A stretch of 39,032 nucleotides of DNA from positions 1-39,032 of IMG/VR virus record IMGVR_UViG_3300037141_000247; one strand, written 5' to 3'. A model generated the notes under the pieces. It ran no database searches and was not told the origin of the DNA. It saw only the letters and a program-made list of their open reading frames with translations. Below are positions 1 to 39,032 of this stretch, piece by piece. A program made the position numbers and the translations under genes. This DNA comes from a virus. Numbering within the stretch: position 1 is the stretch's first letter; the number at the start of each line of letters is the position of its first letter.

Positions 1-174
1 TCAAGATCATCGAGGACAGCGTGCTGGTCGTGGTGCGAAACACGAAGGCGCACTTTCGGCCGCGCGAGAGCGGCGACAAGGTGATCTCGAAGCTGAGTGG
101 CAACCCGTGGTATCGATCGACGCCACCATTCCAGCCCGTGCCACCCGACCCGACGTCCAGGAGCGGCTCTCTGG
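1..174. repeat. Left copy of 174-bp terminal direct repeat
   Basis: The first 174 bases match the last 174 bases (38859-39032) with one difference, A at 128 versus C at 38986. The change is CCA to CCC, both proline, in the gp10-like gene. The repeat is best read as the overlap of a circular or circularly permuted genome that was opened at an arbitrary point, because it lies inside a gene. A short physical terminal redundancy is a less likely alternative. Confidence 0.95.
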
Positions 175-377
175 TGGCCCACATCGGCTTCGACGTCGTC
201 GCGCTGGGCGACAGCGGCGCGATGGGCACCGTGGGCCCTACGGTCGAACATGGCAAGTACGTGGAGCAAGGCGGCAACGGACGCCGGCCGTTCCCCTACC
301 TCGAGAACGGACTGAAGGACTCCGAGGCCGAGATCGGTGACATCGTGCGCGCGGCCTACACCGAGGCGCTCGCCTAG
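1..377 (+). CDS. HK97 gp10-like tail completion protein, 3' part
   Basis: This is the C-terminal part of a protein whose start lies at 38768. Joining across the repeat gives 155 residues. Reading frame enters at base 3; bases 1-2 finish an Ile codon. The protein has the size and feel of the HK97 gp10 family: a charged N-terminal helix, a VLVVVRNTKAH stretch, a Gly/Pro-rich middle (GNPWYRSTPPF) and an acidic C-terminal helix ending in AAYTEALA. Family members sit between head-tail connectors and the tail tube and take part in neck or tail completion. Here it lies between the tail assembly chaperone and the tape measure, an unusual position since the tape measure normally follows the chaperone directly. 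Its stop TAG shares one base with the GTG of the next gene. Confidence 0.8.
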   Translation, partial: KIIEDSVLVVVRNTKAHFRPRESGDKVISKLSGNPWYRSTPPFQPVPPDPTSRSGSLVAHIGFDVVALGDSGAMGTVGPTVEHGKYVEQGGNGRRPFPYLENGLKDSEAEIGDIVRAAYTEALA

Positions 378-2029
378 TGGCCGTCGACTCCTTCTTCCCG
401 CCGGTCGTCGTTTCGCTTTTAGCGGATTCGAAGGAGTTCAACGCCAAGATGGATCAGGCGGCCGGCAAGGTCCAGGCCTTCGGCGCGTCGACCGCGACGA
501 TGGGCACCCGCATGAGCGGCGTGTGGAACAAGATGTCCACGGCAATCCTCGGCGGCGCGGCCGCGGTCGTCGGGATCTCGGTCGACCTCGCCCTCAAGTA
601 CAACGAGGCGCTCGACGCAATGCAGCGCCAGACCAACCTCACCGACGGCCAGATGGCCTACCTCAAGAAGCGAATCCTGGACGTCTCGACGTCGACGGCG
701 ACGGCGGCCACGACGATCGTCAGCGGCTACCAGCAGCTCATCAAGGCCGGCGAGAACCTCAAGCAGTCCACGACCGACGTCGGGCAAGCGGCGAAGTACG
801 CCAACTCAATGAACGCCGATCTCACCGACACGCTCACCGCGGCTCTCGGGATCCAGAAGACTCACCTCGCCGGCACCAAGAACATCAGCCAGACACTGGA
901 CATCTTCACTACCGCCGTGAAGCACTCCCAGATGAGCGCCACCGATCTCAACTCCGCGCTCGGAGGCCGCGCCCTCTCCGCGTTCGCGGCCTACCACCTC
1001 GACATCAGGAGCGCGATTACGTTGCTCGCCGGCTTCGCCGACCAGAACCTCAAAGGATCCAAGGCGACCATGTCGCTCAAGACCGGCATCGCCGCGCTCG
1101 AGAAGCCGGCCACCTCGAGCACGGGCAAGCTCACCGTCCAGGCCCTCGCCATCAAGTCGGTCGGGCTGAACATGACCACGCTGGCCGACGAGGTCCGCAA
1201 GCCCGGCGGCGCGCTGCAGGTTCTCCAGCAACTGAGCACGGCCTTCGATCGCAACGCGTCGTCGTCGATGAAGGCCAAAGGCATCGCGGCGTGGATGGCC
1301 ACGATCTTCGGATCATCGGCGGGCCCGGCGTTCACCAACCTGATCGGTGAACTCCCCAAGCTCATGACGCTTTACGGCCAGATGAGCACGAGCGGGGGCG
1401 CGGTCAACTCGTCCTTCTCCAAATGGCTGGCCTCACCCGCCGGCGCGGTCGCGAAGTTCAAAACCGTGCTCGAGAACTCGGCCATCAAACTGGGCGACGT
1501 GCTGCTCCCGAAACTCACCGTCGGGCTCATCGACGCCACGAAGCTGATCACCGGCGTGCTGGACAGCCCGACCAAGTCCAAGGCCGTCGAAGACATCGGC
1601 ATCGCGCTTCTTGGCGGTGCGCTCGCCACGAAGATCGTCAAGCTCATGCTCAGCGCCGCCGGCGGTCTCGGCGTCAGCGCGGTGACTGGTGCGAGCGCGG
1701 CAGAGCTGGCAGGAACCGCCGCCGGCGTGGGTTTCGACACGGCGGCGGGCATTGCGTCGTTCTTCGCCACCACGACGATTCTCAAGCACAATCTGTTCGG
1801 TCTCGGGACCGCTGTCACCAAAGTCGCCAACTGGATCAACGGGCCGGTGAAAAGCGGCACGACCGACTTCTCCGGCCCTCTCAAGAAGCTGCTCAATGAG
1901 CACGGCATCACCAACGCCGCCACCGTGTCACTCAGCCCCTCCTCGATCCGTTACCTGCAGAATTTGAACAAGCCCGGCGACGGCAAAACGAAGTCCAAGA
2001 TCTCCATCAAAGCCAAGGTCACGAAGTGA
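377..2029 (+). CDS. Tail tape measure protein, TP901 type
   Basis: This 550-residue protein sets tail length during assembly and fills the tail tube. The N-terminal half resembles the TP901-1 tape measure core: a hydrophobic segment near residues 58-74, then Ala/Ser/Thr-rich helices with stretches such as YNEALDAMQRQTNLTDGQM and LSAFAAYHLDI. A second long hydrophobic, Ala/Gly-rich region spans about residues 405-470, as expected for the part released into the host envelope. The length is modest for a tape measure and implies a tail of roughly 80 nm under the usual 0.15 nm per residue rule. GTG is the start because it overlaps the upstream TAG, the commonest junction in this genome. Its stop TGA overlaps the next GTG. 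The C-terminus is Lys-rich. Confidence 0.88.
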   Translation: MAVDSFFPPVVVSLLADSKEFNAKMDQAAGKVQAFGASTATMGTRMSGVWNKMSTAILGGAAAVVGISVDLALKYNEALDAMQRQTNLTDGQMAYLKKRILDVSTSTATAATTIVSGYQQLIKAGENLKQSTTDVGQAAKYANSMNADLTDTLTAALGIQKTHLAGTKNISQTLDIFTTAVKHSQMSATDLNSALGGRALSAFAAYHLDIRSAITLLAGFADQNLKGSKATMSLKTGIAALEKPATSSTGKLTVQALAIKSVGLNMTTLADEVRKPGGALQVLQQLSTAFDRNASSSMKAKGIAAWMATIFGSSAGPAFTNLIGELPKLMTLYGQMSTSGGAVNSSFSKWLASPAGAVAKFKTVLENSAIKLGDVLLPKLTVGLIDATKLITGVLDSPTKSKAVEDIGIALLGGALATKIVKLMLSAAGGLGVSAVTGASAAELAGTAAGVGFDTAAGIASFFATTTILKHNLFGLGTAVTKVANWINGPVKSGTTDFSGPLKKLLNEHGITNAATVSLSPSSIRYLQNLNKPGDGKTKSKISIKAKVTK

Positions 2030-2250
2030 GCCAGAGCTACAGCGACGACGGCCCCGACATCGACATCGAGATCGAGATCCAGGCGGCTCAGATCGAACAG
2101 GAGCTCGCGACGAGCCCGACCTTCATCGCGGCGATCGCGCTCAAGATCCGTGACGAGGAGATCAAGAAGTTCCGCGCAATGGGCAACGGCTACGGCCGCA
2201 CCGCGCAGCGGAGGACGCGCGCCGAGACCCCGGTCCGGCGGATCTTCTAG
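2026..2250 (+). CDS. Small acidic/basic tail-module protein
   Basis: Unrecognised 74-residue protein between tape measure and baseplate genes. It has an acidic N-terminus (DDGPDIDIEIEIQ), a central helix and an Arg-rich C-terminus (RTAQRRTRAETPVRRIF). The GTG start overlaps the tape measure stop (GTGA) and its TAG overlaps the next GTG, so it is translationally coupled on both sides. A structural or assembly role in the tail tip is inferred from position only. Confidence 0.72.
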   Translation: MSQSYSDDGPDIDIEIEIQAAQIEQELATSPTFIAAIALKIRDEEIKKFRAMGNGYGRTAQRRTRAETPVRRIF

Positions 2251-5200
2251 TGGCGTTCGTCCAGGCAGTCCAGGCGGCTCAGGACACCGCCGGCATCCTC
2301 ACGGTGCCGGCTCCCTTCGCCGGCATCGCCGACGGCGACCTGCTCCTGGCCTACGCCTACTGCAACGGCGGATCAGGGGCCACACTGACGCCGCCGGGCG
2401 GCTGGACGCTGGTGGACGAGGTCGACGACGGGATCGACGATCACGACGTCATGTGGCTCTACACGAGGCAAGCCCTCAGCGAACCGGGATCCTACGACTG
2501 GGACTTCAGCGTGGGATCGAGCGCGGTCGTCATCATGGACTACACGCCCGGCGTGGTGGACGTCTATCAGCCGGACCAGGGCGAGACCGACCCCTTCGCC
2601 ACGACGCCCTTCACGGCCACGAATCCCGGCGAGATCATCGTCCTCGCCGCCGGCCAAACCGCCGGCCAAGGATTCTTCTACCCGACCGCGACCTGGCGCG
2701 ACGCCGCGAGCACCGGCGCCATCGTCATGAATGTCTTCGACGACGTCGCGGCCACCACCGCGGTGGGCTCCTACAGCTCGGCGGGCTGGAATCCCGGCGG
2801 CTTCCCGTGGCTCTCCATCACGGTGGCCATCACGTCGGCACCACCACCACCACCGCCGACGATAACTTCGATCACGCCCAACAACGGATCCGTCGCCGGC
2901 GGCACGCCGATCACCATTGCCGGCACCAACTTCGACTCCAGCGTCACGGTCACGTTCCCCGACTTCGGCGGCAGCGCGTACGGCATCGTGGTCGTGAGCC
3001 CCATTGAGCTCACCGCCTTCACGCCGGCCGGCGTCGCGGGTCTCCAGGACGTCACGGTCACCACCCTCGGCGGGTTTGATATCTTGCCCGGCTCGTACAC
3101 CTACACGCCCCTTCCGGTGACCGGCCTCGCCATCCCGATATTGACCGCCGAGATCGCCTTCGACCCAACCGACATCTACAGCCTCACGCAGACCTGGACC
3201 GACGTCTCCATCAAGGTCCGCGACTTCCAAACCAAGTCGGGCAAACAGCACTTCCTCGATCGCATCGAGGCCGGCACGCTCACGATGACCGTCGACGGCC
3301 GCGATGGGTTCTTCTTGAACGGTGGCAGCGCGCCGGGCAACGGCACCGGCAAGATCATCCAGCCTCGACTCCCCATCAAGATCACGGCCACCTGGGGCGG
3401 CATCACCTACCCGGTCTTCTACGGGCTGACCGACTCCGCCCTTCCCAAGATCAGCGACGCTGCGGCGATGCAGTACGACATCTCGATCACGGCCTCGGAC
3501 CTGCTCAAGCAGCTCAGTCTTCACCGCCTTTCATCGATCGCCTTCTGGGAGAACTACGCCAACTCGACGAGCACCGAGAACTGGTACCGATGCGACGTGG
3601 CCACGTCGAACACCGCCGTCATCACCTCGGCCGTGGGCAACGGCACGACGATCACCTACAAGGCGCTCAACAACTTCAGCGCTGCCGACAACGTCACGAT
3701 CACCGGGCTGACGTTCGTCAGTGGCAGCGGGCTCAACCTCATCAACGCCGTGATCGACACCGCGACCGCGACCGAGTTCACGATCCTCAGCTCGCACGTC
3801 GCGGTCTCCCAAGGGCCCGGCGCCGTCTACCGCACGGTCATCAAGGATGAGGTCGGCGGCCAGAACGGCTACTACATGGGCATCGTGAGCTTCCCCCAGT
3901 ACGGGGCGATGATCTACGACCTCGACGGCTGCGTCGACGTGGCCAACGGTGGCACCCTCGCCTCGGGCTACCTGAGGACCTACGACGTCACGACGCCACT
4001 GGGCGCGATCGACTTCTGGATCCTCGGCCAAGACCTGGCAGGAGTGAGCGCCGGCGCCAACACGCTGATCACAATCGTGCAATCCGGCGCCGACCAGATC
4101 GGTCTCGAAGTGAACAGTGACGGCCAACTTGTCGCGGCCAAGATCGGCGGCGGCGTCCTCGGCACCACGGCGGAGATGATCAACGACGGCTACTGGCACC
4201 ACATCGGCCTCGTGTCCGACGGCGCCGGCGACCTCGAGCTGTACGCCGACGGGGCCTTCACGCCCCTCTCAACGAGCTACAGCGGCATCAAGTCCGTCAC
4301 CGGCCAGGACCTGCAGATCGGGATCCTCGGCGCGCTCAACCCGGCGCCGGCGTACTACGACGAGATCATCTTCTCGAACACAAGCAGCCTTTCGACGATC
4401 CAGGACGAGGTCCACAATCGGTGGATAGCGGGCTCGCTGCTCCAGCGACCGACGAACAATCAGCAAGCGCTCGTCCAGAGTGGCGACCGCATCGCCGAGA
4501 TCCTCTGCCTCGCCGGCTTCGGCACCATCGTCGCCGGCGCGATTGTGCTGAACACCGACTGGTTCTTTATCAACAACTCGGGCACAGCCTGGGTGAAAGA
4601 TACCGCCGGCAACGGCTTCCTCCACGTCGAACCGTTCTACTGGGACACGCCGGTGACCACCTCGTCGGCGCTCGATCTCATCGCCGAGGTCACCGACACC
4701 GACATCGGCCTCTTCTTCCAGCGACCCGACGGCACCGTCAACTTCTTCAACCAGCTCTTCTACGGCACCTGGGACACTGCGCTGCAGACCTGGACGCCGA
4801 GCTACACCGCGCCGAGCGGCGACCACGTCTGGACCGACGACGCCTCGAGCGACTTCCCCTACCTCGCCACGAGCCTGCAGGTGCCGCGCGACGACGCCGA
4901 CGTGTGGACCATCGTCTCGATCACGCCCCAAGCCGGCATCGAACAGATCTACGAGAACGTGGCCGCCGTGGCGCGATGGGGATCCACCACCCTCGAGAAG
5001 TCCAGCACCCTGCACCGATCGCTCGCGGCCGCGCTGCACACCGCCCAGTTCCTCGGCTACATCTACCGCGATCCACTTCCGCGCGTCGACAACGTCGAGT
5101 TGCGCGCCGAGTTCAACAACGGCGCTGGCAACTCTGCGCTCTTCGCCGGCATCGGCGACCCGGTGCACTTCAAGCACACCGCGCCGGGCGCGTCGACCAC

Positions 5201-5333
5201 CGGCTCCTACCCCGACGAGAACGGCCAGATCGACACTGACTTCGTCGTCGAGTCCGTCGCGCATGACTTCTCGAGCACCGACGGCTACTGGCACACCTCG
5301 TTCGCCCTCGACCCCTACCCGGTGAGGACCTGA
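2250..5333 (+). CDS. Large distal tail / baseplate protein with IPT and LamG-like domains
   Basis: This 1027-residue protein is the largest in the window and is almost certainly part of the tail tip or receptor-binding apparatus. It has a beta-rich N-terminal domain (about 1-195), a Pro-6 hinge near 198-203, and an IPT/TIG immunoglobulin-like domain (about 204-290, with SITPNNGSVAGGTPITIAG). A central domain resembles phage baseplate proteins (about 295-440). An FCCH-like beta unit lies at 449-520. A LamG/concanavalin-like domain (about 585-720, with YWHHIGLVSDG and a YYDEIIFSN strand) may bind sugars. The C-terminal 300 residues look like a baseplate hub part, with an acid-rich ending. GTG overlaps the upstream TAG; the stop TGA overlaps the next ATG. 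Domain calls come from recognisable motifs; receptor binding is inference. Confidence 0.85.
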   Translation: MAFVQAVQAAQDTAGILTVPAPFAGIADGDLLLAYAYCNGGSGATLTPPGGWTLVDEVDDGIDDHDVMWLYTRQALSEPGSYDWDFSVGSSAVVIMDYTPGVVDVYQPDQGETDPFATTPFTATNPGEIIVLAAGQTAGQGFFYPTATWRDAASTGAIVMNVFDDVAATTAVGSYSSAGWNPGGFPWLSITVAITSAPPPPPPTITSITPNNGSVAGGTPITIAGTNFDSSVTVTFPDFGGSAYGIVVVSPIELTAFTPAGVAGLQDVTVTTLGGFDILPGSYTYTPLPVTGLAIPILTAEIAFDPTDIYSLTQTWTDVSIKVRDFQTKSGKQHFLDRIEAGTLTMTVDGRDGFFLNGGSAPGNGTGKIIQPRLPIKITATWGGITYPVFYGLTDSALPKISDAAAMQYDISITASDLLKQLSLHRLSSIAFWENYANSTSTENWYRCDVATSNTAVITSAVGNGTTITYKALNNFSAADNVTITGLTFVSGSGLNLINAVIDTATATEFTILSSHVAVSQGPGAVYRTVIKDEVGGQNGYYMGIVSFPQYGAMIYDLDGCVDVANGGTLASGYLRTYDVTTPLGAIDFWILGQDLAGVSAGANTLITIVQSGADQIGLEVNSDGQLVAAKIGGGVLGTTAEMINDGYWHHIGLVSDGAGDLELYADGAFTPLSTSYSGIKSVTGQDLQIGILGALNPAPAYYDEIIFSNTSSLSTIQDEVHNRWIAGSLLQRPTNNQQALVQSGDRIAEILCLAGFGTIVAGAIVLNTDWFFINNSGTAWVKDTAGNGFLHVEPFYWDTPVTTSSALDLIAEVTDTDIGLFFQRPDGTVNFFNQLFYGTWDTALQTWTPSYTAPSGDHVWTDDASSDFPYLATSLQVPRDDADVWTIVSITPQAGIEQIYENVAAVARWGSTTLEKSSTLHRSLAAALHTAQFLGYIYRDPLPRVDNVELRAEFNNGAGNSALFAGIGDPVHFKHTAPGASTTGSYPDENGQIDTDFVVESVAHDFSSTDGYWHTSFALDPYPVRT

Positions 5334-5755
5334 TGTACCACCAGCCGCCGCCCAACACGAACCAACCCGGCTTCCTTTACGTCGCTCGAGGCAACGGACA
5401 GAACGAGGGCAAATGGATCCCCCTCACCGACGCCAAGGACTACGCCGTCAGTGGCGCCCTCGTGGTGCCCGCCGGCGCGGCCGGTTTTCTGCCGCCCTTC
5501 ATCTACCAAAACGCCGGCAAGCTGCTCTCGGTCGCGGGCAAGGTTCGCGCCGGCTCGATCGACGTCGACATCGAGCACAACGGCACCGGCATCACAGGAC
5601 TCACCGGGCTCAGCCTCACCACCACGACGGCGTACTTCTCGCCGATCGACGACACGTTCATCAACGCAGAAGACGACCTCGGACCGAGCATCACTGCAGT
5701 GAGCGGCGCCGACGGACTCAGCCTCAGCTTCGTGTTCTGGGTCTACCTCTCGTAA
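5333..5755 (+). CDS. Beta-rich minor virion protein, unknown function
   Basis: This 140-residue protein is coupled to the baseplate gene by a TGATG overlap. It starts with a Pro/Asn-rich arm (MYHQPPPNTNQPGFLYVARG), followed by alternating hydrophobic and Thr/Ser strands and a hydrophobic end (SLSFVFWVYLS). It has no signal peptide, membrane helix or cysteine cluster. Position after the baseplate gene suggests a tail-fibre or tail-tip component. I do not recognise the family. Confidence 0.7.
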   Translation: MYHQPPPNTNQPGFLYVARGNGQNEGKWIPLTDAKDYAVSGALVVPAGAAGFLPPFIYQNAGKLLSVAGKVRAGSIDVDIEHNGTGITGLTGLSLTTTTAYFSPIDDTFINAEDDLGPSITAVSGADGLSLSFVFWVYLS

Positions 5756-5780
5756 CCAACAATCGAGCAGGAGCGACGAT

Positions 5781-5792
5781 TACGCTGGGCTC
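5781..5792 (+). promoter_or_regulatory. Possible -10 hexamer close to the hydrolase start
   Basis: TACGCT at 5781-5786 fits the TANNNT -10 pattern and lies only six bases before the ATG of the NlpC/P60 gene. No Shine-Dalgarno stands at the normal distance; GCAGGAGCG is about 20 bases upstream. If active, it would give a nearly leaderless transcript, which is common in actinobacteria. This is weak single-site evidence. Confidence 0.25.
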
Positions 5793-6374
5793 ATGGAGCC
5801 ACTCAACCAACTAACGGCGGGCGAGTTTATCGTCGGCATCGCAAAATCGCAAACCGGCGTGCCCTACGTCTTCGGAGGTGAGGAGGAGGGAGTCGGCTTC
5901 GACTGCAGCGGCCTGACCCAGTGGGCCTGCAACTACGCCGGCGTCGAGATCCCGCGCACCACCTTCGAGCAGTACAAGCTCTTCCAACTCGCCAAGCACG
6001 TCCCGAACAAGCCCGGCGACTTGATCTTCATCCAGGGCAGCGACGGCGCGGCCACCGAGCCCGGCCACGTCATGATCTACCTCTCGCCCGGCTTCGTGAT
6101 CCAGGCGCCCTTCACTGGTGAGGACGTGGGCCGCTACCCCGTCGACACGAGCTCGTACATGTTCCGCACGCGCCCGGCGCTCGCGCACCCGCAACCGACG
6201 ACCGTCACCAAGAACGGCCTCGTCGTGCTGCCCAACGTCGCCGCCGAGGACCTCGCACGACGTAACGGGTGGGCCCTGCGCTACTGGAACGGTCACGCCT
6301 TCCTCACCACGCCGCCCCAACCACTCCGCACCACCTTCGTCTACGCCAGCGCTCAGTACAAAAAGCGTCGCTAA
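5793..6374 (+). CDS. NlpC/P60-family peptidoglycan hydrolase (endolysin candidate)
   Basis: This 193-residue protein carries the NlpC/P60 papain-like core at about residues 8-120. The nucleophile motif is FDCSGL (Cys38), the histidine motif GHVMIYL (His92), and the third polar residue is probably Gln104. Known members cut D-Glu to diamino acid bonds in cell-wall stem peptides. A C-terminal region (about 140-193) with a repeat-like LVVLPNVAAEDLARRNGWALRYWNG and a basic tail may bind the wall. There is no signal peptide, so it would need a holin to leave the cytoplasm, or act from the virion. It heads the lysis block; the next gene overlaps by TAATG. Endolysin is the preferred reading; a tail-associated hydrolase is possible because the gene follows tail genes. 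Confidence 0.85.
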   Translation: MEPLNQLTAGEFIVGIAKSQTGVPYVFGGEEEGVGFDCSGLTQWACNYAGVEIPRTTFEQYKLFQLAKHVPNKPGDLIFIQGSDGAATEPGHVMIYLSPGFVIQAPFTGEDVGRYPVDTSSYMFRTRPALAHPQPTTVTKNGLVVLPNVAAEDLARRNGWALRYWNGHAFLTTPPQPLRTTFVYASAQYKKRR

Positions 6375-6646
6375 TGATCGACAGCGTCGCGCTCGCTCAC
6401 GCGGCCAAAGCGATCGTCGCGGTCGCCGGCGCGGCCACAGGTGACACGACGCTCTTTCGCGGGGTCACCGACGGCGGCATCATCGCCGTTCTCGGCGTCG
6501 CCCTTCGCGCCGTCTTCATCCTGGGCCAACTGAAGCAGATGGTCATCGGGCACGACCGCGACATCGAGCGCCTCAAGGACAATGAGGACGCCGAACGGAT
6601 CGCCAACTTCGAGGGCTACCGGGCAAGGAACCGTAGGACGCCGTGA
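6374..6646 (+). CDS. Small membrane protein, holin candidate
   Basis: This 90-residue protein has a hydrophobic segment near residues 33-58 (GGIIAVLGVALRAVFILGQL), a weaker hydrophobic N-terminal helix rich in Ala, and a charged C-terminus (HDRDIERLKDNEDAERI). Such a pattern, directly after an endolysin-like gene, fits a holin, though no holin family is recognisable. The ATG shares its A with the upstream TAA; a longer in-frame extension inside the hydrolase gene is less likely. Its TGA overlaps the next GTG. Confidence 0.72.
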   Translation: MIDSVALAHAAKAIVAVAGAATGDTTLFRGVTDGGIIAVLGVALRAVFILGQLKQMVIGHDRDIERLKDNEDAERIANFEGYRARNRRTP

Positions 6647-7116
6647 TCACGGAGTGGGGCGACGACACCCGCGCGCACGTCTTCGACGCGATCGACGGAG
6701 TCCGCCGTGAGATGACGCAACTCATCAACGAACGGTCCGCTTCACAGGGGCAGAGATCCGAGTCTCAAGACAAGGCCGTCGTCGACGCGCTCACCGCAGC
6801 CAAGGAGGCGGTCTCTGCAGCTCTCGCGGCCGCGGCGTTGGCCGTGGACAAGGCCGAGGTCAACGCCGAGAAGTGGCGCGACAACGCCAACGAATGGCGA
6901 GCGGCGATGAACGATCGAGAAGTGAAGTTCGTCGACAAAGAGGCCGCGGCCCTCATGAACAGCGCCCTCACCGATCGGGTCAACGAGCTCCAGAGCAAAC
7001 AGGACAAGCAGGAGGGGCACGCCTCGGGACTCTCCGCTGGCTGGGGCTACCTCGTGGGAGCAGCGTCAACGCTCGGTCTCGTCCTGGGCACCATCGCAGT
7101 TATCCGCGGCAAATAA
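6643..7116 (+). CDS. Coiled-coil protein with C-terminal membrane anchor (lysis cassette)
   Basis: This 157-residue protein is mostly a long charged and Ala-rich helix (about 15-125) ending in one hydrophobic segment (about 130-152, GWGYLVGAASTLGLVLGTIAV) and the tail IRGK. The layout is that of a tail-anchored coiled-coil protein, frequent in phage lysis cassettes as a holin accessory or spanin-like factor. GTG overlaps the previous stop (GTGA). No family is assigned. Confidence 0.75.
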   Translation: MITEWGDDTRAHVFDAIDGVRREMTQLINERSASQGQRSESQDKAVVDALTAAKEAVSAALAAAALAVDKAEVNAEKWRDNANEWRAAMNDREVKFVDKEAAALMNSALTDRVNELQSKQDKQEGHASGLSAGWGYLVGAASTLGLVLGTIAVIRGK

Positions 7117-7129
7117 CGAAAGGACCACC

Positions 7130-7330
7130 ATGACCAACCCAACACCTACACGAGTACCGAGGACGCGCCGAGCGATCAGAGTCTTCGTCGTGCTCGCACT
7201 CGCGTGCTTCGTGCTCGTGATTCTCGCGGCGCACGGCGATGACGTCTTCAAGTTCGGATGGCCTAGCTGGCTCGGCGCGGGCGCGGGATTCCTTTGCCTT
7301 GACCGGCTGTTCCCAGGCGCAGAGATTTAG
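7130..7330 (+). CDS. Two-helix small membrane protein, holin candidate
   Basis: This 66-residue protein has a basic N-terminus (TRVPRTRRAIR), a strong membrane helix (about 16-36, VFVVLALACFVLVILAAHG) and a second hydrophobic segment (about 46-62). Size and topology fit class II-type holins. The start is preceded by GAAAGGACCACC, the same sequence that precedes the small basic gene at 22107. It sits between two other membrane proteins in the lysis block. Confidence 0.72.
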   Translation: MTNPTPTRVPRTRRAIRVFVVLALACFVLVILAAHGDDVFKFGWPSWLGAGAGFLCLDRLFPGAEI

Positions 7331-7332
7331 CC

Positions 7333-7683
7333 ATGCGCTGGCTGCATCACGTCGCCCACGACTTCGACGCCTCGAGGCACTTCCTCGCCGGCCAGGTGCA
7401 TCCGGGCAACTGGTTCGGCAACATCGTCGCCGGCGTCGTCGTCTTTATCTTCGTCGACGTCTGCTGGCGCCTCTTCGCCAAAGAGCTCGTAACGAAGTTC
7501 GTCCGCAAGATCCACGCCGAGGAGATCGCGCGCCACCACCGCGAGGTCGTCAAGCCCGAGGCCGACGCGCGTCACGCCGAGGCAATGGCTCAGGCCGAGC
7601 GCCACAACGCCAGCCAGCGCCGACAAGCGAGGTATCATCATGAGGTCCTAAAGAAGGCCCTGCAGCCCAAGGAGACAACGTGA
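7333..7683 (+). CDS. Single-pass membrane protein with long charged tail
   Basis: This 116-residue protein has one membrane helix at about residues 28-48 (GNIVAGVVVFIFVDVCWRLF). A long, highly charged His/Arg/Glu/Ala-rich helix follows (about 50-116). It begins two bases after the preceding stop and its stop overlaps the next GTG. The topology suits a spanin-like or holin-regulator role in the lysis cassette, but I recognise no family. Confidence 0.73.
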   Translation: MRWLHHVAHDFDASRHFLAGQVHPGNWFGNIVAGVVVFIFVDVCWRLFAKELVTKFVRKIHAEEIARHHREVVKPEADARHAEAMAQAERHNASQRRQARYHHEVLKKALQPKETT

Positions 7684-8477
7684 GCGATCTGATCATTCCT
7701 CGAGCCGGCAGAGTTGGGCCACACCGCGAGAGCCACGAACCGCGCCTCATGGCCACCGACTTCCTCGCCGGCGGCATCGCACCCGTGAGCGGTTACCTCG
7801 AGTTCGACGGCACCAAGGGAATCGATCCCAACGGCGGCTGGGGCATGGAGAACAATGGACCCGACCCGACCAACCCGACCTGGTGCCCCGACGGCGCCGG
7901 CGACTGCGGGCCCGTGGCGAAGGACCACTACGACGTCGCCAAGACCGGCAACGTCGCCCTGGTCGGCACGAGCTACTCGCCGCAGTTCCCGACCACCCTG
8001 GACGCCTACGTGGCCTACGGGCTCGCGCAGGGCGAGCCAGGACCGTACCCGGACCAAGGCGTAGACAACAAGAGCTTCCTCGCCTGGGGCTACAAGCTGG
8101 GCCTCTGGCGCGGCTACGGCGAAGTGACCGACGAGTACGCCGACTGGTTCACGCAGCAATTCAATGGGCTGATCCTCGGCCTTGCGATCGACGGCCAGAC
8201 AGCGAGCAACGACTTCAACATCACGCCACGAATCTGGGACGCGATGGCCGCGGCCGACGGGCACGACACCCTCGGCATCGTCACGCACGCCGATGGATCC
8301 GGAGGACTGATCACCTGGGCCAGCCTCGTCGCCTACACGCTGAAGTTCCGCGAGCAGAACATCACCGACCGCTGGGCCATCTGGGACGCCGACGACCCGA
8401 CCGTGGATTGGGAAAACCTCGACGCGGCCCTTCTCGACATCCACGGCGTCGCCAGCCCACTGATCCCAACCAGCTAG
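7680..8477 (+). CDS. Papain-like cysteine peptidase-type protein
   Basis: This 265-residue protein carries hallmarks of a papain/C39-like fold. A cysteine followed by a helix occurs in GDCGPVAKDHYD (Cys76), and a histidine strand with the LITW ending occurs in GHDTLGIV (His195) and GGLITWASL. It has no signal peptide or membrane segment. In phages such domains may cut peptidoglycan peptides, process proteins or sit on virions. It is coupled to the upstream membrane protein by GTGA and lies in the lysis block, so wall degradation or entry is a reasonable inference. The catalytic assignment rests on motif shape alone, and the third catalytic residue is not clear. Confidence 0.66.
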   Translation: MSDLIIPRAGRVGPHRESHEPRLMATDFLAGGIAPVSGYLEFDGTKGIDPNGGWGMENNGPDPTNPTWCPDGAGDCGPVAKDHYDVAKTGNVALVGTSYSPQFPTTLDAYVAYGLAQGEPGPYPDQGVDNKSFLAWGYKLGLWRGYGEVTDEYADWFTQQFNGLILGLAIDGQTASNDFNITPRIWDAMAAADGHDTLGIVTHADGSGGLITWASLVAYTLKFREQNITDRWAIWDADDPTVDWENLDAALLDIHGVASPLIPTS

Positions 8478-8481
8478 GCCA

Positions 8482-9087
8482 ATGACCCAGCACCGGATGC
8501 AGCTGCTCGTGCCGCCTCGCACGGTCACCTGGTACCCGGCCGGCGAAGACTGCAGCGACTCGGTCGACGGCGATCTCTTCCTGATCGACCACGGCACGCT
8601 GGCCGACGACGCCATAGAACTCGGCCAGGAGGCCCTCACGGTCACGCAGCCCGAGCTCAAGGGGTACACCTGGTGCGCGCACACGGCGTTCCGGCGCGGA
8701 CAGATCGCCGGCGCCGACGCCCTCGGCGAGATGGGCTTCAAGGGCTACGAGCGGCGCACCGTCGCCGGCTACAAGCACCACCTCTACGCCAAGGTGCACT
8801 TCGACGCCAGCGAGGAGCAGTGCGCCACGGCCGTCGAGTTCGACGAGAGCTGCGAGGGCCTCGAGTACGGATGGACCGAGTACCCGACGCTGGCCCTCGA
8901 CGGCCTCACCGAGGCGAAGCTCGCCTGCACTTGGGGCGACGCCATCATCTGCTCGACGAAGGAGACCATCGTGCTGATGGGCCTAGGGCTCTTCCCCGAT
9001 CGGCCGCCCGCGATGGTCGTGCCGGCGCGCATGGCGCTCTGGATCGGCGCGGCCGTCATCAACGGCGTGCCAACCACCACGGCCTAG
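8482..9087 (+). CDS. Permuted papain-like (YiiX-type) hydrolase-like protein
   Basis: This 201-residue protein fits the permuted NlpC/P60-related fold. A GDLFLIDHG strand comes first, then a histidine in YTWCAHTAF (His67), and late in the chain the cysteine motif WGDAIICSTKETIV (Cys157) followed by LFPDRPP. In the permuted family the histidine precedes the cysteine, as here, and members are amidases, peptidases or acyltransferases. Together with its two neighbours it makes three papain-fold proteins within 3.3 kb. The ATG lacks an obvious Shine-Dalgarno, but the gene follows the previous stop by four bases. Function on the cell wall is inferred from context. Confidence 0.62.
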   Translation: MTQHRMQLLVPPRTVTWYPAGEDCSDSVDGDLFLIDHGTLADDAIELGQEALTVTQPELKGYTWCAHTAFRRGQIAGADALGEMGFKGYERRTVAGYKHHLYAKVHFDASEEQCATAVEFDESCEGLEYGWTEYPTLALDGLTEAKLACTWGDAIICSTKETIVLMGLGLFPDRPPAMVVPARMALWIGAAVINGVPTTTA

Positions 9088-9110
9088 AATCACCTCGTCA
9101 AAGGAGCACC

Positions 9111-10005
9111 ATGAGCTACCCAGCCCTCGTCAACGCCACCGACCCCGCCGTTACGGTCACCGGGAGCGAACTTCCCGCCGGCTACACCGACGAACAGATC
9201 TTCGTCGTGACACCGTCGCCCGCGTGGCACGAGGTGAACAGCGCCGGCGCCGAGACCATGATCCCGCTCGGCTCGAGCGGACCCTTCCTCGTCCAGATCG
9301 ACGACGAGCGGATCCTCTGTAGCTCGTTCACGCCCGGCGGTTTCACGGCCGTCTGGTGGGCCGATCCGGACAGCGGCCGCGCCGGCGACCGCGACCACGA
9401 TCGCGGAGCACGCTGCCGGCGCCGCCGTGACACTGCTCGCCACCACGGCACAGGACGCCTCGAGTGGAGGAGGCGGAAGCCCGAACGCGCCCATCGTTCA
9501 ATCGTTCCCCTTCGCGTTCGACACGCCAGACCTCTTGACTGGCGCCACGATGTTCACGCCAGCCGCAGGTGACATCTTGCTCGACGCGTGGCTGGAAGTT
9601 GACACGAACTGGGACGGCACCACTCCGAGTTTCGACATTGGCAACTTCGACACGTCAGCGAAGTACGGATTCTTCAACGGTCTTCTTGGTGCGCCGTTGT
9701 CAATGGCACCAGGCGCGGACGCGCCCATCTTGGCTGGCTTCATATCCGGCCAGCAACTACGCTCTCTCTCCCAGGCGTCAGCCGTATCGAGTTCAAACGG
9801 AATACTCGCGGCGGTCGGGCTTGCTTCGCCGTACCTCTTGCAAGTTGAGAATGGACCAGGCGCAATCTCCGGAATCTTGCCAGCGAAGTGCACCGGCGTA
9901 CCCATTCAAATCGTTGTCACTCAGAATGGATTAGCCGACGGAGCCGACCCCGGATCCACGCAAGGGGCAGCGATCCTCTACCTCGTGACGGCCACGCCGG
10001 CGTAA
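9111..10005 (+). CDS. Virion-like beta-rich protein, interrupted by a frameshift
   Basis: Two overlapping frames appear to be one gene of about 297 residues. The first frame (ATG at 9111, RBS AAAGGAG) reads sensibly to VWWADP near 9368, then turns into Arg-rich nonsense. The +1 frame becomes sensible at the same place (TAAAPATATTIAEHAAGAAV) and runs to 10005. Dropping one G from CCGGACA at 9366-9372 would restore a single protein. The C-terminal part (about 110-297) is a beta-rich module beginning QSFPFAFDTPDLLTG, of the kind found in phage virion proteins. Its DNA is visibly less GC-rich than its neighbours. Frameshift by mutation, assembly error or programmed shift are all possible. If not joined, the pieces are 9111-9572 and 9427-10005. 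Confidence 0.6.
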
Positions 10006-10051
10006 CCACGGCCACTACAATGGCCCGGACTGCTCCTCGCGGTCAGGAACC

Positions 10052-10089
10052 GATGCCCCGCCGAGACCGAGAGTTCCCGGCGGGGCATC
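10052..10089. terminator. Strong hairpin terminator after the lysis/virion block
   Basis: A perfect 12-bp inverted repeat, GATGCCCCGCCG at 10052-10063 and CGGCGGGGCATC at 10078-10089, encloses a 14-base loop. It is followed by a C-rich run and GTTT rather than a strong U tract. It separates the lysis and virion block from the early genes starting at 10218, the natural place to stop late transcription. Confidence 0.75.
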
Positions 10090-10154
10090 CCCCCGTTTAG
10101 GGCCGATCGGTCGTTTATCAACTTCTGCACAACTGGCCGTTCTGGCTGGCTTTT

Positions 10155-10175
10155 GTCCCAGACCGGGACTACATT
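10155..10175 (+). promoter_or_regulatory. Palindrome GTCCC-N5-GGGAC with adjacent -10-like hexamer (site A)
   Basis: GTCCC (10155-10159), AGACC, GGGAC (10165-10169) form a perfect 5-5-5 dyad, followed at once by TACATT (10170-10175), a TANNNT -10-like hexamer. The first gene of the early block starts 42 bases after the hexamer. The rest of this 212-base intergenic stretch holds the hairpin at 10052-10089 and nothing else I can support. Promoter with overlapping operator is inferred from recurrence. Confidence 0.6.
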
Positions 10176-10217
10176 CTGAATAGAGGCAGATCGCCCACAT
10201 AAGCAAGGAGAACAAAG

Positions 10218-10385
10218 ATGAGCACCACCGCAAAGGCCAACACCGGGACCAAGGTCCTGACCGTGGAAGACATCAACGCCGCCTACGGCGACGACGCCGA
10301 ATCGCTCCTCGAGGGCCCGGACTTCGACGCCCTCATCGACCAGATCCGCGTGACCAACCAGGTGCGAAAGGCGGCACGCTCATGA
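10218..10385 (+). CDS. Small early protein of unknown function
   Basis: This 55-residue protein is the first gene after the terminator and palindrome site A. The start follows AGCAAGGAG, one base off the AGCGAGGAG start motif of other early operons. It has a Thr/Lys-rich N-terminus and an acidic helical body (EDINAAYGDDAESLLEGPDFD). It shares ATGA with the next gene. No family is recognised. Confidence 0.65.
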   Translation: MSTTAKANTGTKVLTVEDINAAYGDDAESLLEGPDFDALIDQIRVTNQVRKAARS

Positions 10386-10555
10386 ACGGCGCCACCCGCG
10401 ACATCGCCGACCTGCTCGAGATCAGCCTCACCGAGGCGCTCGAGGTCCAGAGCCGCATCGACGAGGAGGACCTCCTCGACTGGAGCGAGTGCACCACTAG
10501 CGAATTCCATCAGGCGGCACGCGTCGCCCACACCCTGATCAAGGAGGGGCACTGA
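10382..10555 (+). CDS. Small acidic early protein of unknown function
   Basis: This 57-residue acidic helical protein (DLLEISLTEALEVQSRIDEE) is coupled to both neighbours by ATGA and TGATG overlaps. It may work with the preceding and following small proteins as an early regulatory set. No motif is recognised. Confidence 0.62.
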   Translation: MNGATRDIADLLEISLTEALEVQSRIDEEDLLDWSECTTSEFHQAARVAHTLIKEGH

Positions 10556-10857
10556 TGCTCCCGAGCGACAAGGACAAGACCCGGATCCTCAAACTCACCG
10601 ACCAGATTTCGACGAGCAGCAACAAGGGCTACACCTTCCCGAGGACGTTCGCGGTGGCCGCGATCGCGCGCCGGCTGAAGTTGGCGCCGGCCCGAGCTGA
10701 GCGCCTCGTGAAGGAGCTGGTCGTCGACGGGCGCCTCGAGCCGATCGGGTTCCAATTGAACCTGGCCGACCTCAAGCGGAACTTCCCCATTTACATCAAC
10801 ACCGGGACCAAGGAGCGGTGGCACGCCGAGAGGCTCGCAGCCAAGGCGAGCCAGTGA
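10555..10857 (+). CDS. Winged-helix-like small DNA-binding protein
   Basis: This 100-residue protein has a helix-turn-helix-like pattern in its middle, FAVAAIARRLKLAPARAERL followed by a strand (DGRLEPIGF), which fits a winged helix at about residues 30-70. The C-terminus is basic. It could regulate early transcription, including the nearby palindromes, but the target is unknown. The ATG overlaps the upstream TGA; the downstream gene overlaps by GTGA. Confidence 0.68.
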   Translation: MLPSDKDKTRILKLTDQISTSSNKGYTFPRTFAVAAIARRLKLAPARAERLVKELVVDGRLEPIGFQLNLADLKRNFPIYINTGTKERWHAERLAAKASQ

Positions 10858-11051
10858 CCCGCGAGGAGTACTTCAAGGACAAGAGCCCGAAGTGCGCCTG
10901 GCGTGTCGCGCGCGTCTTCAAGCGGTGCTGGGAGTGCAACGGTGAGATCCGCGAGGACGATCGCTACCTCGACACCGGCATGGTCGTGATCGACAAGTAC
11001 GTCACCGCCAAGATCTGCCTGCGCTGCGCGCGCGCCGACGTCCCAAAGTAG
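10854..11051 (+). CDS. Small zinc-ribbon protein
   Basis: This 65-residue protein has two CxxC pairs, CWEC at about 29-32 and CLRC at about 55-58, spaced as in zinc ribbons. GTG overlaps the previous stop (GTGA). An in-frame upstream extension inside the previous gene exists but is not needed. Nucleic-acid or protein binding is inferred from the fold. Confidence 0.7.
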   Translation: MTREEYFKDKSPKCAWRVARVFKRCWECNGEIREDDRYLDTGMVVIDKYVTAKICLRCARADVPK

Positions 11052-11060
11052 TGGCGCTCC

Positions 11061-11081
11061 GTCCCATCGTGGGACTAGGGT
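11061..11081 (+). promoter_or_regulatory. Palindrome GTCCC-N5-GGGAC with TAGGGT (site B)
   Basis: GTCCC (11061-11065), ATCGT, GGGAC (11071-11075), then TAGGGT (11076-11081), in the same order and spacing as sites A and D. The next start codon is at 11107 and has the RBS GAAAGGAGG. Confidence 0.6.
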
Positions 11082-11106
11082 GAGCGAAGGACGAAAGGAG
11101 GACCCG

Positions 11107-11349
11107 ATGGCATCAACGCTGCAAGAACTCATGAAGGAGCTCGGCTTCGAGCCCCTCGCCACCGGCACGCCCGCGATGTATCGCCTCGAGCTGGACACGA
11201 TCGAGATCTACGTCGGCCAACTGAGCGACGGCGAGATCCACGTCACCAAGACCGGCAGCGACCGAGTCGCCCTCGTAGTGCGCTTCAATCGCTACGACGA
11301 GGCCCTGGGAGCGCTGGTGCGCCAGTGGCTGCCGGTGCCGGTGCGATGA
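11107..11349 (+). CDS. Small early protein of unknown function
   Basis: This 80-residue protein begins with a helix (STLQELMKELGFEPLATG) followed by beta strands (YRLELDTIEIYVGQ, EIHVTKTGSDRVALVV). The ATG with RBS AAAGGAGG eight bases upstream is preferred over a longer GTG start at 11080 that would run into the palindrome promoter. It shares ATGA with the next gene. Confidence 0.65.
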   Translation: MASTLQELMKELGFEPLATGTPAMYRLELDTIEIYVGQLSDGEIHVTKTGSDRVALVVRFNRYDEALGALVRQWLPVPVR

Positions 11350-11540
11350 AGACGACCGGCACCAGCTACCACCTGTTCAATTTCGTCGACGCCAAGGTCG
11401 ACGGCGGCCTCCAGGCCTACCTGGACCAAGCAGGGAAGGAGGGAAAGACCTACCGCGGGATCGCCAAGGAGCTCACTGAGCGCACCGGGATCTCGGTCTC
11501 AAAGAGCGCCGTAGGGCGCTGGATTACCCAAGGCAGATAG
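11346..11540 (+). CDS. Small helix-turn-helix protein
   Basis: This 64-residue protein has a C-terminal helix-turn-helix pattern at about residues 35-62 (YRGIAKELTERTG then VSKSAVGRWI), a classic alternation with a buried Ala and Gly turn. It overlaps the upstream gene by ATGA and may be a regulator made with it. A possible role as early repressor or activator is inference. Confidence 0.68.
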   Translation: MKTTGTSYHLFNFVDAKVDGGLQAYLDQAGKEGKTYRGIAKELTERTGISVSKSAVGRWITQGR

Positions 11541-11551
11541 CCAACACTTAC

Positions 11552-11565
11552 AGCGAGGAGCTGAA
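11552..11565 (+). promoter_or_regulatory. Start-associated motif AGCGAGGAG before erf
   Basis: AGCGAGGAG (11552-11560) lies five bases before the ATG at 11566. The same nine bases precede the starts at 13812, 15791, 18388 and 19826. Confidence 0.6.
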
Positions 11566-12297
11566 ATGAGCACCACCGAAACACCCGAGGCAGCGGTCCT
11601 GCCAGAGCCACGAACCGCGATCGAAATGCTGATCCTGGTGATGCAAGAGGTCGAGTTCGTCGCCAAGACGCGCCAGACCACCGCTCAGGGGCAGTACATG
11701 TTCCGAGGCATCGACGAGGTGATCAACGCTGTCGGGCCGGCCATGCGAAAGCACGGCGGGCTCTTCGTCCCGACGCTGCTCGAGAAGACGCACGAGACCC
11801 AGCCGACGGCCGCCGGCGGCAGCGTCAACCTGGTCCGGGTCACCGTGCGCTTCGCGGCCTACGGCCAGGTCGGCGAACCGATCGTGGGTGAGTGTCCCGG
11901 CGAGGCGTTCGACTCGGGCGACAAGGCCACCGCCAAGGCCATGAGCGTGGCGTTCAGGACCTTCCTGCTCCAGACCCTGGCCATCCCAACCAACGAGCCC
12001 GATCCCGACGAAAGCGGCTTCGAGCGTGGCGACGGTAAGGACAAGCCGATCTACTTCGACATCGGCCGCGCACTGCTGTCCGAGTTCAGGGACCGCGACA
12101 AGCGGGTGGAATTCGTCGAGGCGGCACTCGGGCGATCACTTGACGGGGGCATCGAGAGCCTCGCCGTGTGGGACATCGACGACCTCGAGCGGTACCTCGA
12201 GGCCTACAAGAGGGCCCGGATCGAAGGACGCCCAATGCGCGACGCCAAGGACTTCCTGGCTCGCCTCAAGGCCGACGAAGCGGCGGCCGGCCAATGA
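11566..12297 (+). CDS. erf: ERF-family single-strand annealing protein
   Basis: This 243-residue protein belongs to the ERF recombinase family, which anneals complementary single strands in phage recombination and genome circularisation. Diagnostic segments are YMFRGIDEVINAVGPAMRKHG (about 45-65, with the conserved FRGIDEVxNAVGPxxRKHG core), then GEAFDSGDKATAKAMSVAFR and LLQTLAIPTNEPDPD (about 110-150). The C-terminal 90 residues are acidic and helical, probably for protein contacts. It is followed with an ATGA overlap by an SSB, and the partner 5'-3' exonuclease (YqaJ type) lies 4 kb downstream, so the two would form a SynExo-like recombination pair. Confidence 0.9.
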   Translation: MSTTETPEAAVLPEPRTAIEMLILVMQEVEFVAKTRQTTAQGQYMFRGIDEVINAVGPAMRKHGGLFVPTLLEKTHETQPTAAGGSVNLVRVTVRFAAYGQVGEPIVGECPGEAFDSGDKATAKAMSVAFRTFLLQTLAIPTNEPDPDESGFERGDGKDKPIYFDIGRALLSEFRDRDKRVEFVEAALGRSLDGGIESLAVWDIDDLERYLEAYKRARIEGRPMRDAKDFLARLKADEAAAGQ

Positions 12298-12770
12298 CCG
12301 CGCGCGTCACGATCGTGGGCAACCTGACCAAGGACCCGGCGCAAACCACCTCCCAGCGAGGCGACGCCATAACCAAGTTCGACGTCGCCGTGAACCGGCC
12401 GACTCGAGAAGGGGCACCCGAGGAACAGCCCAGCTACTTCAACGTGACCTGCTTCGGCACGCTGGCCCTCAACACCGGCCAGAGCCTTCACAAGGGCAAT
12501 CGCGTGATCGTGGAGGGCAACCTCGACGTCCGGATCGTCGGGCGCGACGACGGCAGCAAGGCCACCTTCGTGAACGTGGTCGCAGACAGCGTCGGCCTCG
12601 AGCTGCGCTTTCACACCGGCGACGTCCAGCCCGGTCGACAGAGCATGCAGGGCGGCGATCGACCCGGACCAGCGAACCAGCAGCGCGACCGCTCGAGGGA
12701 GCAGCGTCTGCCACGCCCGGCGGCCGATCAGCCTCGTAACCGATACGAGTTCGACGAGGAGCCGTTCTGA
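12294..12770 (+). CDS. ssb: Single-stranded DNA-binding protein
   Basis: This 158-residue protein has the OB fold of bacterial SSBs at about 1-105 (start ARVTIVGNLTKDPAQTTSQ, middle YFNVTCFGTLALN and GNRVIVEGNL). A Gln/Arg/Pro-rich linker follows, then the acidic tip YEFDEEPF that resembles the DDEIPF tail used to recruit repair and replication partners. It coats single strands during replication and ERF-driven annealing. The ATG overlaps the ERF stop and the stop overlaps the next ATG. Confidence 0.9.
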   Translation: MTARVTIVGNLTKDPAQTTSQRGDAITKFDVAVNRPTREGAPEEQPSYFNVTCFGTLALNTGQSLHKGNRVIVEGNLDVRIVGRDDGSKATFVNVVADSVGLELRFHTGDVQPGRQSMQGGDRPGPANQQRDRSREQRLPRPAADQPRNRYEFDEEPF

Positions 12771-13081
12771 TGGAGGGCCCCGAGGACATCGCCGGCGGCC
12801 CGAACGTGGCGATGGCGATCACGAGCGAGTTCACCGCGACGTCGATCCGCTACATCATGAAGCTCGAGGAGGCCCTCGAGGCTACCCTCGTCACCGGCAC
12901 CGCGACGCTGATGGCCGGCCTGGGCATGGAGCACAACGAGGCCAAGCTTCGCTTCATGGACCAGGTCGACAACGCGCGCGAGCGGTGGCCGGCTCTCGAG
13001 CAGCAAGCTCACGTCTACAAGAATCTTCTCTCGGTGATGACCGAGGAGATCAAGCGCTGGGAGACGGAGCATGGCAACTAA
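12770..13081 (+). CDS. Helical protein of unknown function in replication block
   Basis: This 103-residue, mainly helical protein (TSIRYIMKLEEALEATLV, LRFMDQVDNARERWPALEQQ) is coupled to ssb by TGATG and overlaps the next gene by 11 bases. It has no cysteine cluster or membrane segment. Its place between ssb and the initiator suggests a DNA-metabolism accessory. Confidence 0.65.
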   Translation: MEGPEDIAGGPNVAMAITSEFTATSIRYIMKLEEALEATLVTGTATLMAGLGMEHNEAKLRFMDQVDNARERWPALEQQAHVYKNLLSVMTEEIKRWETEHGN

Positions 13082-13526
13082 GGATCTTTCATTCGCGGCG
13101 CAGAGCCTCCTCGATTCGATCGTCAAGAACGAGGGCGACGTCGTGATCGACGCGGCACAGGCCCTCGAGATTTGCGGCACCTCGAGCCGGATCCGGGTCA
13201 AGGACATGAGCGACCGTCAACTCCTGCAGTACGCCCTCTTGAGCACCTACGGGATCGCCCAGCGGCTCGGGCGCGCCTTCGAGGAGGCGCAACGCCACGC
13301 GCAGCTCCAGATGGCCCTGGAGCCCTCACAGGAGCCCGTACGCCTCACGCGGGCACAACGGCGCGAGAAAGAGCGCCTAGAGGCCAAGGAGCGCGTACGG
13401 CGGGCAAAGGCGGCCAAGGAGCGCCCGACGCCCAAGCAACCCGACGACCTCACCTCCGAGGAGGTCCACGCGCTCGCCGAGGCGACACCGGGCCTCGGGC
13501 GCGCCTATGGCGTGGATCCTGAGTGA
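13071..13526 (+). CDS. Helical basic protein of unknown function
   Basis: This 151-residue protein has an N-terminal helical domain and a long highly charged helix rich in Arg/Lys/Glu (about 92-122, including QRREKERLEAKERVRRAKAA), then an acidic tail. The charged helix may be a coiled coil or bind nucleic acid. The ATG lies within the end of the previous gene; the stop overlaps the next GTG. Confidence 0.65.
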   Translation: MATKDLSFAAQSLLDSIVKNEGDVVIDAAQALEICGTSSRIRVKDMSDRQLLQYALLSTYGIAQRLGRAFEEAQRHAQLQMALEPSQEPVRLTRAQRREKERLEAKERVRRAKAAKERPTPKQPDDLTSEEVHALAEATPGLGRAYGVDPE

Positions 13527-13744
13527 AACGCCGAAAGGCCACGCCAGCTGAACCGACCTACCCGATCCACGGGCTGAGGATCCTCGAGCCCGAGAAGCCG
13601 GCGCCACGAGCGGAGCTGTTCGACCAGGACGCCGACGTCCTCACCGACGACCTGATCGACAGCCTCCTCTCGATGGCCGACCAGATCCACTTCTGGCCCG
13701 ACGACGACCAGGCGTTGCACCCGTACCTTCGCCGGATCAAGTAA
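13523..13744 (+). CDS. Small acidic protein of unknown function
   Basis: This 73-residue protein has a basic N-terminus (MKRRKATPAEP) and an acidic remainder (FDQDADVLTDDLIDSLLSMADQ). GTG overlaps the upstream TGA. It is the last gene before a promoter-like spacer. Confidence 0.6.
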   Translation: MKRRKATPAEPTYPIHGLRILEPEKPAPRAELFDQDADVLTDDLIDSLLSMADQIHFWPDDDQALHPYLRRIK

Positions 13745-13774
13745 CCGTCCACCAACGACCGCGCGGCACCGATG

Positions 13775-13806
13775 TAAGGTGAGCGCCGAACACCAACAGC
13801 GAGGAG
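13775..13806 (+). promoter_or_regulatory. TAAGGT -10-like hexamer and AGCGAGGAG motif
   Basis: TAAGGT (13775-13780) followed by GAGCG mirrors TAGGGTGAGCG at site B, and AGCGAGGAG (13798-13806) precedes the GTG at 13812. The GTCCC palindrome itself is absent here, so this may be a constitutive or differently controlled version of the same promoter class. Confidence 0.45.
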
Positions 13807-13811
13807 CAGCG

Positions 13812-13973
13812 GTGGACGAGTCCGACGACGAGTTCTGTGGAACCTTCCCAATCGGCAGTCAGCAATTGCCAGATCGAGGAGTCGCGTGCTACATCGAAGC
13901 CGTCGACATCGACCACGTCCGCCCTCGCTACAACTTGCGACTTGAGAAGATCCCCGTCGAGGTTCCCTGGTGA
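13812..13973 (+). CDS. Small protein preceding the replication initiator
   Basis: This 53-residue protein (start MDESDDEFCGTFPIG) follows a perfect AGCGAGGAG motif with GTG five bases later. It is acidic at the N-terminus and ends in short strands. Its TGA overlaps the GTG of the initiator, so the two are coupled. Confidence 0.6.
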   Translation: MDESDDEFCGTFPIGSQQLPDRGVACYIEAVDIDHVRPRYNLRLEKIPVEVPW

Positions 13974-14482
13974 GCATTCACGTTCAGAACTACGTGTGGA
14001 CTCTCAAAATGGAGAATCCGAATCGGAAGTACGTGGCCATCGCTCTCGCGCATTTCGCCAACGACGACGGGACCAATGCCTTCCCCAGCCAAGCCACGCT
14101 GGTGGAGCGGACCGGACTCGGTGAACAAACCGTTCGGAGATCACTGCGCGAGCTGGTAACTACCGGCGTCATCGTCGTCTCGCGGACGCCGAACCAACGT
14201 CGATCGACCTGCTATGTCTTCGTCTTGCCCGAGGGGATGGTGACCTTCAGACCTTCCGCCACGGCACCTCTAAGAGTCCCTAGAGGTGCCACCGTCACCG
14301 TTAGAGGTGCCACCGTGGAAGGTTCAGAGGTGCCACCACGGCACCCAATAGATAAAGAGAGATCCATTGAAAGAGAAGCACAGCCTTCAATCGACGAGTT
14401 GGAAAGACGACGTGAACGAATGAACGAAACCCGAGCAGCCCTCCGCCGATCCGATCCCGGCGTGACAGTGAGGCTCCCGTGA
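13970..14482 (+). CDS. Helix-turn-helix replication initiator, lambda O-like
   Basis: This 170-residue protein has an N-terminal winged-helix domain of the HTH_36/replisome-organiser kind at about residues 8-90: KYVAIALAHFANDDGTNAFPS, the turn QATLVERTGLGEQTVRRSLR, and a wing (TTGVIVVSRTPNQRR). Such domains bind iterons at phage origins and recruit the host helicase loader. The C-terminal part is short and charged. A striking feature is that direct repeats and an AT-rich stretch lie inside the gene (14263-14377), as the lambda origin lies inside O. GTG overlaps the stop of the small gene before it. The alternative, a transcription regulator, is less likely given the repeats. Confidence 0.72.
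   Translation: MSIHVQNYVWTLKMENPNRKYVAIALAHFANDDGTNAFPSQATLVERTGLGEQTVRRSLRELVTTGVIVVSRTPNQRRSTCYVFVLPEGMVTFRPSATAPLRVPRGATVTVRGATVEGSEVPPRHPIDKERSIEREAQPSIDELERRRERMNETRAALRRSDPGVTVRLP
14263..14339. repeat. Iteron cluster inside the initiator gene (candidate origin)
   Basis: TAGAGGTGCCACCGT occurs exactly twice (14281-14295, 14302-14316), with a third near copy CAGAGGTGCCACCAC (14325-14339). An inverted copy GGCACCTCTA (14263-14272) forms a dyad with the first. Starts are 21 and 23 bases apart, about two helical turns, so copies face the same side of the helix. Each core GGTGCCACC is itself nearly palindromic. This is the arrangement of initiator-binding iterons. Confidence 0.75.
14346..14377. 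other. AT-rich stretch beside iterons (possible DNA unwinding element)
   Basis: Of 32 bases, 22 are A or T (it contains AATAGATAAAGAGAGATCC), in a strongly GC-rich genome. It directly abuts the iterons, as expected of the region melted at an origin. It is also coding sequence of the initiator. Confidence 0.55.
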
Positions 14483-14808
14483 AACGACCGCCCCTAAGAA
14501 AAGTCTCCAAGCGACGCGCCCGCGTCAATCGGGAGCGTGCCAAAATACTCGAGCAACACTTCGGACCTCGTGAGGGCTGGCGTTGCTGGATCAAGGACCG
14601 ACCCGCGGCCGTCGCAATCGCCGGTACCTGTTCCGGCTTCGTCAGTGCTCACGAGATACTCAAGCGATCGCGCGCCGGCTCAACGGACGCCAACCTCCTC
14701 GACGTCAAGGGCCAAGAGCTGTTGTGCTCGAAGCACCAAACCTGGGTGGAGGATCACCCGATCGAGGCCAACAAGCTCGGCCTGGCCAAGCACGCGTGGG
14801 AGACTTGA
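14479..14808 (+). CDS. HNH-like nuclease
   Basis: This 109-residue basic protein has the layout of small phage HNH proteins: a basic N-terminus (KRPPLRKVSKRRARVNRERA), Cys near residue 36 and again at CSGF, a His in AHEILKRSRAGS (about 58) and the zinc-site LLCSKHQTWVEDHP (about 82-95). Relatives cut DNA with a beta-beta-alpha metal fold and often help packaging or recombination. The canonical second half CxxC is partly altered here (CSKH), so activity is uncertain. GTG overlaps the initiator stop. Confidence 0.7.
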   Translation: MKRPPLRKVSKRRARVNRERAKILEQHFGPREGWRCWIKDRPAAVAIAGTCSGFVSAHEILKRSRAGSTDANLLDVKGQELLCSKHQTWVEDHPIEANKLGLAKHAWET

Positions 14809-14812
14809 GGCC

Positions 14813-15307
14813 ATGACCGGCCTAGACCACGCCAGGGACATCGCCTACCCCGACGCCATCGGCCGCGTCACGAGGGAAGGCCAGGACCCGGTCTTCATTC
14901 CCGAGGGCACCTGGATCACCGTCACGCGCAACGGCGTGACCGAGCGCGTCTTCGCCAAGGACGACAGCCCCTTCAAGGAGGAGATCATCCAGCTGCGCGA
15001 GCGAGAGCCCAAGAGCTACGCCGCCAATGGCTTCTACGGCATGGACCCACTCACGTGGATAATCAACCAACAGCGATCGCGCCGCGCGCGCGCCCAGTGG
15101 GACGATTTGATCTTCGGCCGGCGTCGGCCCAACTATGAGGGATTCGTCAAGCCTGATCCCAAGCCAGACCCCGAGGCGACACTCCGCAACATGAAGACCA
15201 GCTTCGGCTTCGTCGGGCCCAAGGAGGCCGCGGCGACATTTCGACTGCTCGTCGATCTGAACAAGCGCACAGAGGATGGGGGTGAGGCCCGTGAACCACG
15301 CGCATGA
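14813..15307 (+). CDS. Conserved-looking protein of unknown function
   Basis: This 164-residue protein begins shortly after the HNH gene. It has strands near the N-terminus (DPVFIPEGTWITVTRNGVTE), then basic helices (QQRSRRARAQWDDLIFGRRR) and a Pro/Asp-rich linker. I do not recognise it. The ATG at 14813 is preferred over upstream in-frame positions that run inside the HNH gene. Confidence 0.65.
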   Translation: MTGLDHARDIAYPDAIGRVTREGQDPVFIPEGTWITVTRNGVTERVFAKDDSPFKEEIIQLREREPKSYAANGFYGMDPLTWIINQQRSRRARAQWDDLIFGRRRPNYEGFVKPDPKPDPEATLRNMKTSFGFVGPKEAAATFRLLVDLNKRTEDGGEAREPRA

Positions 15308-15340
15308 CGTAGGTGCCTGACCCTCGACCACTGGAGCACG

Positions 15341-15757
15341 ATGCTCGCCAAACGAATCCTCATCACCACCGCAGTCCTGATCACCCTGGCCTCCGCGCCG
15401 CTTAACGCCGGCGCCACGACGAAGCACTGGTACGACCCGATCACCAGGCTGCGTTACCAGCCGACGATCCGCTGCATCCTTCGAACCGAGTCCACGTCGA
15501 CCGAGGCGCGACCGAACACCCGTGACGTCGACCCGTACCAGTTCGGCCCGTTCCAATTCACGCCGATTCTCTGGGATCGATGGAGCTGGGCGGCCGGCGT
15601 CGGCACCAAGACGAAGTACTGGACCCCTCACACGACGGCCCTCAACGCCGTGACCATCCCGGCCTACAAAGCCACGCTCGAGGAGCAAGCGATCGTCTTC
15701 GCCGAGGTCGCCCGCTACGACGGTCTCTGGCCGTGGACACGCCACGACGGCTGCTGA
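15341..15757 (+). CDS. Secreted Rpf/transglycosylase-like protein
   Basis: This 138-residue protein starts with a signal peptide (KRILITTAVLITLASAPLNAGA, cleavage near residue 24-26). A domain follows that resembles resuscitation-promoting-factor or transglycosylase-like domains: a Cys and catalytic-type Glu in IRCILRTES (Glu50), a YQFGPFQFTPILWDRW block, and the PW...DGC ending (Cys138), which could pair with Cys45. Such enzymes cleave the glycan strand of peptidoglycan and in actinobacteria can promote growth from dormancy. Placement among replication genes rather than in the lysis block is odd and suggests an early role. RBS GGAG lies 5 bases before the ATG. Family assignment is by motif shape. 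Confidence 0.68.
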   Translation: MLAKRILITTAVLITLASAPLNAGATTKHWYDPITRLRYQPTIRCILRTESTSTEARPNTRDVDPYQFGPFQFTPILWDRWSWAAGVGTKTKYWTPHTTALNAVTIPAYKATLEEQAIVFAEVARYDGLWPWTRHDGC

Positions 15758-15786
15758 TAGTGTCCCAGTGAGGGACAAGCGAGGAG
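15758..15786 (+). promoter_or_regulatory. TAGTGT, GTCCC-N5-GGGAC palindrome and start motif (site C)
   Basis: TAGTGT (15758-15763) overlaps the palindrome GTCCC (15762-15766), AGTGA, GGGAC (15772-15776), which runs directly into AGCGAGGAG (15778-15786). Here the -10-like hexamer lies on the upstream side of the dyad, unlike sites A, B and D. The palindrome may then also cover the transcript start or the RBS. Confidence 0.55.
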
Positions 15787-15790
15787 CACA

Positions 15791-16864
15791 ATGGACCTGA
15801 CACAACACTGCGAGATCGTCGAACGAACCGACGATATGGGCTACGGCGACGAGCAGCGAGCACGCTGGCATGAGCTGCGATCGAAGGGCATCGGCGGCAG
15901 CGACGTCGCCGCGATCATGGAGACCTCGAAGTACAAGAGCCGGTTCTCCTGCTGGGCGGAGAAGACCGGCAAAGCGCGCGACGAGCGATCGGGCAAAGCC
16001 GCCGACTGGGGTCACCGCCTCGAGCGGACGATCGCCGAGGCCTACGCCGAGACCACCGGCGCGGCCGTCTTCGCGTGGCCGGTGCTGCTGCGATCTAAGA
16101 AGTTCGCCTTCATGCTCGGCAACCTCGACTTCCTGATCTGCGACGACACCCTCGGCACCGGCGTCGTCACCGACTGGCCGCACGATTACCCGCCGCCCAA
16201 CGTGATCGCCATCCTCGAATGCAAGACCGGCGCCATCACCAGCCGCGGCACACCGTGGGAATGGGAGGACGGCGGCGTGCCGTACAACTACTCGCTCCAG
16301 GGCCTGCACTACTGCGCCGTGACCGGCCTCGACCACGTCGTGTTCGCCGCGCTGATTGGCGGCGTCGACATCGACCGCGACCCATCCGGCCTGGTCGTGC
16401 GCCACCGCGTCTACGACGAAAGCGACATCGAGGAGCTCGAGGAGAAGGAGTACTTCTTCTGGGAATTCGTCGAGACCGACATGCCACCCGAGCCCGACGG
16501 CTCGCCGGCGACCTTCGCGGCGCTGAAGGCGATGTACCCGAACAGCGTCGAGGGCAAGTCGATCGAGTTGACGGCCGACGAACTGCAGATCTACTACGAC
16601 TGGCACGAGGCCAAGGAGCTGAGCGATCTCACCGACGCGGCCGCCAAGAAGCTCTACGCCAAACTCGCCAATATCATCGGCGAGGCCGAGGCGCTCAAGT
16701 GGAAGGGCAAGATCATCGTCACCTACAAGAAGACCAAGGACGGCGTCAAGGTCGACACCGCCGCGCTGCTGGCCGCGCACCCGGAGCTCGAGCAGGAGTT
16801 CGAAGTCCAAAAGCCGGGCCACCGCATGATGCTCGATAAGGCCAAGAAGGAACTGGTCGAGTAG
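15791..16864 (+). CDS. YqaJ/lambda-Exo-type recombination exonuclease
   Basis: This 357-residue protein has the fold signature of YqaJ-like viral recombinases, 5'-3' exonucleases that make 3' overhangs for annealing proteins. Visible motifs: KGIGGSDVAAIM (about 32-43), the helix GHRLERTIAEAYAE, the metal-binding Asp in GNLDFLI (Asp113), and the PD-(D/E)XK core ILECKTG (Glu143, Lys145), followed by NYSLQGLHYCAVTG with the conserved Gln. The C-terminal third is helical and charged. It follows palindrome site C. With ERF and SSB it forms a recombination module, although the two halves are 3.5 kb apart. Its TAG overlaps the GTG of the beta-propeller gene. Confidence 0.88.
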   Translation: MDLTQHCEIVERTDDMGYGDEQRARWHELRSKGIGGSDVAAIMETSKYKSRFSCWAEKTGKARDERSGKAADWGHRLERTIAEAYAETTGAAVFAWPVLLRSKKFAFMLGNLDFLICDDTLGTGVVTDWPHDYPPPNVIAILECKTGAITSRGTPWEWEDGGVPYNYSLQGLHYCAVTGLDHVVFAALIGGVDIDRDPSGLVVRHRVYDESDIEELEEKEYFFWEFVETDMPPEPDGSPATFAALKAMYPNSVEGKSIELTADELQIYYDWHEAKELSDLTDAAAKKLYAKLANIIGEAEALKWKGKIIVTYKKTKDGVKVDTAALLAAHPELEQEFEVQKPGHRMMLDKAKKELVE

Positions 16865-17862
16865 TGGCCTTCGCCTACGTCGTCAACCGGGGCGACGGCA
16901 CCGTGTCCGAGGTCGACCTCTCGACGTTTACCGTCAGCGCCACGCTGGCAGTCTCGACATTGCCCGACGAACCGATGGCCATAGCGATCGACCCGACCAA
17001 CACCTTCGCGTACGTCCTGGTCGGCGGGAGCGGCGTCGGCAACGAGATCGTGAAGATCGATCTCTCTACCTTCACCGTGGCAGCGACGCTCGTCATCAGC
17101 ACCACCAGCGCGCCCGCGAGCATCGCGGTCGACCGCGCCGGTGCATTCGCGTTCACCGTGAGCAACCTCACGTCCGGGGGAGGCGGCCACCCGATCGAGT
17201 TCAAGAAGATTGACCTCACGTCCTTCACCGTCGCGGCGACGCTGACACCCGGCGCCTATGGAGTGGGAACGGCGATCGCCACCGACCAGGCTGGCGCCAA
17301 GGTGTACGCCACCGACGTCACAGGAGTCCTCGAGATCACCGTGAGCAGCTTCACCGTGACCAACTCGCTGACCATCGCGATTGCGACGAACCTCGCGACG
17401 ATCGTTGTGGATCCGCCGGGTGAGAACGCCTACGTCACTGACTGGGGCACGAGCGGTGGCAACTATCGAATCACCCTTTCGACCTTCGCCGAGACCGGCA
17501 CTCCTCCGAACGAGGCCGTCACGGGAGGCATCGATATTGATCCCGCCGACGTGTTCGGCTACGTCTCGAGCTGGGCATTCAATACCCTCATAAAATTCTC
17601 CATCGCAACCCTGGGAGCGGTCGGCTCGCCGCTCACCGTGACGCCGGGCGACTGGGCCGTGGCCGTCGACGACACCGGCGCGTTCGCGTACGTCACCGCT
17701 ATGGCCGTGCCGTTCGGTTCCGGCAACCAGATCGTCAAGGTCGACACCGGCGCCTGGACGCTGGTGGGAGCGCCACTGACCGTGGGCACCGGACCCATCG
17801 CCATCGCCATCTGGAGGCCCCCCTACGTTCCGCCCCTCAACGCCATCGTGATGGTCTTGTGA
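16864..17862 (+). CDS. Beta-propeller (YVTN-type repeat) protein
   Basis: This 332-residue protein is made of YVTN/NHL-like repeats with strands such as AIAIDPTNTFAYVLVGG, SIAVDRAGAFAFTVSNL and AVAVDDTGAFAYVTAM, and the recurring phrase DLSTFTVSATL / DLSTFTVAATL / DLTSFTVAATL. It probably folds as one propeller. There is no signal peptide, membrane helix or enzymatic motif. The first repeat begins at the initiator Met, so nothing precedes the propeller. It is coupled to the exonuclease gene by TAGTG and to the next gene by GTGA, so it is part of the operon and not a stray insertion. A binding or virion-surface role is possible; the function is unknown. Confidence 0.8.
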   Translation: MAFAYVVNRGDGTVSEVDLSTFTVSATLAVSTLPDEPMAIAIDPTNTFAYVLVGGSGVGNEIVKIDLSTFTVAATLVISTTSAPASIAVDRAGAFAFTVSNLTSGGGGHPIEFKKIDLTSFTVAATLTPGAYGVGTAIATDQAGAKVYATDVTGVLEITVSSFTVTNSLTIAIATNLATIVVDPPGENAYVTDWGTSGGNYRITLSTFAETGTPPNEAVTGGIDIDPADVFGYVSSWAFNTLIKFSIATLGAVGSPLTVTPGDWAVAVDDTGAFAYVTAMAVPFGSGNQIVKVDTGAWTLVGAPLTVGTGPIAIAIWRPPYVPPLNAIVMVL

Positions 17863-18029
17863 ATGAGCGACGGCTGCGCCAGTGCGTCGAGTGCGGCCGA
17901 TGCATCCGCGCCGAGGCCGCGGCCGCGGAGACCAAGTGTGAACTCCACCGAGATCTCACGCCGACCGACATTGAATCGTTGAAACCGTTCGTCGAGTGGC
18001 TCGAAGGCCATCTCGCCGGGAAGGAGTAA
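17859..18029 (+). CDS. Small zinc-binding protein
   Basis: This 56-residue protein has a cluster of metal-ligand residues, CVECGRC (about 9-15) and KCELH (about 26-30), followed by a short helix (DIESLKPFVEWLEGHLAG). GTG overlaps the propeller stop. A zinc knuckle binding nucleic acid or protein is likely. Confidence 0.62.
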   Translation: MNERRLRQCVECGRCIRAEAAAAETKCELHRDLTPTDIESLKPFVEWLEGHLAGKE

Positions 18030-18031
18030 CC

Positions 18032-18364
18032 ATGAGCCTCGACGACTTCGCTCGAGCGGTGATGATGGACCACGCGGTGGTCGACGACGTGCTGAAGGAG
18101 CGCCGCGCGCAAGACCGCAAGTGGGGCGAGCAGAACCACTCTGACGGCACCGGCGGCGACACCTTCGAGATCATGCGCGAGCACTCACGCTCTCGGTGCC
18201 AGGCGCTGGCGGCCGACGGGACCGTGACCTGGGAGGCGATCGCCACCGAGGAGTACTTCGAGGCCCTCGCCGAGACCGACGAGGAGAAACTCGAGACAGA
18301 ACTGATCCAGCTCCAGGCCGTCCTGACCGCCTGGGTAGGGTGCATTCGACGACGTCGCAAGTAG
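18032..18364 (+). CDS. MazG-like NTP pyrophosphatase-type protein
   Basis: This 110-residue protein matches a common phage family: ERRAQDRKWGEQNHSDGTGG near the N-terminus, then a helical metal-binding pattern EEYFEALAE followed 14 residues later by ELIQ, as in all-alpha MazG-like NTP pyrophosphatases (EExxE...ExxD). The last acidic ligand appears replaced by Gln. Such enzymes clean or bias nucleotide pools. RBS GGGAAGGAG precedes the ATG. Family is inferred from the pattern. Confidence 0.65.
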   Translation: MSLDDFARAVMMDHAVVDDVLKERRAQDRKWGEQNHSDGTGGDTFEIMREHSRSRCQALAADGTVTWEAIATEEYFEALAETDEEKLETELIQLQAVLTAWVGCIRRRRK

Positions 18365-18381
18365 CGACGCCAAGCGAGGAG
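18336..18381 (+). promoter_or_regulatory. TAGGGT hexamer, variant palindrome GTCGC-N5-GCGAC and start motif
   Basis: TAGGGT (18336-18341) is followed by GTCGC (18354-18358), AAGTA, GCGAC (18364-18368), a 5-5-5 dyad of the same geometry as GTCCC-N5-GGGAC but with altered half-sites, and by AGCGAGGAG (18373-18381) before the ATG at 18388. It overlaps the end of the previous gene. Confidence 0.45.
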
Positions 18382-18387
18382 GCAGTA

Positions 18388-19740
18388 ATGAACAAGGTAA
18401 TTGTCGAGCTCACGCTCGATCGAATCAAGGAGAATCCGTTCGACGCGCGAAAGGTGATGACCGGCGTCGACGAGTTGGCGGCGAGTTTTCTCAGCGTCGG
18501 CCAGATCGTCCCGATCGTGGTGCGGCCGTTTAAGACCAAGGGCGACGGCGACGAGGGCTGGCTCCTGATAGCCGGCCACCGGCGCGTGGCGGCCGCGAAG
18601 TCGCTCGGGTGGGACAGCATCGCCGCGCTCGTCTTTAACGAGGCCACAGAGGCGCACGAGGCCATCCTCGGTCTCACCGAGAACACGAGCCGCGTCGATC
18701 TCAACCAGACTGACCTCGCCAACGCCATAGGGCGCCTCGTCGGCATGGACGTGACCGACGATGAGATCGCGCTGGCGCTCTCGATCAAGCCCGACGTGGC
18801 GGCAGCGGCGAGGACCCTCACGGCCACGCCGAAAGCGGCGAGGACCAAGACCGCCAAACTCGCCGAGGCGTACCCGATCACGATCATTCAACAGGCGAAG
18901 ATCGCCGCCTACGCCGAGGACGGGAAGGACCTCGACAAGATCAAGAGCACGCTGAAATACAGCCCGGAGCAACTCGATCACACGATCGCAAGGATCGAGC
19001 ACGACCGAAAGCGAAAGGCCACGCTCGCCGAGCTGCGCGCGACGGTAGGAAAGACCCCCATCGTCAAGAAGTTCAACTCGTGGAGCGGGCCACCGTTGAC
19101 GACCGAGCCCCTCGCCAACCTGGTCTCGGACAAGCTCAAGAAACTCACGCTGGCGAACCACCACGAGTGCCCTGGCCACGCGGCCATGATCGAGGACGGC
19201 GAGTACTCGAACACCGCGCCCAAGATCACCTACTGGTGCACGCAGTGGAAGGAGCAAGGCCACAAGCTGAGCGACACGCAGCGGATCGTCTGGAGCCAAC
19301 GTGGAGAGGGCAGAGTGGCCCCCAAGACGCAGACTCCTGCGGAGAAGGCAAAGGTCGCCGAGGAGAACAAGCTGCACGAGGAGCGCATCGCCGCCTGGGA
19401 CGCCGCGAGCACCGTGCGCCACGCCTACCTGGCGGACCGCATCAAGCACAAGCTCAGCGCCGACATGAAACTCTGGACGCTGCGCTACATCGCCACGACG
19501 GGCCTCGACAGCTACTACACCGAGGCGGTGGGGATTAACGCCACCCTCGAGCAGGTCGTCTGCCGGCTGTTCGGCTTCGTCGCCGCGCAGATCGAGGAGA
19601 CCGAATTCAGCGTGACACCGTGGAAGGGCGGCACCGACGACGGCCACGCCTACCTGGCGATGCTCGCCAAGGACGGCTACGTCCTGAGCGACGTCGAGCA
19701 GCTCGTCAAGCCCGAAATCATCGTCCGCAAGTCGATCTAG
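18388..19740 (+). CDS. ParB-like protein with C-terminal zinc-type region
   Basis: This 450-residue protein has an N-terminal ParB/Spo0J domain (about 1-100): ELTLDRIKENPFDARKV, the GHRR box in LLIAGHRRVAAAKSLGWDS (about 62-78) and the ENTSRVDLNQTD motif (about 98-109). A helix-turn-helix-like stretch (about 110-145) follows. The second half contains CPGHAAMIEDGE and YWCTQWKEQGH, a possible metal site. Phage relatives bind DNA, and some have nuclease activity or CTP use. It lies immediately upstream of palindrome site D and an SMC-like ATPase, an arrangement reminiscent of segregation or DNA-handling pairs. No ParA partner is present. Confidence 0.8.
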   Translation: MNKVIVELTLDRIKENPFDARKVMTGVDELAASFLSVGQIVPIVVRPFKTKGDGDEGWLLIAGHRRVAAAKSLGWDSIAALVFNEATEAHEAILGLTENTSRVDLNQTDLANAIGRLVGMDVTDDEIALALSIKPDVAAAARTLTATPKAARTKTAKLAEAYPITIIQQAKIAAYAEDGKDLDKIKSTLKYSPEQLDHTIARIEHDRKRKATLAELRATVGKTPIVKKFNSWSGPPLTTEPLANLVSDKLKKLTLANHHECPGHAAMIEDGEYSNTAPKITYWCTQWKEQGHKLSDTQRIVWSQRGEGRVAPKTQTPAEKAKVAEENKLHEERIAAWDAASTVRHAYLADRIKHKLSADMKLWTLRYIATTGLDSYYTEAVGINATLEQVVCRLFGFVAAQIEETEFSVTPWKGGTDDGHAYLAMLAKDGYVLSDVEQLVKPEIIVRKSI

Positions 19741-19757
19741 ATACTAGAAACTAGATA
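19737..19757. repeat. Three 7-bp tandem units CTAGAWA
   Basis: CTAGATA (19737-19743), CTAGAAA (19744-19750) and CTAGATA (19751-19757) follow one another at the end of the ParB-like gene. The first contains its stop. CTAG is otherwise sparse in this GC-rich DNA. They could be binding sites for the ParB-like protein or another regulator. Confidence 0.5.
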
Positions 19758-19766
19758 GTTGCACCT

Positions 19767-19821
19767 GTCCCAGGCCGGGACTAGGGTTCGGCCTGGGCAG
19801 ACAGCCCAACGAAGCGAGGAG
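19767..19821 (+). promoter_or_regulatory. GTCCC-N5-GGGAC palindrome, TAGGGT, hairpin and start motif (site D)
   Basis: GTCCC (19767-19771), AGGCC, GGGAC (19777-19781), then TAGGGT (19782-19787), as at sites A and B. A second, 9-bp perfect inverted repeat CCCAGGCCG (19769-19777) / CGGCCTGGG (19789-19797) overlaps it and could form a hairpin in RNA or DNA. AGCGAGGAG (19813-19821) lies four bases before the ATG at 19826. Confidence 0.6.
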
Positions 19822-19825
19822 CAGT

Positions 19826-21082
19826 ATGAAAGTCATTGAACTCAGGGCGCAGAACCTAAAGCGCCTCAAGGCAGTAGAGATCCGTCCCGATCCCGACGGC
19901 CACGTCGTGGAGATCACCGGGCGCAACGGACAAGGCAAGACGAGCGTGCTCGACGCCATCTGGTTTGCGCTCGCCGGCGGGGCGGCCACGAGGGACACCT
20001 CCCAGCCCATCCGCGATGGGGAGAAGCGCGCCACCGTCGAACTCGACCTCGGCGACTTCACCATCAAGCGCGTCTGGGAGGAGGGCAAGAGCACCGTCAT
20101 CGTGACGAGCAAGGAGCTCGGGAAGATCACGAGCCCCCAGAAGTTCCTCGACGAGAAGCTGGGCGCGCTCTCCTTTGACCCGCTCGAGTTCGCCGGCATG
20201 GCCGCCAAGGACCAACGCCGGCTCCTGCTCGAGGTCGTCCACACCGACGTCGACATCGAGGACATCGACCGCCGGCGATCGATCGCCTTCGACCAAAGGA
20301 CCGAGGCCAACCGCCTCGTGCGTGACACCGAGGGCGACCTTGTGGCGCACGTCGAGCCCGAGGGCGAGGTACCCGACGAGGAGATCTCGGCAGCGAGCAT
20401 CATCGCCGCCCAGAGGACCTACCAGCTCGCCGTCAACGACCGTGAGAACGCCCGAGAGGCCATTCGCCGGCTCGACAACGAGATCATCGATCTGCAGCTG
20501 AGCGTCGAAACTGCCAAGCAGAACATCGAGGACCTACGCCCGGCGGCCAACGCTGAGATCATGGAGGTGCCGAACGCCGACGAGCAGCTCGCCGACATCG
20601 AAGCGACCAACGTTCTGGTGCGAGCCAAGAAGCACCGCGCCGTCGTCGTGGCCGGCCTGCGTGACTTCGAAGCGCGCGCCCAAGCACTGAGCGACCTCAT
20701 CAGTGAGCTCGACGGGATCAAGCAGACAGCCCTCGAGGGAGCCACCCTGCCGATCGAGGCCCTCGGCTTCGACGAGGACGGCGTGCTCTACCAGGGGATC
20801 CCCTTCAAGCAATGCAGCGCCGCCGAGCAGCTCCGCGTTTCCGTGGCGATGGCGATGGCACTCAACCCGACCATCCGGATCATTCGAGTGGCCGACGGGT
20901 CGCTTCTCGACAGCGCCAACATGGCGGTCATCGCTGAGATGGCCACCGACAAGGACTTCCAGGTGTGGATCGAGCGCGTCGACGAGACCGGCGAGATCGG
21001 CTTCACGATCGAGGACGGCGAAGTGGTCCACGACACCGGCGACACTGGCCACCTGGTCGAGGACGCCGAGGTGACGCCATGA
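19826..21082 (+). CDS. RecF/SbcC-like SMC-type ATPase
   Basis: This 418-residue protein begins like RecF, SbcC and SMC heads: MKVIELRAQNLKRLKAVEI, with Walker A GRNGQGKTS at about 32-40. A helical middle (about 190-300, including DNEIIDLQLSVETAKQNI) is a short coiled coil. The C-terminal head has the signature-like CSAAEQLRVSVAMAMALNP (about 330-348), but where Walker B should show two acidic residues the sequence reads IRIIRVADGSLLD, which is weak. It may bind DNA ends in repair, replication or recombination, perhaps with the ParB-like or exonuclease proteins. It heads its own operon after site D. Confidence 0.8.
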   Translation: MKVIELRAQNLKRLKAVEIRPDPDGHVVEITGRNGQGKTSVLDAIWFALAGGAATRDTSQPIRDGEKRATVELDLGDFTIKRVWEEGKSTVIVTSKELGKITSPQKFLDEKLGALSFDPLEFAGMAAKDQRRLLLEVVHTDVDIEDIDRRRSIAFDQRTEANRLVRDTEGDLVAHVEPEGEVPDEEISAASIIAAQRTYQLAVNDRENAREAIRRLDNEIIDLQLSVETAKQNIEDLRPAANAEIMEVPNADEQLADIEATNVLVRAKKHRAVVVAGLRDFEARAQALSDLISELDGIKQTALEGATLPIEALGFDEDGVLYQGIPFKQCSAAEQLRVSVAMAMALNPTIRIIRVADGSLLDSANMAVIAEMATDKDFQVWIERVDETGEIGFTIEDGEVVHDTGDTGHLVEDAEVTP

Positions 21083-21240
21083 AAGGGACGGAGACCTACA
21101 TCGAGAGCGCCGAGAAGGAACTCGAGCACGCCGACAATCCGAGCAACCACCCTGACGCCTGCGCGTACCATCTCCGTCGCGCTCAAGTCTTCGCCACGCT
21201 CGCCGTCGCCCGGTCGACCGCCATCATTGGGGATAAGTGA
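21079..21240 (+). CDS. Small helical protein after the ATPase
   Basis: This 53-residue helical protein (YIESAEKELEHADNPSNHPD, ACAYHLRRAQVFATLAVA) is coupled to the ATPase gene by ATGA and to the next by TGATG. It resembles short two-helix phage proteins with no known role. Confidence 0.6.
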   Translation: MKGTETYIESAEKELEHADNPSNHPDACAYHLRRAQVFATLAVARSTAIIGDK

Positions 21241-21401
21241 TGACCAGCCCACTAATCGACTACCTCGACGAGCTGATCGACAAGATCCCTCTCCTCGACA
21301 ACGTCCGCCGCGAGGGCGCGCAACAGCTTCGCAACGCCCTGGTCAACGCGGCAGCGGCACCCGACCGCGACCATGACGCTCTACCGGCGCCAGGACGGTG
21401 A
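21240..21401 (+). CDS. Small protein of unknown function
   Basis: This 53-residue protein (start MTSPLIDYLDELIDKIPLLD) is helical in its first two thirds. Its ATG overlaps the previous stop, and its end overlaps the next gene by 29 bases. It is plausible but has no recognisable family. Confidence 0.52.
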   Translation: MTSPLIDYLDELIDKIPLLDNVRREGAQQLRNALVNAAAAPDRDHDALPAPGR

Positions 21402-21678
21402 GGACATCGCCGGCGAGTACAGCGTGGTGGGCGAACTCGAGTACTTCGAGAGCGACGACGAGCCAACCGACCTGTTCAAGGAACTCTGGCTCAAGCTGAC
21501 CACCGAGGAGATCCACTACGTTCCGCCCGGCATCGTCGATGAGGCGCCACGCCAATCGATCTGCACGGCGTGTGGCAGCGTCAAGACCTCAACGCCCGAC
21601 AGCACATTCTTCACGGCACGGCCCGGCGAGGCGTTCGATCTCGACTGGGACGGCTGCGCGCGAGGGAGTGGCACCTGA
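21373..21678 (+). CDS. Small acidic protein of unknown function
   Basis: This 101-residue acidic protein has one CxxC pair (CTACGSVKT) near residue 65 and a hydrophobic FFTARPGEAFDLDWDGC end. A single CxxC may be half of a metal site completed by Cys94. The stop overlaps the next ATG. Confidence 0.58.
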   Translation: MTLYRRQDGEDIAGEYSVVGELEYFESDDEPTDLFKELWLKLTTEEIHYVPPGIVDEAPRQSICTACGSVKTSTPDSTFFTARPGEAFDLDWDGCARGSGT

Positions 21679-21926
21679 TGCAAGCCATCCAGATCGTGGG
21701 CGCGTGCATCATCATCAGCGCCCTCGCCGTCGCCCTGGTGGTTGAGGAGCGAATGACTCGAGCACGCCGGAAAGCTGATCGAAGGGCGATCGAGAACGAG
21801 ATCACCCGAGCGATGAAGATCCACGGCGAGACCAACGACCGAGGCGTCGAAGATCTCTGGGACAACTACATCGAAGGCCTCCAGTTCGCGTGGCGTCACC
21901 TTTACGGCGAAGGCGACGCCCCGTGA
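21678..21926 (+). CDS. Small N-terminally anchored membrane protein
   Basis: This 82-residue protein has an N-terminal membrane helix (IQIVGACIIISALAVALVV, about 4-22) and a charged helical cytoplasmic or outer part. Coupled to both neighbours (TGATG, GTGA). An early membrane protein could alter the host envelope or exclude other phages; no motif supports a specific role. Confidence 0.62.
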   Translation: MQAIQIVGACIIISALAVALVVEERMTRARRKADRRAIENEITRAMKIHGETNDRGVEDLWDNYIEGLQFAWRHLYGEGDAP

Positions 21927-22126
21927 CCGATCACGGCGTCCGGATGGTGTGGGGCGCGCCTCACAACGACGCCCCGTGGAAGGGCCACTACAAGGCGATC
22001 TCGCTCTGCGACTGCGGCGCGCGATTCACGGCGTGGGCCGACAAGAAGCGCGACGCTCGAGCAGACGTCGAGACCCAGCTCAACGAGCACCTAGAAAGGA
22101 CCACCAGTGGCCAACGAGCGCAATAA
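21923..22126 (+). CDS. Small CxC-containing protein
   Basis: This 67-residue protein has a CDCGARFTAW motif near residue 29, a half zinc-ribbon as seen in many small phage proteins. GTG overlaps the upstream stop. The C-terminus is helical and charged. Confidence 0.58.
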   Translation: MTDHGVRMVWGAPHNDAPWKGHYKAISLCDCGARFTAWADKKRDARADVETQLNEHLERTTSGQRAQ

Positions 22127-22217
22127 GAAGCAAGGCATCAGTCGCAAGGGCGCAACGTGGCGCCGTCGGACCAAGAAGATACGCTCGGGTTCCCCGAGAT
22201 CAAGGAGACAGCAATGA
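22107..22217 (+). CDS. 36-residue highly basic protein
   Basis: GTG at 22107 follows GAAAGGACCACCA, the same leader found before 7130. The product is very basic (MANERNKKQGISRKGATWRR then RTKKIRSGSPRSRRQQ), suggesting nucleic-acid binding. It overlaps the end of the previous gene by 20 bases and ends with an ATGA overlap on the next. It is short, so coding status is likely but not certain. Confidence 0.45.
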   Translation: MANERNKKQGISRKGATWRRRTKKIRSGSPRSRRQQ

Positions 22218-22615
22218 CCACCGATCCAATCGACCAGAAGATCGCCGAGGCGGTGGGGCACGACCCGACGCTCGCCCAATCCGAGGTCAGCTCGGCGAGC
22301 CAGGACGTCTGCCGCGTAATGGCGTACCTCGGTCCGATCCTCGCGGCCGCCAACCGCGGCTACCTGATCACCGAGAACGCCGACGAGTTCCTCCTCTACG
22401 ACCAGGCCCAGAGCATCATCAACCGAGTGATGGACCGAATGCGCGTGGCCGCCGAGGCGTACTACGGCGCGCCGGACCTGCCCGGCCAGACCCCGAGCGA
22501 TCCCGACGCCGAGAACTGGTGCCTCAACTCCGTCGAGGACGCTCCGGACACGCATCACCTCCTCGGCACCGAGCCAACGTGCCCAGACTGCGTGGCGCAC
22601 AGGTTCGCTTCGTGA
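22214..22615 (+). CDS. Protein of unknown function with C-terminal CxxC
   Basis: This 133-residue protein has a helical acidic body and a C-terminal half zinc motif (CPDCVAHRF). The ATG at 22214 has the RBS AAGGAGA seven bases upstream; an in-frame GTG at 22157 is an alternative but would overlap the basic gene. The stop overlaps the methyltransferase-fusion GTG. Confidence 0.62.
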   Translation: MTTDPIDQKIAEAVGHDPTLAQSEVSSASQDVCRVMAYLGPILAAANRGYLITENADEFLLYDQAQSIINRVMDRMRVAAEAYYGAPDLPGQTPSDPDAENWCLNSVEDAPDTHHLLGTEPTCPDCVAHRFAS

Positions 22616-23508
22616 GGCCCGAGCAGATCGACGAGAGCGAACTCAAGCTCGACCCGAACAATGCCCGCAGCCACGAGAAGGGGATTCCGGAGCTCACGAG
22701 ATCCCTCGAGGCGTTCGGCCAGGTTAAGCCTCTCGTCGTCTGGGGCGACAACGTCGTGATCGCCGGCAACGGCACCCTGACGGCCGCGCGCCAGATGGGC
22801 AAGACCAAGCTCTGGATCGTGCGCGTGCCCGAGGACTGGGATTACAACAAGGCCCGCGCCTTCGCCCTGGCCGACAATGCCACCGGCGACCTGAGCACCT
22901 GGAGCCTTCCCCAGCTCGACTCAACGCGCTGGGAGCTCGACGCCGAGGGCTGGGACGTCTCGGGCTTCGGCTTCGAACCACTTCGACCACCGCCGACGCC
23001 ACTGCTCGCGGCACCCGATGACGTGCCGCCGCTGCCGGCGATCCCGACCACCAAACTCGGCGACCTGATCATCCTCGGCCGACACCGGCTCGTGTGCGGC
23101 GACGCCACGACCAACAAGGCCTACGACCGGGTCCTCGAGGACGAATTCGTCGACGCCGTCTGGACCGACCCGCCCTACAACGTCGGCTACGTCGGCGGGA
23201 CCGACGACCACCTCACGATCGCCGGCGACCGCCAGAGCGACGCGGCGTTCCGAGCGTTCCTCACCGCGGCCTTCCACGAGATGTGGAACCACGCCAAGCC
23301 CGGTGCCGCGATCGACAGCATCGTCCTCGACCCCTTCGCTGGCAGCGGATCGACGCTCGTAGCCTGCGAGATGATGGGCGCCCGAGCCCGGCTGATCGAG
23401 GTCGACCCCAAGTACTGCGACGTCGTCATCACCCGATGGGAGAACCTCACCGGCGAGAAGGCGGAGTACGCTGTCCCAGGAGAGGACAACGATGGCGCAC
23501 TTCACTAA
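22612..23508 (+). CDS. ParB-domain / DNA methyltransferase fusion lacking its central part
   Basis: This 298-residue protein begins with a ParB-like domain (about 1-90: RPEQIDESELKLDPNNARSH, VVIAGNGTLTAARQMG) followed by a beta-class DNA methyltransferase. The catalytic DPPY box is at WTDPPYNVGY (about 184-193) and the AdoMet-binding motif at DPFAGSGSTL (about 239-248), ending with EVDPKYCDVVITRWE. Normally a long stretch with the remaining motifs and the target recognition domain separates these two. Here they are about 45 residues apart, so roughly 100 residues appear deleted in frame near KPGAAI. AdoMet binding may persist, but sequence-specific methylation is doubtful. GTG overlaps the upstream TGA. 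An imperfect GTCCC-N5-AGGAC dyad lies at its end. Confidence 0.78.
   Translation: MRPEQIDESELKLDPNNARSHEKGIPELTRSLEAFGQVKPLVVWGDNVVIAGNGTLTAARQMGKTKLWIVRVPEDWDYNKARAFALADNATGDLSTWSLPQLDSTRWELDAEGWDVSGFGFEPLRPPPTPLLAAPDDVPPLPAIPTTKLGDLIILGRHRLVCGDATTNKAYDRVLEDEFVDAVWTDPPYNVGYVGGTDDHLTIAGDRQSDAAFRAFLTAAFHEMWNHAKPGAAIDSIVLDPFAGSGSTLVACEMMGARARLIEVDPKYCDVVITRWENLTGEKAEYAVPGEDNDGALH
23473..23487. promoter_or_regulatory. Imperfect copy of the GTCCC-N5-GGGAC dyad (site E)
   Basis: GTCCC (23473-23477), AGGAG, AGGAC (23483-23487) has one mismatch from the palindrome and overlaps the RBS AGGAGAGGA of the gene starting at 23492. No TANNNT hexamer follows it. Confidence 0.3.
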
Positions 23509-23710
23509 CCAGCCGATCGCATGGAACCACGTCATCCGTGGCGAGACCGAGTTCTGGACCCACAAGCAGGTCAGCGTCGTCAAGTCGCGCGCCGGGACCT
23601 ACGACGTGATGGTCGACGGCAGCGTCCTCAAGGATGGATTCCCGACGAGCGGCGACGCTCTCCACTACGCGCACGCCTACATCGAAGACCCGGTGGGCTT
23701 CAACCGATGA
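23492..23710 (+). CDS. Small protein of unknown function
   Basis: This 72-residue protein (start MAHFTNQPIAWNHVIRGETE) looks like a small mixed alpha/beta fold. The ATG lies 17 bases before the end of the methyltransferase gene, with RBS AGGAGAGGA. The stop overlaps the next ATG. Confidence 0.62.
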   Translation: MAHFTNQPIAWNHVIRGETEFWTHKQVSVVKSRAGTYDVMVDGSVLKDGFPTSGDALHYAHAYIEDPVGFNR

Positions 23711-23931
23711 CCTCGATCGTGGTGTGGCTGATCTTCTCCGCCTGGGGCTACTGCGCGATGGTGGGGATCCGCGAACTGAGCCACCGCTGGTACCTGGGAC
23801 ACCTGCAGCGGACCAATCTCTTCGTGGCGTGCATCCGCCAGGGCGACCACGGCCGGTGGAAATACTTCTTCTCCCAAGACGAGCTCACCACCTACAACCG
23901 CGAGCAGCACGAGAAGCGGCGCAACGCGTGA
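23707..23931 (+). CDS. Small membrane protein
   Basis: This 74-residue protein has an N-terminal membrane helix (SIVVWLIFSAWGYCAMVGI, about 3-21) and a charged C-terminal part (SQDELTTYNREQHEKRRNA). Coupled to both neighbours (ATGA, GTGA). Function unknown. Confidence 0.62.
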   Translation: MTSIVVWLIFSAWGYCAMVGIRELSHRWYLGHLQRTNLFVACIRQGDHGRWKYFFSQDELTTYNREQHEKRRNA

Positions 23932-24245
23932 CCCTCGTCGAGACACCGCACAAGCACGACTGGCGCCTCTGGCCGATTACCAGCTTCGGCTACGACGTGA
24001 TCTGCATCGACTGCGGCGACGAGCAGTTCTGGCCAATCGCCTGGGTCAAGGAGATCAACCCCGACTTCGTGCCACCCGCGACCATCGACCACGTCCGGAA
24101 CCGGCTCCAGGAGCTCGCGATCTCACTCGAGGGCACGCCTCGAACGAGCGACGCCTGCATGACCTGCCGATTCAGCGCGTCGACCGCGACCGCGGAGAAG
24201 ACCATCGAAGTCATGATCGAGCACGCAAGGACCCACAATGGCTAA
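23928..24245 (+). CDS. Zinc-ribbon-like protein
   Basis: This 105-residue protein contains CIDCGDEQF near residue 22 and CMTCRFS near residue 80, with nearby His residues (HKHDW at the start, EHARTH at the end). It probably binds metal. The frame continues upstream, but GTG at 23928 overlapping the previous TGA is the natural start. Confidence 0.6.
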   Translation: MTLVETPHKHDWRLWPITSFGYDVICIDCGDEQFWPIAWVKEINPDFVPPATIDHVRNRLQELAISLEGTPRTSDACMTCRFSASTATAEKTIEVMIEHARTHNG

Positions 24246-24702
24246 ATACGAACTCGGACTCGACGACCAAGGCAAGATCGCCGAGGTCTCGATGATGACC
24301 GAACCGGAGCACCTGACGGGCGACCAGCTCGCTGAGCGCGGACTCGACAGCGCCATCGCCGGCGCGAAGGTCAGACGGGCTTCAACCGTGGCTGACGACA
24401 ACGGGCCTCTCTACCAATTCGGCCAACTGCGTGAACTCGGTCTCCTCTGGCTGATCAACACGAGCGTCTTCCACCCGAGGGGCTACGCCCTCGCATTGAC
24501 CTACGACGACCACGACACCGAATTCACGACGCCGCTCGGCTTTCGAATTCTGGGTGACGGGTCAGAACCGTGGACGATGGGAGATCCACCACCCGAACGA
24601 ATCGCGGCCGGCGACCCGACGCTCGACGATCTCTTCAAGCGCGCGGCGATTCTGCTCGCGCCAAAGGACTGGCCTATCAACGTGGAGCGACCGAATGGCT
24701 AA
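24238..24702 (+). CDS. Conserved-looking phage protein of unknown function
   Basis: This 154-residue protein has a core QFGQLRELGLLWLINTSVFH, followed by PRGYALALTYDD and GFRILGDGSEPW, a pattern that I recognise as a recurrent uncharacterised phage family often near terminase genes. No catalytic motif is visible. It overlaps the previous gene by eight bases and the next by eight. Confidence 0.68.
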   Translation: MAKYELGLDDQGKIAEVSMMTEPEHLTGDQLAERGLDSAIAGAKVRRASTVADDNGPLYQFGQLRELGLLWLINTSVFHPRGYALALTYDDHDTEFTTPLGFRILGDGSEPWTMGDPPPERIAAGDPTLDDLFKRAAILLAPKDWPINVERPNG

Positions 24703-25234
24703 ACGCGGCCGCAAGATGATCCTCACTCGAGAACTGACCAACCAGATCTGCGGACTACTCAGCGAAGGGATGTACATCGAGGCGGCGTGTTCGTTCGTCG
24801 GGATCGGTGAAAGCACGTTCTACGAGTGGCGCGCGAAGGCACGAGCATTCGACGACCAGGACGAGAGCGACTGGGAATTGCTGACGGTCGATGACAATCT
24901 AGAGCGCGTCCTGTTGACGGAATTCACGGAGGCAGTAGAAAAGAGCCAAGCCCAAGCCGAGCTGGTGGCGCTGCGAGTGATCAACGACGACCCGAGTTGG
25001 CAGAGCAAGGCCTGGTACCTCGAACGGTCCAAGCCACACCGCTGGGGCCGGCGCACGCAGATCACCGGCGTCTACGACGAGGACGATCAGCCGACGCCAG
25101 TCCAGATCGCGGACCCGCGAGCGGCCGTGCTGGCCTTCGTGGGAGAGTTGGGCGAGCAGCTCGAGGCGGACGGAATCAAGCCGAGCAGTGACCAGACAAA
25201 GGGGAATGATGAGCAAGCGAACCAAGAGACTTAA
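24695..25234 (+). CDS. Small-terminase-like helix-turn-helix protein
   Basis: This 179-residue protein has an N-terminal helix-turn-helix (LTRELTNQICGLLSEGMYIE, then FVGIGESTFYEWRAKAR, about 10-50), a helical middle, and the phrase WQSKAWYLERSKPHRWGRR (about 108-126) typical of small terminase subunits and related phage DNA-binding proteins. Small terminases recognise phage DNA and feed it to the large subunit, which lies 1.6 kb downstream. The acidic, Gln/Asn-rich C-terminal tail is compatible. The intervening small genes and tRNA make the pairing less direct than usual. Confidence 0.66.
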   Translation: MAKRGRKMILTRELTNQICGLLSEGMYIEAACSFVGIGESTFYEWRAKARAFDDQDESDWELLTVDDNLERVLLTEFTEAVEKSQAQAELVALRVINDDPSWQSKAWYLERSKPHRWGRRTQITGVYDEDDQPTPVQIADPRAAVLAFVGELGEQLEADGIKPSSDQTKGNDEQANQET

Positions 25235-25430
25235 ACAGGGGCGCCGGGAGCCGGCGGCCACGTCGCGTCCGCCGGCGCCAGAGCACTGTGGAGTCAGCCA
25301 CGGTCACCCGTCACCTTTCGACGACAGAGTCACCGCGACGCCGCGACCTTGGCGATGGAAAACGGGAAACTCAAAGACGAGAACGCCCACCTTCGGGCGG
25401 TCATCGAGGAAGCGCGGGCCGACCTTGTGA
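25206..25430 (+). CDS. Small basic protein, doubtful 3' end
   Basis: ATG-ATG at 25206/25209 follows AAAGGGGA, the late start motif. The product (74 residues, start MMSKRTKRLKQGRREPAATS) is basic and His/Pro-rich. After about residue 40 it becomes Arg/Thr-rich in a way that looks out of frame, while a sensible helical frame (25355-25528) opens alongside. A frameshift joining them is possible. Confidence 0.35.
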   Translation: MMSKRTKRLKQGRREPAATSRPPAPEHCGVSHGHPSPFDDRVTATPRPWRWKTGNSKTRTPTFGRSSRKRGPTL

Positions 25431-25528
25431 GAATCAAGTACGACGCTAACCAGGGCTGGCTCGGTGCGGTTCAGGGAAGGATTGAATCCCTGCAGTCTGT
25501 TCTCGCTAAGGCAAAGGAGAGGGCATGA
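25355..25528 (+). CDS. Small coiled-coil protein
   Basis: This 57-residue helical protein (start MENGKLKDENAHLRAVIEEA, later GRIESLQSVLAKAKERA) has heptad-like spacing. It lacks a good RBS and overlaps the preceding gene by 76 bases, so it may be the second half of a frameshifted gene. Its stop overlaps the next ATG, supporting translation of this frame. Confidence 0.5.
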   Translation: MENGKLKDENAHLRAVIEEARADLVRIKYDANQGWLGAVQGRIESLQSVLAKAKERA

Positions 25529-25674
25529 GCGACGAACGCCGATCCAACGCCCAGAGCAACGCCGTGATTAATCAGGTGATGCTCGAGGAGACAGCCAGGC
25601 TCGACGAGGTTGAGATCATCGAGTTCGCCAAGGTGGCTAAGCAATTCCCCGAATACTTCAAGGGGCCGTGGTGA
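25525..25674 (+). CDS. Small acidic helical protein
   Basis: This 49-residue protein (start MSDERRSNAQSNAVINQVML) is helical, with an aromatic end (FPEYFKGPW). The RBS AAAGGAGA lies just upstream, and it overlaps both neighbours by ATGA and GTGA. Unknown function. Confidence 0.55.
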   Translation: MSDERRSNAQSNAVINQVMLEETARLDEVEIIEFAKVAKQFPEYFKGPW

Positions 25675-25829
25675 CCAAGGACGAGTTCGAAGCGGCCTAC
25701 GCTGCGCGGTCCGGCGTGACGGTCCAGCGCCTCTACGAGATGGGACGCTACGGCGCCCCGTGCAATTGTGGCGACGAGAGCTGCGAGGGCTGGCAGATGG
25801 CCCGACTAAGCGACCTGGAGGACCAGTGA
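25671..25829 (+). CDS. Small cysteine-cluster protein
   Basis: This 52-residue protein has an N-terminal helix (KDEFEAAYAARSGVTVQRLY) and a CNCGDESCEGW cluster (about 31-41), probably metal binding. GTG overlaps the previous stop and its TGA overlaps the next GTG. Confidence 0.58.
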   Translation: MTKDEFEAAYAARSGVTVQRLYEMGRYGAPCNCGDESCEGWQMARLSDLEDQ

Positions 25830-26104
25830 GCGACGACTTCCTCGAGAGCCGGTTCCCCGGTGGCACGAACCGGCAGGTCGCGGTCGACCTCCCGACGCTC
25901 TGGACCGTGCAACGCCTCAAGGACGGCCTGGTGACCGCCGTGTGCCCCGATCACGCCACGGCGACCTGGTGGGTCGAGACCTACGGCGAAGACGGCGTGG
26001 GCTACGAGAAGATAGGCCACAAGCTGACGATCCGAGGCATCCCCTCGACCATCACCGTTCGGCGCATGGAAGTGACCCGCGATGGGACACCTCGAGTACT
26101 CTGA
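25826..26104 (+). CDS. Small protein before the tRNA
   Basis: This 92-residue protein (start MSDDFLESRFPGGTNRQVAV) is mixed alpha/beta, with strands at the C-terminus (LTIRGIPSTITVRRMEV). GTG overlaps the upstream stop. It ends five bases before the tRNA gene. Unrecognised. Confidence 0.62.
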   Translation: MSDDFLESRFPGGTNRQVAVDLPTLWTVQRLKDGLVTAVCPDHATATWWVETYGEDGVGYEKIGHKLTIRGIPSTITVRRMEVTRDGTPRVL

Positions 26105-26109
26105 GACAT

Positions 26110-26198
26110 GGAGAGGTGGCTGAGCGGCCCAAAGCGCCCGGTTGCTAACCCGGAGGAGGCCGTGAGGCTTCCCGCAAGTTCGAATCTTGCCCTCTCCG
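26110..26198 (+). tRNA. tRNA-Ser(GCT)
   Basis: An 89-base class II tRNA. Acceptor stem GGAGAGG (26110-26116) pairs with CCTCTCC (26191-26197), with G26198 as discriminator. The D-stem is GCT/AGC. The anticodon loop TTGCTAA gives GCU, reading AGC/AGU serine. The long variable arm GAGGCC-GTGA-GGCTTC and the T-arm GCAAG-TTCGAAT-CTTGC are complete. The anticodon stem CCCGG/CCCGG has one internal C-C mismatch. CCA is not encoded. Confidence 0.93.
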
Positions 26199-26212
26199 CT
26201 GAAGTAACCGAC

Positions 26213-26226
26213 AGAAGGGGAATGCA
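26213..26226 (+). promoter_or_regulatory. Late start-associated motif AAGGGGAATGCA
   Basis: AGAAGGGGAATGCA precedes the ATG at 26227. AAGGGGAATGCA followed by ATG is repeated exactly before 34596, and near copies precede 25206, 32854 and 38066. It includes the Shine-Dalgarno but is longer than one. Confidence 0.5.
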
Positions 26227-26586
26227 ATGTACCAATCAATCTGGATCCTGACCAGCCCGACCTACAAGATGGCCAACACCGAGGACGCCGATCACCGTGA
26301 CGTCATCGTGGGCCTCTTCGCCAGCAAGGAGCTCGCCGAGGAGTACCGCGACACAGCCAACGCGCCCGTCACGGACGGCACGATTATCGAGTGGAGCCTC
26401 GACGGCGTCCACCTCGAGACCTACATCGACCTCGCGCTCGAGCGCCTCGAGGCGCTGCAGATCGGCGAACTCAAGTGCCGTGAGAATGCCCTCACGATCA
26501 CCAAGCTCGAGGAGGCCAAGCACTGGCTCGACCATCGCACGAAGGACCGCACCGCGCGCGGAGTGCTCGGCACCAACGAGCGATGA
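26227..26586 (+). CDS. Unknown protein with Acb2-like C-terminal hairpin (tentative)
   Basis: This 119-residue protein has an alpha/beta N-terminal part (about 1-75) and a C-terminal helical hairpin with LKCRENALTITKLEEAKHWL followed by RTKDRTARGVLGTN. That ending resembles small phage proteins with a hairpin found in cyclic-nucleotide sponges of the Acb2/Tad1 kind, but the resemblance is short and from memory. It starts after the late start motif, directly after the tRNA, and ends with ATGA overlap on the next gene. Confidence 0.62.
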   Translation: MYQSIWILTSPTYKMANTEDADHRDVIVGLFASKELAEEYRDTANAPVTDGTIIEWSLDGVHLETYIDLALERLEALQIGELKCRENALTITKLEEAKHWLDHRTKDRTARGVLGTNER

Positions 26587-26819
26587 CCAAGAAGCTCGAT
26601 AAGACCACCTCGCCGGCCGGCACCAAGATCACGGCGAACAGCGTCAAGACCAAGGACGTCGACAAGCTCCTCACGGCAGCCAACACGATCGACCTCCACG
26701 ACGTCGTCGCCGTCATGGCCATGAAGATCCTCGAGGACGAGGAGCAGCGCAAGAACGGCGGCCAGCAACGCCTCCCCATCGACGAGGACCCGGACGGCCA
26801 CCACGACGACGAGCGGTAA
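26583..26819 (+). CDS. Small charged protein before terminase
   Basis: This 78-residue protein has a Lys/Thr-rich N-terminus (KKLDKTTSPAGTKITANSVK), a helix (HDVVAVMAMKILEDEEQRK) and an acidic His/Asp tail. The ATG overlaps the previous stop. It may be a packaging accessory, from position only. Confidence 0.6.
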   Translation: MTKKLDKTTSPAGTKITANSVKTKDVDKLLTAANTIDLHDVVAVMAMKILEDEEQRKNGGQQRLPIDEDPDGHHDDER

Positions 26820-26831
26820 TAGCCTGACGCC

Positions 26832-28319
26832 GTGAGCCTTTCACTCGCAGAGCGCGTCGCCCTCAAGACACCCGAGGAGATCGACGACTGGATCAACGAA
26901 CTCGAGATGGACCTCCTCGAGCAGCTCGCCACCAAGCCCTGGTGGTTCGTCGGGCGCCCGGAGCAATTCGAGCCCGTCGGCAGCTGGACGATCTGGCTGA
27001 TCCTCACCGGCCGCGGCTTCGGCAAGACCAGAGCGGCCGCGGAGTGGCTCATCGACCAGGTCATGAAAGTGCCACTCGATCGTGACGGGGTCCCGACCGA
27101 GTGGGGCATCATCGCACGCAAGTTCAGCGAGACCCGCACGGCCTGCGTGGAAGGACCAGCGGGCATCCTGCACGTCCTGCGACGCCACGGCTTCACCGAG
27201 GTCAAGCAGGACCCGAAAGGCGACCGCGAGTTCGTCTACAACAAGAGCCAGTGGCAGCTCATCTTCGGCACCGGCCAGATCATCCACATGCTCGGCGCCG
27301 ACAACCGCGACGCCGGCCGATCGTTCACCTTCGCCGGCGTGTGGGCCGACGAGATCGCCAAGTGGCCGTACCCATTTGAGACCTGGCACGAGGGCATCTT
27401 CCCTGCGCTGCGCGCGGTGCTGCCCAAGCCCTTTCGACCACGCGCGGTCGTCACGACGACGCCCAAGCCGATCACCCTCATCATCGATTGGAACAAGCGC
27501 ACCGACCGAGGGATGCACATCACCCGCGGCTCGATCTTCGACAATGCGCGCAACCTCAGCCCCGAGGCCCTCGAGGAGATGCGGATCACTTACGCCGGTA
27601 CGAGCCTCGAGCGCCAAGAGCTCTACGGCGAAGTACTCGAGTTCATCGAGGGCGCGCTGTGGAACCGCACGATGGTGGATCCATACCGCGTCACGAAACT
27701 GCCACCGATGCGCCGGATCGTCGTCGGCGTCGACCCGGCCTTCACGAGCGGGCCCGACAGCGACCTGACCGGCATCGTCGTCGTGGGACTTGGCGAAGAC
27801 TGGCGCGTCTACATCCTCGAGGACCTGAGCGGCCGCTACACGCCACTTCAGTGGGCCAACAAGTCGATCGACGCCTACCACCGATGGAAGGCCGACTGGC
27901 TCGTCGCCGAGAAGAACGGAGCCGCCGATCTAGTCGAGCAGAACATTCGCAACGTCGACACGACGCTGCACTTCGAAGGCGTCGACGCCATGCGAGGGAA
28001 GCGACTACGCGCCGGCCCTGTCGTCGGCCTCTACGAGCAAGGACGCGTGAGCCACTTCGGCGAGCTCAACGACCTCGAGCTGCAGATGTTCCAGTGGGTG
28101 CCCGACGTCACCGACGGATCACCCGACCGGATCGACGCGATGGTCCACGCCGTCGTCAAACTGAATGTCAATCGTGGGAGCGGCGCGGAAAATTACTTCG
28201 CCCTTCTCGCCCCGGACTGCCCGGCCTGCCATAACCCGAATCCGAACACGGCGGTCGTCTGCGCGTATTGCGGCGGTGACCTCGAGCCAGTCGAACCTAC
28301 CGTCGAGGCGCCGGAGTGA
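26832..28319 (+). CDS. terL: Large terminase subunit with C-terminal zinc ribbon
   Basis: This 495-residue protein is the packaging ATPase-nuclease. Walker A is LTGRGFGKTRAAAEW (Gly60-Thr66), Walker B FAGVWADEIAKW (Asp173-Glu174), coupling region VVTTTPKPITLI, and the RNase H-like nuclease begins GVDPAFTSGPDSD (about 299-311) with a late acidic motif DRIDAMVHAVV (about 434-444). After the nuclease, residues about 458-480 form an extra zinc ribbon, CPACHNPN and CAYCGGDLEP, which is uncommon and might contact portal or DNA. GTG is the start, 12 bases after the previous stop. Confidence 0.93.
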   Translation: MSLSLAERVALKTPEEIDDWINELEMDLLEQLATKPWWFVGRPEQFEPVGSWTIWLILTGRGFGKTRAAAEWLIDQVMKVPLDRDGVPTEWGIIARKFSETRTACVEGPAGILHVLRRHGFTEVKQDPKGDREFVYNKSQWQLIFGTGQIIHMLGADNRDAGRSFTFAGVWADEIAKWPYPFETWHEGIFPALRAVLPKPFRPRAVVTTTPKPITLIIDWNKRTDRGMHITRGSIFDNARNLSPEALEEMRITYAGTSLERQELYGEVLEFIEGALWNRTMVDPYRVTKLPPMRRIVVGVDPAFTSGPDSDLTGIVVVGLGEDWRVYILEDLSGRYTPLQWANKSIDAYHRWKADWLVAEKNGAADLVEQNIRNVDTTLHFEGVDAMRGKRLRAGPVVGLYEQGRVSHFGELNDLELQMFQWVPDVTDGSPDRIDAMVHAVVKLNVNRGSGAENYFALLAPDCPACHNPNPNTAVVCAYCGGDLEPVEPTVEAPE

Positions 28320-28337
28320 CTCGAACGATTCACCGAC

Positions 28338-28361
28338 CTCGCGGAGCAGGCGAGTTACACT
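28338..28361 (+). promoter_or_regulatory. Inverted repeat followed by TACACT before the portal gene
   Basis: CTCGC (28338-28342), seven bases, GCGAG (28350-28354), then T and TACACT (28356-28361), a TANNNT hexamer. Palindrome then hexamer is the arrangement of sites A, B and D, with different half-sites. The 147-base gap between terminase and portal otherwise holds only a possible 20-codon ORF. Confidence 0.35.
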
Positions 28362-28403
28362 GAGGTCCGAAAGTCCGCAAGCCGAACAGGTGAAAATGCC
28401 CTC

Positions 28404-28466
28404 ATGAGTGACGCCCCAAGAATGCTCAGTGAAGGACTCGCACGCCACGATCGCACGGTAGCCTAA
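28404..28466 (+). CDS. Possible 20-residue leader peptide before portal
   Basis: ATG at 28404 opens MSDAPRMLSEGLARHDRTVA, with AGGTGA ten bases upstream. Its TAA is directly followed by the portal GTG. Distance from the -10-like hexamer fits other first genes. It is very short, so this is only a possibility; it could serve to couple translation of the portal. Confidence 0.28.
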   Translation: MSDAPRMLSEGLARHDRTVA

Positions 28467-31382
28467 GTGGCCCTCTTCGGACCCAAGGCGGCGCCCGCAC
28501 CACCTGAGCCGGCGATGACCACTGACGAGTTCGCCAAGGCAATCGTCGCGGCCTACGAGACCGGGCGCACGGCCGCCGAGAAGTCAGCGAGCCTCGCCGG
28601 CACGCCGCTCGCCGGCTCCAACGTCCCGACCGCCGTGGTGAACGTGCCCGTCGTCACGCCACCGCCAGGACGAGGGATCGGCGGCAACCAGGGCGGCGAC
28701 CAGCGCGGGTTCTTCTTCCTGCCGCTGCCACGCATCGACGACATGTTCAACAATCCGCTCGGACCAGCCGACCCGTTCCTGCCGGCACCGATCGACGTCG
28801 TCGACCCCGCCACCGGGCGCGCACTGCCCCGCAAGTTCCAATACGACGTCGGGATCAACCTCAACCTGACGCCACGCCAGACACCGTGGTCGGTGCTGCG
28901 AAACCTCGCCGTCCAGTGCGACATCGTCGCGCGCTGCATCCAGATCCGCATCGGCGAGCTCGTCAAGATGGAGCTGACCTTCGCGGTCTCCAAGCGCGCG
29001 ATCGCCGACATCATGATGAGGGAGAAGTGCAGCCGAGCCAAAGCCGCGAGGATCGGCCGCGAGGAATTCGCCGACGAGATCCAGCGCCTCACCGACTTCT
29101 GGGAAAACCCTTACCCGCAGAGCGACCGAGGCTTTAGCGAGTGGGTGACTGAGTTCGGCAACCAGCACTTCCGCTACGACGGCGTGCCCGTCTACCCGAG
29201 ATTCAACCTCGCCAAGAAGGTGATCGGCTTTGAGATCATCGACAGCCCGACGATCAAGTGCCTCCTCGATAACCGCGGCGACATCCCCAAGCCACCGTTC
29301 CCCGCTTACCAGCAACTGCTGTGGGGATTCCCGCGCGGCGAGTTCCAAGCATCGGCCGTCGACGACGGGCAGTTCTACGAGGGCATCAAGGACCTGGCGA
29401 GCGACTACATCAAGGACCAACTGAGCTACTTCGTCCAGAACCGATCGACCGACAGCCTCTATGGATTCAGCGCCGTCGAGATGTGCATCCCGTGGGCCAC
29501 CGTCTACCTCGAGCGCCAACGCTGGATCCTCGACCAGTACCGCCTTGGCGCCACGCCCAAGACCTTCATGAAGACCAGTCTCGACGGCGGCGACGACCCC
29601 TTCAAGATGGCGCAATGGGAACGGATGTTCAACGACCAGCTGCGCGGCCAAAACCGCGAGCGCAACAACGTCAAGATGCTGCCCGCCGGCTTCGACCCGG
29701 TCCAGATGGCGCAAGAGGCGGAGAAGTACAAGACCGACTGGGACGAGTTCCTTATCAAGCGGCTCGCCTCACCCTTCGGCGTCACGCCAACGGCGCTGAA
29801 CGTCACGCCCAAGAGCGGACTCGGCGGCAAGAACATGAGCGACGGCGAGGCGACGAGCGCCGAGGTCGTCAGCCAGATCCCGGACCTCCAGTTCTTCCAG
29901 GACACCGTCAACTCACTAAACCGCCGCTACCTCGATGGATCCGTCAACGTGACCGCCATCCTGAGCGACAACGACTCGGTGAAAGACGAGCTCGCCCAGA
30001 ACCAAGCCGACGCGGTCGCGGTCCAGAATGGATTCCTCACCATGAACGAGCAGCGCGACGACGCCGGGCGCACGCCCTACGAATTCCCCGAGGCCGATTC
30101 GCCGATGATCATCAGCCCGAGCCCGCCACAATTCCTCGAGGGAATGATCGACCAGCAAAAGCAGAACACGGCCGCGGCCGCGGCCATCGCAGCCAGAAAG
30201 CCAGGAGACCCGAATGAGCAAGAAAAAGCGAACCAAGACAGCGAAGGAGGAGGTGAACCGCTCGACCCCGAAGGCGGTACACAAGCGGTCGATCAAGGAG
30301 CGGGCGGGGCGAAAGAAGCTCCGGTAGATGGCACCAAGTCCGCCGTCGCCGACGAGCTCGCGCAATTCGAGCGGTATCGGGTCAAGGAGATCAAGCGCGG
30401 CATCCGGCTGGGCAAAGCCTGGCGCGACTTCGAGTTCGAGCACGTCACGCCACGACTGGCGAGCGACCTCAACAAGGGCGGCAGAGAGGCAATGGGTGCG
30501 CCGGTCAGCGACGACCCAAAAGGCCTCGAGAGTTCAGCTACTAAGGCGGCGAAACCGCTCTTCGCGGCGATGCGAACGGCGATCGAGGATCACTACAGCC
30601 CGCTGATCAAGAAGGCAATCGCCACGATGTACACCGGCGTCGACGCCGCTATTCATGAATCCATGCAGCACCCGGATCGCCAGATCGCCAAGAGCACCGA
30701 CGTGGAGATCTCCAAGGCCCTCGACGACGCCAACAAGACCATCGCCACCCGCGCGATCGCGCAGCACGTTTCGAGCGACACGACTGAGCTCCAGGACATC
30801 CTCACCAATCTCTACGGCGACGCCGGCCTGCAGGGCACCCGAGTAGGCCTCGAGCAGATGGGCCAGGCGGCCTTCATCGGCGCCGGTCTCGGCCAGCTCG
30901 TCGCCGGCATGGACCAAGACTTCTGGGACACCTGGGCGCCCGGCGATCCTGTGGCCGCCCTCCAGGTCGCCGACGGTGGCATGCGAGCGCTCCTCGACCA
31001 GGCCGGCATGACGATCAAGGGCATCGACGCCACCACGATGGACCGCATGGGCAACGCCATCGCCCAGTCGATGAGTGAGGGCACCGGCGACAAGGAGGCT
31101 CGAGCGGCGATCGTCCAGCTCCTCGGCGAGGCGGGAGCACCGCAGCAAGGGATCCAAGCAGCGACGCGCGCGGCCACGATCGCGGTGACCGAGACCACCC
31201 GAGGCTGCAACACCTCGAGCGTCGATCAGTACGAGCAAGCCGGCGCGACCGGCTGGGAGGAGGTCGCCTACCCCGGCGCGTGCACCGAGTGCGAGGACGC
31301 GGCCGGTGAGCACGAGTTCGGCGACGACACGCCACCACTGCATCCCGACTGTCGCTGCTTAGTAATACCGATCACCGGGTAG
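28467..31382 (+). CDS. Portal protein fused to a MuF-like head protein
   Basis: This 971-residue protein joins two normally separate proteins. The N-terminal part is a phage portal: a Pro-rich arm (about 40-90), core from NLNLTPRQTPWSVLRNLAVQ (about 131-150), and the clip/wing region with RLASPFGVTPTALNVTPKSG near 432. A low-complexity Ala/Gln/Gly/Glu linker spans about 568-621. The C-terminal 350 residues are MuF-like (Mu gpF, minor head protein), with TETTRGCNTSS (about 908), GACTECEDAAGEHEFGDD and the closing PPLHPDCRCLVIPI (about 948-962). The portal ring is the DNA gate; MuF proteins sit inside the capsid near it. Start GTG follows the possible leader ORF directly. Confidence 0.9.
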   Translation: MALFGPKAAPAPPEPAMTTDEFAKAIVAAYETGRTAAEKSASLAGTPLAGSNVPTAVVNVPVVTPPPGRGIGGNQGGDQRGFFFLPLPRIDDMFNNPLGPADPFLPAPIDVVDPATGRALPRKFQYDVGINLNLTPRQTPWSVLRNLAVQCDIVARCIQIRIGELVKMELTFAVSKRAIADIMMREKCSRAKAARIGREEFADEIQRLTDFWENPYPQSDRGFSEWVTEFGNQHFRYDGVPVYPRFNLAKKVIGFEIIDSPTIKCLLDNRGDIPKPPFPAYQQLLWGFPRGEFQASAVDDGQFYEGIKDLASDYIKDQLSYFVQNRSTDSLYGFSAVEMCIPWATVYLERQRWILDQYRLGATPKTFMKTSLDGGDDPFKMAQWERMFNDQLRGQNRERNNVKMLPAGFDPVQMAQEAEKYKTDWDEFLIKRLASPFGVTPTALNVTPKSGLGGKNMSDGEATSAEVVSQIPDLQFFQDTVNSLNRRYLDGSVNVTAILSDNDSVKDELAQNQADAVAVQNGFLTMNEQRDDAGRTPYEFPEADSPMIISPSPPQFLEGMIDQQKQNTAAAAAIAARKPGDPNEQEKANQDSEGGGEPLDPEGGTQAVDQGAGGAKEAPVDGTKSAVADELAQFERYRVKEIKRGIRLGKAWRDFEFEHVTPRLASDLNKGGREAMGAPVSDDPKGLESSATKAAKPLFAAMRTAIEDHYSPLIKKAIATMYTGVDAAIHESMQHPDRQIAKSTDVEISKALDDANKTIATRAIAQHVSSDTTELQDILTNLYGDAGLQGTRVGLEQMGQAAFIGAGLGQLVAGMDQDFWDTWAPGDPVAALQVADGGMRALLDQAGMTIKGIDATTMDRMGNAIAQSMSEGTGDKEARAAIVQLLGEAGAPQQGIQAATRAATIAVTETTRGCNTSSVDQYEQAGATGWEEVAYPGACTECEDAAGEHEFGDDTPPLHPDCRCLVIPITG
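30214..30327 (+). CDS. Out-of-frame 37-residue basic ORF inside the portal-MuF linker
   Basis: Within the low-complexity linker, the +1 frame encodes MSKKKRTKTAKEEVNRSTPK and continues AVHKRSIKERAGRKKLR before TAG. AGGAGA precedes the ATG by five bases. The product looks more natural than the Gly/Glu/Gln-rich main frame. It could be an overlapping gene, or a fossil of a separate small gene that once lay between portal and MuF genes. Confidence 0.3.
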   Translation: MSKKKRTKTAKEEVNRSTPKAVHKRSIKERAGRKKLR

Positions 31383-31442
31383 CCGGCGAACTATCATCAA
31401 CGCCGAGGAGCAGTTAGCAGTCGGCACGAAAGGGACCCGTCG

Positions 31443-32804
31443 ATGGAACTGATCCACAAGTACTTCGGAGACATCAAGATCAAGCGCCGCGACGATGGCA
31501 CGATCGACGTCTACGGCAAGGCGACCGGGCCCGACTTAGATCTCGACCAGCAAATCTGCGACCCCGAGTGGCTCGCCACCGCGGTGCCCGAGTGGCTCAA
31601 GAGCGCGGGCAACGTGCGCGCCATGCACCAGCCGATCGCCGCCGGCGTGGGTTTCGAACTCGAGGAGATCGATCAGAGCTGGTGGCTCAAGTCCAACATC
31701 GTCGACGCCGACTCGATCCTTAAGTGCGACAAGCGCGTCTACAAGGGCTACTCAATCGGCATCGCCAACGCCGTCGTCATCACCGACAAGAGTGCGCCCG
31801 GCGGGAGGATCATCAAGGGCGACATCGTCGAGATCAGCCTCGTCGACCGGCCGGCCAACCCGACCGCGCTCATGGACATCTGCAAGATGACCACCGTCGA
31901 CGGCATTGAGCTGCTCGGCCTCGTCACGAAGGACACGTCCGGCCTCGTGGGCTCAAGCCCAGAGACCGAGGACGGCGTCGAGCCGCCCACCGTCGTCACC
32001 GCCGAGCCCTGCCCTGACTGCAGCGCCGGCATCGTCAACGACGAAGCGTGCGCCACCTGCGGCGGCACCGGGCTAACCAAGGCGCCCGTCGTCAAGGCGC
32101 CCGAGATCGTGGCCATGATCAAGGCCCTCTTCGAGCTGCGAAAGTCGGCCGGGTTCGTCGCCAAGTTCGTGGCCAAGGACGCCACGCCGCTGCACGACGT
32201 CGTCCTGCTGAACACGATCCGCCAGGGCCTCATCACCTGCCTGATCACCGAACTCAACGAAGCCGCCGGTGGCGAAGACGAGCGCTGGGACATCGAGGAC
32301 CTCTCGTGGATCCTCGCATCGTTCACGAGCTGGTGGAGCAACGAGGCCTGGGAAGGCGAAGTCGCGGGACCATTCGCTGGAGCCGATGAAGGAGAAGAAA
32401 TGTCAGTATTCGTAAGCCTCGGGGTCAAGCCCGGGCTCTTGAAGGCCGCGTCTGACGAAGGCGCCACCGACGAGCAGCGCGCCGAGGCGCGCGTCGAGAT
32501 CGCCAAGGCACTGGGCCTTGGAGAGGTAGTGGAGCTCACCGCTCTGCTGAAGCAAGCGACAGAGGGCGCGAAAGCGCTAGAGGATCGCCTTGCGACAGTC
32601 GAGGAGATGTCCGCACCAGGAGGACCGGCACTTCGTGCCACCGCCAACCAGAAGATGAAGTCCGAGGACGTCGACAGACTCCGCGACGAGGCGAAGAAGT
32701 TCATGGATGCAGCGACGCTGCTAGAAGACCCTGAGCGAAAGCGCCACTACATCGGAAAGGCCGCACAGGCGAACCGTGACGCGGACGCGCTAGAGCGCGT
32801 TTAG
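31443..32804 (+). CDS. Prohead protease with zinc-finger insert and scaffold-like C-terminus
   Basis: This 453-residue protein combines maturation protease and scaffold. The N-terminal 150 residues fit the HK97-type serine protease fold: His in RAMHQPIAAGVGF (His62), Ser in YKGYSIGIANAVV (Ser104), and the strand GDIVEISLVDRPANPTALM. A DnaJ-like zinc motif follows (CPDC about 190, CATCGGTGL about 205). The last 134 residues are a Glu/Ala/Lys-rich coiled coil typical of scaffolds. An internal ATG with a strong Shine-Dalgarno at 32400 could yield the scaffold alone. RBS AAAGGGA precedes the ATG. It would trim scaffold and capsid before maturation. Confidence 0.86.
   Translation: MELIHKYFGDIKIKRRDDGTIDVYGKATGPDLDLDQQICDPEWLATAVPEWLKSAGNVRAMHQPIAAGVGFELEEIDQSWWLKSNIVDADSILKCDKRVYKGYSIGIANAVVITDKSAPGGRIIKGDIVEISLVDRPANPTALMDICKMTTVDGIELLGLVTKDTSGLVGSSPETEDGVEPPTVVTAEPCPDCSAGIVNDEACATCGGTGLTKAPVVKAPEIVAMIKALFELRKSAGFVAKFVAKDATPLHDVVLLNTIRQGLITCLITELNEAAGGEDERWDIEDLSWILASFTSWWSNEAWEGEVAGPFAGADEGEEMSVFVSLGVKPGLLKAASDEGATDEQRAEARVEIAKALGLGEVVELTALLKQATEGAKALEDRLATVEEMSAPGGPALRATANQKMKSEDVDRLRDEAKKFMDAATLLEDPERKRHYIGKAAQANRDADALERV
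32400..32804 (+). CDS. Nested in-frame scaffold protein (internal start)
   Basis: AAGGAG (32388-32393) lies five bases before an in-frame ATG at 32400, giving a 134-residue product starting MSVFVSLGVKPGLLKAAS and continuing through the coiled-coil region (LTALLKQATEGAKALEDRLA). The arrangement copies lambda C/Nu3, where scaffold is produced from inside the protease gene. Separate production is inferred. Confidence 0.5.
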   Translation: MSVFVSLGVKPGLLKAASDEGATDEQRAEARVEIAKALGLGEVVELTALLKQATEGAKALEDRLATVEEMSAPGGPALRATANQKMKSEDVDRLRDEAKKFMDAATLLEDPERKRHYIGKAAQANRDADALERV

Positions 32805-32813
32805 GACACACCA

Positions 32814-32830
32814 GGCTGGATCTACCAGCC
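32814..32830. other. Short hairpin in the leader of the capsid gene
   Basis: GGCTGG (32814-32819), loop ATCTA, CCAGCC (32825-32830) form a perfect 6-bp stem in the 49-base gap before the major capsid gene. It may protect or process the capsid mRNA. No T tract follows, so termination is unlikely. Confidence 0.45.
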
Positions 32831-32853
32831 AACCAATCGAAAGGGGCAACGCC

Positions 32854-34515
32854 ATGAAAGGCGTTCTCAACGAACTTTTCGACGGCCTTAAGACCGAGGA
32901 CGAGCGCGAAGCTCGATTCGAGCTCTACAAGACCGTCCTAGCGGACTGCATCACGGACGCGCGCGAAGGCGTAGCCCGCGGTGAGATTCAGTTCGGCGAC
33001 CGCGCCAGCGGTTCGGGCAAGGTGCTCACGCGCCAAGAGAGCCCGAGCAAGATGGCCGCGGCACTCGTCAGCCGACTGCAGAAGGGATTCGGCGGTGACC
33101 AAGTCGCCGGCGTCATCCAAGCCCTCCAGCAAGTCGAGCAGATCCAGAAGGACTGGACGCTCACCAACCCGCTCAACACCGTGCCGTTCGGCGAAATGGG
33201 TCTCGTACCCTACGCCCTCGATCCGTCGTTGGCGATGCTGGTTCCGCGCAGCCTGATCCACCGCAACTCGACCGCTCGCATCACGAGCCAAGGCGAGGCG
33301 CACGAATACCGTCGGATCCTCGGAGTCACGAACTCCGGCACCGGCGGCGTGGCCAACCGATCGATCTCCTTCTCCTCGGCATCAGTGAGCGACACCTTCG
33401 GGTCCGTCACGCTGAACCGACCAAAGAAGATCAGCTACTCGGCCGACCGCGTCGTGAAGTCCTTCGTCGAAATGGGTATCTCGGACAGCGCGTCCATGCA
33501 AGCCCAGTTCGCCGGTCAAGGCTTCACCGACATTCGTCAGCTGAGCCACACCGCAGCGATGTGGGCGCACCTGCTCGGCGAGGAGAGGGAGCTCGCCAAC
33601 GCGCGCTCCACCGCCCTCAACGTCTCGGGAGTGTCGGCATCGGCATCGGCCGTTGACTCGAGCGTGAGCGGATCGGGACTACCTGCCTTGGTGGGCGCCA
33701 CGATCGACTACACGTTCGCTTCGTCAATGGGCGAAACGGATGCGATTGCAGCGAGCACCTTGACCACGGTTGCCGGAGAAGGCGTTGCCATCAGCTACAC
33801 GGGCGCGCAGCCTGTCGGCGCCGTTGGCATCGCGGTCTACGTCACCAAGTCCGGCACGACGTATCGCGGCTTCACGGCGATCTCGACCGGCGGCGGCGCA
33901 GCGAGCCCGACGCAGTTCTTCCCGTGGGCACCTGGCGTGCCAGTGGCGGACGCCTCGTACTCGGCGACGAGCTACGACGGGTTCATCTCGACGTTCAGCG
34001 ACCCGACGCTCTCGACGGTCATCGCCCTCAACGCGGTGCTCACAAGCTCCGAAGTGGGCGCTGATTTCCAGGAGCTCTTCGGAACGATGTACGGCGTGAA
34101 CCAGGCCAACCCCGACGTGCTCTACATGGCCGGCGGCGTGCGACGCGCGCTCGCCAAGCAGGTGCAGAGCCAAGGGACTCCGAACGGTTACCGCTTTGAA
34201 TACCAGACAGGCGCAGACGGCATCACCGTCGGCGGCGCGGTCGTCGGTATCCAGAACGAGACCACGGACAAGTTCCTGGACATCATCGTGCACCCGTACT
34301 ACCCCGTTGGGGTCGTGCTCGCGCACAGCCTCACGCTGCCCTTCGCGGACAGCGGAGTGACCCAGACGGCACGCGTCGTGAACGTGCAAGACCTGCTCGT
34401 TCTCGAGTGGCCCGTCATGCAGCTCAGCTACGACCTGAGCACCTACCAATACGGAACGGTGGAATTCCCCGCGCCGGCTTGGTCGGGATCCATCACCAAC
34501 ATCGTCACCACCTAA
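32854..34515 (+). CDS. Major capsid protein, HK97 fold with inserted domain
   Basis: This 553-residue protein follows the protease-scaffold gene and has its own RBS motif (AAAGGGGCAACGCC). The N-terminal region is helical (about 1-105), then the HK97-like body with DPSLAMLVPRSLIHRNSTAR and, near the end, FLDIIVHPYYPVGVVLAHSL and VQDLLVLEWPVMQLSYDLST. Residues about 259-366 (IDYTFASSMGETDAIAASTL, IAVYVTKSGTTYRGFTAIST) form a beta-rich insert that looks like a surface Ig/Fn3-type domain. A hairpin terminator follows the gene, consistent with high expression. Confidence 0.9.
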   Translation: MKGVLNELFDGLKTEDEREARFELYKTVLADCITDAREGVARGEIQFGDRASGSGKVLTRQESPSKMAAALVSRLQKGFGGDQVAGVIQALQQVEQIQKDWTLTNPLNTVPFGEMGLVPYALDPSLAMLVPRSLIHRNSTARITSQGEAHEYRRILGVTNSGTGGVANRSISFSSASVSDTFGSVTLNRPKKISYSADRVVKSFVEMGISDSASMQAQFAGQGFTDIRQLSHTAAMWAHLLGEERELANARSTALNVSGVSASASAVDSSVSGSGLPALVGATIDYTFASSMGETDAIAASTLTTVAGEGVAISYTGAQPVGAVGIAVYVTKSGTTYRGFTAISTGGGAASPTQFFPWAPGVPVADASYSATSYDGFISTFSDPTLSTVIALNAVLTSSEVGADFQELFGTMYGVNQANPDVLYMAGGVRRALAKQVQSQGTPNGYRFEYQTGADGITVGGAVVGIQNETTDKFLDIIVHPYYPVGVVLAHSLTLPFADSGVTQTARVVNVQDLLVLEWPVMQLSYDLSTYQYGTVEFPAPAWSGSITNIVTT

Positions 34516-34533
34516 GGCGACGAGCATCCAGGA

Positions 34534-34569
34534 CCCGGTCGGTCGTCGATTCCCCTTCGACCGGCCGGG
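34534..34569. terminator. Hairpin downstream of the major capsid gene
   Basis: CCCGGTCGGTCG (34534-34545) pairs with CGACCGGCCGGG (34558-34569) over 12 positions with one T-G wobble and a 12-base loop. No U tract follows, so it may be a partial terminator or a 3' end stabiliser for capsid mRNA. Confidence 0.65.
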
Positions 34570-34595
34570 GCCTCTGGGCTAGAAAGGGGAATGCA

Positions 34596-34871
34596 ATGAG
34601 CAAGCTGCTAGCGCCCGACACAGGCATGAAGCAGGTCGACATCGACGGGTACCGCCTCACTCGCAACGAGAAGGACGGCGCCTTCCACGTCAGCGGTGAA
34701 CTCGCCCGCCGGCTGAAGTCCACCGGCGACTTCACCGAGGCCGGCATGAATCTCTCGAAGGTCGCCAAGGGGCACTGGTGCCCGAACTGCAAGTTCATGG
34801 CCGTCTTCAAGAAGTGCGGCCGCTGCGGATCCGAGGACACCATCCCGGACACCGAACTAGAGGACGCCTAG
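34596..34871 (+). CDS. Zinc-ribbon head-region protein
   Basis: This 91-residue protein starts after the exact AAGGGGAATGCA motif. It has a basic/acidic N-terminal part and a C-terminal zinc ribbon, CPNCKFM and CGRCGSED (about 61-82). Upstream in-frame codons inside the capsid gene are ignored. Its TAG overlaps the next GTG. It may be a head-tail accessory. Confidence 0.72.
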   Translation: MSKLLAPDTGMKQVDIDGYRLTRNEKDGAFHVSGELARRLKSTGDFTEAGMNLSKVAKGHWCPNCKFMAVFKKCGRCGSEDTIPDTELEDA

Positions 34872-35797
34872 TGGCGATCGCTCCGTTCCTCGCCCAAGAG
34901 GGCACCAATCGGCCGTACGCCACGATCGCCGAGGTCAAGACCAACGTGGCCACGTCAGCTGTCGACTTCACCAAACTGGTCAAGGGCGGGAGCAGCGACG
35001 ACCAACTGATCGTGCTTATCGACATGCTCGCGCTCGCCAGCGAGAAGGTCGACGACTACTGCCTCGGACCGCTGGGCACCATGAACGCCACGATCAACAT
35101 GGAGAACGGCGAGTTCAGCGTCGGCCGCGACGGCCTCATTGCCATCAAGCCCGAGTACTGGCCAGTGATCGGCGTGAACTCATTCGCCTACGGCATCGCG
35201 GTCGGCGACCAGACTTCCGTGCCGTGCACGAATCAGAACGTCTGGATCGACCGGGACTCCTTCAAGATCACCCAAGGGCTCGGCGGTGGTCTCGCCATTG
35301 GATCGCTCAGCCAGGTGCTCGGCGGCTTCCGCGCACAGGGCCGCGTCTTCTGCACCTACACCTACACGAGCGGATTCTTCAACGCCTTCCTGACTGAGGA
35401 CGCCGCCGCCGGCGACGACTCAATCGTGGTCGACAACGTCATCGGCCTCATCCCGACGATGAGCAAGCCGATCCCCATCTACGACGGTCTCCACCTCGAG
35501 CAGGTCATTATCAGCCCGACCTGGGACGGCGTGAGTCTCACGGTGCCACTCGCGGCACCACTGGCCTACGACCACGCCACGGGAATCCGCTTCTCGAACA
35601 TCCCGCGCCAGATCACTCAGGCCGCGATCCACTTCGTGGTCGGCCAGATGAAGGAGCGCGGCGTCGGCGGCTTCGTCCTTCAAGAGACCGGCCAGTCCAC
35701 CTCGAAGGCCGCGCCGAGCGGCACCACGCACCGCGGGGAAGACGAGAACGGCTACGACCTCCTCGACAGCTTCCGCAAGACCTGGGGCCGTTCCTAG
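34871..35797 (+). CDS. Head-tail connector/adaptor protein (gp6-like) with insert
   Basis: This 308-residue protein has the N-terminal helical adaptor pattern of HK97 gp6/gp15-like connectors: RPYATIAEVKTNVATS, SSDDQLIVLIDMLALASEKV and DDYCLGPLG (about 13-70). A long beta-rich central region follows, far larger than in HK97, then a C-terminal helical stretch (ITQAAIHFVVGQMKERGVGG). Adaptors sit under the portal and recruit tail components. GTG overlaps the preceding TAG; the stop overlaps the next GTG. Confidence 0.75.
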   Translation: MAIAPFLAQEGTNRPYATIAEVKTNVATSAVDFTKLVKGGSSDDQLIVLIDMLALASEKVDDYCLGPLGTMNATINMENGEFSVGRDGLIAIKPEYWPVIGVNSFAYGIAVGDQTSVPCTNQNVWIDRDSFKITQGLGGGLAIGSLSQVLGGFRAQGRVFCTYTYTSGFFNAFLTEDAAAGDDSIVVDNVIGLIPTMSKPIPIYDGLHLEQVIISPTWDGVSLTVPLAAPLAYDHATGIRFSNIPRQITQAAIHFVVGQMKERGVGGFVLQETGQSTSKAAPSGTTHRGEDENGYDLLDSFRKTWGRS

Positions 35798-36570
35798 TGG
35801 GTCGCGCGACCGTCCGCGCGGCGATCGCCAACTACCTGACGGCGAACTCGGCACTCAACTTCGGCGGCAACAACGCCATCCCACTTCTGGTCGGCGTGGT
35901 GAGCCACCCGGAGAAGCAGAGCCTCGACGAGGCCTTCGCCAACGTCGACGACACGAACATCGACTCGGTCAGCGGCGACGGCACCACGGCCACGGCGGTC
36001 ACGGTCGGACCTCACGGACTCCAGAGCGGCATGAACGTGACGATCTCGGGATGCTCGATACCGGGCTACGACGCGCGCAGCGTGCCGATCGTCGTCGTTG
36101 ACGCCGACACCTTCACCTACGCGAGCACGACCACCGGCGCCTCGAGCGGCGGCGCGGTCTCGAGCAGCTACGACTCAGGCGCGGTGATCTTCATGTACCT
36201 GGGCCAAGCCCGACGAGGCCGGTTCGCCTTCGGCGGCGCGCACGACGGGCTCAAGTACTCGGCCTACGACCTCACATTGAACTGCTACCTCCGCAGCTCG
36301 AGCGATCTGGCGGAAGACGCCGACGCCGACAACGACGACTTCATCGACGACCTCATCCAAGTGATCGAAGCCGACCGCAACGCCGGCACTGGTGCGCCAC
36401 CCGACGGTGATGGCAGCGGGACCGTCTGGCAATGGGGCGAAGGACCGTGGAGTTCGCGCGTCGACATCTCGACCAAGGCCACCTACCCGCTGCTGCTCGG
36501 CGACGGCATGTCCGCCACGCAGGTGTACACGGAGGTTACAATCGCAGTAATCGAGATCGTCAACACCTAA
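35797..36570 (+). CDS. Tail terminator/neck protein with inserted FCCH-like domain
   Basis: This 257-residue protein begins GRATVRAAIANYLTANSALN and ends with strands (YTEVTIAVIEIV), with YDLTLNCYLRSSSDLAEDAD and DDFIDDLIQVIEADRN between them, a layout of tail terminator (gpU-like) proteins. Residues about 50-127 contain an extra beta unit (VSGDGTTATAVTVGPHGLQS, then GMNVTISGCSIPGYD) found in many phage proteins and also present in the large baseplate protein here. It would cap the tail tube at the neck. GTG overlaps the upstream TAG. Confidence 0.7.
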   Translation: MGRATVRAAIANYLTANSALNFGGNNAIPLLVGVVSHPEKQSLDEAFANVDDTNIDSVSGDGTTATAVTVGPHGLQSGMNVTISGCSIPGYDARSVPIVVVDADTFTYASTTTGASSGGAVSSSYDSGAVIFMYLGQARRGRFAFGGAHDGLKYSAYDLTLNCYLRSSSDLAEDADADNDDFIDDLIQVIEADRNAGTGAPPDGDGSGTVWQWGEGPWSSRVDISTKATYPLLLGDGMSATQVYTEVTIAVIEIVNT

Positions 36571-36580
36571 GGAGACTCGC

Positions 36581-37015
36581 ATGGGACTTTTCAAGTACAT
36601 CGGCCAGGACGTCAAAGTTTTCACCACGCTCCAGAACCGCAACGGCACGACCGTCAAAGCGGAGCCGGGCAAGGTCTACGACTTCGTCGTCGATCCTCAG
36701 AACACCGAGTTCGTGGCCATCAGCGCCGCCGACGCGGCCGCGCTGAACGCCGCTGGCGGCTCTAGCGACCCTGCGGGCGGCGGAAGCACGCCGGCAACGC
36801 CTGCAGCGGCTCAGGCCCAAGCAGAGGGCATCCTGAGCGACGCCAAGACCAGGGCCGAGCAGTACCTCGCGGACCTCAAGGGTGAGGCCGAGAACATCGT
36901 CGATGAGGTCGAGCGATCGACGTTCATCACGGCAGCCGAGGACGGCGCCAGGACGATCATCGCCGACGCCGAGGCCGAGGCCGAGAAGATCATCAACGAG
37001 GCACGCAGCCTCTAA
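36581..37015 (+). CDS. Small structural protein with coiled-coil tail
   Basis: This 144-residue protein has a small beta N-terminal domain (about 1-45, GLFKYIGQDVKVFTTLQNRN), a Gly/Ser/Pro/Ala linker (about 55-80) and a C-terminal charged helix (AEGILSDAKTRAEQYLADLK through AEAEAEKIINEARSL). RBS AAGGAGA lies before the ATG. It sits between tail terminator and tail tube genes, suggesting a neck or tail role. Confidence 0.68.
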   Translation: MGLFKYIGQDVKVFTTLQNRNGTTVKAEPGKVYDFVVDPQNTEFVAISAADAAALNAAGGSSDPAGGGSTPATPAAAQAQAEGILSDAKTRAEQYLADLKGEAENIVDEVERSTFITAAEDGARTIIADAEAEAEKIINEARSL

Positions 37016-37024
37016 GGAGCAACC

Positions 37025-38035
37025 ATGACCACCAAGGCCTACGCAGTAGCCAATGGCTTTCTTGGCCTTGGACTTGAGGCAGTACGAGGAGTCGCCGCGG
37101 CGTCGCCGCTGTTCATCCCCACCAAGGAACCCAAGAACAGCCCGATGGTCACCTGGCTCAAGGACGAGGGACTGCGCGGTTCGCCCGTCACGATCTACGA
37201 CCAAGTGCCCGGCGTGCGCCACGACGAATTCGAGGTCAAGGGCGACGTCCAACTGGACACCTTTGCGCTCTATCTCATCGGCGTTCTTGGCGCGGCCGAC
37301 GCCATCAGCGGGGGCGGTCCCTACGCGCACCTTCAAGGCCTGCTCAACGACTACACCGTCGGGTCCCAGCCACCGTCGTTCACCGTCTCGGACTTCAATG
37401 GCGCGATGCTTATCGAGGCCACGGCCGCCCAGCTCGAAAGCCTGGAGCTCACCTTCGCCATCGACGCGGCCCTGACCTACGCGGCGAAGTTCATCTCAAA
37501 CATCGCCACGGCCGGGGGAGGACCACCCGCCGCCACCTTCGGCGTCGAGCCCATCCTCCCGAACTGGGTCATCGCCGCCACGATCAACGCCGTCGACGTG
37601 CACACGGTCGAGGAGTTCAGTTGCAAGATTGACCGCGCCGTGGAGTCGATCCACACCGGCGGCAACCAGGGGCCGTACTCGAACTTCGCTGGCCCCTGCG
37701 CCGTGAGTGGCAAGGGCACCTTCGTTCTCAACGACCTCGACGACCCGTTCGCCATCGGCGGATCCGAGTGGTCGCTTGACGCGCCGGCCGCGCTCGCGCG
37801 CGTGCAACTGCCCATCAGCCTCCTCTGGACCGACCCCATCACGAGCCACTCGCTCGCCGTTCAGATGAGCAACGTGCAGTTCTCGAACCCGGTCATCGAG
37901 CGAGGCAAGAAGTACGTCGAGGTCACCGTCGACTACGAGGCCAACGCCAACACGACCGACGCCACCGACGGTGGCTACTCGCCGATCCAGACCACCGTCA
38001 CCAACGCAGTCGCGGCGGCCTACGTCGGGTCGTAG
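37025..38035 (+). CDS. Major tail tube protein
   Basis: This 336-residue protein matches tail tube proteins of the type that form long beta-sandwich rings: a start LGLGLEAVRGVAAASPLFIP, DEGLRGSPVTIYDQVPGVRH with FEVKGDVQLDTFALYLIGVL (about 49-92), and a repeated second half with EEFSCKIDRAVESIHTGGNQ and strands VQLPISLLW and KKYVEVTVDYEANAN. Length and position upstream of the chaperone and tape measure genes support the call. RBS AAGGAGC precedes the ATG by six bases. Confidence 0.82.
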   Translation: MTTKAYAVANGFLGLGLEAVRGVAAASPLFIPTKEPKNSPMVTWLKDEGLRGSPVTIYDQVPGVRHDEFEVKGDVQLDTFALYLIGVLGAADAISGGGPYAHLQGLLNDYTVGSQPPSFTVSDFNGAMLIEATAAQLESLELTFAIDAALTYAAKFISNIATAGGGPPAATFGVEPILPNWVIAATINAVDVHTVEEFSCKIDRAVESIHTGGNQGPYSNFAGPCAVSGKGTFVLNDLDDPFAIGGSEWSLDAPAALARVQLPISLLWTDPITSHSLAVQMSNVQFSNPVIERGKKYVEVTVDYEANANTTDATDGGYSPIQTTVTNAVAAAYVGS

Positions 38036-38065
38036 TCTTCGCAGTACTCAACCAAAGGGGAATCC

Positions 38066-38578
38066 ATGACCGGCAAGATAGAACTCAGCGACGACCAGTG
38101 GGCCGTCATCCGACCCAAGAAGACCGTGAGCGAGCGCGACTCGAGAAGGATCAATCGGGCCTACGTGCCGATGCTCCTGGCCACGAACAAGCTCCTTAAG
38201 GGCCTGCCGTTCGATCCTGAGGACGCCAAGACGATCGGCGTGCCCTCCATCAAGGACGGCCTCATCGAGTCGGTCGATGGCGAGGTCGTCTACGTGCTCA
38301 CGACCGAGCAGCTCCTGGCCAACGCCGAGAGGCAGATGGAGAACTACGTCGCGCTCAGCGAGGAGGAGATCGAAGCCACTCAGGCCTACGACCCGCTCGT
38401 GACGTCGATCATGGTCCACGAGTGGAGTTACGCCTCCGTGATTACGCCCGAGAGCGTCCTGACGATCCCCGCCGACGACTGGGCGATCATGAACGCGGCC
38501 GCCATGAAAGAGTGGGACCAGGCACCCGACGCCAGCGTCGACGCCACCGATGACCCAAAAGCCGGCGCCGCCAACTAA
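38066..38578 (+). CDS. Tail assembly chaperone, short (G-type) product
   Basis: This 170-residue protein (start MTGKIELSDDQWAVIRPKKT) follows the late start motif AAAGGGGAATCC. It is acidic and helical with little beta structure, as in lambda gpG-like tail assembly chaperones, which bind the tape measure and tube protein. Near its end a slippery C CCA AAA (38554-38560) is followed by a stem-loop, enabling a -1 shift into the longer product. Confidence 0.8.
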   Translation: MTGKIELSDDQWAVIRPKKTVSERDSRRINRAYVPMLLATNKLLKGLPFDPEDAKTIGVPSIKDGLIESVDGEVVYVLTTEQLLANAERQMENYVALSEEEIEATQAYDPLVTSIMVHEWSYASVITPESVLTIPADDWAIMNAAAMKEWDQAPDASVDATDDPKAGAAN

Positions 38579-38778
38579 AGCGGCTCCGTAGCTACCTCAA
38601 GAGCAGCGGCGAAGTCGAGGTCGACCTCGACGACGAGATGCTCGACGCAGTACGCGAGTATCACTACCGCTCCTTGTTTAGAATGAGCCACGAGGAGTTC
38701 CTCAACGAGCCAACCGAATCGATTGACCTGCTGCTCCAGATCGATTCCGTGGTCCAGAAGGTGCGAAATGACGAGTGA
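38066..38778 (+). CDS. Tail assembly chaperone, long (GT-type) frameshift product
   Basis: If ribosomes slip -1 at CCCAAAA (38554-38560), translation leaves the short frame before its TAA (38576-38578). It then continues SRRRQLKRLRSYLKSSGEVE, through YHYRSLFRMSHEEFLNEP to TGA at 38778. The extension has about 73 residues and no start codon with an RBS of its own, the hallmark of the T part of lambda GT. It overlaps the gp10-like gene by 11 bases. The fusion would recruit tail tube subunits to the tape measure. Confidence 0.72.
38554..38583 (+). promoter_or_regulatory. Programmed -1 frameshift site with downstream stem-loop
   Basis: The heptamer C CCA AAA (X XXY YYZ) lies at 38554-38560 in the short frame. 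Six bases later GCCGC (38567-38571), an 8-base loop and GCGGC (38579-38583) form a GC stem that covers the 0-frame stop. Spacing is right for frameshift stimulation. Confidence 0.75.
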
Positions 38779-39032
38779 GTTCGGCTTCAAGGTGACCGGC
38801 GTCGACGAGCTGCGCGTCGCGATGGAGCGAAAGAAGATCCGCGTCCAAGAGGCCAACATCAAGATCATCGAGGACAGCGTGCTGGTCGTGGTGCGAAACA
38901 CGAAGGCGCACTTTCGGCCGCGCGAGAGCGGCGACAAGGTGATCTCGAAGCTGAGTGGCAACCCGTGGTATCGATCGACGCCACCCTTCCAGCCCGTGCC
39001 ACCCGACCCGACGTCCAGGAGCGGCTCTCTGG
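38768..39032 (+). CDS. HK97 gp10-like tail completion protein, 5' part
   Basis: ATG at 38768 lies inside the end of the chaperone extension. It opens MTSEFGFKVTGVDELRVAME, a helical N-terminus typical of gp10-like proteins. The frame leaves the window and is completed at 1-377, giving 155 residues in all. The overlap of 11 bases with the chaperone reading frame suggests coupled translation. Confidence 0.8.
   Translation, partial: MTSEFGFKVTGVDELRVAMERKKIRVQEANIKIIEDSVLVVVRNTKAHFRPRESGDKVISKLSGNPWYRSTPPFQPVPPDPTSRSGSL
38859..39032. repeat. Right copy of 174-bp terminal direct repeat
   Basis: Matches bases 1-174 with one difference at 38986 (C, versus A at 128). Confidence 0.95.

Follow-up and report, generated by a model that had tools for sequence, protein, structure and literature searches.

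The window analysed here is an entire IMG/VR virus record, a contig of 39,032 bases with a GC content of about 65%, in which no end repeats were found; the genome may be incomplete. Its structural genes include those for terminase, portal, tape-measure, and minor-tail proteins. A gene predicted to encode a replication initiator lies within an early recombination/replication block together with ERF, SSB, and RecE-like genes, and carries within its coding sequence an array of short repeats (putative iterons) and an AT-rich tract. The features of the locus are as follows.

13970..14482, + strand: predicted replication initiator gene (GTG start, 170 aa; phrog_1032, phrog_391, phrog_270, and HTH_36 matches; AlphaFold2 model)
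14123..14164, + strand: predicted DNA-recognition helix of the winged helix-turn-helix (wHTH) domain, codons 52-65 (helix H52-65 in the model)
14251-14273 and 14301-14323, no strand assigned: 23-nt inverted-repeat arms, 83% complementary, with the inverted iteron in the first arm and iteron 2 in the second
14263..14272, - strand: inverted iteron core, AGAGGTGCC exact (repeat search)
14281..14295, + strand: iteron 1, TAGAGGTGCCACCGT (repeat search)
14302..14316, + strand: iteron 2, TAGAGGTGCCACCGT (repeat search)
14325..14339, + strand: iteron 3, CAGAGGTGCCACCAC, in a codon frame different from that of iterons 1 and 2
14346..14405, + strand: AT-rich tract, the presumed DNA-unwinding element, with the highest AT content of any 60 nt in the contig
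14479..14805, + strand: downstream open reading frame (ORF) with a weak HNH-endonuclease match (phrog_740, E=0.0023)

The initiator reading frame ends at 14482, as the downstream ORF overlaps its stop codon by 4 nt. The encoded protein is predicted to consist of a wHTH domain, a disordered linker encoded by the iterons, and a short C-terminal helix. Profile searches matched it to phrog_1032 (1.6e-17) and to phrog_391, annotated as 'O-like' (3.7e-14), and its N-terminal wHTH fits the Pfam HTH_36 profile (43.3 bits; cut-off, 25). In the AlphaFold2 model (mean pLDDT 79), the winged helix is confident (helices H3-11, H17-28, H41-48, and H52-65; strands 68-72 and 80-84), residues ~91-130 are predicted to be disordered, and a helix follows at 141-159. 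Together, these matches and the model uphold the description of a lambda-O-like winged-helix gene given in the original prediction. Among solved structures, a search with the sequence of the initiator alone gave no match, and the family profile gave a single weak one, of the DnaD type (2vn2). The closest solved folds were those of MarR-like regulators, and the weak fold matches (E ~0.015) included the initiator and Rep-DNA structures 4pt7 and 5kbj, which are RepA_N proteins; no sequence match to RepA_N initiators was found, and RepA_N systems, unlike this one, are those of plasmids rather than phages.

The 15-nt TAGAGGTGCCACCGT occurs twice without mismatch, and the third copy matches it at 80% of its 15 nt; within the three direct copies, the 12-mer AGAGGTGCCACC is exact (starts 14282, 14303, and 14326). 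From start to start, the direct iterons are 21 and 23 bp apart, and the first direct core begins 19 bp after the start of the inverted core. The two exact copies, the near copy, and the spacing thus stand as originally described; the inverted copy reported with them is reduced to a 10-bp core, GGCACCTCTA, which is the reverse complement, without mismatch, of bases 1-10 of the repeat and matches the full motif at only ~10 of 13 positions. All four sites share the 9-bp core AGAGGTGCC without mismatch, and even with up to two mismatches allowed it occurs nowhere else in 14231-14400. The array is the top-scoring short-repeat array of the whole contig (39, with the next at 30), and its score was reached by none of 40 genomes simulated under a third-order Markov model. 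When codons were shuffled synonymously, keeping protein and codon usage, the direct-repeat score was reached in 0 of 2000 shuffles. Because the direct copies occupy codon frames 2, 2, and 1, an amino-acid repeat cannot explain them; the repeats are constrained as DNA, not as peptide. Such constraint should be tolerated by the initiator, since the residues encoded by the iterons are predicted to be disordered, and the modelled linker would explain how the gene could double as code and as binding site.

The AT-rich tract begins 4 nt past iteron 3. The 69% AT over 32 bases previously noted beside the repeats is found at 14346-14377, which shares first place for AT content among the contig's 32-mers; the 60-nt window from 14346 reaches 60% AT, the highest of all such windows, against a contig mean of 35%. 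The inverted-repeat arms spanning 14251..14323 might form a cruciform, and the single-strand fold z-score for 14240-14390 was -5.1. GC skew, a check proposed with the original prediction, gave no origin signal along the contig, with no switch at the position of the array.

As a positive control, the same detector was run on lambda O, where the ori iterons are annotated at 39034-39118. All four annotated iterons were recovered (frames 0, 2, 2, and 1), and AT content peaked 9 nt past the final one. The proposed likeness to the lambda origin therefore extends to repeat number, spacing, frame scatter, and position of the AT tract: both loci have an initiator of the wHTH class, intragenic iterons ~20-24 bp apart in mixed frames (PMC7466680), and an AT peak within 10 nt of the array. 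They differ in iteron sequence and in arrangement, lambda having four direct 18-bp iterons whereas the contig has three direct sites and one inverted. Further, lambda O is a 299-aa protein whose gene precedes the replication gene P, whereas the initiator of the contig has 170 aa and no loader was recognised.

To compare the locus with its relatives, we retrieved initiators with protein patterns taken from the N-terminal domain alone, so that the repeats could not bias the choice of relatives. A protein-alone search of viral contigs gave one distant relative; a nine-member alignment was too diverse as a search query, and a four-member alignment worked. The resulting loci numbered 43 from viral contigs, five from genomes, one from the protein-alone search, and 15 from phage records found by tblastn, and after near-duplicates and fragments were removed, 50 initiators were kept, including the contig's own. 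At least three copies of a 13-mer were present inside the gene in 43 of the 50; arrays never matched in 100 codon shuffles were found in 38; and 36 had arrays that were both unmatched in 100 shuffles and distributed over more than one frame, placed just after the wHTH domain. Of 188 control ORFs (170-420 aa) taken from these loci, a single one passed the same test at a laxer 50 shuffles. The spacing of iterons in the family peaks sharply at 22-23 bp (mode 22), and a second set of steps falls at 16-18 bp. Averaged over relatives, the excess of AT is highest 0-45 bp past the last iteron. Iteron sequences vary widely between relatives, and the contig, with three direct iterons, is near the bottom of the family range. 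Thus, the conservation of repeats against codons came out in favour of the original prediction; most relatives did not keep the protein while losing the repeats, and instead carry other sequences in the same place. An intragenic iteron array with an AT tract is the rule across the HTH_36 initiator family, holding for about three quarters of the sampled members. A literature search of incomplete coverage found no survey of intragenic iterons that spans a phage-initiator family.

Some relatives depart from the common spacing or frame pattern. The initiators of L024, L029, L032, and L081 have CACCCCCG-type arrays that form a second spacing class, in which steps of 16-18 bp come first and give way to 22-bp steps close to the AT tract. 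In L040 (2995-3951) and L085 (3001-3789), the intragenic arrays are built of near-palindromic units (TGCCAAttTGGCA and TGCAaaTTCTGCA) that keep to a single codon frame, a pattern not shared by the other family members.

We compared (i) the similarity of iterons with (ii) the similarity of blocks of the DNA-binding domain among 43 relatives. Iteron similarity tracked residues 51-63, the recognition helix, above the other domain blocks, with a partial rank correlation of ~0.22 that was reached in 0 of 300 permutations. After relatives above 60% identity were removed, the helix block was still the largest (0.12; 7 of 500 permutations), and at identity limits of 50% and 45% the signal was not significant. 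Because related sequences share both features, and because the signal fades with distant relatives, we treat this apparent covariation of helix and iteron as supporting evidence only.

Scans with the DNA pattern itself, using GGTGCCACC triplets, returned mostly collagen-like GAT peptide repeats in tail-fibre genes, and for this reason the GGTGCCACC motif alone is not diagnostic. By DNA pattern alone, we also found arrays of GGGGTGCCACC, close to the iteron of the contig, in the wHTH initiator genes of L012 (2385-2440) and L018 (1580-1635). Another array, at L021 6383-6417 (- strand) and ~100 nt around it, has five 23-bp units of GGTGYCACCCRTGGCACCTCAGA in mixed frames and carries the AGAGGTGCCACC core, as in the contig; its ORF matches no PHROG or Pfam family, and it was left out of the counts on that account.

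The closest annotated relatives checked were the HTH_36 initiators of the Arthrobacter phages Kuleana, Juno112, and Renna12 and of Pseudomonas phage CF183a, which are 29-41% identical to the initiator over the aligned part and have frame-mixed iterons after the wHTH; the Juno112 iteron, AACGGGGTGCCAC, has GGTGCCAC in common with that of the contig. These initiators are longer, with a conserved C-terminal FW..YPRKT ... WLN..RWEDE region that is absent from the protein of the contig and was not found in any frame nearby. Such YPRK...WLN..RWEDE motifs are common among HTH_36/phrog_1032 members, not defining. A domain equivalent to this region was not recognised elsewhere in the contig, and the scanned contig ORFs, several of which have no family match at all and might include a diverged loader, gave no P, DnaC, or DnaB-like match. 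Their only convincing Walker-A protein is an SbcC-like ABC ATPase (19826-21079, + strand; 418 aa; phrog_1499, 2.8e-83). Since no helicase or loader was recognised in the contig, these functions are probably supplied by the host. A nearby loader is typical of lambda and not common to all relatives, among which the adjacent loader is variable; in the Arthrobacter phages, a methyltransferase is next to the initiator. The iteron sequence is new, and the initiator is unusually short for lack of the C-terminal region of its relatives.

This shortness raises the question of whether the origin is degenerate or little used, the part of the initiator that recruits helicase having been lost and the phage replicating mainly by another route, for instance recombination-dependent replication with the ERF and RecE-like proteins. 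The length of 170 aa, against ~250-270 aa in most relatives, the lack of a recognised helicase or loader, and the presence of ERF, SSB, and RecE-like genes would fit such a history; however, near-identical iterons and the most extreme AT tract of the contig look maintained, and a short initiator with five iterons is also found in L067 (189 aa), though its own AT tract is weak. We consider this reading unlikely. Still more improbable, in our judgement, is that the repeats act as an operator or in copy control, as sites through which the protein represses its own gene or pairs origins while replication starts elsewhere. Proteins with a wHTH are mostly regulators, as the MarR-like folds nearest to the model recall, and inverted plus direct sites could serve repression; yet the sites lie ~300 nt into the gene and not at a promoter, with no sigma-70-like promoter detected over 10800-15000; the family matches of the protein are to replication initiators; and repression does not require the AT tract that follows the array in the relatives as a group. 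Finally, that the repeats serve to encode a reiterated peptide, or fold into an RNA hairpin that controls the gene downstream, is very hard to credit and was rejected on the frame evidence: RGATV is encoded twice, the 23-nt inverted repeat has a marked fold z-score, and the tail-fibre GGTGCCACC arrays are indeed just peptide repeats, but the third copy lies in another frame, where it reads SEVPP, most relatives likewise have copies in differing frames, and inverted copies are sporadic among relatives.

A plasmid-type replicon was also considered. The Pfam RP-C N-terminal domain of RepC from RepABC plasmids matched part of the initiator (PF03428; 32.4 bits against a cut-off of 24.4), over 42 residues only, and the initiator scored far below the cut-off of the NCBIfam RepC model. 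An origin placed in the initiator gene is a point of resemblance to RepC plasmids, whose oriV is inside repC and depends on the A+T-rich region there (PMC3155836). The repC gene is without iterons, unlike the gene of the contig, and the staphylococcal RepA_N plasmids (pSK41), listed in the same category, have recognisable iterons (PMC3155836). As no repA-repB-repC operon was recognised in the contig, and as iterons are present, a RepABC replicon was rejected.

We conclude that the locus is very probably the phage's theta-type origin, built like ori-lambda and lying within the initiator gene. The candidate intragenic origin of the original prediction is thus supported by the excess of the array, the AT tract, the match to initiator families, and the layout in relatives, from which firing is inferred. 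Judged from its sequence, this candidate has every testable feature of an intragenic origin of the lambda type; no helicase loader was recognised. By analogy with lambda, the 170-aa initiator would bind through its wHTH to AGAGGTGCC(ACC) sites inside its own gene, namely the three direct iterons, two helical turns apart, and the one inverted site. With sites about two turns apart, initiators would stack on one face of the helix and form a nucleoprotein complex, which would strain and open the AT-rich tract starting 4 nt after the last iteron, and the replicative helicase would then be loaded on the opened strands.

A broader proposal is that initiators of the whole HTH_36 family read their own intragenic iterons, that recognition helix and iterons change together, and that in the contig a 170-aa initiator lacking the usual C-terminal region suffices while the host loads the helicase; taken jointly, we advance these points tentatively, as a possibility that is more likely wrong than right. 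If they were true, co-changing helices and iterons would amount to a readable pairing code between protein and DNA and would allow phage origins to be found automatically. A single origin of this type is ordinary in kind, and the family survey is the more useful result: with arrays in about three quarters of the sampled initiators of this widespread family and almost never in neighbouring ORFs, sequence could be used to call the origins of uncultivated phages, and the iteron-helix pairs predict, in a form open to direct test, which repeats each initiator binds.

The region downstream of the locus also includes genes of other kinds. At 16864-17859 (+ strand), a 332-aa protein resembles seven-bladed beta-propellers of the YncE/YVTN type (NCBIfam NF052460, 5.9e-8; NF052280, 2.2e-5), an odd neighbour for a phage replication region. 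ParB-like domains are present in two different proteins, encoded at 18196-19737 (+ strand) and 21949-23505 (+ strand), the second of which also matches the phage DNA methyltransferase family phrog_498 (4.7e-71).
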